Below, piece by piece: positions 1 through 64,000 of a stretch of DNA of 64,000 nt. Below the pieces are notes generated by a model. It did not search any database. It was given only the letters and a program-made list of their open reading frames with translations, and had not been told where the DNA came from. The translations under genes were made by a program, and so were the position numbers. The number at the start of each line of letters is the position of its first letter. The stretch's first letter is position 1. This DNA is from Melanopsichium pennsylvanicum. Taxonomy: Eukaryota > Basidiomycota > Ustilaginomycetes > Ustilaginales. The stretch covers positions 496,001-560,000 of the forward strand of contig OAPG01000013.1 of NCBI GenBank assembly GCA_900208305.1, given 5' to 3'.

Positions 1-3000
1 TCCATTTCTCGCCTTGCTGCTGCTGGGGTCCCTTGATCCAACTGTTGTTGACTGCACGCATTTCTTGTTCGGTCTGCATGGTGCTCTTGACGCAATCGGC
101 TGGGAAGAGTACGACGTTGTAGCTGATACCGGCGAGAGCTCCACTGCCGACGAGTTCAAGCGAAGTGAGGTCCTTCTTGGTGATATCAGTTCGGTTCGAA
201 GCTGCTTTCTTACGAGCGATGAGGTAACGCGAACAGGATTCAAATGCGAGGAACCATGCTACTCCACCACCTGTTTCGCGGAGCAGCGTCCCTGTTTGAC
301 CAAGCCAGAGTCCACGAATACCATCCGCGGCGATGGTTCGGCGAAGGAGTGTCAGAGGCCCATCGAGCGTCCTCAATGCTTGCGCTGCATTGGTCGACGC
401 CGCACTGGATCGGATGACAGGGGTGTACAACGACCTGGTTTGGTGTTGCAGCTGAGCCTGCACAGGTGCCACCGTTGCTGCGACAGGAGCGTGCTGTTCG
501 CGAGTGATCATCTGAACCTGCATCTTGCATTTGATCAACTCGATGGGTGTCAAGACCAAACTCGTCACCGCACCCGCACCCGCCGCAGCAATTGCCAACT
601 GCGGGATCGACAAGGGCCTTTCTGCATCTGCTTTCGCCGCACTTGCACTGTTGGTGGCATCCCCATTCGCCCACCTGATCGCACTCTGGATCTGGTTGTA
701 GGTAAAGAAGAGACATGCGTTCTCCAAGGTTGCGCCAATGACCGGCATGCTCAACCCACGATACAGACCACGGATACCTTCATGGAGATACGTTTGTTTG
801 AAGCAGTCGAATGCCCCACCATAGCGTGGAGGACGATCGGCGGATTGAGTCTGCAGACGAACCTTGACGAGGTCAAACGGGTGCTCGAACACTTTGCTGA
901 CCATGCCGGCAATGGATCCGAAGGCAATGTCTTTGGAAGCTTGACTGAAGCGGCTAGAAGACGAGTCGGGCATGGAGAGTGGGGGTGCTTCTTCTTCGTT
1001 TGGCGAGTGGATCATGTATTGGCGTGGCGCTGATTCTTGCAGCTGAGATTCTTCCACGTTGTCATAGGTGAGGACCACGCCGCCGGTGGCACGATTCCAG
1101 CTCTCCTCCTGATGCTGGCGAGGAGAATCGCCTTCATCCATGGGCACCGAGACCGAGTGACGATGATCCGAAGTCGACTGGAGGGAAGCCGCTGCCATGG
1201 CGCTCTCAAGGGCTATTGCCGCGCTGTTAAAGAGAGGAGGTGCAGCCAGCAACGTACCGTTGGGAGCAAATCCGATCTCGTTCTGGCTACTGTCACGAAG
1301 TGTCTCGATCTCGATGTTGTCCTCGTCAAAGACGTGGTTTGAGGACAAGGTGGCTGCAGAGGCACGCGAAGATCCGACGGGACTGGTGCTGGACGAGCTA
1401 CCAGAGGGTGTCCGGCCCACAACCGATGCTGACGAGAATGAGAAGGGTCGCTGGGGGACAGCTTCTTGTGTCAGCGCCAGAGAAATACGGCGTGTCCTCA
1501 GAAGAGGGCTGGGGATGCTATCGAATGCCGAGTGGGCAGCAGGTTCGATGGCGAGACCGAAGGAAGGACGCTTGCGGTGCGAGAGCGACGAAGCTGAGTT
1601 GGAGGCCCGATGACCGGCACCAGCTGGACGGGATCTCGACGCAGAGCCGAGAGCCGTTGGAGGAAAGACTGTTGAGGCAGAAGAGGTTACTTTGGTGCTT
1701 TGACAAGTGTGCTGATCTTGCAAAGCCTGAAAATTGGCGCCGTTTCCTGGTTGTGGCGATGAGATGCGGCTGGTGGTGACCTCGTCGTGACTGGCAGCGT
1801 GATTTCGAAGAGGACAAGGCGCTTGATGGTGTTGGTGACCAAGAGTCGAGCTTGACGGAGTGGGTATGAGCCTGTACGATGGGTCGGCTAAATTTGAAGA
1901 GATGATCGTCGAGCTGGCCGATATCGAAGCTGCGGCTGCGTTTGAATTAGGGTGAAATGGGTGCGATTGATGCGAGTGATTCGAAAGATGCGAGGAGCTC
2001 GACGAAGCTACGAGTGGAGCAACGCCAAGATGTGATCCCGAAGGTGAAGGTGAAGATGAAGATAGCGTGTTGCCCAAAGCGTGCAAACAGTAACAATGCG
2101 AGTCAGAGTTGGAAGAATCATTCACGTTGCTCGAATAATTTCCCGCGGTTGAATTTGGTTTCCAACCTTGAAATCCCGGTTCCGAGAAATTTGAATGCGT
2201 CGAGTCAACGCGTAGCCTTGTAATATCCGCCACTGCACTAAAATCCGACGCACGCAACGTTAGATCGGCTGCATCGCAGTTCATACTGTCGAAATCGGTT
2301 GAAAAAACCGATGATGAGACCGACAATGGTCTCGAGATGCACGCTGTCGACACACGCTTCTCTCCATGTGACAGCGAGCTCGAAATGCCCAGAACAGGTG
2401 AACTCAGAAAGCTCGACCATTGCTTGTTGCTCACCAGGCCGTTGAGCGAGCGACGGCTGGTGTGACCGCGCTTGACGGTCTGTGCACTCGCCGGTGGAGG
2501 TATCATGCTCGAACCTAAGTCGTATGTCTGACCGTAAGCGGCCAGCGAGCCCAGAGAAGGTGCGCAACAATGCAAAGGCTTGTGATTGCTGTTGGAGGTA
2601 CCAAGCGCAGACTCGCCTGAAAGAGTTATAGCGACTGAGCCGGGTGTGGAAGGTGAACTCGATGGTGTCTTGGTGGACGAATCGCGCGATTCACGCGAGT
2701 ACGGTCTGTAAGCCTGTGACTGAAACGAGAAGGGTGCACGCAGAGCAATAGATGGATCTGTGGCATTCGAGCTCGACGAAATGAACGACGAGCCGGAGGA
2801 CGAGATGCCGCCAACGTTACTGCTGCCGGTGACGCTCACTGCGCCACCACTGTTGGACGGCGTCAGCAGCTCGATCGACTCGGCACCGTGCGGACTAGCC
2901 TGCTCCGGTCGCGGCGGTCGCTCCGGCGATTGCATATTCGTATAAGTCCAAGAGCTCGGCGGCTTTGCCATGTTTTGACGAGATGCTGCATCGGCCACGT

Positions 3001-5236
3001 TGGCTTGGCTAGGCCAAGTCTGATGATCCAAGTCAAAAAGGGAGCGATCCACACTGAATTCTGTGGGAAAAATAGCGTACCGCGAACGATGCTCCTCCAG
3101 CGCTTCCTTGGTCTTCAAGATGACTGGACCTGCACTGCCGGTCATTTGGCGAGCCTCGTTATGCGAAACATGTTCTATGACACTGGCACGAGCCGCACCA
3201 TTCTGAGAGTCTTTTCGAGGTCGTTGAGTGAGCACGTCGCGGAGTGGTCGCATGAGACCATCGATGCTCTTTGTGCGAGAGTGTGGTGATGCGGGCGGAG
3301 CCTGTCTCTCTTCCGCAGAGTCAGCAGCCACGCCCTGCGAGACTCGGCCCATGGTGCCAAAGCTGCGCAGTAGGTCGAGAGACGGAGAGCGCCGTGTCAT
3401 GCTTGGCGATGCGCAGGTTGTTGAGCTCTTGGTCTCTGCCTGGCCATCAATGCGTTCGTGTGAGAGTTCGGCAGTTGCTTCCGGACCGAATGCGTTAGGC
3501 GCCAGTCCGAGTAGGTTGAGACCTCCACGAATCGGCACGTCGAAGCTCATAGCTCGAGAGCGTGTCGAGTCTTGATGGATTGTCGAGATCTGAGCCGAGA
3601 TGGATGACTGCTTAAGCGCTGGTGACGTGGGTCGCCCAGAAGCAATACCAGTGGCCATGATTGTATCTGTGGAGGTGGCGGCACCTTTGCTCTCTCGCTC
3701 CCTCTTGCCCATCAGCTTGCGCAAGCCAGACACCAAGCTGCTCTTGTTCTTTGTGTGTTTTCGAACGACAGGCACAGGAGCGCTCGATTGAGATGCGCTT
3801 TGGGATGTTTGAGGTACCACGGCAGAAGTCGATGCTGGCGCCAGAACAGCAGTCGTCCGTTTTGTCGGGCTGCCAGGCATGCCTCTCATGCTGGCGGAAG
3901 CTTCACGCTTCCCTCTTGCAGCTGCAGTGGTCGGGCTGGCTGCAATGTCAGCACTTCTGCGGTGTGGGAATGATTCGTAGGAATCAGTGAGGTGCTGTTG
4001 CTGGCTGGCGGGAAGATCCAAGACGCTGGCAATCGAAGGACGGCGCATGCTGCCCGATGTAAAGGCTGCTGCGCCATGCTCAATTGCTATGCGCGAGAGG
4101 ATTGGAGATGAAGCGACAGTATCATCGTGAAGAAACGCATCTGGGCTTGAAGGGCGCGAGCTGGTAAAGGATGTCCTTAGCGCGAGTGGGATGCCAACGA
4201 CACTGCGGCTCGTGCGACGGTCCATTCCATTGACGGAGGGTGTAAAGCCGAAGCTTGTCGCCGAAAAGGACGAGTTGGTTCGTGCGCAAGTGTCAAGATT
4301 GCGATCATCTGGCGAGCGGAACGTATGTGTCGAGTTGGTGACTGGAGACGAGCTGTGAAGGGAAGGCGATCGCGGATAGTGCTCTGCCAGTGCAGAGCGC
4401 GTCGATTCGCCTCCGGCAGGCACAGGAACGCTGTGAGGGATGCTGGGACTGGATCGCATACTGGGATTTGCGCTGCTGCCGTTTGGAGATTGGTGCGTAT
4501 GGACGTTGGCGTAGCCGTGCGACTTGAAGGAGATTGAGCATCTGATGGGTGGTAGAAGTGGTGGGGACGTGGACGCGGAAGCTGACGACGATGTCGACGG
4601 GCGCCTGAGGGTGGTGACGTCGTCAAGGCGGTTCTGTTCGGGAAGATCAGGCAGCATGGTTGCGGAAGCCATCCTTCGCATGGCTCGGGGCCAGGGCTTG
4701 AGAGAGGCGCTTTGCCCGGGCACATCCTCGTGGACGTTGATCGGAGTTGACCACGCTGAGGCAGCGGAAGCAGAGGGTGACGGAGTCGATCCCGAGGCGG
4801 AAGAAGGCCTTGGTTGTTGGGATAGACGATGCGATGAGGCGTGGAGGTCTGCGTCGCTGGATGGGATGAAGCTGTGGACCCGTGGTGAGGACATGGAGCT
4901 GCGACCAGCATAGGTGTCCTCAAACACGGGCGCAAGCGAGTCGAAGCGATCGGGTGAAGCGAGTAGTGAAGGTGAGTCACGAGCGACTTCTTCTAGGAAA
5001 GCGGCGTCGTTCTTATCCCACATGCCAATATCGACGCTGTCGATAGGCAACGATGGGCTGTCACGGCCCTGTAAACTGCTGAATCGTTGTCGGATGCTTC
5101 CCCATCTTGGTGTTTTGGACGGAGCTGGAGAGGCTGGCGAAGACGTGGAGGTTGAGGCCAGAGCGACACCAACGACACCAAGACCGGTGGCAGGGGCGCC
5201 AAAGGTGACTGAAGACTGCAGTTCAGGCGACTTCAT
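1..5236 (-). CDS. ORT1: Ser-rich protein fused to a mitochondrial ornithine-type carrier (partial, runs off left edge)
   Basis: One frame without stops runs from the ATG at 5236 to the left edge (1,745 codons, no end in the window). Residues 1 to about 1,430 are Ser/Pro/Thr-rich and look disordered; I recognise no domain there. From about residue 1,430 it is a mitochondrial carrier (SLC25) with all three signature repeats: HPFDLVKVRLQ (Pro at 1453), TPIELIKCKMQ (1564) and FPADCVKSTMQTE (1712). The FPAD-VKS-MQTE form is typical of Ort1/Arg11, which exchanges ornithine across the inner mitochondrial membrane for arginine synthesis. Other starts at 1198 (residue 1347) or 1015 (residue 1408) would give a normal-sized carrier. 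I read the frame from both ends and the coordinates agree modulo 3. A fusion, two transcripts, or an unseen intron are all possible. The carrier call is firm, the substrate likely, and the fusion unproven. Confidence 0.72.
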   Translation of the reverse strand, partial: MKSPELQSSVTFGAPATGLGVVGVALASTSTSSPASPAPSKTPRWGSIRQRFSSLQGRDSPSLPIDSVDIGMWDKNDAAFLEEVARDSPSLLASPDRFDSLAPVFEDTYAGRSSMSSPRVHSFIPSSDADLHASSHRLSQQPRPSSASGSTPSPSASAASAWSTPINVHEDVPGQSASLKPWPRAMRRMASATMLPDLPEQNRLDDVTTLRRPSTSSSASASTSPPLLPPIRCSISFKSHGYANVHTHQSPNGSSANPSMRSSPSIPHSVPVPAGGESTRSALAEHYPRSPSLHSSSPVTNSTHTFRSPDDRNLDTCARTNSSFSATSFGFTPSVNGMDRRTSRSVVGIPLALRTSFTSSRPSSPDAFLHDDTVASSPILSRIAIEHGAAAFTSGSMRRPSIASVLDLPASQQQHLTDSYESFPHRRSADIAASPTTAAARGKREASASMRGMPGSPTKRTTAVLAPASTSAVVPQTSQSASQSSAPVPVVRKHTKNKSSLVSGLRKLMGKRERESKGAATSTDTIMATGIASGRPTSPALKQSSISAQISTIHQDSTRSRAMSFDVPIRGGLNLLGLAPNAFGPEATAELSHERIDGQAETKSSTTCASPSMTRRSPSLDLLRSFGTMGRVSQGVAADSAEERQAPPASPHSRTKSIDGLMRPLRDVLTQRPRKDSQNGAARASVIEHVSHNEARQMTGSAGPVILKTKEALEEHRSRYAIFPTEFSVDRSLFDLDHQTWPSQANVADAASRQNMAKPPSSWTYTNMQSPERPPRPEQASPHGAESIELLTPSNSGGAVSVTGSSNVGGISSSGSSFISSSSNATDPSIALRAPFSFQSQAYRPYSRESRDSSTKTPSSSPSTPGSVAITLSGESALGTSNSNHKPLHCCAPSLGSLAAYGQTYDLGSSMIPPPASAQTVKRGHTSRRSLNGLVSNKQWSSFLSSPVLGISSSLSHGEKRVSTACISRPLSVSSSVFSTDFDSMNCDAADLTLRASDFSAVADITRLRVDSTHSNFSEPGFQGWKPNSTAGNYSSNVNDSSNSDSHCYCLHALGNTLSSSSPSPSGSHLGVAPLVASSSSSHLSNHSHQSHPFHPNSNAAAASISASSTIISSNLADPSYRLIPTPSSSTLGHQHHQAPCPLRNHAASHDEVTTSRISSPQPGNGANFQALQDQHTCQSTKVTSSASTVFPPTALGSASRSRPAGAGHRASNSASSLSHRKRPSFGLAIEPAAHSAFDSIPSPLLRTRRISLALTQEAVPQRPFSFSSASVVGRTPSGSSSSTSPVGSSRASAATLSSNHVFDEDNIEIETLRDSSQNEIGFAPNGTLLAAPPLFNSAAIALESAMAAASLQSTSDHRHSVSVPMDEGDSPRQHQEESWNRATGGVVLTYDNVEESQLQESAPRQYMIHSPNEEEAPPLSMPDSSSSRFSQASKDIAFGSIAGMVSKVFEHPFDLVKVRLQTQSADRPPRYGGAFDCFKQTYLHEGIRGLYRGLSMPVIGATLENACLFFTYNQIQSAIRWANGDATNSASAAKADAERPLSIPQLAIAAAGAGAVTSLVLTPIELIKCKMQVQMITREQHAPVAATVAPVQAQLQHQTRSLYTPVIRSSAASTNAAQALRTLDGPLTLLRRTIAADGIRGLWLGQTGTLLRETGGGVAWFLAFESCSRYLIARKKAASNRTDITKKDLTSLELVGSGALAGISYNVVLFPADCVKSTMQTEQEMRAVNNSWIKGPQQQQGEKW

Positions 5237-6290
5237 GGCGAATGATCAGTGTTACAAGCTGACTTTGAGGTACGCTTCGAGCGCGATCAGCGAAAGGCCG
5301 CCTGAGTCGAGCTGAAGAAAGGAGAGCCTCGGCCTGCTGATCGCGTACAGGCGCAAGGTGAGAAGCTTTCGCTTGCAGCTCGGAGCGTCAAGGTCGAATG
5401 GCAGCTCTGAGTTAGTCAAGGATGCTGCATGTGTGTCTGCTCGACCTGCGAGGAATGATGGTGATGATGATGAATATGATTATGGCAGAAAGAGCGATAG
5501 TATAAGGATGTGTTGAAAGCGGTGGTAGAAGAAGATGAGGCTGTGAGTGAAGGGCGATGATGGATGGGTGGCTGTCAGTCTTGTTCGAGTGATTGAGTAA
5601 GAGGTGCTGGGATGGACTGTATGGAAGCGACACACAAGGCGTACAAATGCGACCAGAGTGTAAAGACGAGACGGGGTCTAGTGTATCAAAGGCGGTGTAG
5701 TCAAGAAGAGCAAGGTGGACGAGGTGACCAAAAGGAGAGAGCGACAAGTCGGGGATAGGATTGGATGAGATGGATAGGGAAGAGAGAGAGGCCGAGAGTG
5801 TGTAGCTGGAGAAGGAGCAGGGAGGGCTGCAGGTGGATCTGTTACGAAAAATGGATGTGCGGAAGCTGCTCGCTGCTTGCTGCTCGTTGCCGTCTAGTGC
5901 GGATGCGCACAAATGCAATCGGATGCGTCGAGAAGCGACGAGACTGGTTTAAGTCAAGTTGGTCGTAAAGGAACTGCAAGCGCAAGAACGCATCCAATCG
6001 TACACCTGACTGTATAGTACACTGTAGTCACTACTGCAGTGGGTAGTGCGTAGGAGTGTTATGCTCGGAGTTGTCTCTGGACTTTCAATTTATTTCAAAG
6101 CAGAACCAACAAAAGACGGCGAGGCGGATGATCGTTGTTTGCGGACCTGCAGGACAAAGAAAATGAAACAGACCAACACCATCATCACCAAAAGCTGCAG
6201 TTGATACCACCGCCAACCTGTAAAATGGGCCGTTTGTAAAGACTTGGAAATGTGTTGTTTGACCTGACAAGGACCTTTTGTGGCCGCCCC

Positions 6291-6366
6291 TCTTTCTCTC
6301 TTTCTCTCTTTCTCTCTTTCTCTATCTCTCTCTCTCTCTCTCTATCTTTCTATCTCTCTCACACAC
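6291..6366. repeat. CT/CTTT microsatellite
   Basis: An uninterrupted pyrimidine tract of CTTT and CT units, ending in a short CA run. It is a simple repeat in the divergent intergenic region and is probably length-variable. Confidence 0.9.
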
Positions 6367-7404
6367 ATGCTCTCATGTATGCTCCGCCTTTGCATTGGTC
6401 ATCGAAGTTCGACCAAAATAAGACGCAAAAACACGTTACAGCACATTTGACTCACTCAAGTTTCTCGGACCAGAAAATGGACGCGAGACATTAAAAGAGC
6501 TGAAACAGCGCCGACACGAAAGGCACACATTTTAACGGAAAAGAAGGTGAGACTCTTAGCTTCTGCTGCCTTGACGAGTTAGTTCTGAAAGTGATGAGCA
6601 AATTTGTCAAACAAGCAACCGCCTGCAGCTCGGACCTCTGTACCTTGTCGATTGATCGTTAGGGTTATCCCTCTTGCCCGTGAGTGCCTTGTCGAGTTAC
6701 AGACAGGTGCAAATTCTTTCTCGCACAGACTCAGAGTACGCCCGTGCTTTCGATTCTGCAGGGTCGCCTTGGTCCATCAAAATGGTTGTTGGCGCATCTG
6801 CCTGCAGACGTCGTCGCTACTGCTTGTTGCGTGCCACCGATCTTTGTGTAGTTGATCCGTGCCTCCATCCCCACCCGCTACTCATTGTACAGATACAATT
6901 GCATGGAGGCGACACCATCGTCGATCGTCAGCTTCAGAATGGGACCTTGCAATTGTGGTGACCGATGTGAAGATCAATCACTAGGTCATTCTACAGTCTA
7001 GTTCCTGATTCAAGAACAGGATTGAGACAGATCGCTAAGTGTCTTGTTACTCCGAGCAAGCGTGGCTTACCCGTAAGTGTCTCGCTTGCCAGTCGAGCGC
7101 AAATCATTAGTGTAAAAGTGGTTGCGAATCGTGCCCTCTTTTGTCTTGCTTGTTCTTGTAAGGCCGTCGTTGTGCTCTTAGGTTTAAGTAGGCAGCTGAG
7201 TCACAAATTTTGGCGCAATCACAGGTATCTATTGCATATGTCCAACCTTAACTTAGAGTAGTATGATAAGGAAAGCTCAATCTTAGCTCATGTCAAAATT
7301 CGTACAGTGAGTGAGTACGACTTTTGCACAAAGCTCGAAAATATGAATAATAAATAAAAGAAAATCAGAAAAGAGGATGGGAATCGAAAACATGTGCTTT
7401 TTCT

Positions 7405-7485
7405 CACGTGGACCGGATGCGGTCACAGGCTGCACCATAATGATTAATAAGTTCAAAAAGTCATACGTTAAATCTATTTCACGTG
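7405..7485. promoter_or_regulatory. Two CACGTG (E-box type) sites upstream of the 7705 gene
   Basis: CACGTG occurs at 7405-7410 and 7480-7485, about 300 and 225 bp before the ATG at 7705. Fungal bHLH factors such as Cbf1 and Pho4 bind this hexamer. Use here is inferred from position only. Confidence 0.3.
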
Positions 7486-7704
7486 ACCTCGTCAGAACAC
7501 TTGAACGAGGTGCGACTTTCTCAACGAGTGTTAGAGCGTCTTGGGTTGTGCCGCATGCATGCCAATGCCATCATCTCGGTTGAACTCAACACAAAAAGTG
7601 GAGGATTCACAATCACGCTAACATCAACATCCGGCTTCTCACATGCAGACGACCCTCTCAACATCACCAAGCCTCGAGCATAGGATCTCAGATCTCTATT
7701 CGAA

Positions 7705-10224
7705 ATGCTCCATCTCTCCTCTGCTGCGAGCTCGGTTGATGTCCTGCTCCTGGGTTCAGGATGGACCGGCTCCTTCCTCATCCCTCTCCTTGAGCAAAAC
7801 CGCATCCGTTATGCCTACACATCTCGATCTCCTCCTGACGAGAAGAATCCTGCAGATGACCACAAGATTCAATTCGAGCTCACCGATCCCGTCACCAGAC
7901 AATCTCTCCAATCACTGCCTCGCGCGTCTACCGTCATCATCATCTTCCCCATCAAGAAGCTTGACCAAGTAGACGACCTGGTCAACGAGTACGAAGAGCT
8001 GCACGGTACCAGCCGCTGGGTCCAGCTTGGCAGCACCGGAATTTGGGGCTCAGGACGACACAACTCTTCTTCTCCCTTCGACATCCAAAACGCACGTGCT
8101 GCTGCAGAACAGAGGTTGCTTGACATCACCTCCGCAAGCTGTGCCAAGAATTCCAATGCAGGCAGGGCGGCCATCTTGAACCTCGCCGGTCTCTACGGCG
8201 GGCTTCGTCAGCCCAGAAACTTTGCGTCCCGAGTTGGTTCATCCAAACAATTACTGAGTCTCAAAGGCAGCGTCCACTTCGTTCACGGTCAGGACGTTGC
8301 CAGAGCCATTATTCTGCTGCATCAAAGCCAAAGTGCCGGCTGGGCTCGTCGTTGGATTCTCTCTGACACGCGCGTGTATGACTGGTGGCAACTCTTCCGC
8401 TTTCTCCGACCCGCACTGCCAGATCATCCACAAGACAGCCCAGAGACCGCTCAGCGCTGGGTTGATGAGCTTCTGGAGGAGAACAACATTCGATCCTTGC
8501 CTCGACCCATCGCCAACAAGCGAGGGCAGTGTCTGCCACATTACCTTGAACGTGCCTTGGAGGGCCATGAGTTTTGGAATCTGTTCAACGAGAAGCCAAG
8601 TGTCAAGTCTGTGTACATTGGCGGTCAGCACGGCCTCAAACCGGATGCACGCAATATCAGCTCTTACGACGAGAAGCACGAACCTCGCTACGACAAGCTC
8701 ATCGGCTCCAGCACACAGTCGTTCGTCGTGCGAGATTTCGATCCAACCATTCGGCAAGAACGAATCCAGCAACTCATAGAGTGGATCGAAAACGATGTAC
8801 AGCGCAAGCTTCCCGCGAAAGCCGACTTGGACGGCGAGCACGAGCGCTTCGGCCTGACGCATGACCGCTTCTGCGAGCTACGTGATGCCTGGCTTCCCTT
8901 CCTTCACAGCGAGGCCGCATCTTGCGCCGAACCGGACAGCACGAGAGCTGGACCAGACCACGACACCTGGGTAGCAGAACAGACTCGCATCACCTCCTTC
9001 TCCCATCACAAAGTGCTTATCGAAGACGTTGATCTGCATTTCATCCATGAGCGAGCCAACCCACCTTGTAGCGGATCCAAGATCAAGGTCATCCCGCTTC
9101 TCCTCCTGCACGGCTGGCCCGGGTCTTTCCACGAGTTCCTCGATGTCATCAAGCCGCTTGCGCACCCTGGAAATCTGACTCGGATTCATTTCGACGTTGT
9201 CGTTCCCTCGCATCCTGGCTACATCTTTTCCTCTGCTGCTGCAGGTCTTGCGCGTGACTCGCGCTCGGGCAAGCTCATCGGCACGCACTCTGGCCCCGAC
9301 GGCGATCTGCTGGTGAAGGACGTTGCAAGGATCGTGCATAAGCTGATGATCACGCTCGGTTACAACAACTACGCAATACAAGCGGGAGACTGGGGCGCTG
9401 CGGTGCTGAGGAGCATGTCACAACAATTTCCAAACAACGTCAGAGCGGTGCATCTCAACTTTTGTCCAGCACAAGGCCCTAATCTGGTCCTGCCCGTGGT
9501 AGGTCGGGAATGGACTCCCAACTGGGTGTTGACACTGCCACAGCTTGTCACCAAACAACGCTATTCACAGAAGGCCCTCGGCGTGTTTTCGAGCTTGGCC
9601 GATGGCAAACGCTCAAGAACGTTGTGTGGTACGGGGGCAGTGCTTGGCAAAGTTGCCGAGTTCACAGCAGAAGCCGCATGGACAAGTCTCTCTCTCCTTT
9701 CGTTGGGTTCTATTCCAGGTCCGTTGTCCAGATCCGAACGAGAGTCTCTGATCCGAGGTCTTGAGTTCACAGCCACGGGAAGCGCCTATGCCGCAATGCA
9801 TGCGACCAAACCCTCCACCCTAGGTCTTGTGCTTTCTCGATCCCCCTTGGCTACCCTCGCCTGGGTTGGTGAGAAAATGTATTCGTGGACCGATCAAGAT
9901 CCACCCATATCGACGATTCTTGCCAACATCACGTTGTATGTTTTAACGGATACCATCGCAGGCTCGTTCTACCCATACCGTAACAGAGATCCTAGAGGGC
10001 CAAGTATGATTGCCAGCGATCCGAAGAATTACATTTCCCAACCGACGGGGTATAGTAGTTTCCCGATGGAGATCATTCAAGCGCCTAAGAGTTTCGTGGC
10101 GGCAAGTGTGAACTTGCGCTGGTACCGAAAGCATCAACGAGGCGGTCACTTTGCAGCAATGGAAGAGCCAGCACAGCTGGTGGAGGATATTCAGAATTGT
10201 TTCGGCGAGATTTGGCCGTTCTGA
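7705..10224 (+). CDS. Rossmann-fold NAD(P)-binding / epoxide hydrolase fusion
   Basis: 839 residues in one exon. Residues about 10-290 resemble an NAD(P)-binding Rossmann protein: a beta strand followed by LLLGSGWTGSFL, then LGSTGIWG and NLAGLYGG as in epimerase/SDR-like folds. From about residue 340 it matches microsomal-type epoxide hydrolase: an N-terminal EHN-like part, FIHERA, oxyanion-hole HGWPG (His469), the nucleophile motif GDWG (Asp562) and a catalytic His in GGHFAAME (His815). Such hydrolases open epoxides to diols through an Asp-ester intermediate. The Rossmann half lacks a clear Tyr-x3-Lys SDR pair, so its activity is uncertain. There is no stop, and no methionine near the boundary, that would suggest two genes. 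The hydrolase half is confident. The fusion is what the sequence shows, but a physiological substrate cannot be named. Confidence 0.82.
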   Translation: MLHLSSAASSVDVLLLGSGWTGSFLIPLLEQNRIRYAYTSRSPPDEKNPADDHKIQFELTDPVTRQSLQSLPRASTVIIIFPIKKLDQVDDLVNEYEELHGTSRWVQLGSTGIWGSGRHNSSSPFDIQNARAAAEQRLLDITSASCAKNSNAGRAAILNLAGLYGGLRQPRNFASRVGSSKQLLSLKGSVHFVHGQDVARAIILLHQSQSAGWARRWILSDTRVYDWWQLFRFLRPALPDHPQDSPETAQRWVDELLEENNIRSLPRPIANKRGQCLPHYLERALEGHEFWNLFNEKPSVKSVYIGGQHGLKPDARNISSYDEKHEPRYDKLIGSSTQSFVVRDFDPTIRQERIQQLIEWIENDVQRKLPAKADLDGEHERFGLTHDRFCELRDAWLPFLHSEAASCAEPDSTRAGPDHDTWVAEQTRITSFSHHKVLIEDVDLHFIHERANPPCSGSKIKVIPLLLLHGWPGSFHEFLDVIKPLAHPGNLTRIHFDVVVPSHPGYIFSSAAAGLARDSRSGKLIGTHSGPDGDLLVKDVARIVHKLMITLGYNNYAIQAGDWGAAVLRSMSQQFPNNVRAVHLNFCPAQGPNLVLPVVGREWTPNWVLTLPQLVTKQRYSQKALGVFSSLADGKRSRTLCGTGAVLGKVAEFTAEAAWTSLSLLSLGSIPGPLSRSERESLIRGLEFTATGSAYAAMHATKPSTLGLVLSRSPLATLAWVGEKMYSWTDQDPPISTILANITLYVLTDTIAGSFYPYRNRDPRGPSMIASDPKNYISQPTGYSSFPMEIIQAPKSFVAASVNLRWYRKHQRGGHFAAMEEPAQLVEDIQNCFGEIWPF

Positions 10225-11139
10225 TTTTGATGGATCTGCTGTAATGATCTTGTTCTTTGATACCTTCAGTTTGGATAATGACGTGTGCTCGATCGATTCC
10301 GATATGCGTGTGTCTTTTCCAAGTGGGTTAGATGAAACTTACGATTGCGCTTGAATCGTTTTGCATGTATGCTGCCTTGACAGTATCTGTATCGAGCTGC
10401 CGACATGCATTGGCAGCCAAGCCTAGTTTGACTTTCTGGCACACCAGTTTTAAGAAACGTCACCTCAGGCTTTAATGGGTGAGGTTTTGCGTGTTGTTGT
10501 TCAGAATTTAAAGAGAGCGGGGGGGTGTCAAGTTGCACTTGGCCTGATACTGCATTTTAGAGTTGTCAAAGCGGGTTTGAACTGGTAGTCCGTGCTTGTA
10601 TTGATGCGTGTGCAAGCGTGTAGGAAAAAGGATAATCGTCAGACTTACGCCTTTGTGCGTCTGACCGCTAACGCTTTCCACTTTTGCAGAAGCGTGACCG
10701 AGACATTGCACAGATTTCGCATCACAACTCGCAAGGATAACGTGTCCTACCCCTCTTGTTCAGCTCATTCCCATGATCGTCATGCAAAGCCGAGCTTGGA
10801 ACTAGCATGTGATCCAAATCACTTCCGAGCTTACACTTCCCCGCCTTGCCCATTTTCACAAGCTCGGGCGTCCTCACTTGCTTCAGAAAGGCTTGGTCCA
10901 CTATCCGCATGAGAGCCTTCAAATTAAGCCTGCACCTTTCGACGCCAGATATATGCGAAGAGCAGATGCACTGGAGGCAGCCATGCATGCGAGCCTTCAG
11001 CGCCACCGCATGAATTCTCACTACGCGCAGCTACTCATTGAGCGCTAGGACCTGTACTACCCAAGCCCAAGTTGGTCTGAAAGTGGCATGAATGACGAGA
11101 TTGATTAATAGGACTATTGGTGAGCTACATATGAAAACA
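10225..11139. other. Convergent intergenic region
   Basis: 915 bp between the 3' ends of the epoxide-hydrolase fusion and the ribose-phosphate isomerase gene, so mostly 3' UTR. No coding frame is supported. A 7-bp inverted repeat (GTCAGAC ... GTCTGAC, about 10637-10665) could form a hairpin. Confidence 0.6.
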
Positions 11140-12229
11140 TCATGCTGTCGCGGCGGGTTTGGTGACGTCAAAGTTGACGCCCTCCTCAACCTTGCCATCT
11201 GCAGTCTTGATGGTGATGGTGCCATCTTGGTTGCCAAAGTAGGCAGATTTGCAAATATTGCAGAAGAGGCCGACCTCGAGCACACCTGTGAGCAATTTGA
11301 TGCGCTTCAAAAGATCCGAGGGGTCCTTCATCTGTGCTTCAGGGAAGGGAGCATCGATGCAGAAGTTGCCATTGTCGGTGACGACAGGACCAGCCTTGGC
11401 CTTGCCCATGCGAAGGACGGGCTTCTGAGCGCCCATTTTGTGAAGGTTCTGGAGGACCTTGGCGTAAGCGAAAGTGGCCACTTCGATAGGTACACCTTGC
11501 AACCATTTTGTGCCGAGCTGAGAACCGTTTTTGCGGTAGTCGGCGACGACGACGAATTCGTTGGCGGCTTCTGCGAGTACCTTTTCGCGAAGGTGGCATG
11601 CTCCACCTCCCTTGATACAGTTGAGTGCATTGTCGACCTCGTCGGCACCGTCGATGGTAACGTCGATGCTAGGGAAGCTGTCTACGTCTCCGAGACGAAG
11701 ACCAGCGTTGATGATGAGCTCTCGCGATTGGAAGCCGGTGGGAACGAACCAGCGCTTGGCGTTGACAGCGGGACCTTGCTGTGCGATTCGCTCCACGACG
11801 TAGGGAACCGTTGAACCTTTGTGTGATAGTCAGAGTGAGGAAAAGAGATGGTACGATGAGTACGCTGGCTGTTTGAAAGTATTGCACGGAGGCCGACTTA
11901 CCCGAACCAATGCCAATGATATCGTGTTGAGGTTTGACATGGTTATCGACAGCAGCATAGGCGGCAGCACGCTTGGCAGCCTCGACGCCATCCAAATGGG
12001 GGAGCTCGGCACTCTTGAAAGCGGATGAATTGTGATTGGCAGCGTGTGCTGCAGTGCCAGAGTTGATGGAAGACATGTTGCGCGGGCTAACTTGTGTAAC
12101 CGAAAAAGTAGGTTGCGAAGTTGCACAAGGGAAGGAAGCGAAGCGTGATAGTATCAAGGGACTCGAACGATGGAATGAAAGACGAACACTTGGGATGGCA
12201 GTAGAAGATAGAAGTGATAGGATTCGCAT
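11140..12229 (-). CDS. RKI1: Ribose-5-phosphate isomerase A
   Basis: Two exons, 12229-11902 and 11816-11140, with an 85-nt intron (11817-11901, GTAAGT...AAAG). Splicing joins GSG to STVPYVVERI and gives 334 residues. It interconverts ribose-5-phosphate and ribulose-5-phosphate in the non-oxidative pentose phosphate pathway. Visible motifs are the phosphate-binding GSGST, the catalytic DGADEVD and the KGGGACHLREK segment, all hallmarks of RpiA. The first ATG adds about 51 residues that are rich in Ser/Arg/Phe and poor in acid, resembling a mitochondrial presequence. The ATG at 12076 (MSSINSG) gives a normal-length cytosolic enzyme of 283 residues. Which start is used is open. The gene is divergent from RRP12, with 595 bp between them. 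Confidence 0.93.
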
Positions 12230-12824
12230 CGATCAGAAGCGATTAAAGAAGATGGTGAAACAACAAATCAAAGTGAAACACAGGATTGGAGTCACAAAGA
12301 GTTGGTGAGTTTCTGCTATCTGCAGACGGTAAAAGTGAAAGTTAAAAAGGATGCACCCAAAGCACGTTGACGTCGATCTATCAATTACTGTATTTGAGTG
12401 GGATTACGTAATTTTGACAAAGAAAGAAATGACACCGGCTAAGGGTCTGACCAAATTTTTCTTTTTTGAAGACGGGAATTCATGGCGAAAAGAAGAACAA
12501 AAGTCCAACACATACTAGACTGAAAGCCTCCAACTCTAACTTTGTCGACTACTATACTCTGTACTTTGTCTTCGGTGGTTGTCCTTCTCAAAACAGCTAT
12601 ATCCATCCTTTCGTCAATCGGATTGCACAACATTTGACCCTGTTTACTATTACATAGTCACAGACTGGCAAACATCCAAGCAAGCTTCTGCTCACCGAGA
12701 GCACTCCTACATCAGGCTCCTAACACCTTCTCGTCCCGAACGTGAATTTCTTCTCGTCTCTTGCCCTGGAACGTTTTGTTCATTCTTGGATACCCTATTT
12801 GATTCGTCTTTCGAGCCGCCAAAC
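12230..12824. other. Divergent promoter region RKI1 / RRP12
   Basis: 595 bp between two divergent starts. The RRP12 frame is open back to an upstream ATG at 12579, adding 82 residues. That part has leader-like composition, so I place the start at 12825. Confidence 0.55.
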
Positions 12825-15800
12825 ATGGCCTCGCTTGACATGGATGCTTCCGCAGCTGCCGCTAGCCTTGACAGCCTTCATAGCGCTCTCTCCAAAATTC
12901 GCCACCACACCAACTCGAAACTCGAGAATCAAAAGGGTCCAGCACAACTCCTTGTCGCCGTCGAAGCAACCCTTGGAGAGCAGGATGCCAACGCATCCAC
13001 ATTCGATTCAGGTGCTTCTGCTTCCAAGCATGCCTTGGTTCAGCGTGCACCGGCAGAGTACTTCCTTGCACTAGAGTCGATGCTTGAGCTTGCAACATCA
13101 CCTTCTTCGCCGCCTCAGCTTCTCAACAACGTCTTTTACCTGCTTTCTATCGTAGCACCGCACGTGTCTGCAGGAATCATTCGCGCAAAGCTCTCGTCCA
13201 TCGTCCCATCCGTTGGCAAGCTGCTCAGCACACCTCATCCCACCACTTTCAACGTCAACGACACCTCGGCTGCAGACAACTACGCTTCCGCCCTCAAGTC
13301 GGCTCTCGCCATCTTGCAAGCCATCTACACCGCTTTCGAGTCTGATGTCTCGACACTCGAAAAGGATGGTCCTCTCCGTCTCTGCTGGTCTGCCACCCTC
13401 AACCTGTGTGCCGACTCGCGTCCCAAGGTCCGCAGACGTGCGCAGCTGCTCATCACCTCGATCCTTCCCACAACTGCCACCGCGACCGTCAAGCCGTACC
13501 ACCCCTACCTCAAATTGACGTTCGACTGGATCATCTCTACCTTGGACCACGTCGCCGACGCTGGCTCTGTCTCGACAACCTCCAACAAGAACGGCAAGAA
13601 GAAGAAGAACAACAACAACAACAACAACAAGCAGGATCCCATGCATCCCAAATACGACAAAAAGTCAGGCATTGCCAAGCAGGCACAGGCAGCCGCTGCG
13701 CTTCGACAGAATCAGGGCGACACCGCCTCAGTTGGTATCTGGACCTGCGGCTTTGCCAAGCAGATGATCAACATTCTTCCCATCGCTCAGGTCGACCACC
13801 TCGTTGCCGCACTCCTTCGCTTGCCAGGCATTCAGAACCCCTTCTTAACTGTAGCTGCTTTCGATGTGTTTGAGGCCTTCCTCAAGACATGCCGACCCAG
13901 CGTCTCCTCTGGGATTACGCAGGCCGATGCGCTCCTTATCCAGTCCCACGTCTCCTCGACGCCCATCAGCATCGGACAAGACACGCTCTCCAGTCTCGTC
14001 GAGTCGCTCCGCTCGCCCGCCTTTGTTCCATCTACAGCAGACGTGCAGCTCCTTCCTGCCTACCTCCGAGCTCTCGAGCACGCCATGTCGGCTTACTCGC
14101 GTTTCGACAGCGGAAAGCCCGCCTGGCGTATGGCTCCTCAGGTCTGGGCGGATGTTCTGGCAATGTCCATGTCGGCCAAGTCGGATGCTTCGCGCACTGC
14201 TCCGGCCGTTCGCTCCGCCGGTCGTGACACTCTCATCGCATTGCTCAAATACTGCGTGCCTGACGCCGCCGTCAACGACTCTATCAAGGCTTCTTTCTCC
14301 AATAAAAAAAAGGCAGCCGTTGCACCTCTGCTCGACATGATCCAGTCGATCGAAGATGCGCTTGGAAAGGACTCGCTCCAGTACATGCATTCGCGCGCCG
14401 AGATTCTTTCCGTGCTCGCTTCGCTCATTGCCCGACTGCGATACCACTACGTGCCCAACACCCAGCCTACTCACCCTGCCGCTGCTTCCCTTACCATGCA
14501 CATCGTCCAAAGCATCGCAGAGCTTCGCCAAGAGCCCACCTTTGAGCACCGCGAGCACGCCGACACGGTGATCGGTGCCGCTGTCGAGGTTTGTGGACCC
14601 CGCCTGCTCCTCGACGCTATGCCACTGAATCTCTTCGGCGAGGCGGAAGGTCCTGGCCGTGCTTGGCTTCTCCCGCTCATCCGTACCAAAATCAACAATA
14701 CGGAGCTCAGCCACTTCACCGGCGATCTTGTTTCGCTTTCGGAAAAGATCTTCAACAAGCGTCAGGAGGCCGAGACGGACAGTCGTCCTGTGGAGGCCAA
14801 GATGTACGAGGCGCTCACCGAGCAGATCTGGGCACTCTTCCCCGCTTATTGCGCGATGCCCCGCGATCTGATCGCCGCATTCACCCGCCAATTCGCCGAG
14901 CTGTTGACCAACGTCCTCTACACGCAGCCCAACTTGCGCCCCTCCATTTGCCGAGGCCTCCAGGCTCTTGTCTACCGAAACGAAGCGCTTGTCTCGTCAG
15001 GCGCTCCCCGCGACTCGCTCAAGCACGCCTTTGGCCTCGACCAGGCCGACGGCGAGGCCAACATTGCTCACCTCTCGGCCATCGCCCCCAACCTGCTTGC
15101 CGTTCTCTTCAACGTATTTTCTCAGTCGCCTGGCGAGGGCCGTGGTTTCGTCTACGACACCATCGCCGCTTACCTTCGCGTTATGTCGCCCCAAGATATT
15201 CAGAACACGTACGTCAAAGTCAAGACCACACTCGAGCAGTCGCTCTCCACTCTTTCCACCAAGCAGAAGAAGAACCAGCAAAAGGAGTCGATCAAAACGC
15301 CCCCTCCCGTTCCGTACACTATGCTCGATCTTCTATCAGCTTTGATCCCCCATCTCGACAAGAGCGCCGAGGGTTCCGCAGCCGACCTCTTCTCGCTCAT
15401 CTGCCAGGATAATGTGCTGCGATCGCACGATTCGACCGTTCAAAAGAAGAGCTACCGTATCCTTAGCCGTCTGCTCGAGGGTGATGCCGGTAAGCAGATC
15501 CTGCTTGTCGGTGGCAAGGGCGCCAACCGTGTCACGGCTCTGCTTGACAAGCTCCGCGAGTCGACGGCCAGCGTTGCGCTCGGTGCCAAGCGTGACCGCG
15601 TGCTCCTGCTCGCCACTCTCGTCCCCAATATCCCTTCCGACGAGCTCCACCACTTGCCCACCATCATTCCTGAGGCCGTCCTGGCAACCAAGGAGGTCAA
15701 CGCGGTGACACGTCAGAACGCCTACGAGTTGCTCGTCCAGATGGGCTACAAGATGGAGCAGGGGGGCGTGATCAACCGCTCCCTTGTCGAGGGTCACAAC

Positions 15801-17282
15801 GCCGCTGGCGCTGAGCAAGAGGAGCAAGACGATAACGAGATGGCCGATGGCGGTGTGGTTTCTGCTTCCATCAGCGAGTATCTCACTATGGTCGCTGCTG
15901 GTCTGGCCGGCACTACGCCCCACATGATCAGCGCGACAATCACCGCACTCTCACGACTCGTGTACGAATTCAAGGAGAATCTGGAGCAGCCTGTGCTCGA
16001 TGAGCTGCTTTCCACGATCGAAGTCTACCTGCAATCTGCCAACCGCGAGATCGTCAAGTCTGCCATCGGCTTTGTCAAGGTGGCCATCGTTGACTTCAAC
16101 ACGGCGCTGATCGATTCGCACCTGCCCAAGCTCATTCCTGCTCTTCTTGGCTGGTCCACCGAGCACAAGCAGCACTTCAAAGTCAAAGTTCGTCACATTT
16201 TCGAGCGTCTGCTCCGTCGTTTTGGATTCGAACGCATCTACCAGCTTACAGACGAAGACAATCGCAAGTTGATCAACAACATTCGCAAGCGCAAGGAGAG
16301 GGCCAAGCGCAAGAGGGCCGATGCCGCTGCTGAGCGAGACGCAGGTGTGCTCGGTGAGGACGACGACGAGCCTGGTCTTGCTCCTCGAATCCTCAAGACG
16401 AAGGGTGGAAACGATGCTTTCGAGGAGGTCGTTTACGGGTCCGAGTCGGACATTTCCGACTCTGACGAAGACGGTGACGGCGATGCGGAGGTAGACGCCC
16501 GTGGAGGCGGTACGGCTGCTGCGCTTGCTCGCAACCGTGACCGCAAGAACGGTCGTGGCAAGGATGATGAGGAGAAGGGTGGTCGTCGTCGTCGCGCCAA
16601 GCAGCAAGATGAGGCCTACATCGAAATGGACGATGACGATGATGTGCCTATGGACTTGTTGGATCGTAGCGCGACCACACGTATCTCGCTTACCAACCCC
16701 AACGCCAAGAACGCCGCCAACGGCCGCAACAAGAAGCGCCAGCCGGGACAAGAGGCATCCAAGTTTGCGCTCGACGAAGCGACCGGTCGCATGCTCATCG
16801 ATGATGACGAGGACCACTCCTCCAAGGCCAACGCTGCTTCGAAGCGTGTCTCGTTCGCTGAGGGGGCTGATTCTGAGGCTATCGATGTGGAAGGCGCGGG
16901 TACAGCCTACATGAACCAGGCTCGGGGAGTGGACGGTATGGCTCAAGTGCGTGGTGGTGCTGTGAAATTTAATAAGAACAACAAGCGCACGCGCGAGGCT
17001 GAGCGCGAGATGGAGCTCGAGCAGATGGCGATTGAGGAGGCGCAGGATAAGGCTCGACAGGTGCAGGGCGGTAGGGCTCAGCAAGGCAAGGAAAAGAAGA
17101 GAAGGGTCAAGCAGACCATCGGTCAAGAGTTTCGAGCGAAGCGCGGTGGCGGAGATGTGATCAGGAATGGCAAGAGTCCTTACGCTTACGTGCCGCTGAG
17201 TGAGGTGGCTGGTAAGAAGGCGGGTAAAAACGATTCTGTCTCGTATACAGGCAAGGGTGACAAGAGTGGAAAGCGTCGTTGA
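12825..17282 (+). CDS. RRP12: Rrp12-like ribosome biogenesis/export factor
   Basis: 1,485 residues from the ATG at 12825. Rrp12 is a nucleolar and nuclear HEAT-repeat protein needed for maturation and export of 40S and 60S pre-ribosomes. The N-terminal part is an all-helical, HEAT-like solenoid (NUC173-type region in the first half). A low-complexity Lys/Asn stretch at about residues 258-270, encoded by an AAC/AAG-rich run near 13590-13630, interrupts it. The C-terminal third changes to basic and acidic low complexity: NIRKRKERAKRKR, several Asp/Glu clusters, then EKKRRVKQTIGQEFRAKRGG and the terminal KSPYAYVPL motif typical of Rrp12. Yeast Rrp12 is about 1,230 residues; the extra length is mostly the acidic/basic tail. 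An in-frame upstream ATG at 12579 is a less likely start. Confidence 0.92.
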   Translation: MASLDMDASAAAASLDSLHSALSKIRHHTNSKLENQKGPAQLLVAVEATLGEQDANASTFDSGASASKHALVQRAPAEYFLALESMLELATSPSSPPQLLNNVFYLLSIVAPHVSAGIIRAKLSSIVPSVGKLLSTPHPTTFNVNDTSAADNYASALKSALAILQAIYTAFESDVSTLEKDGPLRLCWSATLNLCADSRPKVRRRAQLLITSILPTTATATVKPYHPYLKLTFDWIISTLDHVADAGSVSTTSNKNGKKKKNNNNNNNKQDPMHPKYDKKSGIAKQAQAAAALRQNQGDTASVGIWTCGFAKQMINILPIAQVDHLVAALLRLPGIQNPFLTVAAFDVFEAFLKTCRPSVSSGITQADALLIQSHVSSTPISIGQDTLSSLVESLRSPAFVPSTADVQLLPAYLRALEHAMSAYSRFDSGKPAWRMAPQVWADVLAMSMSAKSDASRTAPAVRSAGRDTLIALLKYCVPDAAVNDSIKASFSNKKKAAVAPLLDMIQSIEDALGKDSLQYMHSRAEILSVLASLIARLRYHYVPNTQPTHPAAASLTMHIVQSIAELRQEPTFEHREHADTVIGAAVEVCGPRLLLDAMPLNLFGEAEGPGRAWLLPLIRTKINNTELSHFTGDLVSLSEKIFNKRQEAETDSRPVEAKMYEALTEQIWALFPAYCAMPRDLIAAFTRQFAELLTNVLYTQPNLRPSICRGLQALVYRNEALVSSGAPRDSLKHAFGLDQADGEANIAHLSAIAPNLLAVLFNVFSQSPGEGRGFVYDTIAAYLRVMSPQDIQNTYVKVKTTLEQSLSTLSTKQKKNQQKESIKTPPPVPYTMLDLLSALIPHLDKSAEGSAADLFSLICQDNVLRSHDSTVQKKSYRILSRLLEGDAGKQILLVGGKGANRVTALLDKLRESTASVALGAKRDRVLLLATLVPNIPSDELHHLPTIIPEAVLATKEVNAVTRQNAYELLVQMGYKMEQGGVINRSLVEGHNAAGAEQEEQDDNEMADGGVVSASISEYLTMVAAGLAGTTPHMISATITALSRLVYEFKENLEQPVLDELLSTIEVYLQSANREIVKSAIGFVKVAIVDFNTALIDSHLPKLIPALLGWSTEHKQHFKVKVRHIFERLLRRFGFERIYQLTDEDNRKLINNIRKRKERAKRKRADAAAERDAGVLGEDDDEPGLAPRILKTKGGNDAFEEVVYGSESDISDSDEDGDGDAEVDARGGGTAAALARNRDRKNGRGKDDEEKGGRRRRAKQQDEAYIEMDDDDDVPMDLLDRSATTRISLTNPNAKNAANGRNKKRQPGQEASKFALDEATGRMLIDDDEDHSSKANAASKRVSFAEGADSEAIDVEGAGTAYMNQARGVDGMAQVRGGAVKFNKNNKRTREAEREMELEQMAIEEAQDKARQVQGGRAQQGKEKKRRVKQTIGQEFRAKRGGGDVIRNGKSPYAYVPLSEVAGKKAGKNDSVSYTGKGDKSGKRR

Positions 17283-17387
17283 TCGGCCTGTTTCCGAATG
17301 GTTAGCCCACGTCTCATTTGTTTATATAGTTACATCCAGTTGTCATTGAAAACGTTTCGTGCACGCAAGTATCGGAATCATTCAATT

Positions 17388-18653
17388 TCAGGTTGGTGAT
17401 GGGCCTGATGATGGTTGATGAGACGGTGTTCGTGGATTTTGCCCTGTTCTTGACACGCGCATTTGACTTCGCTGCAACATGGCTTGAAGTGGATTCAGCT
17501 TGATGGCAGCTGGTTGGTTCGGCTGAGCGTTGGCAATTTGCTCCTGATTCGGCTTTGTCTGTTCGGCCTGGCGCATTTTTTGGTCGAGCTCGGCGAGTTG
17601 ATCAAAGTGAATCCAGAAACTTTTGCCATAATTGATGACCAACTCTTGTGCCTTTCGAATTGGTTTTATCGAGAACAAACCCATCTGAAATCTTTCCTCT
17701 CCATCTTCCGAATGTTGGATAAAGGACCTGAACTCGACGTTAGGTCGTTGAGCGATGCCACGGTAATCGTTGACAAAGCGTGATTCATTACCCCAGTACC
17801 GACTATCCAGATACAACGCTGTTGGATCCTGATCTCCCTTTGCGTCGCTGTGTTTTGTCGTATCTAACGAGATTGATTCCAGTCTTTCTGTTGCCGCATC
17901 ATCATCATCATCATGGCGTTGGTGTGAACATGTAAACTTCACAGCAAGCATCCTTGGATCGTGACAAAGACTCAAATCGTACATGGAGTGGAAATCCGCA
18001 TCCGTTTTGGTGTGTAACACCCCAAGATATGGTCTGATGAAGGTGTTGTGCGGAATATCGTCACGTGCAAAGAGCCCGAACGAGCCTGCTGCGGGGTGGC
18101 ATTTGAGCTTGCGACTGGTGGAATGGTAGCATTCCGAGTCCCAAGGCGTGCGCTCATCAATGGGCCAGATGACAAGGGAAACTTGTTGCTGAATGGATAT
18201 GGTGTAGAGGTGAGAAGGCTCTCCATTTCTATGTGTGGCTCTTGGAAGGTGGGAAGGTGTGCTCAGTTTGTACGGCGGTTCAACATGATCATCAGGTACA
18301 GGTACAGGTACAGGTGCAGGTGCAGGTGCAGGTGTAGGTGCAGGTGAAGAGGGCGAGGGTTGGAGGATGTAGCGCTGTGCGATGGAGTTGGGTACGGAAG
18401 GTGCAATGAGGTTTTGAGTGATGTACACCACATCTGCGGGCCAGTTTGAGGGGATGTTGAGGGTCGCATGAGGTAGAGTGCGTTTGGAGCTGGCGTTGGT
18501 AGTTTCAGTTGATGATGTACACCACTTGAGTGCGTGGGCGTTCAAAGACGAGTTCGGACATGGAGCTGGTTTATGGGTAGACTTGATAGCAGTGTTATGA
18601 GCAGTGTTAACTCCTTGAATCTGATCTGTCCGCACGCTTGTTGCACTCGACAT
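17388..18653 (-). CDS. SET-domain protein (putative protein lysine methyltransferase)
   Basis: 421 residues, one exon. A SET domain spans about residues 187-347: GSFGLFARDDI at its start, then RFVNDYRG (Asn295, the RFxNH-like S-adenosylmethionine site with Asp replacing His) and ELVINYGKSFW (Tyr342). SET proteins transfer methyl groups from S-adenosylmethionine to lysine. The first 180 residues are low in complexity and include a Pro-Ala/Pro-Val repeat at about 105-120, encoded by a hexanucleotide array. An Asp run at 248-252 interrupts the SET domain. No pre-SET or post-SET cysteines are visible. The target is unknown, and the set of family members it belongs to cannot be fixed from motifs alone. 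The 3' end faces RRP12 with only 105 bp between. Confidence 0.8.
   Translation of the reverse strand: MSSATSVRTDQIQGVNTAHNTAIKSTHKPAPCPNSSLNAHALKWCTSSTETTNASSKRTLPHATLNIPSNWPADVVYITQNLIAPSVPNSIAQRYILQPSPSSPAPTPAPAPAPVPVPVPDDHVEPPYKLSTPSHLPRATHRNGEPSHLYTISIQQQVSLVIWPIDERTPWDSECYHSTSRKLKCHPAAGSFGLFARDDIPHNTFIRPYLGVLHTKTDADFHSMYDLSLCHDPRMLAVKFTCSHQRHDDDDDAATERLESISLDTTKHSDAKGDQDPTALYLDSRYWGNESRFVNDYRGIAQRPNVEFRSFIQHSEDGEERFQMGLFSIKPIRKAQELVINYGKSFWIHFDQLAELDQKMRQAEQTKPNQEQIANAQPNQPAAIKLNPLQAMLQRSQMRVSRTGQNPRTPSHQPSSGPSPT
18293..18346. repeat. Hexanucleotide array (CAGGTA/CAGGTG)x9
   Basis: Nine 6-bp units: three CAGGTA, then CAGGTG with one TAGGTG. Read on the minus strand inside the SET-domain gene, they encode alternating Pro-Ala and Pro-Val. 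The length is a multiple of three, so unit gain or loss keeps the frame. Confidence 0.92.
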
Positions 18654-19181
18654 TGTGTGTTCCAGTCTTGACCATGATGGGAAGCAAGATGGTGAGCAAA
18701 TCGTTGAATAGACATGGACACAAACAACCGTTTCTTCTTGACGCCCGCATTTGGACCCTGATGATTATTCATCAAGCTTTTTTGACTTGCATAAATAATG
18801 TGAGAAACAAAGAGCTAACACGTTTTGCCCCATTAGTTTGTTGTGCCTTTAGGAAGAAATGGGCATCGAGTCACGCGCCAAAAAGACTTACATTTTTATT
18901 TTCTTAAAATTAATTAAAATTCACATGACAGGCTGACTACTGCGTTCACGTGATTTACAGTAATTTAGCTCTTACAGTCTATGGACTTGTTTTATGTGTC
19001 ACAAGTCTCTTACTTCACTTTAACCTTCTTCTTGAACTCCCACCATCTTTTCTTCATCGCATTCTTGAACGCATCGCACCATTCATCAAATCAAACTGCT
19101 CCTATCACGAATCAATCCTCTACATAACCTCTATAAAAACTCGATTGATCGGCACAGCCACCCAACGCTTCATTCTTCACC
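18654..19181. promoter_or_regulatory. Divergent promoter region, SET gene / LEU4
   Basis: 528 bp between divergent starts. The centre is AT-rich (about 18893-18920). One CACGTG lies at 18947-18952, 230 bp before the LEU4-type start. A CT-rich leader precedes 19182. No Gcn4 (TGACTC) or Leu3 (CCGG-N4-CCGG) site is obvious. Confidence 0.4.
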
Positions 19182-21068
19182 ATGGCGCCCATGATCCCCG
19201 GCGACAAATACAAACCCTACGAACCCATCCACCTTCCCAACCGATCATGGCCTACAAAAATTCAAAAGAAATCTCCCATTTGGACCTCGGTCGATCTTCG
19301 CGATGGTAATCAAGCCCTCATCAACCCAATGTCGGGTGAACAAAAGCTTAAATTCTATCAAAAGCTCGTCCAGGTCGGCTTTAAGGAGATCGAAGTTGCT
19401 TTTCCTTCCGCCTCCGACACCGACTTTGGCTTCGTCCGTCATATCATCGAGAACGACATGATCCCCGACGATGTATACATCCAAGTTCTCACCCCAGCTC
19501 GTGAAGAGCTCATTCGTCGAACTTTCGAGTCCATCAAGGGTGCAAAAAACGTCATCCTTCACATGTACAACGCCTCTTCCCCCCTTTTCAGAAATGTGGT
19601 CTTCAACAACTCTCAACAAGCCACCATCGACCTCGCAGTGCGTCACACAAAGATCGTCGCGCAGCTCGTAGATCACTATTCGAAACCCGAGAACGGAGGT
19701 ACCAACTTCAAGTACGAGTACTCGCCCGAGACTTTCACCCAAACCGAGATGGACTTTGCCGTCAAAATCTGCGAACAAGTTCGCAACGCTTGGGGAAAGG
19801 CGTCCCATGAAAACCCCATCATCTTCAATCTCCCCGCAACAGTCGAGGTCGGTCCTCCCAATCATTACGCTGATCAGATCGAGTACTTTTGCAACAACAT
19901 CACCGACCGTGCCTCCGTCATTGTCTCGCTTCACCCTCACAACGACAGAGGATGCGCCGTCGCTGCTACCGAGCTTGGCATGCTCGCTGGAGGTGATCGT
20001 GTAGAAGGCTGTCTTTTCGGCAACGGCGAGCGTACTGGCAACGTCGATATTGTCACTCTTGCACTCAACATGTTTTCTCAAGGCGTCCAACCCGGCGAGC
20101 TTGACCTCTCCGACATTCAATCCGTCGTCGATGTCGTCAGCGGCTGCAACGATATCCCAGTCCACCCTCGTCACCCCTACGCCGGTGACCTTGTCTTCAC
20201 CGCCTTCTCCGGTTCCCATCAGGACGCCATCAAGAAGGGTTTCGCCGCACAAGCAAAGCGCATCGAGCAGGGCGACAACACGTGGGAAATTCCCTACCTT
20301 CCCATCGATCCCGTCGACCTCGGTTGCACATACGAGGCCGTCATCCGTGTCAATTCGCAATCCGGAAAGGGCGGTGTTGCCTACCTCGTTGCGCAGAGCC
20401 TTGGCCTCGATCTTCCAAGGAGGATGCAGGTCGCCTTCTACCAAGTCATCCAAGAGGTCGCCGACAGGACTGGAAAGGAGATGACCACCGAGGACATCAC
20501 CTCGATCTTCACCCAGACTTACCACCTTGCTTCGCTCGAAGCTGGTCGAAATGAGGGACGATTCGCTCTGCGCGGCTACAGCCTCGGCGACGACATGTCC
20601 AGCAGCATCACCAGCGAAGATGAGCACGGATCTGGTCTTCAAACCCCGCGCCACCGTCGCTTCACCGGAAAGGTTCTGCACCAAGGCAAGCCACACGATC
20701 TCACAGGAACTGGCAACGGCGCTCTCTCGGCTTTCCTCGACGCGATCGAGTCCACATTCGGCATCAAGGCAGAGATCAGAGAGTACAGCGAACACGCCAT
20801 CACCAAAGTCTCGTCTATTCAAACTGCCACCGCCGGCTCCAAAGGTAGCGGAAGCAAAGCTCAGGCAGCATCCTACGTTGAGCTCATCGACCCCGTCCAG
20901 AAGGAGCAGCTTGGCGAGAAGAAGGCAGAAGGCTTCTGGGGTGTCGGTATCGATGTCGACATCACCACCGCCTCGCTCAAGGCAGTCCTCAGCGCTCTCA
21001 GCAACATCACCAAGCCCGAGGCCGTCATCGCTCAGGCCGTCGATGTCGCCGCCAACAGCAAGCACTAG
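19182..21068 (+). CDS. LEU4: 2-isopropylmalate synthase
   Basis: 628 residues, one exon. It condenses acetyl-CoA with 2-oxoisovalerate, the first committed step of leucine synthesis. The catalytic TIM barrel (about 30-400) starts with [12 protein letters not shown] (metal-binding Asp and the Arg of the DRDG-type motif). It holds the metal-binding SLHPHNDRG (His251 and His253) and [11 protein letters not shown]. About 480-620 is the C-terminal LeuA regulatory/dimer domain that binds leucine in feedback control. The length fits fungal Leu4/Leu9 and the long LeuA2-type barrel. A strong mitochondrial presequence is not evident: the N-terminus begins [15 protein letters not shown]. It is divergent from the SET gene. 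Confidence 0.94.
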
Positions 21069-22342
21069 ATACCAAGTCACGTAGCGATCGATATCGTGTT
21101 GAATACAGAATTAAAAGCACTTTTCTTTGGACATGTACTGTCCAACCGTTCCAAAGATCCGAATGGCGCAACAGCTGTGAGCCTTTTGGCTGTGCTTGTG
21201 ATCGATGCAAAGTAATGGTTGCAAACACCATAGACTGTTTGGCATGAGAAAGGTGCACTGATGCAAGGTCATAAGCTTTCAATAGCTCAGAAAACTTCAA
21301 GCCTGATTAAACAGCGTGGATGACCATACAAACACAACCTCCCATGATGGCACTGAAGGCACAACCAGTCAGAGATGCTGAATTGACCGATTGAGGTTCC
21401 AGTGTATATCAGTGTGAGTTCAGTGATGATCACAGGCAAGTAACCAGGTTGGTGATCCAGTATGTTATCAGCAGGCTTGGTGAGGTTGTTTGTGCAAATT
21501 GGCTTGAGATTTCTTCCTACTGGGATGAATAAATTTAAGGTACAATCAACAAACTTAGACAAGAATGGGGACCAGCATGCCGTGTTCTTCCACCAGCATG
21601 CCAGGTTGCTGTTAGAATGCACCAAGGGTCTTGTACTGCCAGTGCATGGGAATGCTGGGCAGCTTGGCACCGGAAGATTAGAGCTTGTGTGAGAGGTATC
21701 CACACAATGATGATGATCAGGAACAGTGGACTTGTATTGAGCAGTGCTCCCTTCAGGGTGATACAGCTATATAATACAATTGACAACCTCCAGGAAGACA
21801 GGCATTGGAGGTTGGGGGAAGGTAGGGGGAAGGTGGGGGGCCATGGCACTGACTGCACAGGTCATTTGGGTGCTGCAGGATTCCTGCGGGTTGCACAGGC
21901 AGCGCAGGTGGCGCAGAAGATGTGGATGTGCTGCGTGCAAGAATGTTAGAGACCACCGCAATAGCTCCTATCTCCATCAGGTGCACCATGGCAGTGTCCT
22001 AAACAGGCCTTAGTCTGACAATATTGAAGGCTTTTTTGCCCCCTTTGAACACAGCATTGATTGCCATACAAGCAGTTGTGCCTGCATCTTTATTTGCCTG
22101 TTGCTTGTGTATTTGCTATCCTTGTCCTTGATATTGAGCTGAATAGTAGGCTGTGCATACACTTGTTGCCAAAAAAAGTCTCTTCTAGAGTGGCACTTGG
22201 AATCACATCTTCCCATAGAGAATGAGCAGCAAAAATTTCATGAGACAGAATGCCTTTTCAAACGCACAGCCTCATGTTGGTACGGTGCACAAGTCATTGC
22301 AGCAGATCATAGACATGTGTTGGACAAACAAATTAGTTGCAT
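21069..22342. other. CpG-poor intergenic region between convergent genes
   Basis: 1.27 kb between the 3' ends of LEU4 and RAD3. From about 21,300 onward the composition changes: rich in TG/CA and poor in CG, with no coding frame supported. It resembles the gene-free DNA around the retrotransposon and may be a decayed repeat. It includes a G-rich stretch at 21811-21840 with three runs of five or six G. Confidence 0.5.
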
Positions 22343-24889
22343 TCAATCTTCTTGCATAGCATCATCCTCCAAGACGTTGATATGTACCAGATCGTCGCCT
22401 TCGCCAAACTCCTTATCAAAGTCATCTTCTCCTTTGGCGGCTTCATCCAGATCTGAGTCGCTATCATCCTTGTCGATTACTTCGCCATTGGCGTCGACTT
22501 TGAGCTGTCCGCCCATGAGCTTGGCGAACGTCTCCCTCTCTTTGGCCTGTCTCGATTCGATGTCGCTCAACTCCCATAGACTGACTCCATTTTTGCCCTC
22601 CGGATACGGCTGAGCCATCGATCTGATGAAAAGCTTGGACTCGACGATTGCCATATCTGTAGAAAGGTTGGAATGTGTCTCTTTGATGTATTGTGCGATC
22701 CATTTCGGCAACTTGTTCCGCTTGTCCGCCCTCGCGAAACGTTTATCTGCGAACACCATCAAGCCGTAGTCCGTCTTACCTCTGAGTACTCGTCCCACGC
22801 ATTGTGCTGCATGACGCATCGCGTCAAAAGTCAGGAAGTCATTCTCGCGGATCCTGAAATTGTCACGTAAGAATTCGAGTCGGGCTTTGAGGATACGTGA
22901 TTCAGTGTACTGATAAGGCACTCCGAACATGATGACAGCTCGTCCGTAGTTGTGGTCGAAATCGATTCCTTCCGAAACCTTTCCTCTGGCGACGGAAAGC
23001 AGGATCGCTCCACGTCCATTGTCGCAGGCTCTTCTATAGTTTTCTAAAGCAATACTCGTTTCAGGCGCATCTGGAGTTTCGATGAAGATGAGCTTGTACT
23101 TCCACACCTCGTCCAGAATACCCATATCGTGCCAGGCCGCGACGATGCTCTCCATGTACAAGTACGACGGGAAGAAAGCAACGATGCCATCAGGCACGCA
23201 CTTGGCATACTCGATCAAGATGCTTCCATAGTTCCTGACGACGGCGGGGTCATTTCGCACCTCGAATCGTGAGCTGATTGCGACTTGATCGCTTCCTCGT
23301 GTGATGACCAACGGTAAGAAGCATTGCCGAGTCAGGGTCATGGCGTAGGACTCTTGCACGACGGCATCGAACTTGAGCATTTTGGGATACATGTCGAGCG
23401 GGCTGATGGTTCCACTTGTGATGATGACGCTAGAGAAGCGTTCAAAGACAGGTGCGATGGCGAGACTCGCGTCAAGACATGTGAAGTGAAAGATCGGGTT
23501 CGGTACTGTGGCATTCTCTGTTTCGAAGGGTTCGAGAATGAGCAGGAAACCTTTGTCGTATGTGGCGACGAGTGTCGCAAATGCTGCCACCTTTTGCAGG
23601 GCTGAGAACTCGTCAAGGCGGGTCAATTCGAGGGTGCCAACCAACATTCGAAGTCTCTCGGCACAAAAACGAAGCGGTTTGCGCTCAATGTAGGTAATAT
23701 CTTTCAAATGCTGGAGAAAACTCGCTGGCGTTTCGGCAACGACGTGTAGCACACGCATACGTGTCTTGAGGTACTCGACGAAACGCTTTAGGAAAGCAAC
23801 AAAGTGTTCGGCACGCCGAATATTACCTGGCACGGCTTCTGAGAGCAAGTCATCCGGAAGGACTGGATTTGCCATGAATGATTCGGCTTCCCGTTGTTCC
23901 CCTTGTTCCTGCAATCCTTCGACCAGGCGGGCGTACTCGTCTTGCAACTTGGACGCATCCGTCTTCTTAATCTCGTCCACGCGCTCAGAAAGCTGGTTGA
24001 TACTTCGATATGCACTGTCGAGCATGGGTCGTGTGAGGTCGATGGAGAGGGACTCGATGCAGACGTTGTCGATGTTATGGGCTTCGTCGAAGACGACAAT
24101 CGCATCCTTGCTCATCTCTTTACTGACCTGCTCGGCCACCTTGGGATCCAGCAAATAGTGGAAACTGTAAATGACGATGTCGACAAAAGGCATCATCCTT
24201 CGAATGGCAAAGTAGGGGCAGATACCCTTGTCTCTTGCATACTCCTTGACTTCTTCTAATGTCCATACGCCTTGGGGAATGAGCTGTCCAGGCTCCATCT
24301 TGCCGAGCTCTTCATGAAAGTCACAGAGCTCTACGCTGCCTGGATCTTGACGCCCCTTTTCGCAGGCCCAGCTGCTGGTCATATCTCTGCACCTTGCATC
24401 AACGACTTTGCCCTTACGTTCGCGAGCAACATCCGGGTGAATGCAAAGGTTCTTCCTGGAACTGAGACCTAATGCGAGGATATCTTCCATCTGACCTCCG
24501 GCCTTGCCTCTTCCCTTCATCTTGACGTTGTGCTCGCCAGGACGATTGCTGCACTCTGCCTCATTCTTGATCACCTCCGAATCCTCGCCCTCCTTGACGT
24601 TGTATCTGGCTCTGTACTCCATCAAACGCTTCAGCTCCGCAAGTGCCTTTTCAATCTCTGGAACGGTACGCGAACAGTAGATGAGTTTTCTCTTGGCTGG
24701 ATGAAAGAGCTGATATGAGACGATGAGACTGAGAAGCGAGACGGTTTTCCCGGTTCCTGAAGGCATTTCGAGGACGCAGTGACCATTGGCGTCGAGCGTC
24801 CGCTTGAGATCGGTCATGTACGCATATTGCTCCGGGTAGATCTTGGGATATGGGAAGAGCACGGGGAGCTCATCAATGTAGAACTTCAT
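22343..24889 (-). CDS. RAD3: Rad3/XPD 5'-3' DNA helicase of TFIIH
   Basis: 848 residues, one exon. ATP-dependent iron-sulfur helicase subunit of TFIIH, used in nucleotide excision repair and RNA polymerase II initiation. Visible: Walker A PSGTGKT (43-49), the 4Fe-4S cysteines at 149, 167, 189 and 224, the DEAH box (268-271, followed by NIDNVC), and the C-terminal helicase motifs around DFDHNYGRAVI and the QCVGRVLRGK arginine-finger motif. The order and context match yeast Rad3 and human XPD (778 and 760 residues). Extra length comes from a charged loop at about 100-135, just before the FeS domain, and a longer acidic tail from about 770. The ATG at 24889 gives the expected MKFYIDELPVLFPYP start. 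Confidence 0.96.
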   Translation of the reverse strand: MKFYIDELPVLFPYPKIYPEQYAYMTDLKRTLDANGHCVLEMPSGTGKTVSLLSLIVSYQLFHPAKRKLIYCSRTVPEIEKALAELKRLMEYRARYNVKEGEDSEVIKNEAECSNRPGEHNVKMKGRGKAGGQMEDILALGLSSRKNLCIHPDVARERKGKVVDARCRDMTSSWACEKGRQDPGSVELCDFHEELGKMEPGQLIPQGVWTLEEVKEYARDKGICPYFAIRRMMPFVDIVIYSFHYLLDPKVAEQVSKEMSKDAIVVFDEAHNIDNVCIESLSIDLTRPMLDSAYRSINQLSERVDEIKKTDASKLQDEYARLVEGLQEQGEQREAESFMANPVLPDDLLSEAVPGNIRRAEHFVAFLKRFVEYLKTRMRVLHVVAETPASFLQHLKDITYIERKPLRFCAERLRMLVGTLELTRLDEFSALQKVAAFATLVATYDKGFLLILEPFETENATVPNPIFHFTCLDASLAIAPVFERFSSVIITSGTISPLDMYPKMLKFDAVVQESYAMTLTRQCFLPLVITRGSDQVAISSRFEVRNDPAVVRNYGSILIEYAKCVPDGIVAFFPSYLYMESIVAAWHDMGILDEVWKYKLIFIETPDAPETSIALENYRRACDNGRGAILLSVARGKVSEGIDFDHNYGRAVIMFGVPYQYTESRILKARLEFLRDNFRIRENDFLTFDAMRHAAQCVGRVLRGKTDYGLMVFADKRFARADKRNKLPKWIAQYIKETHSNLSTDMAIVESKLFIRSMAQPYPEGKNGVSLWELSDIESRQAKERETFAKLMGGQLKVDANGEVIDKDDSDSDLDEAAKGEDDFDKEFGEGDDLVHINVLEDDAMQED

Positions 24890-26854
24890 GTTTGCTGACG
24901 TATCCAGTCTGAGACAGGCTTGAGGTAGCGGGAGCTAGGTTTGTGAGCTGGAAGTGCGTGAGCAATGAGGGGCGGGGAGGGAGTGTTGAGTGGTGCTCAT
25001 TGATATGATTGTTCAGACCCTGACATTTCTCAGCATTTATCGGAACGCGGCTATGCTGAGTTGCGCGCATTGATGTGGAGGCAAAGACGAATCGGGGACG
25101 ATCTTTGATTGAGAATAGTGCTTATGGCCGGGAATCGAAGGCCACATTCACGTTGTGCATCAAAGAAGCTACTCCGATAGCTGTCAGGTATTGCCGTACG
25201 ATAGTACTGGAGGCGTCCCGCTCATCACAACCAGATTTCCCTCAACACTGAAGAAGTCGATGCAGGGTCCTGGAGGATTGTGCGGGGCTCGCATTTGCCG
25301 TGACAGCAGCAGGACGCAACCGGCTTGCAGTGAGGAGATATGCTTTGCACGTTTCGAGGTGGGAGCAGAAAGGCCAGAATGAGAGACAGGCTACCGTACG
25401 TTCCTTCCAAGTCAAGAGAAGTTGGGTCGCCCAAAATGTGTGAAATCAAGAAACCGTCTTTCGAATTGTTGCAGTCTTTCGAATTGTTGCAAACCGATTT
25501 GACTGAGTTTACACCAGCTGGATATCATGTTCGCACTCGACCTTTTTCATTGACTTCTGGAGAATTTGCAAAGCAAGATGCATCGAAGAGATCGAATTTC
25601 AAGGCTGCCTCAGTCTCGACAGCATGCCCCCTTAGATCCCTTATATCTGATGCGGTCCTAGCATGTTTTAAATTTTTAGCTTGGAGAGGCGACTTGGGAA
25701 CAACAGACACGAGCTGGCTGCGGTACTGAGCTTTGTTCAAGATGTCGAGTTTGGCTGTACTTTCGTGCGATATTTTGGCCGTGTGAGTTAACATAGTATA
25801 CTGTACACTTTTCAGGAGGCATGGCTCATTGAATTCGATGCTTGAATTTGGAACATAGGTCGTTGCATTACAGAATGAGTAGAGAACTAAAAAGCGCGTT
25901 AATACAAGTGAAAGCAGCCTTGCATGAACAATTATTCGTCGAGGTATTGCCTGCGTACACCTTATACAAAGTGTATAATAAATAAGTTGAAAGAGATTCA
26001 AATCCCAGTATTTACGCGCAAGAAAAAAAGTAACACCAAATATTCTAATACACAGATTAACTTAAAGAGCCTTTCAAGTTGAAAGTTCGAAATTTTTATC
26101 TTTTTCACCCATCGCCACACACACTCAGCCGAACCTTAGGCATTTGAGCACCAGAAGCCGAGATGAACCTCCAAATTTTTTTTTCTTTGTCCAACCTAGA
26201 TTTTTTTTGTACTTGTATCTCGCCCTACTTGCTTGTTGGACTAGAGCTTTCTGGATTCAATTGATTTGTGCGTGCGGGGATGGTCACTTCTCAGGCTACT
26301 TACTGCTTCTAATACATGCTGAGCACCGTGCCCGATGCAATCGGACAGTGCCTTGGAAATTCTCCTCTTTGTTTTTTGCTGCCGCCTGTGCGACTGCCTT
26401 GTCCGTCTCCGCCTGCAAAAATTTTCCTCAGTATACAACGAGGCTTTGATCCCAACGTGGGAACTCAGCACCTTTCCTTTCCCCTTTCTTCTGCTTCATC
26501 ATCATCTCTTCCCCTCCCTCCCGCCCATCTTGGCATCCGCAGAGCTATTGCTAGCACTGTTCATCATCACTTATTCCTCCAGAGCGCTATATATGCTCTT
26601 TTCTCTTCTTTGAAGAACCAAAAGTCGATCTTCCGACAGACTCCCCATCTCTGGTGTTTGTGCCTGCTACTTACGATCAGCGATCCTACGTAGCTACCTC
26701 GCCACCCTTTCCTTTTCCGTCCTCTTTTTAAAAGTAGGTATTTCTTCGCAGTGAGCCACCAGCAATGATATTTCGCCACCAGCTCCTAGCCACCACAATT
26801 AGCAAATAGATACTGACTTCAGACCACATTGTCTAATTCGCAGAATCTCATAAA
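24890..26854. other. Divergent intergenic region RAD3 / TEF3
   Basis: About 2 kb between divergent starts. No supported coding frame. The part next to the elongation factor (26,100-26,854) has long CT-rich tracts, as in promoters and leaders of highly expressed fungal genes, and a probable 5' UTR intron. Confidence 0.5.
26735..26843 (+). other. Probable 5' UTR intron of TEF3
   Basis: Donor GTAGGT at 26735, branch-like ACTGAC near 26812 and acceptor CGCAG ending at 26843, 11 bases before the ATG at 26855. Leader introns are common in fungal translation-factor genes. The donor choice is uncertain. Confidence 0.4.
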
Positions 26855-29800
26855 ATGGCTCCCGCACCTACTGCTGCTGGTGTCCCGGCCACCGTCCCCG
26901 CCAAGGCCGTCAAGGGCTCCGCAGGTGCCGCTGCTAAGAGCGGCTCTGCTGCCGAGAAGAAGGAGGCCAGCGCCGAGACCGACGCTCTTCTCTCCGGTGA
27001 CAAGGATGCAGCCCAGGAGCTCACCAATCTCGTCAAGATCGAGGGTCCTGCCGCTCTTGCCAACCTTGGTATCGAGAACGTTATTCTCAAGGGTCTCAAT
27101 GACAAGAAGAATGCTGCTGCTCGCGAGGGTGCCTGCGCTCTCGTCTCCAACCTCTGCGAGCAGGGTGTCGGCCACGAGGTCGAGCCATTCATCTTCGAGA
27201 AGGTCCTCAACACCCTTGTCGAGGCCATGGGCGACAAGGAGAAGGGCGTTCAGAAGGCTGCTCTCGAGGCCCTTAAGGCTTTCGTCCAAGTCATGTCCCC
27301 TTGGGCTGCCGCTCAGATGCTCAAGGTTGTCCTCGAGCAGGCACGCTCTGCTGGAAAGTGGCAGGTCAAGACTGGCTGTGTTGCTCTCCTCGAGGAGATG
27401 GTCACCGCCTGCCCCGAGCGCATGGCCGCTCTCATGCCCGAGATCATTCCCGTCATGACCGAGGTCATCTGGGACACCAAGACCGATGTCCAGAAGGCTT
27501 CCCGCGCCGCTCTCACCAAGCTCTGCGCCCTCATCTCCAACAAGGATATCGAGCGTTTCATCCCTGCTCTCATCAACTCGCTCATCCACCCAGTTGAGGA
27601 GGTTCCCAAGACCATTCAGCTCCTTTCCGCTACCACCTTCGTCCAGGAGGTCGACAGCGCCACCCTTGCTCTCATGGTCCCCCTTCTCTCACGTGGTCTC
27701 AACGAGCGTCCCACCGCCACCAAGCGTAAGGTCGCCGTCATCATCGACAACATGACCAAGCTCGTCGATAACGAGCGTACCGTCCGACCTTTCCTCGGCA
27801 AGCTCCTCCCCGGCTTGATCAAGATCGAGTCCACCCTGGCTGACCCCGAGGCTCGATCCGTCGTTCAGCGTGCCATCAAGACCTTGCGTGAGGTTGGTAA
27901 TGTCTCTGGCGACGGTTCTGATGTCAAGCCCCTTGAGGATGTCGATGTCAAGGCCACCCAGGAGCAGGTTAACAAGGCCCTCGGCGAGCAGTCCCTCCAG
28001 GCTCAGGCCAACCTCTCGGCCTACCTTGCCCTCCTCGTCGCCAATCTTGCCAACGCTCGCAACTTCGAGATCACCGAGTGGGAGTCTGCCCTCGTCCCCT
28101 ACCTCACCCTCATCAAGGGCTCCAAGCCCGAGCAGGCCAAGGCTGTCGCCAAGACTCTTCTCACTGCTCTCGCCAAGACCACTGGTGACTCTGTCGAGAT
28201 CTTCGAGGACGAGGAGGAGGGTGAGGACCTTTGCAACTGTCAGTTCTCGCTCGCCTACGGTGCCAAGATTCTGCTCAACACCGCCACCCTTCGTCTCAAG
28301 CGTGGTCACAAATACGGTCTCTGCGGTCGTAACGGCTCCGGAAAGTCGACCCTCATGCGTGCAATCACCAACGGCCAGGTTGAGGGTTTCCCTTCGCCCG
28401 ACGAGGTTCGAACTTGGTACGTCGAGCACGATTTGGACGGCTCCGAGGGTACCATGACCGTCCTGGAGTTCATCCTCGCCGACAAGCGTCTCAGCATGAC
28501 CCGCGACGAGGCCGTGTCCACCCTTCACGAGGTCGGCTTCGACGACGACCGTCAGAACTCGCCCATCGCCGGTCTCTCCGGTGGTTGGAAGATGAAGGTC
28601 GCCCTTGCCCGTGCCATCTTGTTCAAGGCCGACATTCTCCTCCTCGATGAGCCCACCAACCACTTGGACGTCGTCAACGTCAAGTGGATTACCGACTACC
28701 TCGTCAACCTCAAGACCGCCACCGCCATCATCGTCTCGCACGATTCTAAGTTCTTGAACGACGTCTGCACCGACATCCTTCACTTGAACCGATTCAAGAT
28801 CAAGCGATACCCGGGTAATCTCGACGCGTTCGTCAAGCGCGTTCCCGAGGCCCGCGCCTACGCCGAGCTCAACACCGGCGAGGACTACTCGTTCAAGCTC
28901 CCCGACCCTCCCCTCCTCGATGGTGTCAAGACCAAGGAGAAGTCGCTCATCAAGATGAAGGACGTCATCTTCCAGTACCCCAACACCCCCGCTCCCCAGC
29001 TCAAGGGCGTCTCCATTCAGATCTCGCTCGCCTCGCGTGTCGCCATCCTCGGCCCCAACGGTTCGGGTAAGTCGACCCTTGTCAAGCTCGTTGTCGGCGA
29101 CACCGAGCCCGACTCTGGTGAGCTCTGGAAACACCCCAATTTGGTCATCGGTTACGTCGCTCAGCACGCCTTCCACCATATCGACCAGCACCTCGACAAG
29201 ACCCCCCTGGACTACATGCTCTGGCGTTACCAGACCGGTGAGGATCTCGAGGAGCATATGAAGACCAACCGTGTCCTTTCCGAGGAGGAGCTCGCCGCCA
29301 TGAAGCAGGGTGAAGTGTATGTTGTTGAAGGAGTGAAGCGTCTCATCGACGAAATCGTTGCTCGTAAGAAGTTGAAGAACTCTTTCCAGTACGAAGTGTC
29401 GTTCAAGAACATGTCTTCCGCCGACAACGTGTGGATCCCTCGCGACGAACTCATAAAACGAGGATTCGAGAAGAAAGTGATGGCTTTTGATTCAAAGGAG
29501 GCCCAAAGATTGGGCATGAACAGACCATTGGTTCGTAAGGAAATCGAGCAGCACTTTGAAGATTTTGGTCTTGAGCGCGAGTTTACTTCGCACAACACGA
29601 TGCGCGGTCTCTCTGGTGGTCAGAAGGTCAAGGTTGTCCTCGGTGCCGCTACCTGGCGTAAGCCCCACATCATCGTTTTGGACGAGCCCACCAACTTCTT
29701 GGACCGTGAGTCGCTTGCCGCTCTCATTAAGGCCATCGAGTCCTTCCAGGGTGGTGTTGCCATCATTACCCACTCCAAGGAGTTCTCAGAGGGTACTTGC

Positions 29801-30049
29801 AAGGAGATTTGGGCCATGAACGATGGTGTGCTCGTCGCCTCGGGTCACGATTGGACCGAATCGAACGCCAAGGGCACCAAGATCGAGAGCAAAGAAGACG
29901 AGGACGACTTTATCATTGATAGTCTAGGAAACAAGATTCCAAAGCCTAAGAAAGTGAAGAAGGAATCCGCCGCAGACAAGCGAAAAGCACGCAAAGAAAG
30001 AATGGCGCGTGCCAAAGCTGGTCTCGAAAGCGACCCTGAGGATCTCTAG
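26855..30049 (+). CDS. TEF3: Translation elongation factor 3 (eEF3)
   Basis: 1,064 residues, one exon. A fungal-specific ribosomal ATPase that helps release deacylated tRNA from the E site during elongation. Order: N-terminal HEAT repeats (about 40-330), a helical linker, ABC1 with Walker A GRNGSGKST (from 491), signature LSGGWKMKV and Walker B DEPTNHLD (Asp598), then ABC2 with Walker A GPNGSGKST (from 733), a chromodomain-like insertion (about 780-870), LSGGQKVKV and DEPTNFLD (Asp943), and a Lys-rich tail. Length is close to yeast eEF3 (1,044). Codon use is strongly biased to C-ending codons over most of the gene but relaxes in the ABC2 insertion and the tail. It is convergent with SPO7. Confidence 0.97.
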   Translation: MAPAPTAAGVPATVPAKAVKGSAGAAAKSGSAAEKKEASAETDALLSGDKDAAQELTNLVKIEGPAALANLGIENVILKGLNDKKNAAAREGACALVSNLCEQGVGHEVEPFIFEKVLNTLVEAMGDKEKGVQKAALEALKAFVQVMSPWAAAQMLKVVLEQARSAGKWQVKTGCVALLEEMVTACPERMAALMPEIIPVMTEVIWDTKTDVQKASRAALTKLCALISNKDIERFIPALINSLIHPVEEVPKTIQLLSATTFVQEVDSATLALMVPLLSRGLNERPTATKRKVAVIIDNMTKLVDNERTVRPFLGKLLPGLIKIESTLADPEARSVVQRAIKTLREVGNVSGDGSDVKPLEDVDVKATQEQVNKALGEQSLQAQANLSAYLALLVANLANARNFEITEWESALVPYLTLIKGSKPEQAKAVAKTLLTALAKTTGDSVEIFEDEEEGEDLCNCQFSLAYGAKILLNTATLRLKRGHKYGLCGRNGSGKSTLMRAITNGQVEGFPSPDEVRTWYVEHDLDGSEGTMTVLEFILADKRLSMTRDEAVSTLHEVGFDDDRQNSPIAGLSGGWKMKVALARAILFKADILLLDEPTNHLDVVNVKWITDYLVNLKTATAIIVSHDSKFLNDVCTDILHLNRFKIKRYPGNLDAFVKRVPEARAYAELNTGEDYSFKLPDPPLLDGVKTKEKSLIKMKDVIFQYPNTPAPQLKGVSIQISLASRVAILGPNGSGKSTLVKLVVGDTEPDSGELWKHPNLVIGYVAQHAFHHIDQHLDKTPLDYMLWRYQTGEDLEEHMKTNRVLSEEELAAMKQGEVYVVEGVKRLIDEIVARKKLKNSFQYEVSFKNMSSADNVWIPRDELIKRGFEKKVMAFDSKEAQRLGMNRPLVRKEIEQHFEDFGLEREFTSHNTMRGLSGGQKVKVVLGAATWRKPHIIVLDEPTNFLDRESLAALIKAIESFQGGVAIITHSKEFSEGTCKEIWAMNDGVLVASGHDWTESNAKGTKIESKEDEDDFIIDSLGNKIPKPKKVKKESAADKRKARKERMARAKAGLESDPEDL

Positions 30050-30527
30050 AGTGCCTCTCTATTAGATAGCTTGAAAGCTTCCGACGGGTCCTCGTCAGTT
30101 CGCCTCTACAGTCTCGCTTTCTTGCCCATTCATTCGTCGCTTTTCTCCCCTTCAATTGTGTTTATCTCGTTCTCATTTGGTTTCCGTCATTAAATTGTTA
30201 ACGTCTTGTCCTGCATATGCGAAGCAAGGAAGCATGAGACGAGTCGAGCTAGATTACTTCAAACGTTCTGTATCTGGCAACTTGAGTCGGCGTGAAACCG
30301 GAATGAGTAACATTTTTTTGGCAACCCAGATGCCGTATCCACACGTTATTTGAGTTCTGGAGAACCGTAGTCTTGACCGCAGTTGCAGGCCGTGCATTCT
30401 ATACATCAAGTAGCACGACCACAAACAAACACTCGGAGGTTGTGTCACAAAGCAATAATGATAGTTCTAGCACGTCCGATTGGCAAACAAGATTGATTCG
30501 AGCGCACAAAAGCTGTCCACTGTGCAT
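30050..30527. other. Convergent 3' region TEF3 / SPO7
   Basis: 478 bp of shared 3' flank, CT-rich at the TEF3 side. No coding frame or RNA gene was recognised. Confidence 0.55.
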
Positions 30528-31532
30528 CTAGATCGATTGAGCTAAAGATGGGGGATAGCCATCATCGCTCAAGCCACCCTCGTTCAAATCTTCGAGCTGT
30601 GTACTACTGCGTGGAATTGGAGCCGCATCACTGCCGGCAATATCGGTACCGGATTCTGGCTGTGTTGGCGCTGAGCGTGTCGCACGAGTCGAGCGAGACT
30701 TTGAGCTGCGCGCTGTCTTTGCACGTCTCTCGTCAGACGCTGGACGTGCTGACGAGATTATCTTGGAACTTGCGGCAGGCTCCACAGATCTGCCAAGAGC
30801 GAGATCGAACCATCTCTTCCAGGACTGTGCTCGTTTCGCAGCTATCTTTTGAGCTCGACGACGTTCAAAGGCGGCTCTGTAGCGCTCGTAACCTTCGCGA
30901 AACTCTGGATTGACTTTGTTGCTGAAAATAAGTTCGCCTCTGCTATTCTGGGCTGGAGGTATGGATGAAATCGCTCTGCGTGGAGTCGAAGTACCGCTTG
31001 ACGGCGCACTTGTGCCATTCGGGGTTCTGGTGCTATTTTTTGATCGTACAAGTCGACCGAGCGACCACTTTTGAGAAGAGGCAGCGGTGCGTGTGTTGAG
31101 ATACATATTGAAGTTGCGTAAACTGCGATTAGCTTGAGGAACAAACTTGTTTGCCGAACGGATTCGCTCGGCATGCATGCCGCTTGCAAAGAAGAGAAAT
31201 AGGGTTGTGAGACAGATCATAAGTACAGCTGCTAGACCATACTGAAGGAAAGTGGATGAACGCGGAGAGAGGACGACAAAGTGTGATAGGCAGAGGATAA
31301 AAGTGACGAAACCGAAGAGCAGGATCTCGTACTTGCGCTTGCGAGACTGCAATCGAGCTGCATTTTGCTTGAGTCGCTCCTCGAAGATCAAGAGATCGCG
31401 GAAGGTGGCTGCATCTGCCGAAGGGTGGAATGATTCCTCGGGCTCTTTTTCGTTGGCTGCTTGAGAAGCGTTTCGAGCGTGGTGCGAGCGTCCGCGTTGA
31501 GCTGCTTTGGGCGGCATGTTGACGTCTGGCAT
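30528..31532 (-). CDS. SPO7: Spo7-like regulatory subunit of the Nem1-Spo7 phosphatase
   Basis: 334 residues. Spo7 anchors and activates the Nem1 phosphatase at the nuclear envelope/ER; Nem1 dephosphorylates lipin (Pah1) and so controls phospholipid against triacylglycerol synthesis. Seen: a conserved cytosolic stretch FRDLLIFEERLKQ (44-56) followed by RKRKYE, two membrane helices (about 69-88 and 97-118) and a basic Ser-rich C-terminal half with low complexity. This layout matches Spo7/CNEP1R1. The C-terminal part (about 150-334) is longer than in yeast Spo7 (259 residues). The start at 31532 was chosen over Met6. The family call rests on the 44-118 region only. Confidence 0.8.
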   Translation of the reverse strand: MPDVNMPPKAAQRGRSHHARNASQAANEKEPEESFHPSADAATFRDLLIFEERLKQNAARLQSRKRKYEILLFGFVTFILCLSHFVVLSPRSSTFLQYGLAAVLMICLTTLFLFFASGMHAERIRSANKFVPQANRSLRNFNMYLNTRTAASSQKWSLGRLVRSKNSTRTPNGTSAPSSGTSTPRRAISSIPPAQNSRGELIFSNKVNPEFREGYERYRAAFERRRAQKIAAKRAQSWKRWFDLALGRSVEPAASSKIISSARPASDERRAKTARSSKSRSTRATRSAPTQPESGTDIAGSDAAPIPRSSTQLEDLNEGGLSDDGYPPSLAQSI

Positions 31533-31871
31533 ATCATTGAATGTCGAAGCCTATAGAACAGCTTTCATTGAGCACTCGATCACTACTGAACTCGATCGCT
31601 ACTGATCGAGTGAATGGGGGGCTAAGACTGCCCCGGTTACTGTCATGGCACGTGAACCGAGTGCATATGTGATGTGGAAGCATGGTAAACCGAAAGAGAG
31701 AGTAGTAAGACAGAAAGAATCTTTAATTCTTCCTGGCAAGCTTCCAAAGCACAAGATCCGTGGAATTGAAAAAAAACCTCACCACCAAATTTGCAAACAT
31801 ACGTTGTTAACTTAAGGTGACTATTACAAAAAAGGAGCAAGCAATACCGTATTATTGGTCATCCACTTTTA
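31533..31871. other. Gap between SPO7 start and SYG1 end
   Basis: 339 bp holding the SPO7 promoter and the SYG1 3' flank. It contains CACGTG at 31649-31654 and a 9-bp inverted repeat (CACTCGATC at 31573-31581, GATCGAGTG at 31604-31612) enclosing two near-copies of CTCGATC-A/G-CTACTGA. Confidence 0.5.
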
Positions 31872-34800
31872 CTAACGACCCTCCTCACCACTCAATGATG
31901 ATGATTGTTGACCCATCTCGACCTGAACACCTCTGCTCACACCTCGTCCCTTTGAAAGAGCCCTAGACGGAATCTTTGGTAATTCCTTTTCCACATGTTC
32001 TGGGCTTGATCTGTCCTTTGAATTGACTTCATCGTTACTTTCACTCCCCTGCCCTTGCTCTCCATCTCCACCGTTTCCGTCGTCGTCGTCGTCATCATCA
32101 TCCGAATCCACATCAACAAATCCTCTTACACTCTCACCTTTTCGTGGCATGTAATCCCTACCACTCTGACCCTTTGTAACCGCTCTCTCATCCAAATGTT
32201 TTCCGTGATACTCTTCCCCTTTGCCAACCGGTACCAGCTTGTTCCTCAAACTTTCAATCAAACTCTTTCGTCTCTCCTTTCCTCGACCTTCTCTCGCACC
32301 AACTTCAACTTGGTCTGATGTCTCTCCTCCTCCTTCTTCTTCTTCTTCGCCGCCTTGCCGTTGTTGTGTTTCATATTCATGATGATGATTACGTATATGT
32401 GCAGCGATCGTAGGCGTTCCCTTTTTACCAAGTGAGGCGAGCTTTACACTAGCAAAGATACCAGTCTTGGGTGTCGTCGCTGAATCGCTTTCCACCGCTT
32501 CATCCATGAGTTTTTGTCGATAAGGTAACGGTAAATCCCTCATGATCTTGAAACTGTCGGTATTACCAATCTGCTCATTCTCCACACGCAGATTGTTCCA
32601 ACAAGCCCTACGGATCATCTCGACAAACGCAGCCAAGAAACTCCTCAGTGTCACCGACGCCGAACCTGGGATCAAGTAAATCAACCAAACACTCCTTCCA
32701 ACCACATCGACCAGCATGAAAATGTAGTACACGGGTTGTGGGAAACTGATCTCGTTCCTGAGCAAAAAATGTTTGGCTCTAGGTTTGAGCACGGACCAAT
32801 CCATAAGTAGGTCCCAACCAATGTGCCACACCGAATAGATGGTAGCGAAAAGGATCCACAACGCCTTATCCCTTCCAGGCAGAGAGTTGCCTCGACGATA
32901 GTGGATGTACATGAAATTGTACACTACGGCAGAAGCGTACTTGCCAGCGTTGACGAGATGCAGGTGGGTCTTGTAATCGCTATCGATCCAACGACGGATA
33001 CATTGACCCAGACGTAGCCATGCAGGCACAGAGAGCAGCACAGCCGTCCAATATGTGTGGTTGGGAGAACATCGATCAGGATACGCCCAGTCGTGATGAT
33101 ATTCGCATCCAAAGAACCAAAAGTTGCTGATGGTCCAAGCAAGTGAGTTGAGTTCGTCTCCAAGAAAGAAGTCGCGGAATTCGACCCTTTTGAAACCTGC
33201 TGTCAAGACCCTCAAGAGACTTTTTGCAAACCACCACCGCGAGGCGGGTAAGAGAATTGGTAACGGGTTGAGCATAAGAGACGCGGTGATGACCAGCCAT
33301 ACGGTAGGCCAAGTGGTGGGAGAGATCGAACCGGGGAACGGATTGATGAAAGAGACCCAGAAGCAGCACGAGAGAAAAAGCATGAGCAACGAAGGGATTT
33401 CGAAAAACTGGCGATGATCCATGGTCGTCCTCACATCCCATTCAAAGATGAAGACCGTGTTGATCCTCACCGCGTGCCACCAGGCCAGGTTGAGTCCGAA
33501 CACCAATGCAAACAGGGTGGGGATGAATTCGGCACCATACACTCTGAGCAACGCTTGCCAGTTGGGAATCTCGGCTTGCGTCTCTGGCTTCATGGCTTCG
33601 ATGAGTCCACCAACGATTGCGCACAGAGAGATGCCGAGGTAGAAACCACTGCGAAACACACTGTAGTGATGTGTGGTGTGATCCTCTCTCGCCCTCAAAC
33701 GGTTGAGCGCCTGCTTGCGGTTTCCGTGTTCAAAGTAGGCGGTATAGATGTCCTCGGTGGCCTTTCGTAGCCTTTCGATGCGGTCGGAGGTGACGAGGAT
33801 GGTGGGAGCTACTTTGTCGTGATAGTAAAGATCCGAACAGGGAACGCCTACGCTTTTGGAGAGCTTCTTCATGACCTTGGCAAAGCCTGTTCTATTGAGG
33901 ATCTTGTAATTGGTCAAGGTATCGAGAAACTTGTAATACTCCAATACGGCGGCTTTGAGCTTTTTGCGCGCTGCAGCGTAGGCTTCTGGGTCGTGGCTCA
34001 TGGCGGCTGCCTTGTTGGCTTCTCGGATGGCCTGGTCCGTGTCGTCATCCCAGCCGCGTAGGCTCGCCTGCATCTGGGCCAGGGCCTTTGCACGACGCTT
34101 GTCGCCTTCATCATCGTCGTTGTTCTCTGTCCTGCGGTTGTTAGTGTCCAGCGAAAAGCGAGGATCAGCACCGTCGGTGACTCGCTCACCGTTGAGCTCG
34201 CGTGATTTGAGTTGGGTCAGCGCGGGTACGGATTTGATCCTGTGTGCCACCTCGTCGGCAACAACCAACCTGCTACCAGGCAGATTGGACAGCAACTGAC
34301 TCATCCTATGCCTCCTACTGCCAGCGCTCGTCTTGTCATGATCGCTGATGTTGTACTTTGCTCTGTACTCCCTCCTGTGATCTGCAAGTTCCTTCAACTG
34401 ACGTGCGAGCTGCGCATACTTTTTGGCAGCTTCATGCTCTTGCGCTTCGTAGAAGGTGACTACGCGTTCGAGTTCGGCATTACAGGCGGAAAAGATTTTG
34501 GCCTCCTCGTCGTCAAAGTAGATGGTGATGAGATCTTGAAGGGAGGCTGGAGGATCGTCGTTGATGGAGCGAGTGGATGAAGTGCGAGAGAGGAGAAGAC
34601 GGTGTTTGTTGGAGGTCGACGTGGAGAAAGAGCTGTTGATTGCGCGGCGGGAGGGGTTGTGAGGTGTGTGTGCAGGACGAGCGCGGGTTGTAGCCGAGTC
34701 GTCGTAGCGGAGGGTGGCATGAGGCGTAGACGGAGAGGGTGCAGAATTGTGTTGAGCAGAAGAGTCTTGTTTGTGTGAAGTCGAGACGTCGTTGGCTATT

Positions 34801-35357
34801 GGTTCATTTTCGATGAGGTGTGTGTTGGAGTCGATGCTGCTGTGTTGTTGGTCAGTCAAAGTATCTGGCCGTGGCGCTGGCTGTGATTGTGCTTCAACAT
34901 CGTTTGGTGGATTGGTCTCGTGCGCAGGAAGACGCATAGGTGCACCATCGTGGGTATAGTCATCGAAGGAAAGACGAAGCCCTGTACCTGCGAGAATTAC
35001 GACGGGCAAGGGAGGCAGGGCAGGTGCAGGAGCACTAGCATTCGCATTCGCATTGGTGCCACCGTAGTCATGACGTTTGAGATAGCCTGGACTGGATGCG
35101 AGGGTGTATTGAGCATCACGATCCGAGGATGTGGTACCATTTCGTTTTCGAAGAAAAGGGTCTGTTGAGGGCGTGGATGGTGTGACGAAGGTGGAGCTCG
35201 AGTGAGTAGGAGAGATTTCTAGCTGTGCTTCGAGTCGTAAACGAGCCTGTCGATGTTCTGCCACGCGCTTGATGAGCTTTTTGAGGCCACGATACTGTAT
35301 GTACACCTTTTTCCATTCGGGAACCGTGTTTTCGTCGAGATATCGAGCGAACTTCAT
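31872..35357 (-). CDS. SYG1: SPX-EXS phosphate transporter/sensor of the Syg1/XPR1 family
   Basis: 1,161 residues, one exon. An N-terminal SPX domain (about 1-490) binds inositol pyrophosphates: it starts MKFARYLDENTVPEWKKVYI and ends in TNYKILNRTGFAKVMKKLSK, whose Lys cluster is the known ligand site. A low-complexity Ser/His/Asn-rich insertion of roughly 200 residues splits the SPX helices. Then come several membrane helices and an EXS domain (about 560-900), and a long acidic/Ser-rich cytosolic tail with an Asp run near residue 1,100. Family members export phosphate (XPR1, yeast Syg1) at the plasma membrane or Golgi. Direction of transport is inferred from the family. It is divergent from EXO84, with 579 bp between. 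Confidence 0.92.
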   Translation of the reverse strand: MKFARYLDENTVPEWKKVYIQYRGLKKLIKRVAEHRQARLRLEAQLEISPTHSSSTFVTPSTPSTDPFLRKRNGTTSSDRDAQYTLASSPGYLKRHDYGGTNANANASAPAPALPPLPVVILAGTGLRLSFDDYTHDGAPMRLPAHETNPPNDVEAQSQPAPRPDTLTDQQHSSIDSNTHLIENEPIANDVSTSHKQDSSAQHNSAPSPSTPHATLRYDDSATTRARPAHTPHNPSRRAINSSFSTSTSNKHRLLLSRTSSTRSINDDPPASLQDLITIYFDDEEAKIFSACNAELERVVTFYEAQEHEAAKKYAQLARQLKELADHRREYRAKYNISDHDKTSAGSRRHRMSQLLSNLPGSRLVVADEVAHRIKSVPALTQLKSRELNGERVTDGADPRFSLDTNNRRTENNDDDEGDKRRAKALAQMQASLRGWDDDTDQAIREANKAAAMSHDPEAYAAARKKLKAAVLEYYKFLDTLTNYKILNRTGFAKVMKKLSKSVGVPCSDLYYHDKVAPTILVTSDRIERLRKATEDIYTAYFEHGNRKQALNRLRAREDHTTHHYSVFRSGFYLGISLCAIVGGLIEAMKPETQAEIPNWQALLRVYGAEFIPTLFALVFGLNLAWWHAVRINTVFIFEWDVRTTMDHRQFFEIPSLLMLFLSCCFWVSFINPFPGSISPTTWPTVWLVITASLMLNPLPILLPASRWWFAKSLLRVLTAGFKRVEFRDFFLGDELNSLAWTISNFWFFGCEYHHDWAYPDRCSPNHTYWTAVLLSVPAWLRLGQCIRRWIDSDYKTHLHLVNAGKYASAVVYNFMYIHYRRGNSLPGRDKALWILFATIYSVWHIGWDLLMDWSVLKPRAKHFLLRNEISFPQPVYYIFMLVDVVGRSVWLIYLIPGSASVTLRSFLAAFVEMIRRACWNNLRVENEQIGNTDSFKIMRDLPLPYRQKLMDEAVESDSATTPKTGIFASVKLASLGKKGTPTIAAHIRNHHHEYETQQRQGGEEEEEGGGETSDQVEVGAREGRGKERRKSLIESLRNKLVPVGKGEEYHGKHLDERAVTKGQSGRDYMPRKGESVRGFVDVDSDDDDDDDDGNGGDGEQGQGSESNDEVNSKDRSSPEHVEKELPKIPSRALSKGRGVSRGVQVEMGQQSSSLSGEEGR

Positions 35358-35936
35358 GTTGTGGTATCGGTGAAAGGAATGTTAGAGAAAAAGGAGACTA
35401 GAAATGAAACGACTACGAAGAGTAAATGTAGGATTGGTACGAGGGCATGATGTGAGTTGGAGATCTAGGAGAAGCAATGGTAGGACGAGGTAAGTTAGAT
35501 AAGAAAGGAGCGTGCGGTCACGTCATAGGATTTGTTGAATGACGGTTGAAAGGCTTTGTCGGACCGAAGTCGTGCGTAGATTGATGGTCAGAGTGATGAT
35601 GGTTTATAAGGTGGTGATGAAAGTTAGACAGCTTCGGGCCGACGATGATGGTGAAGAAAAAAGGTCAATCTTCCCAAAAATCAATGTTAGACCTATATAC
35701 GTCTAACATTAGTCTCAAATTTATTAGTATTATTGACGTTTGATCTGTGCGTTTGCATGTTTTGGCGGCAGTGATTTGTGTGGAGCAACACCGTACTACC
35801 ATCTTTTGGCCTCCTCATCTTGCACTACAACTTGTTCCACTACACCTTGTTCCACTACACCTTGATCTACTCGTCGCACACTTCACTGTAGCATGCCTTG
35901 AAGTTAGGCCACAGCAACTAACCTCCAAATATCACC
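35358..35936. promoter_or_regulatory. Divergent promoter SYG1 / EXO84 with a 10-bp inverted repeat
   Basis: 579 bp between two divergent starts. A perfect inverted repeat lies in it: AATGTTAGAC at 35683-35692 and GTCTAACATT at 35701-35710, with the 8-nt spacer CTATATAC. It could be a dimeric factor site or a hairpin. Direct repeats of CACTACA(C/A)CTTG follow near 35825-35870. Confidence 0.5.
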
Positions 35937-38381
35937 ATGTCACGATCACTTCGTACGCGTCCCACGACGCTCTATGCTCAAGATAGTCACCACAATCCCG
36001 TCATCACACCCGTCCCTTCTGCATCTTCTCAGACTTACCAAAGTAATGCCTCTTATTCACATCAAGATTCTTCTTCATCAGCATCATATAGTCAAGGCAA
36101 CAATAATGATCTACGTTCTTCTTCTTCCTCTGGAGGCAACACCAGACGTGTCCTCAACAAGTCCAGAAACAAGGCTTCCCAAGTCGGCAGCAACCTCAAG
36201 AAGCGTCTCTCCATGCGATATGCAGAACCAACCCAGCTCGATGCGGGTGGATTTTCCACGATTCCTTCAGTTCCTTCTCTGCCTCCCATGCCCGCCATCC
36301 ACATCGATGATCGCCCGCATCATCAAGTCGACTCTCGCTACCTCGCTCCCATCAACGAATCTAGTCACGATGCCTACGATCCCGACGACAACGAGCTGCA
36401 AGCCATGCGCAAGAGCTCGGAAACATCTCGCTCGCGCACAGACATGTTTGAAACCGATCCTGCCGTCGATCTTGAACTGCTCTCCCAATCCGATTTCGAT
36501 CCTCAAACGTATCTACGTGCCAAGCTCTCCCATCATACCGAATCCAGCTTGAGAGGCTTCAAGTCGAGCCTCAACGCAGCCAAACAAGCGGCAAACGACG
36601 ACCTCAAGAGGCAGGTCTTCAAAAACTATTCTGAATTTATCACCATCAGTAAAGAGATTGCCACGCTCGAAAATGATATGCTCGAGCTCAAGGAACTTTT
36701 GTCCGAGTGGAAGCAATTGCCGCAAGCATTGGAACTCGACGACTCTTCCAGCGCTTCTTCTTTGTCCGACTCGTTCTCACGTGTAAAACCCTCCGGCAAG
36801 CCAAATAGGAATAGTACCATCGACCTTCAGCAAATCTACCGAGCTCAAATCACCTCACTGTGGGAAGGAATCGAAGGATCTCAGAAGTTTCTCCCTTACA
36901 TTCCGGGTAGACACCTCATTGCAGAAGCCAGCAGCTTCACCGAGCTCAACGCTGCCACCTACAAACCTCAACAATCCGTCGCGCTTTTTTTGTTAGATGA
37001 CTTGCTACTTATAGCCACCAGAAGAAAAAGACAGATGAGCAGCAAGGTGCGTTTGGTGGCCGAGCGATGTTTCAGTCTGGCCGAAATCGTCGTGATCGAT
37101 CTAAAGGATGGCGGCGATCTGACAAATGCCATCAAGATCAAGCGTGCAAGCGAGACCCACGTATACCGCACCGATCGGACCCAAGACAAACGTGCTCTGC
37201 TCAACGCTTTCCGTCGTGTGGCAGAAGAGCTGGCCAAGAAGAGAAGAAACGAATCCGAGTCCGATACTGCCCAAGCACTCAAGCGCAATTCCACACTTCT
37301 GTCCTCGCCTCCCATCGCACACCATTCTTTCGATTCTCACAGCCTGGATGGCAGCAGCGCTTCGGTAAGTCGAGGATACGATGGAGCACTTCTGACATCC
37401 ATTGGAGAGGATGCGCCAACGGACGGTCACGGGGGCGTCATGGCAGCAGCTGCAGCCACAGCAGCATCCGAACGAAAGGATCCTGGTCGATGGAACAATG
37501 ATTTTGCCGACCAACTCTCGGTTTGCATCGCTCTTCGCGAATGGGATCAAGCCGTCACGCTCATCGAAAAAGGTCGAGCCGTTTTGTCCACCTACACTTC
37601 GCCCACCACCGACGCAGCCTCGCTGGATCTCTCCAACAAACTCACTCAACGCACTGCTGAACTGGTCAACGCCGTATCGTCCGACTTTGTACGTCAACAT
37701 CTCAAAAAGTCGTCGGTCACACGCAACGCTTCGTACCTCTTACGTCTGGATCAAGGTGAGAAAGCAAGGCAGCTTTTCTTGGACGCTCGTACCGAATTGT
37801 TGAAAAAGAGAACAAGGCAGATCAAGTTTGAAGGTGATACAGGCTTGTACATTAGTGAATTGGGCATGGTGCATTTCACGCTCATCAAGAATACGAGCGA
37901 GTGGTACATGAGTGCTTTCAAAGATGGGAGGATGGCAAGCGGATTTGTTCAGTGGGCTTGGGAGAGGGCCGAGGAGTTTGGTCAATTGTTCCGACGACAG
38001 GTGTATGGGGTGGGTGAGGAACAGCAAGGTGAAACGTTGGTCAAGGAGGTCAAGGAGATCAGTTTGAGATTGGCAGGACAGTTGAAAGAGGTGGGATTGG
38101 ATTTCAGCTTCTTGTTGGAACAGTTGTTGGAGCCAGAACCTGCGATGGTGAGTGTTGAGCAGGTGCAAGGTACAGCATTGGCATCCGAGACGGAAGGATC
38201 AGAAGGAAATCAAGATGTACAGCGTGGAGGAGCAGCCGTTTTGATCCCAAAATTGGTTCTGACCAGGTCAAGCAGGATCGGGTTGGAAGGAGAACAAATC
38301 AAGAGGGAGAGGGAAAGGAAGAGGGGCGAGGTGACCAGTGCTCAGGAATTGAGGCGGCAGAGTGTGATGCATCTCAGCTAG
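35937..38381 (+). CDS. EXO84: Exocyst subunit Exo84
   Basis: 814 residues, one exon. Exo84 is one of the eight exocyst proteins that tether secretory vesicles to the plasma membrane. The N-terminal 180 residues are Ser/Asn/His-rich and disordered. At 186-255 is the helical Vps51/Exo84 start (FDPQTYLRAKLSHHTESSL and the following coiled coil EFITISKEIATLENDMLELK). A PH domain spans about 318-440 (FLPYIPGRHLI ... VALFLLDDLLLIATRRK). An Exo84 C-terminal helical domain runs from about 520 to 740. The tail is charged. Domain order and length fit fungal Exo84 (yeast 753). Confidence 0.9.
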   Translation: MSRSLRTRPTTLYAQDSHHNPVITPVPSASSQTYQSNASYSHQDSSSSASYSQGNNNDLRSSSSSGGNTRRVLNKSRNKASQVGSNLKKRLSMRYAEPTQLDAGGFSTIPSVPSLPPMPAIHIDDRPHHQVDSRYLAPINESSHDAYDPDDNELQAMRKSSETSRSRTDMFETDPAVDLELLSQSDFDPQTYLRAKLSHHTESSLRGFKSSLNAAKQAANDDLKRQVFKNYSEFITISKEIATLENDMLELKELLSEWKQLPQALELDDSSSASSLSDSFSRVKPSGKPNRNSTIDLQQIYRAQITSLWEGIEGSQKFLPYIPGRHLIAEASSFTELNAATYKPQQSVALFLLDDLLLIATRRKRQMSSKVRLVAERCFSLAEIVVIDLKDGGDLTNAIKIKRASETHVYRTDRTQDKRALLNAFRRVAEELAKKRRNESESDTAQALKRNSTLLSSPPIAHHSFDSHSLDGSSASVSRGYDGALLTSIGEDAPTDGHGGVMAAAAATAASERKDPGRWNNDFADQLSVCIALREWDQAVTLIEKGRAVLSTYTSPTTDAASLDLSNKLTQRTAELVNAVSSDFVRQHLKKSSVTRNASYLLRLDQGEKARQLFLDARTELLKKRTRQIKFEGDTGLYISELGMVHFTLIKNTSEWYMSAFKDGRMASGFVQWAWERAEEFGQLFRRQVYGVGEEQQGETLVKEVKEISLRLAGQLKEVGLDFSFLLEQLLEPEPAMVSVEQVQGTALASETEGSEGNQDVQRGGAAVLIPKLVLTRSSRIGLEGEQIKRERERKRGEVTSAQELRRQSVMHLS

Positions 38382-38564
38382 GTTGATCGCACCACACCGC
38401 ACCGCACCGTATCGTACCCATTGCAATCTCTACACTATCGCTGGCAATTGGAAGCCATTGCTCAGCATCGCGATCGAGCATCACAGTCTTGCTTTCGGTG
38501 CATGTGTGTACTGAGATATGTTGCGAACCAATGATTACAGAGTTCAACAACGCTCTTGCTTGTT

Positions 38565-39611
38565 TTAGGCACGTGTAATTTTTGGTTTACCTGGCACGAC
38601 GATTTCGCCCTCGACGGCTCTGGCCTCTAGACCGATTTTTTTCAAGATGTCATGGTACCTGTGGGGACTCTTTGTTTTTAGGTATTTGAGGATCTTTGCC
38701 CTTTGGTGAGTTAGCAAGCTCATGCTTCTTCTGTTGCTGTTATCGTGTCTGTTTTTGCCCTCGAGATGTTCGTGAAGGTTTCGAATCCTGTAGGTGAGCA
38801 CGGCTGCTTGAACCTCTGGGCTTCCGGTATCCCTTTTTTCACCACCAAAGTGAGAGATGATTCGTCGAATGTTTTCAACCTGGATTCCCTTTCCACTTGC
38901 GTTTCTCAAGTCCAAAATGCGACCCAAAGCTTCTTTGTTGCTAGCTTCTTCGGATGAAACTTTGGCATATTCGGACTCAAACGCAGACACATCGGCATGG
39001 TTGGCTGTACCCCTAATTAAAGTACCCAAATTCCAAGAGTCGAGAATACGATCCTTGATCATGACCTGAGGCAAATTTTGAAATAGCAACTCACGATCAT
39101 GGCCGTCAAGACCAAAGTTGAGTCTGGCCGGTCCACCGAATTCCTTTGCCTGCTTGGATGCGGTTGAGTCGAACAAGTTTCTCGCAGAGGCTGCAGCTTC
39201 GTTGGCAGCGATGGGCACGAGGTTTCCTTGACGATCCTCTTTCACACCCCAAACACTCTGTTTGGTGAGAATGATGTTGGCGAGTTCGGAATCTTGCCAA
39301 ATCTTGTTGCCTGCAGGAGTGAGCTGATGACCAAGCACAACGTCGGGTTTGGAAGATTCGAGCATACGAACTTTGAGGGTACGCTGATCAAGGTTGGATT
39401 TGCGCTTCAAGCGGGCAGTACGTTTCTTGCGTGTTTCAGAGAGGAGCGGCGATGTTGAGAAGGAGGAGCGTTGTTGTTGCGATTGAAACGAGACGAATGT
39501 TTGACGATGCGAAATGGCGTATGAAGTCGATGGGAGTGAAGCTGCCAAGGAGGACAGGGAAAAGGTGGATGGGATGCATCGACAACAGGAAGCTGCTGTG
39601 AGACCTGGCAT
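38565..39611 (-). CDS. Mitochondrial ribosomal protein uS15m
   Basis: 348 residues. The S15 domain is C-terminal (about 245-332): GSPEVQAAVLTYRIRNL, then the RNA-contacting HDNSNRRSMSLLTHQRAK and the YLKTKSPHRYHDILKK helix. The first 60 residues are rich in Ser/Arg/Gln with little acid, fitting a mitochondrial presequence. Bacterial S15 has about 89 residues; the fungal mitochondrial proteins (yeast Mrps28, 286 residues) carry a long N-terminal extension, as here. It binds the small-subunit rRNA of the mitoribosome. It is convergent with EXO84 (183 bp). Confidence 0.92.
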   Translation of the reverse strand: MPGLTAASCCRCIPSTFSLSSLAASLPSTSYAISHRQTFVSFQSQQQRSSFSTSPLLSETRKKRTARLKRKSNLDQRTLKVRMLESSKPDVVLGHQLTPAGNKIWQDSELANIILTKQSVWGVKEDRQGNLVPIAANEAAASARNLFDSTASKQAKEFGGPARLNFGLDGHDRELLFQNLPQVMIKDRILDSWNLGTLIRGTANHADVSAFESEYAKVSSEEASNKEALGRILDLRNASGKGIQVENIRRIISHFGGEKRDTGSPEVQAAVLTYRIRNLHEHLEGKNRHDNSNRRSMSLLTHQRAKILKYLKTKSPHRYHDILKKIGLEARAVEGEIVVPGKPKITRA

Positions 39612-39827
39612 GGTGAATGAAGCAAACTAATGCTAGGGATGCAGGGTAGTGTAGGGTATAGTGTTTGATGTTTGGTGATGACGATGATGAGGAGATTGAC
39701 AAGCGTTTTAATCAGGTGTATTTTCCGTTTTTCTTCATAATCACATACACACAGCCAAGCAGCCATCACAAATTCTTATCGCGCGATACAATATCATAGA
39801 CGCTCTGATTGGAAGGTGCAACTCAAG

Positions 39828-39859
<32 letters not shown>

Positions 39860-40542
39860 AAAACCATAGAGATAGAGGCATTAGAAAATGAGGAAAAGAG
39901 AAAAGAGGGGATTGGTGTTGGGGTCTGCTCTGCGTTGTGCACACAGTATAAGTAATCTCTTACAACCCAGCAACGTCTTGACTCTTCTCTTCGATCAAAA
40001 ACAAGTGTAAGTAGACCACCCTCAACTTTCCAATCTTCGGCACCATTCTACAAACTATCTTACTGACCTTTATACCGTCTCTCATGGCATCCAATCCAAA
40101 CCCATACAGCTGCCAGCCACACCCACTCGCGACTGTCTTTTGGCTCTGAAAAGGGCCAATCTAGATGCTAGGCGAGGTCGCTTTCGGGTGCCAGGGCTCT
40201 TCATTCTCTACCGAGGCTGAGGAGCCGTGGTGGACGAGACCAATGTGATATCCCAGAACGCTATAGGAATCGGTCAAAACCGTGTTATCGGTGGTTTGAT
40301 CGAGCCAAATTGTTCTGGGACATTTTTTCTTTTTCTTTTTCTTCCTTCTTCATCCTCTTTTCTCTTTGCTGGCTCTTCGATCCAATTGCTTCCGTTTTCA
40401 TCGTCCATCGCGATCAGTAGTAAATCATCTCTTTCGATTCGAATGTTCTCCCGCCATTTGATGTTGGTGTTAGTAAGGGTATCATGGCTGCGAAGTCGAG
40501 GTCCGTGTATGGTTGGTTCGTGTGTGTGCATTGTGAACAAGA
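39612..40542. other. Gap between uS15m start and RBM18 end
   Basis: 931 bp. It holds the uS15m promoter, an uninterrupted run of 30 A (39828-39857), a possible spliced plus-strand transcript near 39945-40240, and the 3' flank of the RRM gene. No coding frame of useful length was found. Confidence 0.5.
39828..39857. repeat. A30 homopolymer
   Basis: Thirty consecutive A on the plus strand, 217 bp upstream of the minus-strand uS15m start. No target duplication or coding sequence beside it points to a retroposed mRNA, so it is probably a promoter poly(dA:dT) tract. Confidence 0.9.
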
Positions 40543-41362
40543 TTACTTTGGACGCTGCCGCTGCTGGTTTTTGGGTCCTGTCGCTGAATCCGTCGATTCG
40601 AAATTGGGCTTGGCCGGCAACGAAGAGTGAAACCGCCCTGCACTTGTACTTGTCGACGAAGACAACGCCGTTGTTGAAGCAGCAGCTTGACTCTTTGACT
40701 GTCGCATTTTGGCTAGCTTTGCCTCCATGACTGCGATCTTGGCGTCTGTACTGTGATCACAACAACACTCAAAACAAGTCAGTATCCTCTCGCCGTCTTT
40801 GTTATCTGCTGCAATTGCATCGATCAACATACCCTTGCGGAGTTTTGGCATTCTTGCTCAAACTCAGTTGCGTTGTCTTGTTCGCCTCTACCTCGCCTGC
40901 TACTCCTTGTCTCCTGTCCCTTCTGTGCGGCCCAACTCCTCCAGCTCTTCCTGCACCTTTTTCACTCTCGCCACTCGATTTGGTTGCAAACATGACACAG
41001 ATCCTCTTGCCTCTCAGCGTCTTGTCATGTGCTCCAGCTACCGCCTGCAACGCTTCGTGAGGCGAATCGTACTCTACAAATGCATAGCCTCGCGGTTGTC
41101 CACGTTGAGCACCCGACTTATGAAACAGAAAGTCGAGCTTAGTGATTTTGCCGAATTTGCTGAATGTTTGTATGAGCACATACTCATCCACGCTTGAATG
41201 CAGGTTGCCAATGTACACGCGGGTTTCGTGTTTGGTGCCGGTGGTGATATCAGATTTGCGGGTGGTGGGGGAGGCAATCGTATGAGAAGGTCGAGAGAGG
41301 TATGGATTTGGCAGCGATACAGCTGTGGTCTTAGCGCTGTATGACTGCGGTTCATTTGACAT
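40543..41362 (-). CDS. RRM RNA-binding protein, RBM18-like
   Basis: Two exons, 41362-40833 and 40750-40543, with an 82-nt intron (40751-40832: GTATGT, branch ACTGAC, acceptor CACAG). Splicing completes a Gly codon (GG|T) and continues as TDAKIAVMEAKLAKM, giving 245 residues. One RRM lies at about 47-128, with RNP2 VYIGNL (49-54) and RNP1 RGYAFVEY (91-98). The single RRM followed by a short C-terminal DAKI-MEAKL helix resembles RBM18. Its role is poorly known. The C-terminal tail is Ser/Thr/Ala-rich. The start shares a 365-bp divergent promoter with DOP1. An alternative acceptor 5 nt downstream would break the frame. Confidence 0.82.
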
Positions 41363-41727
41363 GCTGAGGTGACGTACAGTATCTTGCTAAGATGGCGTGT
41401 AATGTTGGTGATGGTCGCTATAAGAAAGGGTTCAAGAATGGGGACGACCGAGTCCGGGTTGGATAGCCGCCGGAGCATCCGAACGGCAGCAGGTTCACGT
41501 GGCCAATCTAACAAAATTAAACTTTGGAAAAATGCACTGCCGCTTTATCAACCACTTTGCGTGGTACAACACTCACAACTTCAACCTCAACACCAACACC
41601 AACACCATCACCACCATAATCAACATCACCACCATAATCAACATCACCACCATAATCAACATCACCACCACCATCGCCATTCCCCATCGCAATGAATGCT
41701 CGCTAAGCTGTCACCTACTATCACAAC
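41363..41727. promoter_or_regulatory. Divergent promoter RBM18-like / DOP1, with minisatellite
   Basis: 365 bp. Near the DOP1 start lie CAACAC repeats and then three perfect 18-bp units CACCACCATAATCAACAT (41609-41662), ending 65 bp before the ATG at 41728. This is a tandem repeat in the probable 5' leader. Confidence 0.75.
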
Positions 41728-44700
41728 ATGTCGAGCCCCATAGAGAGGGCAGCTTCCAACGACAGCGCATCAATCCGTGCTCCTCCAAGAGCGAGTGGAA
41801 GCAGCACTTCTCTCAGCTCCCTACCATCTCGTCTCGCTCAACCTCCCACTCTCAAGCCCTCGTTTGCGGATGTTCAACTCGATCTCAGCTCAGCCTCTTC
41901 TGAATTCCACTCTTCTGCTGCAAGGCGTGCTGCTACATCAAAATCAGTCTTGCCGACCGTTCAACCTTCCGGCACCATCTCCACAGTCTCGCCAAAAGCA
42001 AGACCAAGAGTCAGCGCTATCGAGTCGAGTCAGATCTGGAAGACCAGTGCTGCCAAACGTGCAGAGAAGAGCTGGGCTTTGCAGACGGAAAGAGCTCTCT
42101 ACTCGGATGCCAAGTTCAAAAAGTACCTCGCCCTCATCGAGAGAACGCTAGCCTCGTTCGACAATGTCAGCGAGTGGGCCGATTTCATCTCTTTCTTGGC
42201 TCGATTGCACAAAGCCATCCAAGCATATTCGACCTACAACGTCATTCCACGCAAACTCATCGTGGCAAAACGTCTAGCACAGTGTCTCAACCCCGCCTTG
42301 CCCTCTGGAGTGCATCAGCGCGCGCTCGACGTCTACCATCACATCCTCAGCGTCATCGGTCCAGAAGGCCTCAGAAGAGACTTACAAGTATGGACGAGCG
42401 GCTTGCTCCCTTTCTTTCAGTACGCTTCCACCTCGGTCAAGCCCACCCTTCTTGCAATCTATGAGTCTTTCTATCTGCCACTCCAGCACGATCTTCGTCC
42501 ACTCACAAAAGCACTGCAGATGGCTCTTCTCCCAGGACTCGAAGAAGAGACCAGCGACTACTACGAGCGCACACTTCGTTTGCTGGACAGTATCTCGAAC
42601 GCCGTCACTCAGCCCTACTTTCTCCAGAATCTATGGCTCACGCTCATCACCACGCCGGCCGTGCGACTCGCCGCGCTCAACTATCTCACACGCAGGATGC
42701 CGCCAGTTCAGCACCAAGAGGATCCAAACACTCTCGTCGGCAAAGATTTGGGTCTCATGGTACGTGGGCTCGCATACGCTCTTGACGACGATCTGCTCCT
42801 CGTCCGCCGTACTGCCCTCGAAATTTTGGTCACTCATCTTCAGATCGACAAGCCACTCTTTCGCATATTCGTTAAGAGACCAGATCAGGTTCTGTTGGTT
42901 CGGTCCGCACTCAACGTCGTCCTCCGCAAAGATCTGAGCTTGAATCGCCGTCTATATACATGGCTTCTCGGTGGGGACGAGACACCCGAGCGGCAGATTG
43001 CGTATCTATGTGGCAATGGACTGGATCTGGTCCACAGCGCTCTCAAGCAGGGGTTCGACGACGATTCGCTCGATGCCACCGATCGCCAAAAGCCATATCG
43101 CATCTTTGTGTCGCTCTTGGACAAGTGGGAGATCGGTCAGTCGCTCACGAGGGTGTTGGCCCTTGACGCATTCCTTGCCATCAGTCTGCAAGTGGCGAGA
43201 GGGCAGGAAGAGGAGCTCATGACAACGGCAAAGATGCTTTTCGAGGTGGTCGATCCATTTTTGCTGCACGGTCGCTTTCTCGAGGCGATCCGCGAGCAAT
43301 TCCAGCCCGCAGCGTCCGCCTTGCAGCCAAGCCATGCAGAATCAGCAATGCCGTCAAAGACAAGCGATGCACACTCGCCGTTGGCCCTGCTATGTTTTGT
43401 GCTGAAAGCATTTCACGTTCACGACGAGGAAACAAAGCAAATACACGTTCCGCTCCTCTTTGCCGCCGTCTGCCAGCTATTGCAACAGCAGCTCCAGCAC
43501 TCGCAGACGCACGATGATACCACAGCGCTCAGAACGCTCGACGCACTCGAGTTGCTCAAGCTGCTCGTCACCGTCATGCCTTCTCGCGTCTTTGTCCGCA
43601 TCGCAGCCACCCCCGCAGGTGCAGCCTCACAACAACATCCAACAACGACCACGATCGACTTCTTGGACAGAGCACGCAGCTTCTACGCCTCCAGCGAGAC
43701 CGACAGTCAGCAAGCCGCACGCAACTTTCTCAGCTTTCAGGACAGCGCTTCCGCCACCGCCCTCGTCCAGCTCTTGGGTCAATTATGCCTGCAAAGCGGA
43801 CAACATGCAGCGCAAACGCCCGCAGGCACGGAAACATTTGTACGCGCCCTCGACGTGTTCGCAGACGTCATGCGTGTCGTCGATGGCGCTGAAGCACCAC
43901 AAGAAATTGCCCTCGTCAGCACCGCTTCCCAAGGCCAAGTGATGCGCACGCACAAGCTGCATTGGGACGCGGCTGCTTGGACCGCATCGCTGCTGCCGCA
44001 TCTCGACCGCATCACCACCTTTGCAGAGGTCGAACGCATCGTCGAGGTCCTCATCTCATGCCACATCTGTCGTGCACTCCAACACCCAATCCAGCTCGAC
44101 CCTCCTCCAACCCTCGATCGCATCGTCGCGTCGCTGCTGCGTTACCTCGCTCCATCCATGTCTCCCTACCACGTTCGCGCCGTCGAGCTCCTGTGGGCTA
44201 CGCACAAGGTCACCCAGCGGTCCCGTCTGGAGACTGCCGTGACGCGGCAACTCCAGCAGGGTACCGATGCAGATCGAACAGCCGCGCTCATCGCTTTCGG
44301 TACCTTTTGGAGGCTTTCTGAAGATGTTTCGACCGACGAGCTGCGAACGCCGCTCTTGTTCATCCTTGACAAGCTGCAATCTTTGGACGCAGAGGAACGA
44401 CAGCTGGCTGAAGTGTGGCTACGATCTAATCTGCGGTCGTACATCAAAGTTGTCGATCCAATTCTGCACTTGCTCTTACGCAATCGACCTGTGCAAGAGC
44501 CATCGGCGATCGACATTGACACCATCAAGATCGTGTTGACGCAGATCAACCAACCTTTCAATGAGCAGCTCGTGCTGTATTCGCTCAGGGTGCTCTCGGC
44601 GCTCGCACGATTCGGCGGCTCCAGCTTTGCAAAGGCACTTGCCGCCACTCCTCTCTCGGCTTCGCTCAGTTCCACCACGAAACAACTTATCCGTGATGAA

Positions 44701-47664
44701 ATTCTGGCTGCCCCGTCAACTTATTCCGACGTCGTGCTGGACACCTGCGGGATCTGGATTGGTGCCTATCCATCCGAATCGCTAAAAAGGACTTACGACT
44801 CATCCTTTGCCGCGGTGCGCGCCGCTGCTGTGGATGTGGTTCTTTGCTTTGTCCAGCGCAGCTCACCACCTCCCAAACGCATGGATCAGCTCGAATCACT
44901 CCTCATCGAAAATTTGCTCATCGCCATCCACCACGGCACCATTCCGGTCCAAAACAAGATGTTGCACACCCTGCACACCATCCTCGCAGCCAAAACCAGT
45001 CTGTCCGGCAGACCCGATCTGCTGCAGCGACGCCTCTCCAGCACATCACAGTCACCAAGTCTGCATCAACGCGGTGAATCTACAAATTGCTCTGAAAGTG
45101 AGCCCACATCGTCCAACCCGACACCCAAGCCAGCACCGACCAGCTCCAACGTAGAACAGCAAAGGCAGCCGCATCGTCTCCTCCTGCTCTTGCTCCAACG
45201 CGGACTGGCAACGCCGTCCAACAGACTCATCATTCAGCATTGGTCCGACTTTGTGCTCATGACAGCCCCTTTCTATCGCGCCAGTGTCCACAACTTGCTG
45301 CTGCCGCTCAACCAGACCATCTGTGATCTCATTGCAAGAGCGATCCTTGAGATCAAAAGCAGCTACGCGTCGGGTGCAAATCGACCCACGTTTGGAGCCG
45401 AGCTGGTGGTGCAGAGCCACGATGCGCGGTGCGAGCTTCTCGAGTCGGATCTTCTGCTTCTCATCCATCTCGCAGAGAGGTCCTTGATGCTGGCTACAGG
45501 CGGCAACAGCAACGAGAACCCCACTGCAATACAAGCTGGTCCCATGCAAATGGCCGCGCATCCGGCATCGCCCATCGTCTTTACTGAAAAGTCGACACAC
45601 GAGCACGCAGCGCCTGGTCTGCTCGGCTACGTCTCCAACGTCTTTTCCTCTGACGCCGCTCCCGAAGCAGACAAGTCCAACACCAGCACCGATGCACGTA
45701 ACTGCCATCTTTTGCTTACGGTTCGTACATTGCACCGCGTCTGGACGCTCTGCGCGATGCAACTCTCCCCCACCGACGCAAAGTCACTTTCGCTCGAAGC
45801 AATGACTTCCAAAGCCAAGCAGCGTTGCCGACGCACGTTTGAACGCATCTATCGCGGTCATTCAGCAGAGACCGTCGAATCGCTCCTGCACTGCTGGCAA
45901 GCGGCGCGAAAGGAAGAACTGGCCACGCAGGCGGCCATCGAAATCCTCGACATCGTCACCCCTTCCGCACAGATCCTCGTCGCCTTCCTCTGCGACGTGC
46001 TGGGAGCTCGCGTCGCCCGCTCTGATGCAGACAAGGCCAAGCGAGCTGTCGCATCAACAGCAACAACGGTATCGGACGCGACGTTGTTCCTCTTCTTTGA
46101 CGCCGTCTTGGCTCGTATGGATCCTCAGGAAGCAACCCAAGTCTGGCCTGTCGTCATCTTATTCGTCAAAGACTTTGTCGCCAATGGACTGGCCAGGAAA
46201 GTTCACGTCTATCCCATGTTGCGCGTCTTTACCGCGTTGGGTGAAAAGATTTGTCTCACATCTGCCATCGAGGACCGACGCATAAAGAGGGATTTGCACG
46301 ACAACTTTGCCAAACTCTTTGATTCGTGCATCTTGATCTCGGGCAGATCATTTGATCAGTCCACGTGGATCCGTCGTTCGGGTCGGGGTCATCTCGAGGA
46401 TCTCGACAAGGAAGCCGCCGAGTTTGCATCCGAGCTTCTCTCCCACGACGGCGAAAAGCGTTGCGACACCAGTACTGGAGCGATTGGAGTGCTCGACTCC
46501 ATCAACGACTTTATCGCCACACGTGGTCTCGCCGTTTTACGCAAGATTCAGATGGACACGGATCGAATCCAAGGTATGGTTTCCAATGTGGTCTACTACA
46601 TCATCGTACCGGCTTCTCGCACACGCTCTCGCACACTCGAACTCGACAATTCGGTGTTGGCTGTACTGTCCGAACTTGTCCGTTTGCCTGGCACCGTCAA
46701 GGCATGGAAGAGCATCGTAGCAGATCTTTTTGGCGATGCGAGGTTCTTCAGCATGCCCACGGCCAAAGCTGACAAGTGGAGATCCGTCGTCCTCGCACTC
46801 ATGACCCAGGATAAGGAACGTTTGATTGATCTCTTGGCTAAGGTCAGTGCCTCGGCTGCCGCCGCCAACATCTTCGCCAATCGAGAACTCGAGATGCTTT
46901 CACGTGCACTGAACCTGCGCAGGCTCTCTTTCACCATCTTCTCAGGCGACACGAATGCCTTCTTGACGCAGCTCCCCCTGATTCAAGAAAAGCTCGTCGA
47001 CTTGCTCCGAAGTCCTGTTTCCGAAGTGCTCCACGCCGAAGTGTACCTATGCCTAAGAGTTCTGTTGGTCAGGTTCTCTGCGCGGAATCTGGCAAGTTTC
47101 TGGCCAGTGTTGATGACAGAATTGATGCGGTTGTACGATGAGGTGGCCAACGAGCCAGAGTCGGTGGTCGGTAGTGCGGATGGAAAAGCGTTGGTGTTGA
47201 GCACGTTAAAGTTGTTGGATCTGCTGGTACTGGTGCAACCGGAGGATTTCCAGATCAACGAGTGGTTGTTTGTCACCGATACGATCGATGCTGTTTACCC
47301 CGCAGACGACTTCCAAGCCGAGACGCTTCTCGACGGTCTCAGCGCCACATTCCAAAAGGACACGACCAAGCAACACACCCCGGCGAGTCCAGCACTAGGA
47401 CATGCAGAAGCGGGATCACAAGAGCGAGCAGGGAGAGGCACCAGGCGAAGGTTACAGATAGGCAGGATAAGGAGTGTCGCCTCGGTAGCGGAACTGGTTC
47501 CCTTCTTGAACAGCGTCAGTCAGAACGCTTTTGAAGGAAACTACAGTGATCAACCCGTCGATTGGGAGGATGTCGATCGCTGTCTATTGGGCGATATGTT
47601 CGACACGGATTCCGCACATGGCAGCTCCGGTGAGAGTGGAGAAGAGGCGGGTACAACTGCATAG
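41728..47664 (+). CDS. DOP1: Dopey/Dop1 homologue
   Basis: 1,978 residues, one exon. Dop1 is a large peripheral protein that works with the flippase Neo1 and with Mon2 in Golgi/endosome trafficking. The conserved Dopey N-terminal domain lies at about 100-400: KFKKYLALIERTLASFDNVSEWADFISFLARL, followed by IPRKLIVAKRLAQCLNPALPSGVHQRALDVY, a very typical Dopey signature. The rest is helical and repetitive like an armadillo/HEAT scaffold, with low-complexity breaks near 1,090-1,150 and at the tail. The C-terminal Leu-zipper-like part is less clear. Length is close to yeast Dop1 (1,698) and Aspergillus DopA (about 1,850). The first 90 residues are Ser-rich. Confidence 0.93.
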   Translation: MSSPIERAASNDSASIRAPPRASGSSTSLSSLPSRLAQPPTLKPSFADVQLDLSSASSEFHSSAARRAATSKSVLPTVQPSGTISTVSPKARPRVSAIESSQIWKTSAAKRAEKSWALQTERALYSDAKFKKYLALIERTLASFDNVSEWADFISFLARLHKAIQAYSTYNVIPRKLIVAKRLAQCLNPALPSGVHQRALDVYHHILSVIGPEGLRRDLQVWTSGLLPFFQYASTSVKPTLLAIYESFYLPLQHDLRPLTKALQMALLPGLEEETSDYYERTLRLLDSISNAVTQPYFLQNLWLTLITTPAVRLAALNYLTRRMPPVQHQEDPNTLVGKDLGLMVRGLAYALDDDLLLVRRTALEILVTHLQIDKPLFRIFVKRPDQVLLVRSALNVVLRKDLSLNRRLYTWLLGGDETPERQIAYLCGNGLDLVHSALKQGFDDDSLDATDRQKPYRIFVSLLDKWEIGQSLTRVLALDAFLAISLQVARGQEEELMTTAKMLFEVVDPFLLHGRFLEAIREQFQPAASALQPSHAESAMPSKTSDAHSPLALLCFVLKAFHVHDEETKQIHVPLLFAAVCQLLQQQLQHSQTHDDTTALRTLDALELLKLLVTVMPSRVFVRIAATPAGAASQQHPTTTTIDFLDRARSFYASSETDSQQAARNFLSFQDSASATALVQLLGQLCLQSGQHAAQTPAGTETFVRALDVFADVMRVVDGAEAPQEIALVSTASQGQVMRTHKLHWDAAAWTASLLPHLDRITTFAEVERIVEVLISCHICRALQHPIQLDPPPTLDRIVASLLRYLAPSMSPYHVRAVELLWATHKVTQRSRLETAVTRQLQQGTDADRTAALIAFGTFWRLSEDVSTDELRTPLLFILDKLQSLDAEERQLAEVWLRSNLRSYIKVVDPILHLLLRNRPVQEPSAIDIDTIKIVLTQINQPFNEQLVLYSLRVLSALARFGGSSFAKALAATPLSASLSSTTKQLIRDEILAAPSTYSDVVLDTCGIWIGAYPSESLKRTYDSSFAAVRAAAVDVVLCFVQRSSPPPKRMDQLESLLIENLLIAIHHGTIPVQNKMLHTLHTILAAKTSLSGRPDLLQRRLSSTSQSPSLHQRGESTNCSESEPTSSNPTPKPAPTSSNVEQQRQPHRLLLLLLQRGLATPSNRLIIQHWSDFVLMTAPFYRASVHNLLLPLNQTICDLIARAILEIKSSYASGANRPTFGAELVVQSHDARCELLESDLLLLIHLAERSLMLATGGNSNENPTAIQAGPMQMAAHPASPIVFTEKSTHEHAAPGLLGYVSNVFSSDAAPEADKSNTSTDARNCHLLLTVRTLHRVWTLCAMQLSPTDAKSLSLEAMTSKAKQRCRRTFERIYRGHSAETVESLLHCWQAARKEELATQAAIEILDIVTPSAQILVAFLCDVLGARVARSDADKAKRAVASTATTVSDATLFLFFDAVLARMDPQEATQVWPVVILFVKDFVANGLARKVHVYPMLRVFTALGEKICLTSAIEDRRIKRDLHDNFAKLFDSCILISGRSFDQSTWIRRSGRGHLEDLDKEAAEFASELLSHDGEKRCDTSTGAIGVLDSINDFIATRGLAVLRKIQMDTDRIQGMVSNVVYYIIVPASRTRSRTLELDNSVLAVLSELVRLPGTVKAWKSIVADLFGDARFFSMPTAKADKWRSVVLALMTQDKERLIDLLAKVSASAAAANIFANRELEMLSRALNLRRLSFTIFSGDTNAFLTQLPLIQEKLVDLLRSPVSEVLHAEVYLCLRVLLVRFSARNLASFWPVLMTELMRLYDEVANEPESVVGSADGKALVLSTLKLLDLLVLVQPEDFQINEWLFVTDTIDAVYPADDFQAETLLDGLSATFQKDTTKQHTPASPALGHAEAGSQERAGRGTRRRLQIGRIRSVASVAELVPFLNSVSQNAFEGNYSDQPVDWEDVDRCLLGDMFDTDSAHGSSGESGEEAGTTA

Positions 47665-48494
47665 AGGAATTTGTCCCCCTCTGCAATCAGTTGTACGCAC
47701 TGCTTGAATGCACTGTCAGTCTTGAGCGTGTGTGGTTGCTCAGACAGGTTCTGAAGAGGACAAGGAATGAGGATGATTCGCCTCTGAGAACAAAAATAAT
47801 TCTGTTTGGCAAGGCAGGCTTGGCCAGATCAACTGTTTTCATGATTGCAAGACAACCTTAGAACAGAACCCCTGCATTTTTAATATCTCAAAAGCAGGTG
47901 TTGATCAGATCAACTGCTTTTTGCTGCTATACAATCACAAAAGCATTTCATCTTCTCACCATCTGCATAACACCATGAGGTCCAACCATGCTTTGAGACA
48001 GTGCTCATGGACCAGAGCTTTCATGTAGACGGGTTAAGGCATGAGTAAAGACAAGTTTGATCCATCTGTCTTGACTGCCAATCACCACCCTCTGCACCAT
48101 CAAGCTTGGCAAGTATCCCATTCAAGTTGTTAGATTGCAATTGAGTGACCTGAACTGCTGTCTGACCAGTCTGAAGCTGAGCAGAGCTGGCCTGTGCCTG
48201 CATCAAGTAGGCCAACAAATTGTCTTATGCTGATAAATCAGGGCAAATTGCCCGGTGCTCTAAAGCATATGCCCTGTACATCTTGCAGCCTTACTGAAAA
48301 TGTGAAGCTGTTTGAGGCCCATCACCAACTTCCAGCCAATTGTGCAGAAACACAAAGCAAAGACTATATATGGCTGAAATTTATAAGTGGCTCCCACACA
48401 ACTCCATATGCCTCTTTATGGAAATGTTTAAGATATGACACCACAATACACCCATGTTTGTGAATCTCTACTGTACCCAACTCTGCTGCACATG
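47665..48494. other. CpG-poor, gene-free DNA left of the retrotransposon
   Basis: 830 bp after the DOP1 stop. Rich in TG/CA and nearly without CG. No coding frame is supported. It was continuous with the DNA at 57362 before the retrotransposon inserted, as the CATTG duplication shows. Confidence 0.6.
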
Positions 48495-48499
48495 CATTG
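48495..48499. repeat. Target-site duplication CATTG (left)
   Basis: CATTG directly before the TG of the 5' LTR, repeated at 57357-57361 directly after the CA of the 3' LTR. Five bp is the usual length for Ty3/gypsy integrases. Confidence 0.95.
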
Positions 48500-49510
48500 T
48501 GTCACGGGAGTGGGTCCCAAGGGAAAGGTCTGCGCAGACCAGAGATGTTGAATCGGCTGAGATCCGGTGGGAGAGCATGTCTCGACGGATCTCAGGGAGA
48601 TCTGGTGGATATTGGTGGGCTCATGGGATTTAAGGTTAGCGCAGGACCGAGAAGTTGAATCGGACGAAATCCGGTGAGAGAGCAGGTCTCAACGGATCTC
48701 ACGGAAATTCGGCGAGTGACAGTGACTCGCCGGATATCGAAGGTATCGACGGCAAGGGGAGCATCTGCGATGGCGGCGACCAACGCCACGCCGGAATGAC
48801 ACGTGGGCCAATCGACGCCCAGGGGGCAACGGAGAGGGAGCACGCGGGCGTGCTCGGAAGCACCCTGCCGAAGGACTAGGGGGCAGTCTTATCGTGCGGG
48901 GGTCCAAGCTCGACGCACGCAGGTCGTACAGTACCGATGGACCTCGCACACGATACATATATATAAATACTCTGTTCCCCGCTATCGGATGAGCGGAAGC
49001 TCATCCACTCTATCTTATATCTCAGTCACACATAGTTGTCAGTACGTCGTACTTACCATACTCTTCACACGTCGCACATCGCAATACCATTTATTGCGAT
49101 CCATATAGTCTGTGTCCCCGTCGGTGAACGGAGAACAACGTATAGACGTCGTCGACACCACAATCGACGCTGTAGCACCTCAACTACAGGCGGAACCTCA
49201 ACCGCGGGCCTGGCACCACAACCAGTCCCTCATAACTCCACCGGCAACGACGGCTGAGGTCTAACCCAGCCATCAGCAGTATCCCGTCGACGTCGTGACA
49301 CTCGCGTCGACCGAGTACCCCGTCCGAGCTTGCCGCGTTACCTCTGTACGGAGTGTCACCAGCGGTCAGCCAATATCCGTCGAGAGATCGCCACTCGCGG
49401 GATTCTCTTCGATATCCGTTGAGGCCAAGCTTAACCGCCGGAACTCACTGAAATCCGGCGAGTCGCGCTTTCTCACGGGAATTCGGATCTCTGGCACGCG
49501 ACCGCTGACA
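48500..49510 (+). repeat. 5' LTR (1,011 bp)
   Basis: Begins TGTCACGGG and ends CCGCTGACA. It contains the promoter (TATA-like run at 48958-48969), a perfect hairpin just below it and several copies of the dispersed GAAATCCG-CGAG module. It matches the 3' LTR except at about four positions, seen near 48644, 48727, 49285 and 49366. Confidence 0.97.
48958..49012 (+). promoter_or_regulatory. LTR TATA box, 5' RNA hairpin and self-primer sequence
   Basis: TATATATAAATA at 48958-48969. 18 bp downstream is an 8-bp perfect stem (GGATGAGC at 48987-48994, GCTCATCC at 48999-49006) closed by the GNRA-type loop GGAA. It overlaps ATCCACTCTA (49003-49012), which is complementary to the presumed primer-binding site after the LTR. 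The transcription start is inferred to lie near 48987-49003. Confidence 0.6.
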
Positions 49511-49511
49511 T

Positions 49512-49521
49512 TAGAGTGGAT
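49512..49521 (+). other. Candidate primer-binding site complementary to the element's own LTR RNA
   Basis: TAGAGTGGAT begins two bases after the LTR end and is the exact reverse complement of 49003-49012. Usual tRNA-primed elements have TGG directly after the LTR, which is absent. Tf1-type elements prime from the 5' end of their own mRNA with an 11-nt match, so this fits self-priming. Confidence 0.55.
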
Positions 49522-49550
49522 CGTACAAGCGACGCCCCAAGTTCACCAAG

Positions 49551-50921
49551 ATGGCCGACTCTGCACTACATGACAGACTCGACCGCCTCATCGCCCTCCT
49601 TGAGCAGCAGCAGGTAGACAATGCCGCACTCAAGGCTCGGCTCGACCAACAGGAGACTCCATCCCCTGGTCGACGAGCTAGGGAGCATGATCTAAGCTCC
49701 CCGACCCGTCGAGCCTCGCAGCAGGCGGATGAGTCCTACCTTGGTGGTCTCGAGACACCCACTCCTGCGACTAGACCACACCCTCGGTCCGTCACCTTCG
49801 ACATTCTCGACCGACGAGCGTACACCGACCAAGAAAAGTACGCTACGCCTACTGGACCTCGGTATGCCAAACCGGTGACCCCGGGGGCATGGACCGGCAC
49901 TGGCAGTGAACAGGACACTCAGCCCCACGCTGCCCTCAAGACTCCATTCCCCAAGCTCGACACTTGCGACATCGATATCTTCATTCTCGAGGCCGACGCT
50001 TGGTTCAAGGCTAATGGTGTGTACGACCATACTTCGATGATCCTACACACGGCAGCTCAGCTCGAGGGCACCGCTCAAGAGTGGTGGAAGGGTAAGCTCC
50101 GCGTCGACCGGCATCGTCAAGGGATGCTCTTCCATGATTGGAGCCACTTCACCACTCGACTCAGGGAGCTGTACAATCAGCGCAGCAACAGGGTCGATGC
50201 CTACAACAAACTCCTAGCGTTGAGGCTTATTACCGACACACCAGGAGCAGCAACGCGACATGTCGAGCAATTCCGAGACCTGGCAGCTCAGTGCCACATG
50301 GAGGACCCTGAGTTTGTCATCGATCTCTTCCGAGGGAGCCTTACTTGCTCACTTCAGGAGAAGTTCGAGCGTAACCCACCTGAAGACCAGTGGGCCTGGT
50401 ACCGGGAGGTCGAGGACATTGATTGCCAGCGTATGCGGCATCAGCAGAATGCTGTCCGCTTCGCCTCAACCCCAGCAATCAGGACTGCTCATACCGAACC
50501 GGGCATTCCCCAGAGAACTGGCTCTCGACCGTTGCCCCCTCATCTGGCACAGAAGCTGCCGGTACGGGAAGCACCACCGAGACCTCGCGACAACCGAAGG
50601 GTCGTCCCCGGCCCGACGACATTTAACAGCAACGCTTGTAGGGTCTGCGGCAAGACCGGGCATTGGCAGCGGAACTGTCCAGACGCCAAGCCAACGGTTT
50701 ACCCGGCTAGACCATCAGGACCACAGATGCAAGCGCACTTGGTGTTGGAGTCGGAGAAACCACAGGACGGCTCACCAGAGGAAGGAGACGGAGCTGAAGA
50801 CCATCGCGAAGACGATGGCGGTCTTGAAGACCACTTTGACCCCAACCTCTTCGCCGACGATCACGACGCAGGCAAGCCCTACCACGAGGACAAGGGAAAC
50901 GACCTTGGAGCGATGCAATGA
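49551..50921 (+). CDS. gag: Gag (capsid-nucleocapsid)
   Basis: 456 residues from the ATG at 49551, 40 bp after the 5' LTR. The N-terminus (about 1-35) is a short Leu/Gln heptad-like helix, followed by a Ser/Arg-rich linker. A retrotransposon capsid region covers about 140-320 (FEADAWFKANGV-like core, then W-W-KGKL and QRSNRVDAYNKLLALR). The nucleocapsid has one zinc knuckle CRVCGKTGHWQRNC (C363-X2-C366-X4-H371-X4-C376), which binds the genomic RNA. The tail is strongly acidic. Its stop overlaps the pol start as ATGA. Confidence 0.95.
   Translation: MADSALHDRLDRLIALLEQQQVDNAALKARLDQQETPSPGRRAREHDLSSPTRRASQQADESYLGGLETPTPATRPHPRSVTFDILDRRAYTDQEKYATPTGPRYAKPVTPGAWTGTGSEQDTQPHAALKTPFPKLDTCDIDIFILEADAWFKANGVYDHTSMILHTAAQLEGTAQEWWKGKLRVDRHRQGMLFHDWSHFTTRLRELYNQRSNRVDAYNKLLALRLITDTPGAATRHVEQFRDLAAQCHMEDPEFVIDLFRGSLTCSLQEKFERNPPEDQWAWYREVEDIDCQRMRHQQNAVRFASTPAIRTAHTEPGIPQRTGSRPLPPHLAQKLPVREAPPRPRDNRRVVPGPTTFNSNACRVCGKTGHWQRNCPDAKPTVYPARPSGPQMQAHLVLESEKPQDGSPEEGDGAEDHREDDGGLEDHFDPNLFADDHDAGKPYHEDKGNDLGAMQ
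50918..50921 (+). promoter_or_regulatory. ATGA stop/start overlap of gag and pol
   Basis: The gag TGA and the pol ATG share ATGA, shifting the frame by -1. No X-XXY-YYZ slippery heptamer precedes it. Coupled termination-reinitiation is the simplest reading. Confidence 0.6.
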
Positions 50922-53900
50922 TGGCATGCATCGCTCTAAGACCGCCTTCGCCATCACCTTGTATATGTCAAGATTGTTCATTATGTTTCTCTGCAGCTTC
51001 CGGTGCCTCAGTACTCGAGCTAGCAGGTACGGTCAACCACCATCCTGCTAGCATTCTCGCCGACACCGGCGCTGCATTGTCTATAGTTTCAGCTCCGTTT
51101 GTTCGCAAGTACTCGATAACCACAAAACCCATAAAAAACAGAACCGTACACGGAGTGACCGGACATTCCCTCACGATCACGAGCGCTGCTGACATCGACG
51201 TAGTCATAGGAGGACAACACCTAGGGATGCTCAAGGTCGCCGTTGCTGACGCTAGCAACTACGATTTCATCCTGGGGTACGATGAACTACGACGCCTACA
51301 GCCAAGGGTCCATTGGGATACTGGACAGCTCGATTTCGGAAAAACCAACGAGATCCGGTCAGACGCGGTCGTTCAAGGGATTTCACCGAAATCCGCCGAG
51401 ACCGGCCGATCTGCCGAATCTCAAGCAAGCTTAGTAGTACATGGCTACGAGTTCGTCGACGCCAACGAGCTCGTTCAGGCGGCACTACGGGATGGCCCCA
51501 TAGGGGTCATGCTAATCAGCGCTCCTCCGACGTCGCTCCCGTCGTTTGGCTTTGTCCCCACGGGAGGCGACAAAGGCATAGAGATGGAAACGACACTAGA
51601 AGAGCCTCCCACTGCCGTCGACATCCCAGCCCCGTACTACCCCCTCAAGGATGTATTCGACGAGGTTGAAGCGGACAAGCTTCCCCCTCACACGAAGCAC
51701 GACTTGCACATCGAGCTACTACCCAGTTCGACGCCACCTCAAGGTCCGCTATATCTCAAGGGCCCTAAGGAGATGGCCGAGCTGAGGAAGTACCTCGAAG
51801 AGAATCTCGAGAAAGGATTCATTTGGCCCTCAAAGAGCCCGGCGCGATCACCCGTCCTTTTCGTGCCTAAGAAGGACGGCGGCCTGCGACTCTGCGTAGA
51901 CTACCGCGGTCTCAACGAGGTCACAGTCAAGAACCGAGCTCCACTGCCTCTAATCGAGGAGCAGCTGTTCCTCCTACGAAAAGCAAAGATCTATACCAAG
52001 CTGGACCTAAAGGCAGCTTACAACTTGGTTAGGATCGCCGACGGGGACAAATGGAAAACCGCGTTTGGTACTCAACTCAGACTGTATGAGTATCTGGTCA
52101 TGCCATTTGGATTGGCAAATGCGCCCGCGCACTTCCAATCGCTCATCAACACCATCTACCGCGACATCATTGGCGTATACGTGGTAGTATACCTTGACGA
52201 CTTCCTGATCTTCAGCGACAACGAGAAGGAACACATCGAGCACGTCAGGACGGTGCTCAGTAGGCTCAAGGTATGGCGGTTATTCGCCAAACTCTCGAAG
52301 TGCGTGTTCCATACCGATACTGTTGAGTTCCTCGGCTACATCATCAAGCCGTCAGGTATCGAGATGGACCCCGACAAGATCAGGACTATCAAGGAATGGC
52401 CGATGCCGGAGTCTATACACGACATCCAACGCTTCCTCGGGTTTGCCAACTTCTATCGCAGATTCATCTCTCACTTTGCACGTATAGCGAGACCGCTCAC
52501 TTCCCTCGTTAAGCCCACAGAGCGATTCAAAAAGTTCGACCTCCCTGACGACGCTCGCGCTGCTTTCCACAAGCTGGTGGAAATGTTCACCACCGCTGGG
52601 GTTCTCAAACACTTCGACTACCATCGTCCTACCCGGTTGGAAACGGACGCAAGCGACTTCGCCCTCGCTGGAGTACTCAAACAAGAGCACGACGGACGAT
52701 GGCACCCGATAGCATTCTACTCGCGCAAGATGGCATTGGCGGAGAAGAACTACGAGATCCATGACAAGGAACTCCTCGCTGTTGTCGTCTGTCTCAACCA
52801 CTGGCGGCACATGCTTGCAGGACTACCTAGTCAGCTCATTATTCTCACTGATCACGAGGCGCTCAAATACTTCAAGTCTCAGCGGAAGATCACAGGTCGG
52901 CAGGCTCGATGGTCAGTGTTACTCGCTGATTTCGACTTTGTACTCCAATACAGACCAGGAGATAAAGCGGGAGAGCCAGATGCGTTGACACGACGAAGTG
53001 ATATGCAGCCGACCGCAGAAGAAGACCTACACAACGTCCGACAGCTGTTACCGGCACGAGTATTTGCCGAGGATGTCGAAAACCGCCGAGTGGACTCAAC
53101 TCGGCGGATTTCACCAAAATTTGCCAAGAAAGAGCTACTTGCCGAATCTCAAATAAATATGCTAAAACCAACGATGTCCGATATCGCGGAGGGAGGGCTG
53201 GTCCAACTCGTAAAGACTTTCCAGCCGCTCGATGCCGAGCTCGCAGAGCTTCATCAGAAGCAACCTTTCGAAGTTAGACATGGCCTGTGGTATCGCGACG
53301 GTTGGCTAGTGGTGCCGCGAGTCACATTACCAGGTAAGAAAGGTCAACGCAACACTCGGAGTGCCGCCGAAGCAAAGGATCGCTTGCTCTTGGTGGAGCA
53401 CCTGAGATACATGGTAATGTCCCAATGCCACGACGGCGCTACCGCTGGCCATGCAGGTCAAGACGCCACCCTCGAGCTCACAAGGCGGCATTATTGGTGG
53501 CCGAATATGGCGGCATGGGTTGCTGACTATGTAGCAAGCTGCCCAGTGTGCGCTCGATATAAAGCACCGCGACACCGACCATATGGCCTTTTGCAGCCGC
53601 TGTCGACGCCGTCAAGACCCTGGAATTCCATCTCGATGGATTTCATTGAAGGGTTACCTAAATCGGAGGGGTATGACTCGATCTTCGTAGTGGTCGACCG
53701 GTTGACCAAATATGCCATCTTAACCCCGACGTACAAGACAATAACGTCGGAGCAGACGGCAAAGATGCTCAAAGACCAAGTTATGTCCCGTTTCGGGGTA
53801 CCGGAGCACATTGTCTCAGACCGCGGCCGACAATTCGTCTCGGCGGCATGGAAAGAGTTCACCGCCAAGCTGGTCATCCACCACTCGCTCAGCACAGCCT

Positions 53901-54682
53901 ACCACCCACAGACGGACGGGCAAACGGAGCGAGTCAATCAAGTTGTCGAGCAGTACCTCCGTATGTACTGCAACTACGAGCAGGACAACTGGGTAACCTG
54001 GCTGCCGATGGCCGAGTTCGTTTACAACAACACGGTCCACAGCAGCATAGGAGTCTCGCCTTTCTTTGCTTGCTACAGGTGGAATCCAAAGTCACACCCC
54101 GATCTCCCAGAACAAGTCGGTGTGCTCGACCCCAAGAGAAAAGAGTTTGCCACCCGAAGAAAAGAATTTACGGAGTATCTACAGGAGCAAATCAGGTACG
54201 CTCAAAGCCGAACCGTTGAGCAATATAACCGCAAACGGAAGGACATCGAGTTCAAAGTTGGAGACATGGTCTACGTCAACCGAAAGAACTGGAAGACAGC
54301 TCGACCCAGTCCCAAACTCGACACAAGGTTAGCAGGCCCGTTCCCCATCCTCGAACGAATCGGCAGAAGAGCATACCGGCTCCAACTCCCAGCAAGTTTG
54401 CGCGTACACGACGTTTTCCATGTCTCGATGCTCGAGCCTCAAAGGGCAAGCTCACTCCCACAGCGCTCCACACTCAAAGTCACGCCGCCCCTACCGGACG
54501 ACACTCTAGAATTCAAAGTAGAGGCTATTGTGGGAAAGCAAAAACAGGGTAGGCAAGTACAGTACAAAGTCCAATGGAGGGGCTACCCCGAGGAGGCAGC
54601 CTCGTGGGAACCGACAGACTGTCTCAACTGCCCAGACCTCATCCGGGAGTATGAGGAATCGGCGGGGGGACGGAGACACTAA
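50918..54682 (+). CDS. pol: Pol: protease, reverse transcriptase, RNase H, integrase, chromodomain
   Basis: 1,254 residues starting at an ATG that overlaps the gag stop by 4 nt. Order: aspartic protease DTGA (Asp49); reverse transcriptase about 265-445 with LDLKAAYN and the YLDD active site (425-428); RNase H from ETDASD (Asp577); integrase with an HHCC finger ending CPVCARYK, and a catalytic triad Asp908, Asp968 and Glu1004 (D,D-35-E); and a chromodomain about 1196-1250 (YKVQWRGYP, WEP). All catalytic residues are present and no stop interrupts. Related ISPK...AESQ peptides at about 155-170 and 730-746, in the linkers before RT and before integrase, come from the same repeated DNA module. 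The chromodomain probably directs insertion to methylated-histone chromatin. Confidence 0.97.
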   Translation: MMACIALRPPSPSPCICQDCSLCFSAASGASVLELAGTVNHHPASILADTGAALSIVSAPFVRKYSITTKPIKNRTVHGVTGHSLTITSAADIDVVIGGQHLGMLKVAVADASNYDFILGYDELRRLQPRVHWDTGQLDFGKTNEIRSDAVVQGISPKSAETGRSAESQASLVVHGYEFVDANELVQAALRDGPIGVMLISAPPTSLPSFGFVPTGGDKGIEMETTLEEPPTAVDIPAPYYPLKDVFDEVEADKLPPHTKHDLHIELLPSSTPPQGPLYLKGPKEMAELRKYLEENLEKGFIWPSKSPARSPVLFVPKKDGGLRLCVDYRGLNEVTVKNRAPLPLIEEQLFLLRKAKIYTKLDLKAAYNLVRIADGDKWKTAFGTQLRLYEYLVMPFGLANAPAHFQSLINTIYRDIIGVYVVVYLDDFLIFSDNEKEHIEHVRTVLSRLKVWRLFAKLSKCVFHTDTVEFLGYIIKPSGIEMDPDKIRTIKEWPMPESIHDIQRFLGFANFYRRFISHFARIARPLTSLVKPTERFKKFDLPDDARAAFHKLVEMFTTAGVLKHFDYHRPTRLETDASDFALAGVLKQEHDGRWHPIAFYSRKMALAEKNYEIHDKELLAVVVCLNHWRHMLAGLPSQLIILTDHEALKYFKSQRKITGRQARWSVLLADFDFVLQYRPGDKAGEPDALTRRSDMQPTAEEDLHNVRQLLPARVFAEDVENRRVDSTRRISPKFAKKELLAESQINMLKPTMSDIAEGGLVQLVKTFQPLDAELAELHQKQPFEVRHGLWYRDGWLVVPRVTLPGKKGQRNTRSAAEAKDRLLLVEHLRYMVMSQCHDGATAGHAGQDATLELTRRHYWWPNMAAWVADYVASCPVCARYKAPRHRPYGLLQPLSTPSRPWNSISMDFIEGLPKSEGYDSIFVVVDRLTKYAILTPTYKTITSEQTAKMLKDQVMSRFGVPEHIVSDRGRQFVSAAWKEFTAKLVIHHSLSTAYHPQTDGQTERVNQVVEQYLRMYCNYEQDNWVTWLPMAEFVYNNTVHSSIGVSPFFACYRWNPKSHPDLPEQVGVLDPKRKEFATRRKEFTEYLQEQIRYAQSRTVEQYNRKRKDIEFKVGDMVYVNRKNWKTARPSPKLDTRLAGPFPILERIGRRAYRLQLPASLRVHDVFHVSMLEPQRASSLPQRSTLKVTPPLPDDTLEFKVEAIVGKQKQGRQVQYKVQWRGYPEEAASWEPTDCLNCPDLIREYEESAGGRRH
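51378..51426 (+). repeat. Dispersed module copy M1 inside pol (protease-RT linker)
   Basis: GGATTTCACCGAAATCCGCC and the following bases up to TGCCGAATCTCAA. It aligns with M2 at most positions and is read in the same frame, giving ISPKSA...AESQ. Confidence 0.75.
53083..53153 (+). repeat. Dispersed module copy M2 inside pol (RNase H-integrase linker), with hairpin
   Basis: GGATTTCACCAAAATTTGCC ... TGCCGAATCTCAAA, preceded by a perfect 9-bp inverted repeat (CCGCCGAGT at 53083-53091 and ACTCGGCGG at 53099-53107, 7-nt spacer). It encodes ISPKFA...AESQ, matching M1. Confidence 0.75.
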
Positions 54683-55122
54683 GCTCAAGAGGATCTTGCG
54701 AGCCGCGATGCATGCCATCACAGGAGAGTAAGATGGTGAGAAGCTCGACAAGGACGAAGCTCGACAAGGACGATGTCGAGCGGCGAAGGTAGAAGGTTGC
54801 AGGAATCGAGATCCGGACAGTGACCCCGACTCAGGGAATTTCCACAAAATCCGCCAAGTACTGCAGAATTCAACGGATCTCAGAAAAAAAAAAAAAACTA
54901 AAAAATCGCGGGGTAACGAGAACCGAAAAGTCACAAAATTCGCCGAGGAATGCATGATCCAAAGGATCTCAGGCCTTAATGGGCGATGCGAGTCGACAAG
55001 TATATTTCTCAGAGTCGTTGCACCTGTTGCACACCGAAAGTCACACAATCAAGCTCACACTAGGTTCAATGGGTAACGAGGCACTGCCATTGCAACAAGT
55101 CGACACAGCCAGCGGGCACAGA
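54683..55122. other. Non-coding stretch between pol and the antisense gene
   Basis: 440 bp with two more copies of the dispersed module (about 54834-54883 and 54929-54972), each ending in GGATCTCAG, and an A-rich run at about 54884-54905. No coding frame was seen. It would be the shared 3' flank of pol and the antisense gene. Confidence 0.65.
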
Positions 55123-56243
55123 CTACTCCGCAGACTCGGGGGCTAACGAAGACCCAGGTACCGAAGGAGGCTCGATATCCTCGAAGGGCGAGCGCATGGA
55201 CCGCAGTCGCCGCTGACGATCGAAGTATTCCTCGATCGTCGTCAGTACTGGCACGCGCCGACCGCGAGGCGAGGCAGACCAAATGATACGCATTGCGTAC
55301 GCCCAGTTTGGGTCTGCCACACCATCCGAGTCACGGTCGAGGCCACGTACCTCCCCCAATCCTCGACCTCCCGCTCCCGTGACGTGAGCTCGCTCGACGC
55401 CACGCTCGCCTCGATGCAGATGGTTAGGAGGGGCGTCGCCAGCGTATACCATCGTTGGCAACGCCCTCTCGGTTTGCACGCACTTCTTGTGGCCGCCCAG
55501 ATGGCAATGCACACAAGCGCGCGGAGTTCGGCCCTTGCCACCGGCAGAAAGCACGTCAGCGAAGGCCGACGGGAAACAACTGGGACGAAAAAAAGGGAGA
55601 ACCAGAGTCAGCAGCGAGTATCGAACGTAGAAGGGGGCAATAGTACTTACGGTACACCAAGCTTGGCGCAGCGGGCGCATTGCCAGCTCGGCCAAGGCAT
55701 GCAGCCCTCGGTCAGCCGAAGGAGGACCAGCCGATGGAGGCGACCAGCCGTCACGGAACCCTCCGATACCACCCAAGCAGGGGGCCAGGCCCCGCACGCC
55801 ACGAACACCAGCAACACCGGAGCGATAAGTGACTCCGCCCACAGCGCAATCTCGAGGTAGTTGGGCACATGAGGCCCAACGAGCGGAGCGACAATCCTCC
55901 CTACAACCTACTCTTCCACCTCCATCGCCTCCAGCCGCTCTTCCTCCTCTTCCGTGGCGTCGTTCCCCAGGAACAACGGTTCCAGTGGTCGCGGCGTCGC
56001 CCGCAACGCGACGAGCTGCTCGGCAGCAACAATTTCGATGGGCTGCTCGCCAGCAGCAGGGGACGACGGAGTTGTGGCCTCGAGGCCGGCAGCCGAAAGT
56101 GTCGCCACTGCCCGAGTGGCAGGATCTCGTTTGCGAAGCCTGGCGCTACGACGCACAGGCTCGTCTGCCCAAAAGGCAGGCATTTGTGTCGACGCTGGTC
56201 GCGACGACGCAGCGGAAGTGGCAGTGTTTGAAGTGCTGGGCAT
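55123..56243 (-). CDS. Antisense spliced gene in the retrotransposon, Zn2Cys6-like; one in-frame TAG
   Basis: Opposite in direction to gag-pol. Exon A 56243-55651, intron 55650-55580 (71 nt: GTAAGTAC, branch CTGAC, seven-T tract, CCCAG) and exon B 55579-55123. Splicing keeps the frame. It builds C-X2-C-X6-C-X20-C-X2-C-X7-C (residues 189, 192, 199, 220, 223, 231), a Gal4-type Zn2Cys6 pattern with a long middle loop. Neither exon holds the motif alone. Near the N-terminus is a basic RRSARLRKRD (31-40), then an acidic stretch. Codon 112 is TAG (55910-55908). It could be a nonsense mutation, or lie in a weak in-frame 69-nt GT-AG interval (55919-55851). A TTAAATA box sits about 60 bp upstream. I do not recognise the family; a DNA-binding regulator is inferred. 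The gene may be disabled in this copy. Confidence 0.6.
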
Positions 56244-56303
56244 TGTGATGTTTTGGGAAACGCTGTTGGTGGAAGAACAATTTGGGGAAACACCCGCCGA
56301 CCC

Positions 56304-56345
56304 TATTTAAGCCTCAACGGAGCTCGGCTCTTGAAGGGGGGGTAG
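56304..56345. promoter_or_regulatory. Purine tract for plus-strand priming and TATA-like box of the antisense gene
   Basis: GAAGGGGGGGGTAG (about 56332-56345) directly precedes the 3' LTR, as a polypurine tract must. On the other strand TTAAATA (56310-56304) lies about 60 bp before the antisense ATG. Confidence 0.6.
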
Positions 56346-57356
56346 TGTCACGGGAGTGGGTCCCAAGGGAAAGGTCTGCGCAGACCAGAGATGTTGAATC
56401 GGCTGAGATCCGGTGGGAGAGCATGTCTCGACGGATCTCAGGGAGATCTGGTGGATATTGGTGGGCTCATGGGATTTAAGGTTAGCGCAGAACCGAGAAG
56501 TTGAATCGGACGAAATCCGGTGAGAGAGCAGGTCTCAACGGATCTCACGGAAATTCGGCGAGTGACAGTGACTTGCCGGATATCGAAGGTATCGACGGCA
56601 AGGGGAGCATCTGCGATGGCGGCGACCAACGCCACGCCGGAATGACACGTGGGCCAATCGACGCCCAGGGGGCAACGGAGAGGGAGCACGCGGGCGTGCT
56701 CGGAAGCACCCTGCCGAAGGACTAGGGGGCAGTCTTATCGTGCGGGGGTCCAAGCTCGACGCACGCAGGTCGTACAGTACCGATGGACCTCGCACACGAT
56801 ACATATATATAAATACTCTGTTCCCCGCTATCGGATGAGCGGAAGCTCATCCACTCTATCTTATATCTCAGTCACACATAGTTGTCAGTACGTCGTACTT
56901 ACCATACTCTTCACACGTCGCACATCGCAATACCATTTATTGCGATCCATATAGTCTGTGTCCCCGTCGGTGAACGGAGAACAACGTATAGACGTCGTCG
57001 ACACCACAATCGACGCTGTAGCACCTCAACTACAGGCGGAACCTCAACCGCGGGCCTGGCACCACAACCAGTCCCTCATAACTCCACCGGCAACGACGGC
57101 TGAGGTCTAACCCAGCCATCAGCAGTATCCTGTCGACGTCGTGACACTCGCGTCGACCGAGTACCCCGTCCGAGCTTGCCGCGTTACCTCTGTACGGAGT
57201 GTCACCAGCGGTCAGCCGATATCCGTCGAGAGATCGCCACTCGCGGGATTCTCTTCGATATCCGTTGAGGCCAAGCTTAACCGCCGGAACTCACTGAAAT
57301 CCGGCGAGTCGCGCTTTCTCACGGGAATTCGGATCTCTGGCACGCGACCGCTGACA
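56346..57356 (+). repeat. 3' LTR (1,011 bp)
   Basis: Same length and ends as the 5' LTR, with about four base differences, followed by the CATTG duplication. Confidence 0.97.
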
Positions 57357-57361
57357 CATTG
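57357..57361. repeat. Target-site duplication CATTG (right)
   Basis: Direct repeat of 48495-48499 at the right end of the retrotransposon. Confidence 0.95.
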
Positions 57362-58866
57362 TTTCAACCTGCATGAGTGGTTTGACTTTTATGTTCTCAG
57401 ACACTGATAAGTGCTTGTGTTGTTCATCTGATTGCAAATCACACAATAAAAAGCTTGTTATTCTATTATGTGAGAAATGAGCCAATTGTTATGCTAGGGG
57501 CTTAAAAGTCCAGGGCTGAGGTATTGCAATTGGCCATCAAGCCCCCAATGCACCATGTCAGGAACCGCTGTGTCAGACTTGAGCTCTGCTATTGCCACAC
57601 TACTGACAGACTAACAACTGTAACGCAAGGTACTGAAAAAACAAGAAAATATAGTGAAGAATGGATGAGCTTCCGCTCCTTCTCATTGGCCAGCAACAAG
57701 GTATATATATCTGGCAGCTCTCCAGGAAGCTGCCCCTGAACCACCCTACCACTTATACTCCTACAGCCAATGTGGCAGTGCCCTTTCCTGTGGACAAGGC
57801 CCCAGCGCTTTGTGTGGGCAAGGCCTAAGTGCCATTGTCCCCCTATCTGACTCAATTGGAGCTTGCACCCTAGTCTGATGGCGGCAAGCACCATTCCCAA
57901 CGGCGTCAATCACCCTTCCTGTGGCAGCAATGGTGTTGCTCTATTGTTTTGCAGCCTCCTTGCTGTTGTCTGGGTGCAGAGCACAAACGTAGCCAAAGAG
58001 CTGGCTCTTTGCGTATGTTAGCTCCATGTACACAAGCAGCCAATTCTTTGCATATGCTGGTACTTAGAGAAATTCCAACTCTCAGCATGTGCAACGCCCA
58101 TTCCTTTTGCGTGCACTGACTGTGAGAGCGCATTAAACCCACACTCATTGCATACCCTGGCCTGCACCTGTAACAACAGGCACCAGGTTGCTGCATTACC
58201 ATATGATTGCAGCGGTTGACAATATGCTAGATATGGAGACGTTGGAAACAACTTGTAAGGTGACAACTAAGAGCATGAATTGTAGAGTGGATGAGTCCTG
58301 CTCCTCCACAACTGGCACAACTATGCCCTTATATGTTATGGCCATCCTGTTCCTCATCTTACTCCTAGTTCCTCATATTGCACTATACTCAAACCTGGAC
58401 CCTGTGCTTATCAGTACTGACTCCCAAAATCAGTGACTGACAGCAATTGAGCCTCATATGTGCTATGCTATCTGCCTAATTCTTCCGTACCAGCTGGAAC
58501 CCCAGTATACTGTAAAAAGACTCTCAATAGTCCCTGTTCCTTATCTACAGCATTTGGCAGATTCCCAACCAAGTTTGGCTAGAACTCCCTATCTTATTGG
58601 AAGTCACATTGAAACCCAATAAAACTAAGAGTTTTATCTGGCTTGGTGTTTTGCGCCCCAGTAGCACTCTGCTTCTAAAAAAATGTAACAGCTGTGTTCC
58701 TGTTATATCAATACCATCTGACCTCCTTCATTGTGCTTGCCTCCCTAGCACATTGGTGCATGTATATACAGAACCTTGAACCCCATGCTTACAAATGCTG
58801 ACTATCTGGGTCAGTCAGTGACTGGCAGCCAGCCACAAGCATGCAATAACATTGACCAAGATGTAC
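57362..58866. other. CpG-poor, gene-free DNA right of the retrotransposon
   Basis: 1.5 kb with very few CG dinucleotides and no supported frame. It continues the 47665-48494 stretch. A decayed LTR trace lies near 57655-57712. Confidence 0.6.
57655..57712 (-). repeat. Possible decayed LTR trace
   Basis: TGGATGAGCTTCCGCTC (57662-57678) followed by GTATATATAT matches the minus-strand promoter part (stem side, loop, TATA) of the LTR family here. The sequence on either side no longer aligns by eye. Confidence 0.35.
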
Positions 58867-58871
58867 CATAC
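58867..58871. repeat. Target-site duplication CATAC (left)
   Basis: CATAC directly before the insertion, repeated at 60004-60008. Confidence 0.92.
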
Positions 58872-60003
58872 TGTCAGCGGTCGCGTGCCAGAGATCCGAA
58901 TTCCCGTGAGAAAGCGCGACTCGCCGGATTTCAGTGAGTTCCGGCGGTTAAGCTTGGCCTCAACGGATATCGAAGAGAATCCCGCGAGTGGCGATCTCTC
59001 GACGGATATCGGCTGACCGCTGGTGACACTCCGTACAGAGGTAACGCGGCAAGCTCGGACGGGGTACTCGGTCGACGCGAGTGTCACGACGTCGACGGGA
59101 TACTGCTGATGGCTGGGTTAGACCTCAGCCGTCGTTGCCGGTGGAGATATGAGGGACTGGTTGTGGTGCCAGGCCCGCGGTTGAGGTTCCGCCTGTAGTT
59201 GAGGTGCTACAGCGTCGATTGAGGTGTCGACGACGTCTATACATTGTTCTCCGTTCACCGACGGGGACACAGACTATATGGATCGCAATAAATGGTATTG
59301 CGATGTGCGACGTGTGAAGAGTATGGTAAGTACGGCGTACTGATAACTATGTGTGACTGAGATATAAGATAGAGTGGATGAGCTTCCGCTCATCCGATAG
59401 CGGGGAACAGAGTATTTATATATATGTATCGTGTGCGAGGTCCATCGGTACTGTACGACCTGCGTGCATCAAGCTTGGACCCCCGCACGATAAGACTGCC
59501 CCTAGCCCTTTGGCAGGGTGCTTCCGAGCACGCCCGCGTGCTCCCTCTCCGTTGCCCCCTGGGCGTCGATTGGCCCACGTGTCATTCCGGCGTGGCGTTG
59601 GTCGCCGCCGTCGCAGATGCTCCCCTTGCCATCGATACCTTCGATATCCGGCGAGTCACTGCCACTCGCCGAATTTCCGTGAGATCCGTCGAGACCTGCT
59701 CTCTCACCGGATTTCGTCCGATTCAACTTCTCGGTTCTGCGCTAACCTTAAATCCCATGAGCCCACCAATATCCACCAGATCTCCCTGAGATCTGTCGAG
59801 ACATGCTCTCCCACCGGATCTCAGCCAATTCAACATCTCTGGCCTGCGCAGACCTCTTCCTTGGGACCCACTCCCGTGACACTATCCGTTGAGGCCAAGC
59901 TTAACCGCCGGAACTCACTGAAATCCGGCGAGTCGCGCTTTCTCACGGGAATTCGGATCTCTGGCACGCGCAGACCTCTTCCTTGGGACCCACTCCCGTG
60001 ACA
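58872..60003 (-). mobile_element. Solo LTR of the same family with an internal inverted rearrangement
   Basis: 1,132 bp between CATAC duplications, minus orientation. 58872-59881 is a full 1,010-bp LTR. One base later, 59883-59970 (88 bp) is an inverted copy of the LTR's own 3' end. 59971-60003 (33 bp) then repeats the LTR's first 33 bp. The LTR differs from those of the complete element at many scattered positions, so it is an older or different subfamily copy. Confidence 0.9.
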
Positions 60004-60008
60004 CATAC
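60004..60008. repeat. Target-site duplication CATAC (right)
   Basis: Direct repeat of 58867-58871 that bounds the whole rearranged insertion. Confidence 0.92.
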
Positions 60009-60937
60009 CAGCTGACTCCCTTTACCCATCTTGAAGACCATCAGTGGTCTCCAATTGGCATCAACAGCAACTTGCAGTTCTGCAACCAAAATTGGATGAA
60101 ACTGCATGTTTTCAAAAAAATTTCAGACATGTTGAAATGGACCAAGGGTTCCATCCAGGTTGATTCTTTTTACATCTGATAGCGTCTGTGCGCTTGCTGA
60201 GGATATCATCAACAGGATTGTTGATGCTGTCTTCCTGGAGGTGTCAACTTAGCTGATGCCTGTTCAGGAGCACACTGATGTTAGATTGATTCTACTGGAG
60301 ATACATATGCTGTGATGGAGCAAATCTTTAATGTACCTGATGTACTGCTTGCATTGGAGGAATTTCTTGATACACATACTTATGCATTGTCAAGTGTGGA
60401 CCAAGATGGACCTGTGCCAAATGATGTTACAGAATTCATGGTGCACCTTGTACACATTGCTGTGAAATTTTGTTGCAACAAACACAGCAAAGATGACTAC
60501 AATGTGATATTGCTGATTCCAAGATTTACATTGGGACAGCATTGTGTCTCTTTAGGATGTCTCAATGTGCAGGAAGGATGGTGACATGTGATTGAATGGT
60601 CTCTTGCAGACTACCAGTATGATGAGCAAGTACCTCTCCTTGGACTTCTAATTGCTGCTCTTCCATGGTCATGAGCAAGCTTTGTGCCTCTTGACAGACC
60701 TGATCCCATTGGACCTGTTCAGGGCTTCCACAGTTGGGGTCTCGACGCTTTTTATAATATCCCTTGAGGGATTTTTGGCTAGTTGGAATTGGTTACGAGA
60801 AACGGCAGCAAACAAATTTTTGGAGCTAAATCCAGAACCAGGTTGAAATCTTCAGTAATGACAAAAAGATCCCAGCATGGCTGAATCTCACACTCTAAGC
60901 AAAATGTCAGCAACTCTTGTGCTACCAAAGATACAAG
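60009..60937. other. CpG-poor, gene-free DNA before the recyclin gene
   Basis: About 930 bp, TG/CA-rich and CG-poor. A short open stretch at 60312-60584 contains DSTGDTY-like and other copia-like fragments when neighbouring frames are read, but stops and shifts are frequent. It may be a decayed transposon; nothing is intact. Confidence 0.45.
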
Positions 60938-63900
60938 CTAGCACACAATGCAATCCTCTGAGACCTTGAAGCCAAAAATCTCGTGATCCACCTGTTTTTC
61001 TATGTGTCTGAAGTCGGTGCGACTCTTCAAGAACTCGTACAGTTCTTCCTGACCAAACACGAAGCCATCCTCCCTGGCTGAATCGCGCGCACTGGTTGCT
61101 GCTGCATCCTTGTTCTTCAGCAACGCGATCAACTCCTTTCCATCGACAATATAGTAGTTTGCTAACGTCTTGAGGGAGTTGTAGAATCTAGGAATGTCCG
61201 GCTCCTTGCTTTTCAAGCCCGAAACAAAGGCAGCAATATGGTTGAGGTCGGATATGAGCTGGAATCCCCCGGTCTGACTGATGGTCAGACTTTTCAGATG
61301 CTTTGTCAGGATCCCAAAAAGGCGCAGTGCGACCTCGGTGTAGAAAATATCCAAAATCTCGCGATCGGTAGCGCCAACGAGGAGGGAGCAGTGGAAGCGC
61401 AGAACTTCGATGGTGGCACGTGTGGCACGGGTAGAATTGTCCAAACTGGCGATGCTATCGCCTGCGTAGTCGAGAGGATCGCGTTGGCTGAAGAGGATCC
61501 ATTCCGCGCGCTTCATGAGAAGGTCCACCGATACGGACAGCCCTCCTGCAACAAACTCGTCCAGTGTCCCTTCGAAAGACTTCTTGGCTCGTACGACAGG
61601 ATTGAGAAAGTCATCAACGTCAAGCTTGACCACAGGTACGAGCGTCTGAGAAAAGTACACGCTGCACAACTGCGAGATGGTATCCGCTATGTGCGTCAAC
61701 TCAAAGAACTGCACCAGCGGCAGCACCTCTGCCCCTCCTTCTCCATCACTTGCCCTTTCCGTTTTCGAAGCTTCGCGGGGATTGGATTCCGAAAGAGGAT
61801 TCCACGACTTGATCTCTTCGGTTGCTTTTCTGAAGCCAGGCGCAATGTGCTGGTCTCCTAGTACCTGGAAGAGCGAGAGACACACCTCTTCCATCTCTTC
61901 TTCGACGCGACGTCCATTAGAGCTGTTTGATGGGAAGACCATGAACGCCTCCATACGTTTGAGCGACTCGCGGTTGACTTGAACGAGGGACAACGCGGTA
62001 TCTATCGAGAGGAGGAGTTGAAGGCGAGAAAATCTGTTCCAATCCTGGGCTGCAGCACTAGACGAATCCTTCTCCATGGAGGTTATTGTCGTGGCGCTTC
62101 GATCCTTGTCATGCTCGGCAACACTGATGCTTTGTAGGGATAAGGACTCGGAACTTTTCGCAGTTGCATTCCAACTATCAGCATCACCACTCCAGGTGAT
62201 TCTGTTAACGTCGTGACTTTCTGAGGTCCACGCGTCCTGTCCGGTCGTGTTTGCAAGGCTTGCGAATCCCCCTACATTGACATTTGGGCGGCTCATAAAA
62301 TCTTGCACTTCGTCGTCATTTCCATCGTCTCCGATGACATGTTCATCCGGACCGCCAAGGACCTCCTTGCTGAAGTCAATGTATCCATTGTCCGTCGCGG
62401 TGCCGTTCTCCGCTGCCACGCCAGGCGTATGCGACTGCTGTGGAGTACTCGCTCCACTCATACTCCTCGCCCCTGCTACTGAGCCCTGTTGCCACCTGAG
62501 CGGATTGAGATGGCTCAAACCCGTCCCTGCTGTTCTGATCACCGCGCCACCAACCGCCCCTGCCGCTCGAGGTACAATTGTGACCGGCATCAAGAGCACA
62601 TGCTTGAATCCGGTCAGTATGTTCCTTTTTACCTGGCTTGGGTTGTTGCTTGCCAAAAAACCTGCATTCTTCGGCAATCCAGTCTTCCCTATTGTTTCAT
62701 TGGTATTTCCAGACACGCTGTTATTTTTGCAGATGTTGATCATCGCGCTCCTCACCCAATCGCGCTCTTCTTGGAGATATTCATCGAGGTGAGCTTCGAA
62801 CAATCCCAGCACGATGCCGCGACACTTTGCTGGGGTGACATGCTCAGGATAAAGCGGCTTGACGTTCTCGAGGGCATCCGCGATTTTGAGTGCCTGTGAA
62901 AAGGTCGCTGCAACTGCCTGAAGGTAAAGATGGGTATCGACAGATCGTGCTTTGCTGAGGACAGAGTTGATGTAATCTCCGACAACCTCGTTGGCAATGC
63001 GGTTGGCAAATGCGAATAGCACGTGTTGTTCGGGTTGAAAGACGCGGGCAATCAACGAGCCTTGGCTTTGGAGCATTTTGAGTACGTCTGCCATGAAGGC
63101 GTCCATGGCTGTGAAGTCGAGTGACGGACGTGAAGAAGGGCTCGAGGTGATGAAGTTTGCATCGGGCAGATGGGAGATGCTTTTGAAGTGTGCATCGTGC
63201 TTTTCAAGGTGGCTGAGTGCGGCGGCTGAACCAGGACGGTCGAGTAAGGCTGTAAAATCTGTGACCTCGCCACTGTCCACTTGTGTTTGGCTGCCAAAGG
63301 TCCCACGAGCAGAGGGGTCAATGGAAGAGACAGCAAGGTCCCAAATGAGAGTAGCATGTTCGTGCATATCACTTTCGGCGCGCTCCACCGCTTTGCTTAC
63401 ATCCATACCCCTCTGACCTGCACGAAGCGCATCTGTTCGTCGAGCATCAGCGCCTTCGAAGGCGGCCAGGAGCATTCCTTCAAGGTAGTCGGCTGCTTCC
63501 CTGATTGACGCGCGCAATCTCCATTGATCCTGGTCATACGCTTCGGAAGAAGCATCTAGCGCCGTTGAGGTGGTGGATTCTACGCGATGCGGCTTGGCGA
63601 AGTATCCGAGGACACCCGGGCCAGTGAACCGGGCGAGGTTGCAGACCATGTAAGCCTGCGACGATAAGGAAGACAAGCTCGAGTCGGTGAAAATGAGCGA
63701 TGTGGTGGAAGATGTTTCGAAAAGTAGGCTTTGGATAAAGGGCTTGAGCGCTATAGCTATACGTTTGAAAGTCTGGTAAGCCGAGTCCGTGTCTGTGCTG
63801 GGTATTGGTAGCTTGGATTCCGCGTGATAAGAAAAGACGGGCGTTGAAGAGAAGTTCTGCCCATTTTGGCTCGTCTTTGAGGATCCAAACCCACCGAAGC

Positions 63901-63985
63901 TACTATCGCCGACAGAGCCAGTGATGGACCCCCCCTCAAAGTCCCCAAAATCGTCGTCATCATCAATGGTGTCAACGCTAGCCAT
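60938..63985 (-). CDS. Recyclin-1/Sec10-like trafficking protein with C-terminal CaaX box
   Basis: 1,015 residues from the ATG at 63985. The frame stays open for 15 nt to the right edge, so the true start may lie outside. The body (about 60-1,000) is helical and resembles the Sec10-like region of yeast Rcy1 and fission yeast Pof6, which act in endosome-to-plasma-membrane recycling. RVFQPEQHVLFAFANRIANEVVGDYI (about residues 310-335) is typical. The protein ends in CIVC, a CaaX-type lipid-anchor signal also found in Rcy1. The N-terminus carries DDDDDFGDFEGG, an acidic-Phe motif of the kind bound by AP-1/GGA ear domains. The F-box expected at the start of Rcy1/Pof6 is not visible; it may lie beyond the window or be absent. 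Low-complexity breaks occur near 480-600. Confidence 0.8.
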   Translation of the reverse strand: MASVDTIDDDDDFGDFEGGSITGSVGDSSFGGFGSSKTSQNGQNFSSTPVFSYHAESKLPIPSTDTDSAYQTFKRIAIALKPFIQSLLFETSSTTSLIFTDSSLSSLSSQAYMVCNLARFTGPGVLGYFAKPHRVESTTSTALDASSEAYDQDQWRLRASIREAADYLEGMLLAAFEGADARRTDALRAGQRGMDVSKAVERAESDMHEHATLIWDLAVSSIDPSARGTFGSQTQVDSGEVTDFTALLDRPGSAAALSHLEKHDAHFKSISHLPDANFITSSPSSRPSLDFTAMDAFMADVLKMLQSQGSLIARVFQPEQHVLFAFANRIANEVVGDYINSVLSKARSVDTHLYLQAVAATFSQALKIADALENVKPLYPEHVTPAKCRGIVLGLFEAHLDEYLQEERDWVRSAMINICKNNSVSGNTNETIGKTGLPKNAGFLASNNPSQVKRNILTGFKHVLLMPVTIVPRAAGAVGGAVIRTAGTGLSHLNPLRWQQGSVAGARSMSGASTPQQSHTPGVAAENGTATDNGYIDFSKEVLGGPDEHVIGDDGNDDEVQDFMSRPNVNVGGFASLANTTGQDAWTSESHDVNRITWSGDADSWNATAKSSESLSLQSISVAEHDKDRSATTITSMEKDSSSAAAQDWNRFSRLQLLLSIDTALSLVQVNRESLKRMEAFMVFPSNSSNGRRVEEEMEEVCLSLFQVLGDQHIAPGFRKATEEIKSWNPLSESNPREASKTERASDGEGGAEVLPLVQFFELTHIADTISQLCSVYFSQTLVPVVKLDVDDFLNPVVRAKKSFEGTLDEFVAGGLSVSVDLLMKRAEWILFSQRDPLDYAGDSIASLDNSTRATRATIEVLRFHCSLLVGATDREILDIFYTEVALRLFGILTKHLKSLTISQTGGFQLISDLNHIAAFVSGLKSKEPDIPRFYNSLKTLANYYIVDGKELIALLKNKDAAATSARDSAREDGFVFGQEELYEFLKSRTDFRHIEKQVDHEIFGFKVSEDCIVC

Positions 63986-64000
63986 CGATCCATTCGTGCC

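Follow-up and report, generated by a model that had tools for sequence, protein, structure and literature searches.

The locus described here raises the question of whether a frame that runs opposite to gag and pol of an LTR retrotransposon is a gene in its own right and, if so, how its product acts on the element. LTR elements have been known since the 1990s to harbour antisense genes, the function of which has never been settled. The window, i.e. the whole stretch of 64,000 nucleotides that was analyzed (Melanopsichium pennsylvanicum, a smut of the Ustilaginales, assembly GCA_900208305.1, contig OAPG01000013.1, positions 496,001 to 560,000 of the forward strand), contains such a frame within a chromovirus; a first-pass annotation had described it as a spliced Zn2Cys6-like regulator captured from the host.

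For plant elements, antisense genes at this place are the subject of a review, and one has been described from the Boty element of Botrytis (passages in PMC7264820 and PMC8365987). The plant examples, termed aORF-3R, include gene23 of Grande and the genes of RIRE2 and Retand (TRP28 domain), all of them Ty3 elements; the product of the Grande gene is described as nuclear and the gene as having its own promoter (passages in PMC7264820 and PMC11963269). For Retand, 97% of the clusters are reported to contain the antisense gene, which possibly encodes a DNA-binding domain (PMC11963269).

The host element and the structure of the antisense gene

The chromovirus of the window (family 1) is complete and young; its 5' and 3' LTRs differ at 4 positions over 1011 nt, and gag, protease, RT, RNase H, integrase, SH3 and chromo domains were assigned by Pfam. 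The features are as follows (window coordinates; evidence in brackets):

48495-48499 and 57357-57361: 5-bp target duplication CATTG flanking the family-1 element
48500..57356, + strand: complete family-1 chromovirus, LTR to LTR (LTR pair and the domain set below)
48500..49510, + strand: 5' LTR, 1011 nt
49551..50921, + strand: gag (PF03732 and a CCHC knuckle)
50918..54682, + strand: pol with chromodomain, stop at 54682 (PF00078, PF17917, PF00665, PF24626, PF00385)
55123..55579, - strand: exon 2 of the antisense gene, 457 nt (sequence)
55480..55679, - strand: six-cysteine region, intron included, with two Cys from exon 1 and four from exon 2 (codons 181-245 of the alignment; dN/dS 0.12)
55580..55650, - strand: predicted intron, 71 nt, GTAAGT...CTGAC...CCCAG (same site and phase in family 2)
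55651..56243, - strand: exon 1 of the antisense gene, 593 nt, broken in the window copy (ATG at 56243; homologues)
55908..55910, - strand: in-frame stop, codon 112 of the window copy (sequence)
56304..56310, - strand: TATA-like TTAAATA 5' of the antisense ATG (sequence)
56333..56345, + strand: polypurine tract GAAGGGGGGGTAG, directly 5' of the 3' LTR (family 2 has a similar one)
56346..57356, + strand: 3' LTR, 1011 nt

Just 3' of the element, at 58857-59970, lies an inverted copy of the LTR (97-98%) that ends in an 88-nt LTR piece of direct orientation.

The first-pass annotation had placed the gene between pol and the 3' LTR, which agrees with the pol stop at 54682 and the LTR start at 56346. 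Likewise, the ATG was found at 56243, the 71-nt intron runs from 55650 to 55580 with GTAAGT, CTGAC and CCCAG at the respective sites, and the joined exons give the spacing C-X2-C-X6-C-X20-C-X2-C-X7-C, so that the claim of a motif restored by splicing holds. The frame itself is interrupted in the window copy by the stop of codon 112 (55910-55908), which had gone unmentioned. As regards the proposed TATA-like box of its own, TTAAATA is identical in 31/31 family-1 copies but was not seen 5' of the gene in three family-2 copies, and for this reason it is weak evidence.

Transcription and splicing of the antisense gene are predicted from sequence features. Read through, the intron of the window sequence presents a stop at its second codon; unspliced RNA would therefore encode a truncated protein ending just before the third cysteine. 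In retrotransposition the intron would survive, since the mobile sense RNA carries its complement and cannot splice it. The arrangement suggests that antisense placement allows an LTR element to carry an intron-bearing gene through reverse transcription.

Coding constraint among the family-1 copies

A search of the genome (21.1 Mb, 61 contigs) with the window gene returned 42 matches, fetched as 39 loci. The alignment comprised 33 copies (L009-L041; six partial loci excluded), splice sites were counted in 31 (excluding L040 and L041, which have another 5' end), and codon analyses were based on 29 (excluding also L032 and L039, which exit the element within exon 2).

In all 31 counted copies exon 1 measures 593, 605 or 614 nt, lengths that are equal modulo 3. 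Apart from L032 and L039, exon 2 has 457 nt throughout, and intron length takes 13 different values between 70 and 93 nt. The donor is GT in 30/31 and the acceptor AG in 31/31 copies. The length changes amount to few events, which makes exon-length constancy alone modest evidence. The six-cysteine spacing is intact in 28/29 copies, and, together with frame-keeping exons and kept splice sites, it bears out the earlier statement that this is not a random frame. Internal stops are absent from 16 of the 29 copies, among which the window copy was counted, and number one or two in the other 13.

Mean dS over the 29 copies is 0.194 and mean dN 0.056, with a dN/dS of 0.29 (a codon bootstrap with 10 of these copies gave 0.25-0.38). 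Along the gene, the ratio is 0.36 (codons 1-120), 0.35, 0.12 (codons 181-245), 0.22 and 0.37, the six-cysteine part being the most constrained. Neutral evolution of this region, which the first-pass annotation had named as one half of the outcome that would tell against its reading, was not observed; the family-1 gene is under purifying selection. For comparison with pol, the last 978 nt before the pol stop were used from seven of the eight loci extending into pol (the eighth, L006, gave no pol match), and in the same 7 copies dN/dS was 0.39 for the antisense gene versus 0.45 for the pol end. Conservation resembling that of gag-pol, a criterion for aORF-3R, is thus seen when measured against the pol end of these 7 copies.

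The frame test was corrected for mutation type, and variants were classed by the number of copies carrying them. In the gene frame, the ratio amounted to 0.36 for variants in at least three copies (n=205) and 0.50 for single-copy variants (n=114); for variants in exactly two copies (n=40) it was 1.06, i.e. without constraint. The other two frames on the gene's strand gave 1.29 and 2.24 (variants in at least three copies), and those of the opposite strand 1.31, 2.51 and, in the mirror frame that shares third positions, 0.47. The latter value is expected, since its third positions coincide with those of the gene frame; for family 1 the mirror frame was rejected because the cross-species match lies in the gene frame.

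As a separate observation, CpG transitions make up 51/114 single-copy variants in the gene (copies L009-L038), which suggests decay of methylated DNA.

Relatives in other smuts and protein comparisons

Two database searches revealed relatives beyond M. pennsylvanicum with 34-55% identity over the matched part: in Ustilago sp. UG-2017a (P0026, from a cluster of 75 members, and P0032), in U. trichophora (P0027) and in U. hordei (P0028, P0030, P0031), and further P0029, P0033 and P0034. All six cysteines and the string CMPWPSWQC are common to the six sequences of alignment A2 (four of M. pennsylvanicum, P0026 and P0027), and the six cysteines are also present in P0031 and P0032. P0028 and P0030 do not contain them and look differently spliced. 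The last residues of P0029, P0033 and P0034 are LG(I/V)P, precisely the point at which the unspliced frame stops, suggesting that other species have the intron at the same site. P0027, the relative from U. trichophora, and a pol, P0040, are located on contigs that each measure 553,710 bases; this suggests, without proving it, that the two are linked.

An origin as a random frame was rejected on the basis of the frame-keeping exons, the cross-species relatives, the frame test and dN/dS. As far as sequence comparison can tell, the antisense gene is almost certainly a real, spliced coding gene; the first-pass annotation was thus right to see a spliced antisense gene in a chromovirus, now with purifying selection and relatives in other smuts.

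No significant Pfam match was obtained for the family-1 protein or for the family-2 and family-3 pieces scanned; weak matches to RHS and C1_1 were judged to be due to chance. The profile search against PDB likewise yielded nothing significant, its best hits being weak bromodomain matches (best E 0.14) that were also regarded as chance. The AlphaFold model is poor (pLDDT 38.8).

Further element families, a gene-deleted derivative and the census

Through a divergent relative of the gene, a second family was found in the same genome, with a pol about 68% identical to that of the window and LTR pairs of 99.5-99.9% identity (five loci). Its gene lies antisense between pol and the 3' LTR, comprises 440 codons including the stop, contains one 71-nt intron at the same site and in the same phase as in family 1, and encodes C-X2-C-X6-C-X18-C-X2-C-X7-C. 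Among five copies tried, the gene is open and complete in L048 and L049 and open with one of the six cysteines lost in L050; L051 contains a stop, and the exons of L053 could not be joined. L052 retains part of the gene only, and an insertion interrupts that of L054. L048-L050 have near-identical LTRs and are without pol residues ~602-1182 (~580 residues), the antisense frame being open.

In two further family-2 copies (L093, L094) the gene has been deleted (~1.37 kb, CCAC at both edges), and its last codons remain at the junction; a gene-less ancestral state of family 2 was rejected on this ground. A 221-nt query spanning the junction matched 20 places at 99-100% identity, the match covering the full query or lacking a single base of it. 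It also matched flank pieces of 6 gene-bearing loci, among them L052 with its partial gene. In this junction search the gene-less derivative thus stands to its gene-bearing relatives as 20 to 6. Since family-2 copies without the gene have multiplied, the gene is not needed in cis; the excess fits release from restraint, help in trans and dispensability alike.

Within L054 (1400-3300) lies a chromovirus of a third family (pol 44% identical), which contains an antisense open frame with CYACVCAGVACERAGGDLRCRRCQGHHGQPC opposite pol, before the 3' LTR. From 34 fetched copies, four exons and three introns were predicted; the whole predicted frame is open in 18/34, the prediction of exon 1 being tentative in the divergent group. 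After the rearranged L080 had been dropped, exons 2-4 were open in 30/33 copies and the six cysteines present in 33/33 as printed, and 2 nonsense changes were observed versus 8.5 expected (33 copies). The frame ratio for these copies was 0.66 over all variants, 0.61 for single-copy variants and 1.01 for those in at least three copies (n=61), and the mirror frame gave 0.74 over all variants. Because of the value of 1.01 for shared variants and of 0.74 for the mirror frame, selection stands out less clearly here than it does in family 1. The intron sites differ from those of families 1 and 2, and in consequence common descent of the family-3 gene with the others is not established. In family 5 (L091, L092), a simple pattern search of both strands detected no six-cysteine motif; these stretches hold pieces of other elements.

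PF24626, the SH3 domain of pol, occurs at 95 places in the genome. The census counted antisense genes, partial ones included, up to 3 kb downstream of the PF24626 pol end, and its match lists provide lower bounds. An antisense gene follows at least 71/95 pol ends (at least 31 of family 1, at least 4 of family 2 and at least 36 of family 3), at least 17/95 show the gene-deleted family-2 junction, and 7/95 are without anything among the matches listed. As with the plant aORF-3R, the gene is therefore present in most copies (at least 71/95), with the exception of family 2 (4 with, 17 without), and it is placed antisense between pol and the 3' LTR in the window and in families 2 and 3.

Allele diversity in family 1

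The mean pairwise difference among the 29 copies is 0.01-0.02 in the LTR part, 0.14 at 56304-56233, 0.06-0.11 through the gene and 0.04-0.07 behind it. Between 56304 and 55115 of the window, diversity is several-fold above that of the LTR part or of the compared pol piece, the change being abrupt near the LTR. For the pol piece, identity to the window is 97-100% at 34 full-length places; for the gene it is 85-100% (matches of any length excluding short scraps). In family 3 the two differ little in this respect (97-100% for the pol piece, 94-100% for the gene over its longer matches). As 54/182 neighbouring informative pairs fail the four-gamete test, the family-1 alleles recombine. The plainest account is that of old alleles on a recently spread backbone, maintained by selection or introduced through template switching. 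A more far-reaching idea, to which we assign little probability, is that the antisense gene serves as the element's specificity cassette, comparable to the repressor that sets the immunity group of a temperate phage: old and diverged alleles that recombine would be kept on a backbone that is otherwise uniform, and loss of the gene would let a copy escape and burst.

The six-cysteine region and the question of host capture

The first-pass annotation had likened the product to the fungal Zn2Cys6 regulators on the basis of its cysteine spacing. The likeness to these proteins (PF00172) consists in six cysteines arranged as two CxxC halves and in the spacing of family 3: compared with the quoted C-X2-C-X6-C-X5-12-C-X2-C-X6-8-C, the linker is 8 in family 3, followed by a charged tail that by eye looks helical, but 20 in family 1 and 18 in family 2. 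The PF00172 profile covers only 12 residues of the family-1 protein at E 5.3, which is not significant, and is absent from the family-2 and family-3 pieces scanned. With neither a significant Pfam match nor linkers of the quoted length in families 1 and 2 (18-20 versus 5-12), membership in this class is not supported. Nor was the proposed capture of a host gene supported, as the matches listed in this genome all lie within element families and no host parent gene was found among them. A true Zn2Cys6 transcription factor taken from the host, which would be compatible with a regulatory role, is thus considered unlikely.

Proposed function and alternative explanations

On balance, the reading we prefer, derived from comparative sequence data, is that the gene would encode a nuclear accessory protein which acts in trans to regulate the element. 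Chances seem evenly divided as to whether the product is a nuclear nucleic-acid-binding regulator acting in trans, and that it restrains the element rather than helps it is put forward only tentatively, doubts prevailing. According to the proposed mechanism, the accessory gene that smut chromoviruses carry antisense to gag-pol, behind pol and ahead of the 3' LTR, would be transcribed from an antisense promoter located at the edge of the 3' LTR or close to it; splicing would complete the six-cysteine, probably zinc-binding domain; the N-terminus, basic by eye, may send the protein to the nucleus; and the protein might act in trans on sense expression of the element, restraint or timing being likelier than driving, as in the case of HBZ of HTLV-1, which is spliced. 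HBZ, too, is encoded by an antisense gene; the protein is nuclear and dampens activation of sense transcription of the virus (localization from a passage in PMC11963269). It differs in being a bZIP protein of an animal retrovirus, and the comparison does not extend to sequence.

An anti-silencing product, which would protect the element from silencing by RNAi, DNA methylation or chromatin of the host, would find its opponents in this genome, which contains one Piwi match, RdRP matches at three loci and DNA methylase matches at two; the CpG transitions (51/114 single-copy variants) are as methylated-DNA decay would give, and a protein facing changing host defences could be as diverse as the family-1 gene. 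However, nothing like a known suppressor was detected in Pfam or PDB, and the gene-less copies have multiplied, though help in trans is possible for them; such a role is rated as improbable. We are similarly sceptical of a replication helper that would assist nuclear import, RNA export or integration in trans. Retroviral-accessory-like roles have been proposed for plant antisense genes (a section of the review PMC7264820), and pol-deleted family-2 copies retain the open gene, but the many near-identical gene-deleted family-2 junctions imply that any need for it is not in cis.

The success of the gene-less copies also fits plain dispensability. Very improbable, finally, is an effect of the antisense RNA alone, by sense-antisense pairing or siRNA, with the frame being incidental: coding constraint that peaks in the Cys region, frame-keeping exons and cross-genus conservation need a protein, even though non-coding antisense RNAs occur in other elements (noted in PMC7264820), Ty1 antisense RNA has a part in copy-number control (stated in PMC5389150) and the host has RNAi genes. 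For the function of the antisense gene, natural variation offers tests in the form of three families that carry it, a derivative that has multiplied in its absence and short-pol derivatives that retain it; a further one is given by alleles that diverge far more than the compared pol piece and LTR stretch.

Comparison with known antisense genes and database annotation

Compared with the plant aORF-3R, which occur in other hosts and encode another protein, the smut gene is distinguished by its chromovirus carrier, its conserved introns and its six-cysteine region; the text available from PMC7264820 and PMC11963269 does not mention introns. The gene brtn, which belongs to the Boty element of Botrytis cinerea (Zhao et al. 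2011, as cited by PMC7264820 and PMC8365987), is likewise an antisense extra gene of a fungal LTR element, although from an ascomycete host, the comparison following the description in the citing papers. A survey of Gypsy elements with chromodomains in fungi, i.e. of the same broad element group, mentions an additional ORF of unknown function in a figure legend (PMC2864245); strand, splicing and sequence are not given in the part concerned, and Ustilago is absent from that text. No earlier report of this gene in smuts was found among the open-access papers listed. As far as these searches tell, the gene in smut chromoviruses, its conserved introns, its six-cysteine product and the natural gene-less derivative are new.

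In the database entries, the gene is spliced in conflicting ways among close copies (P0005, P0006, P0011, P0014, P0016), and P0025 (MEPE_05452) fuses the beginning of the antisense gene of family 1 with a family-3-like pol end, probably as an annotation spanning two elements.
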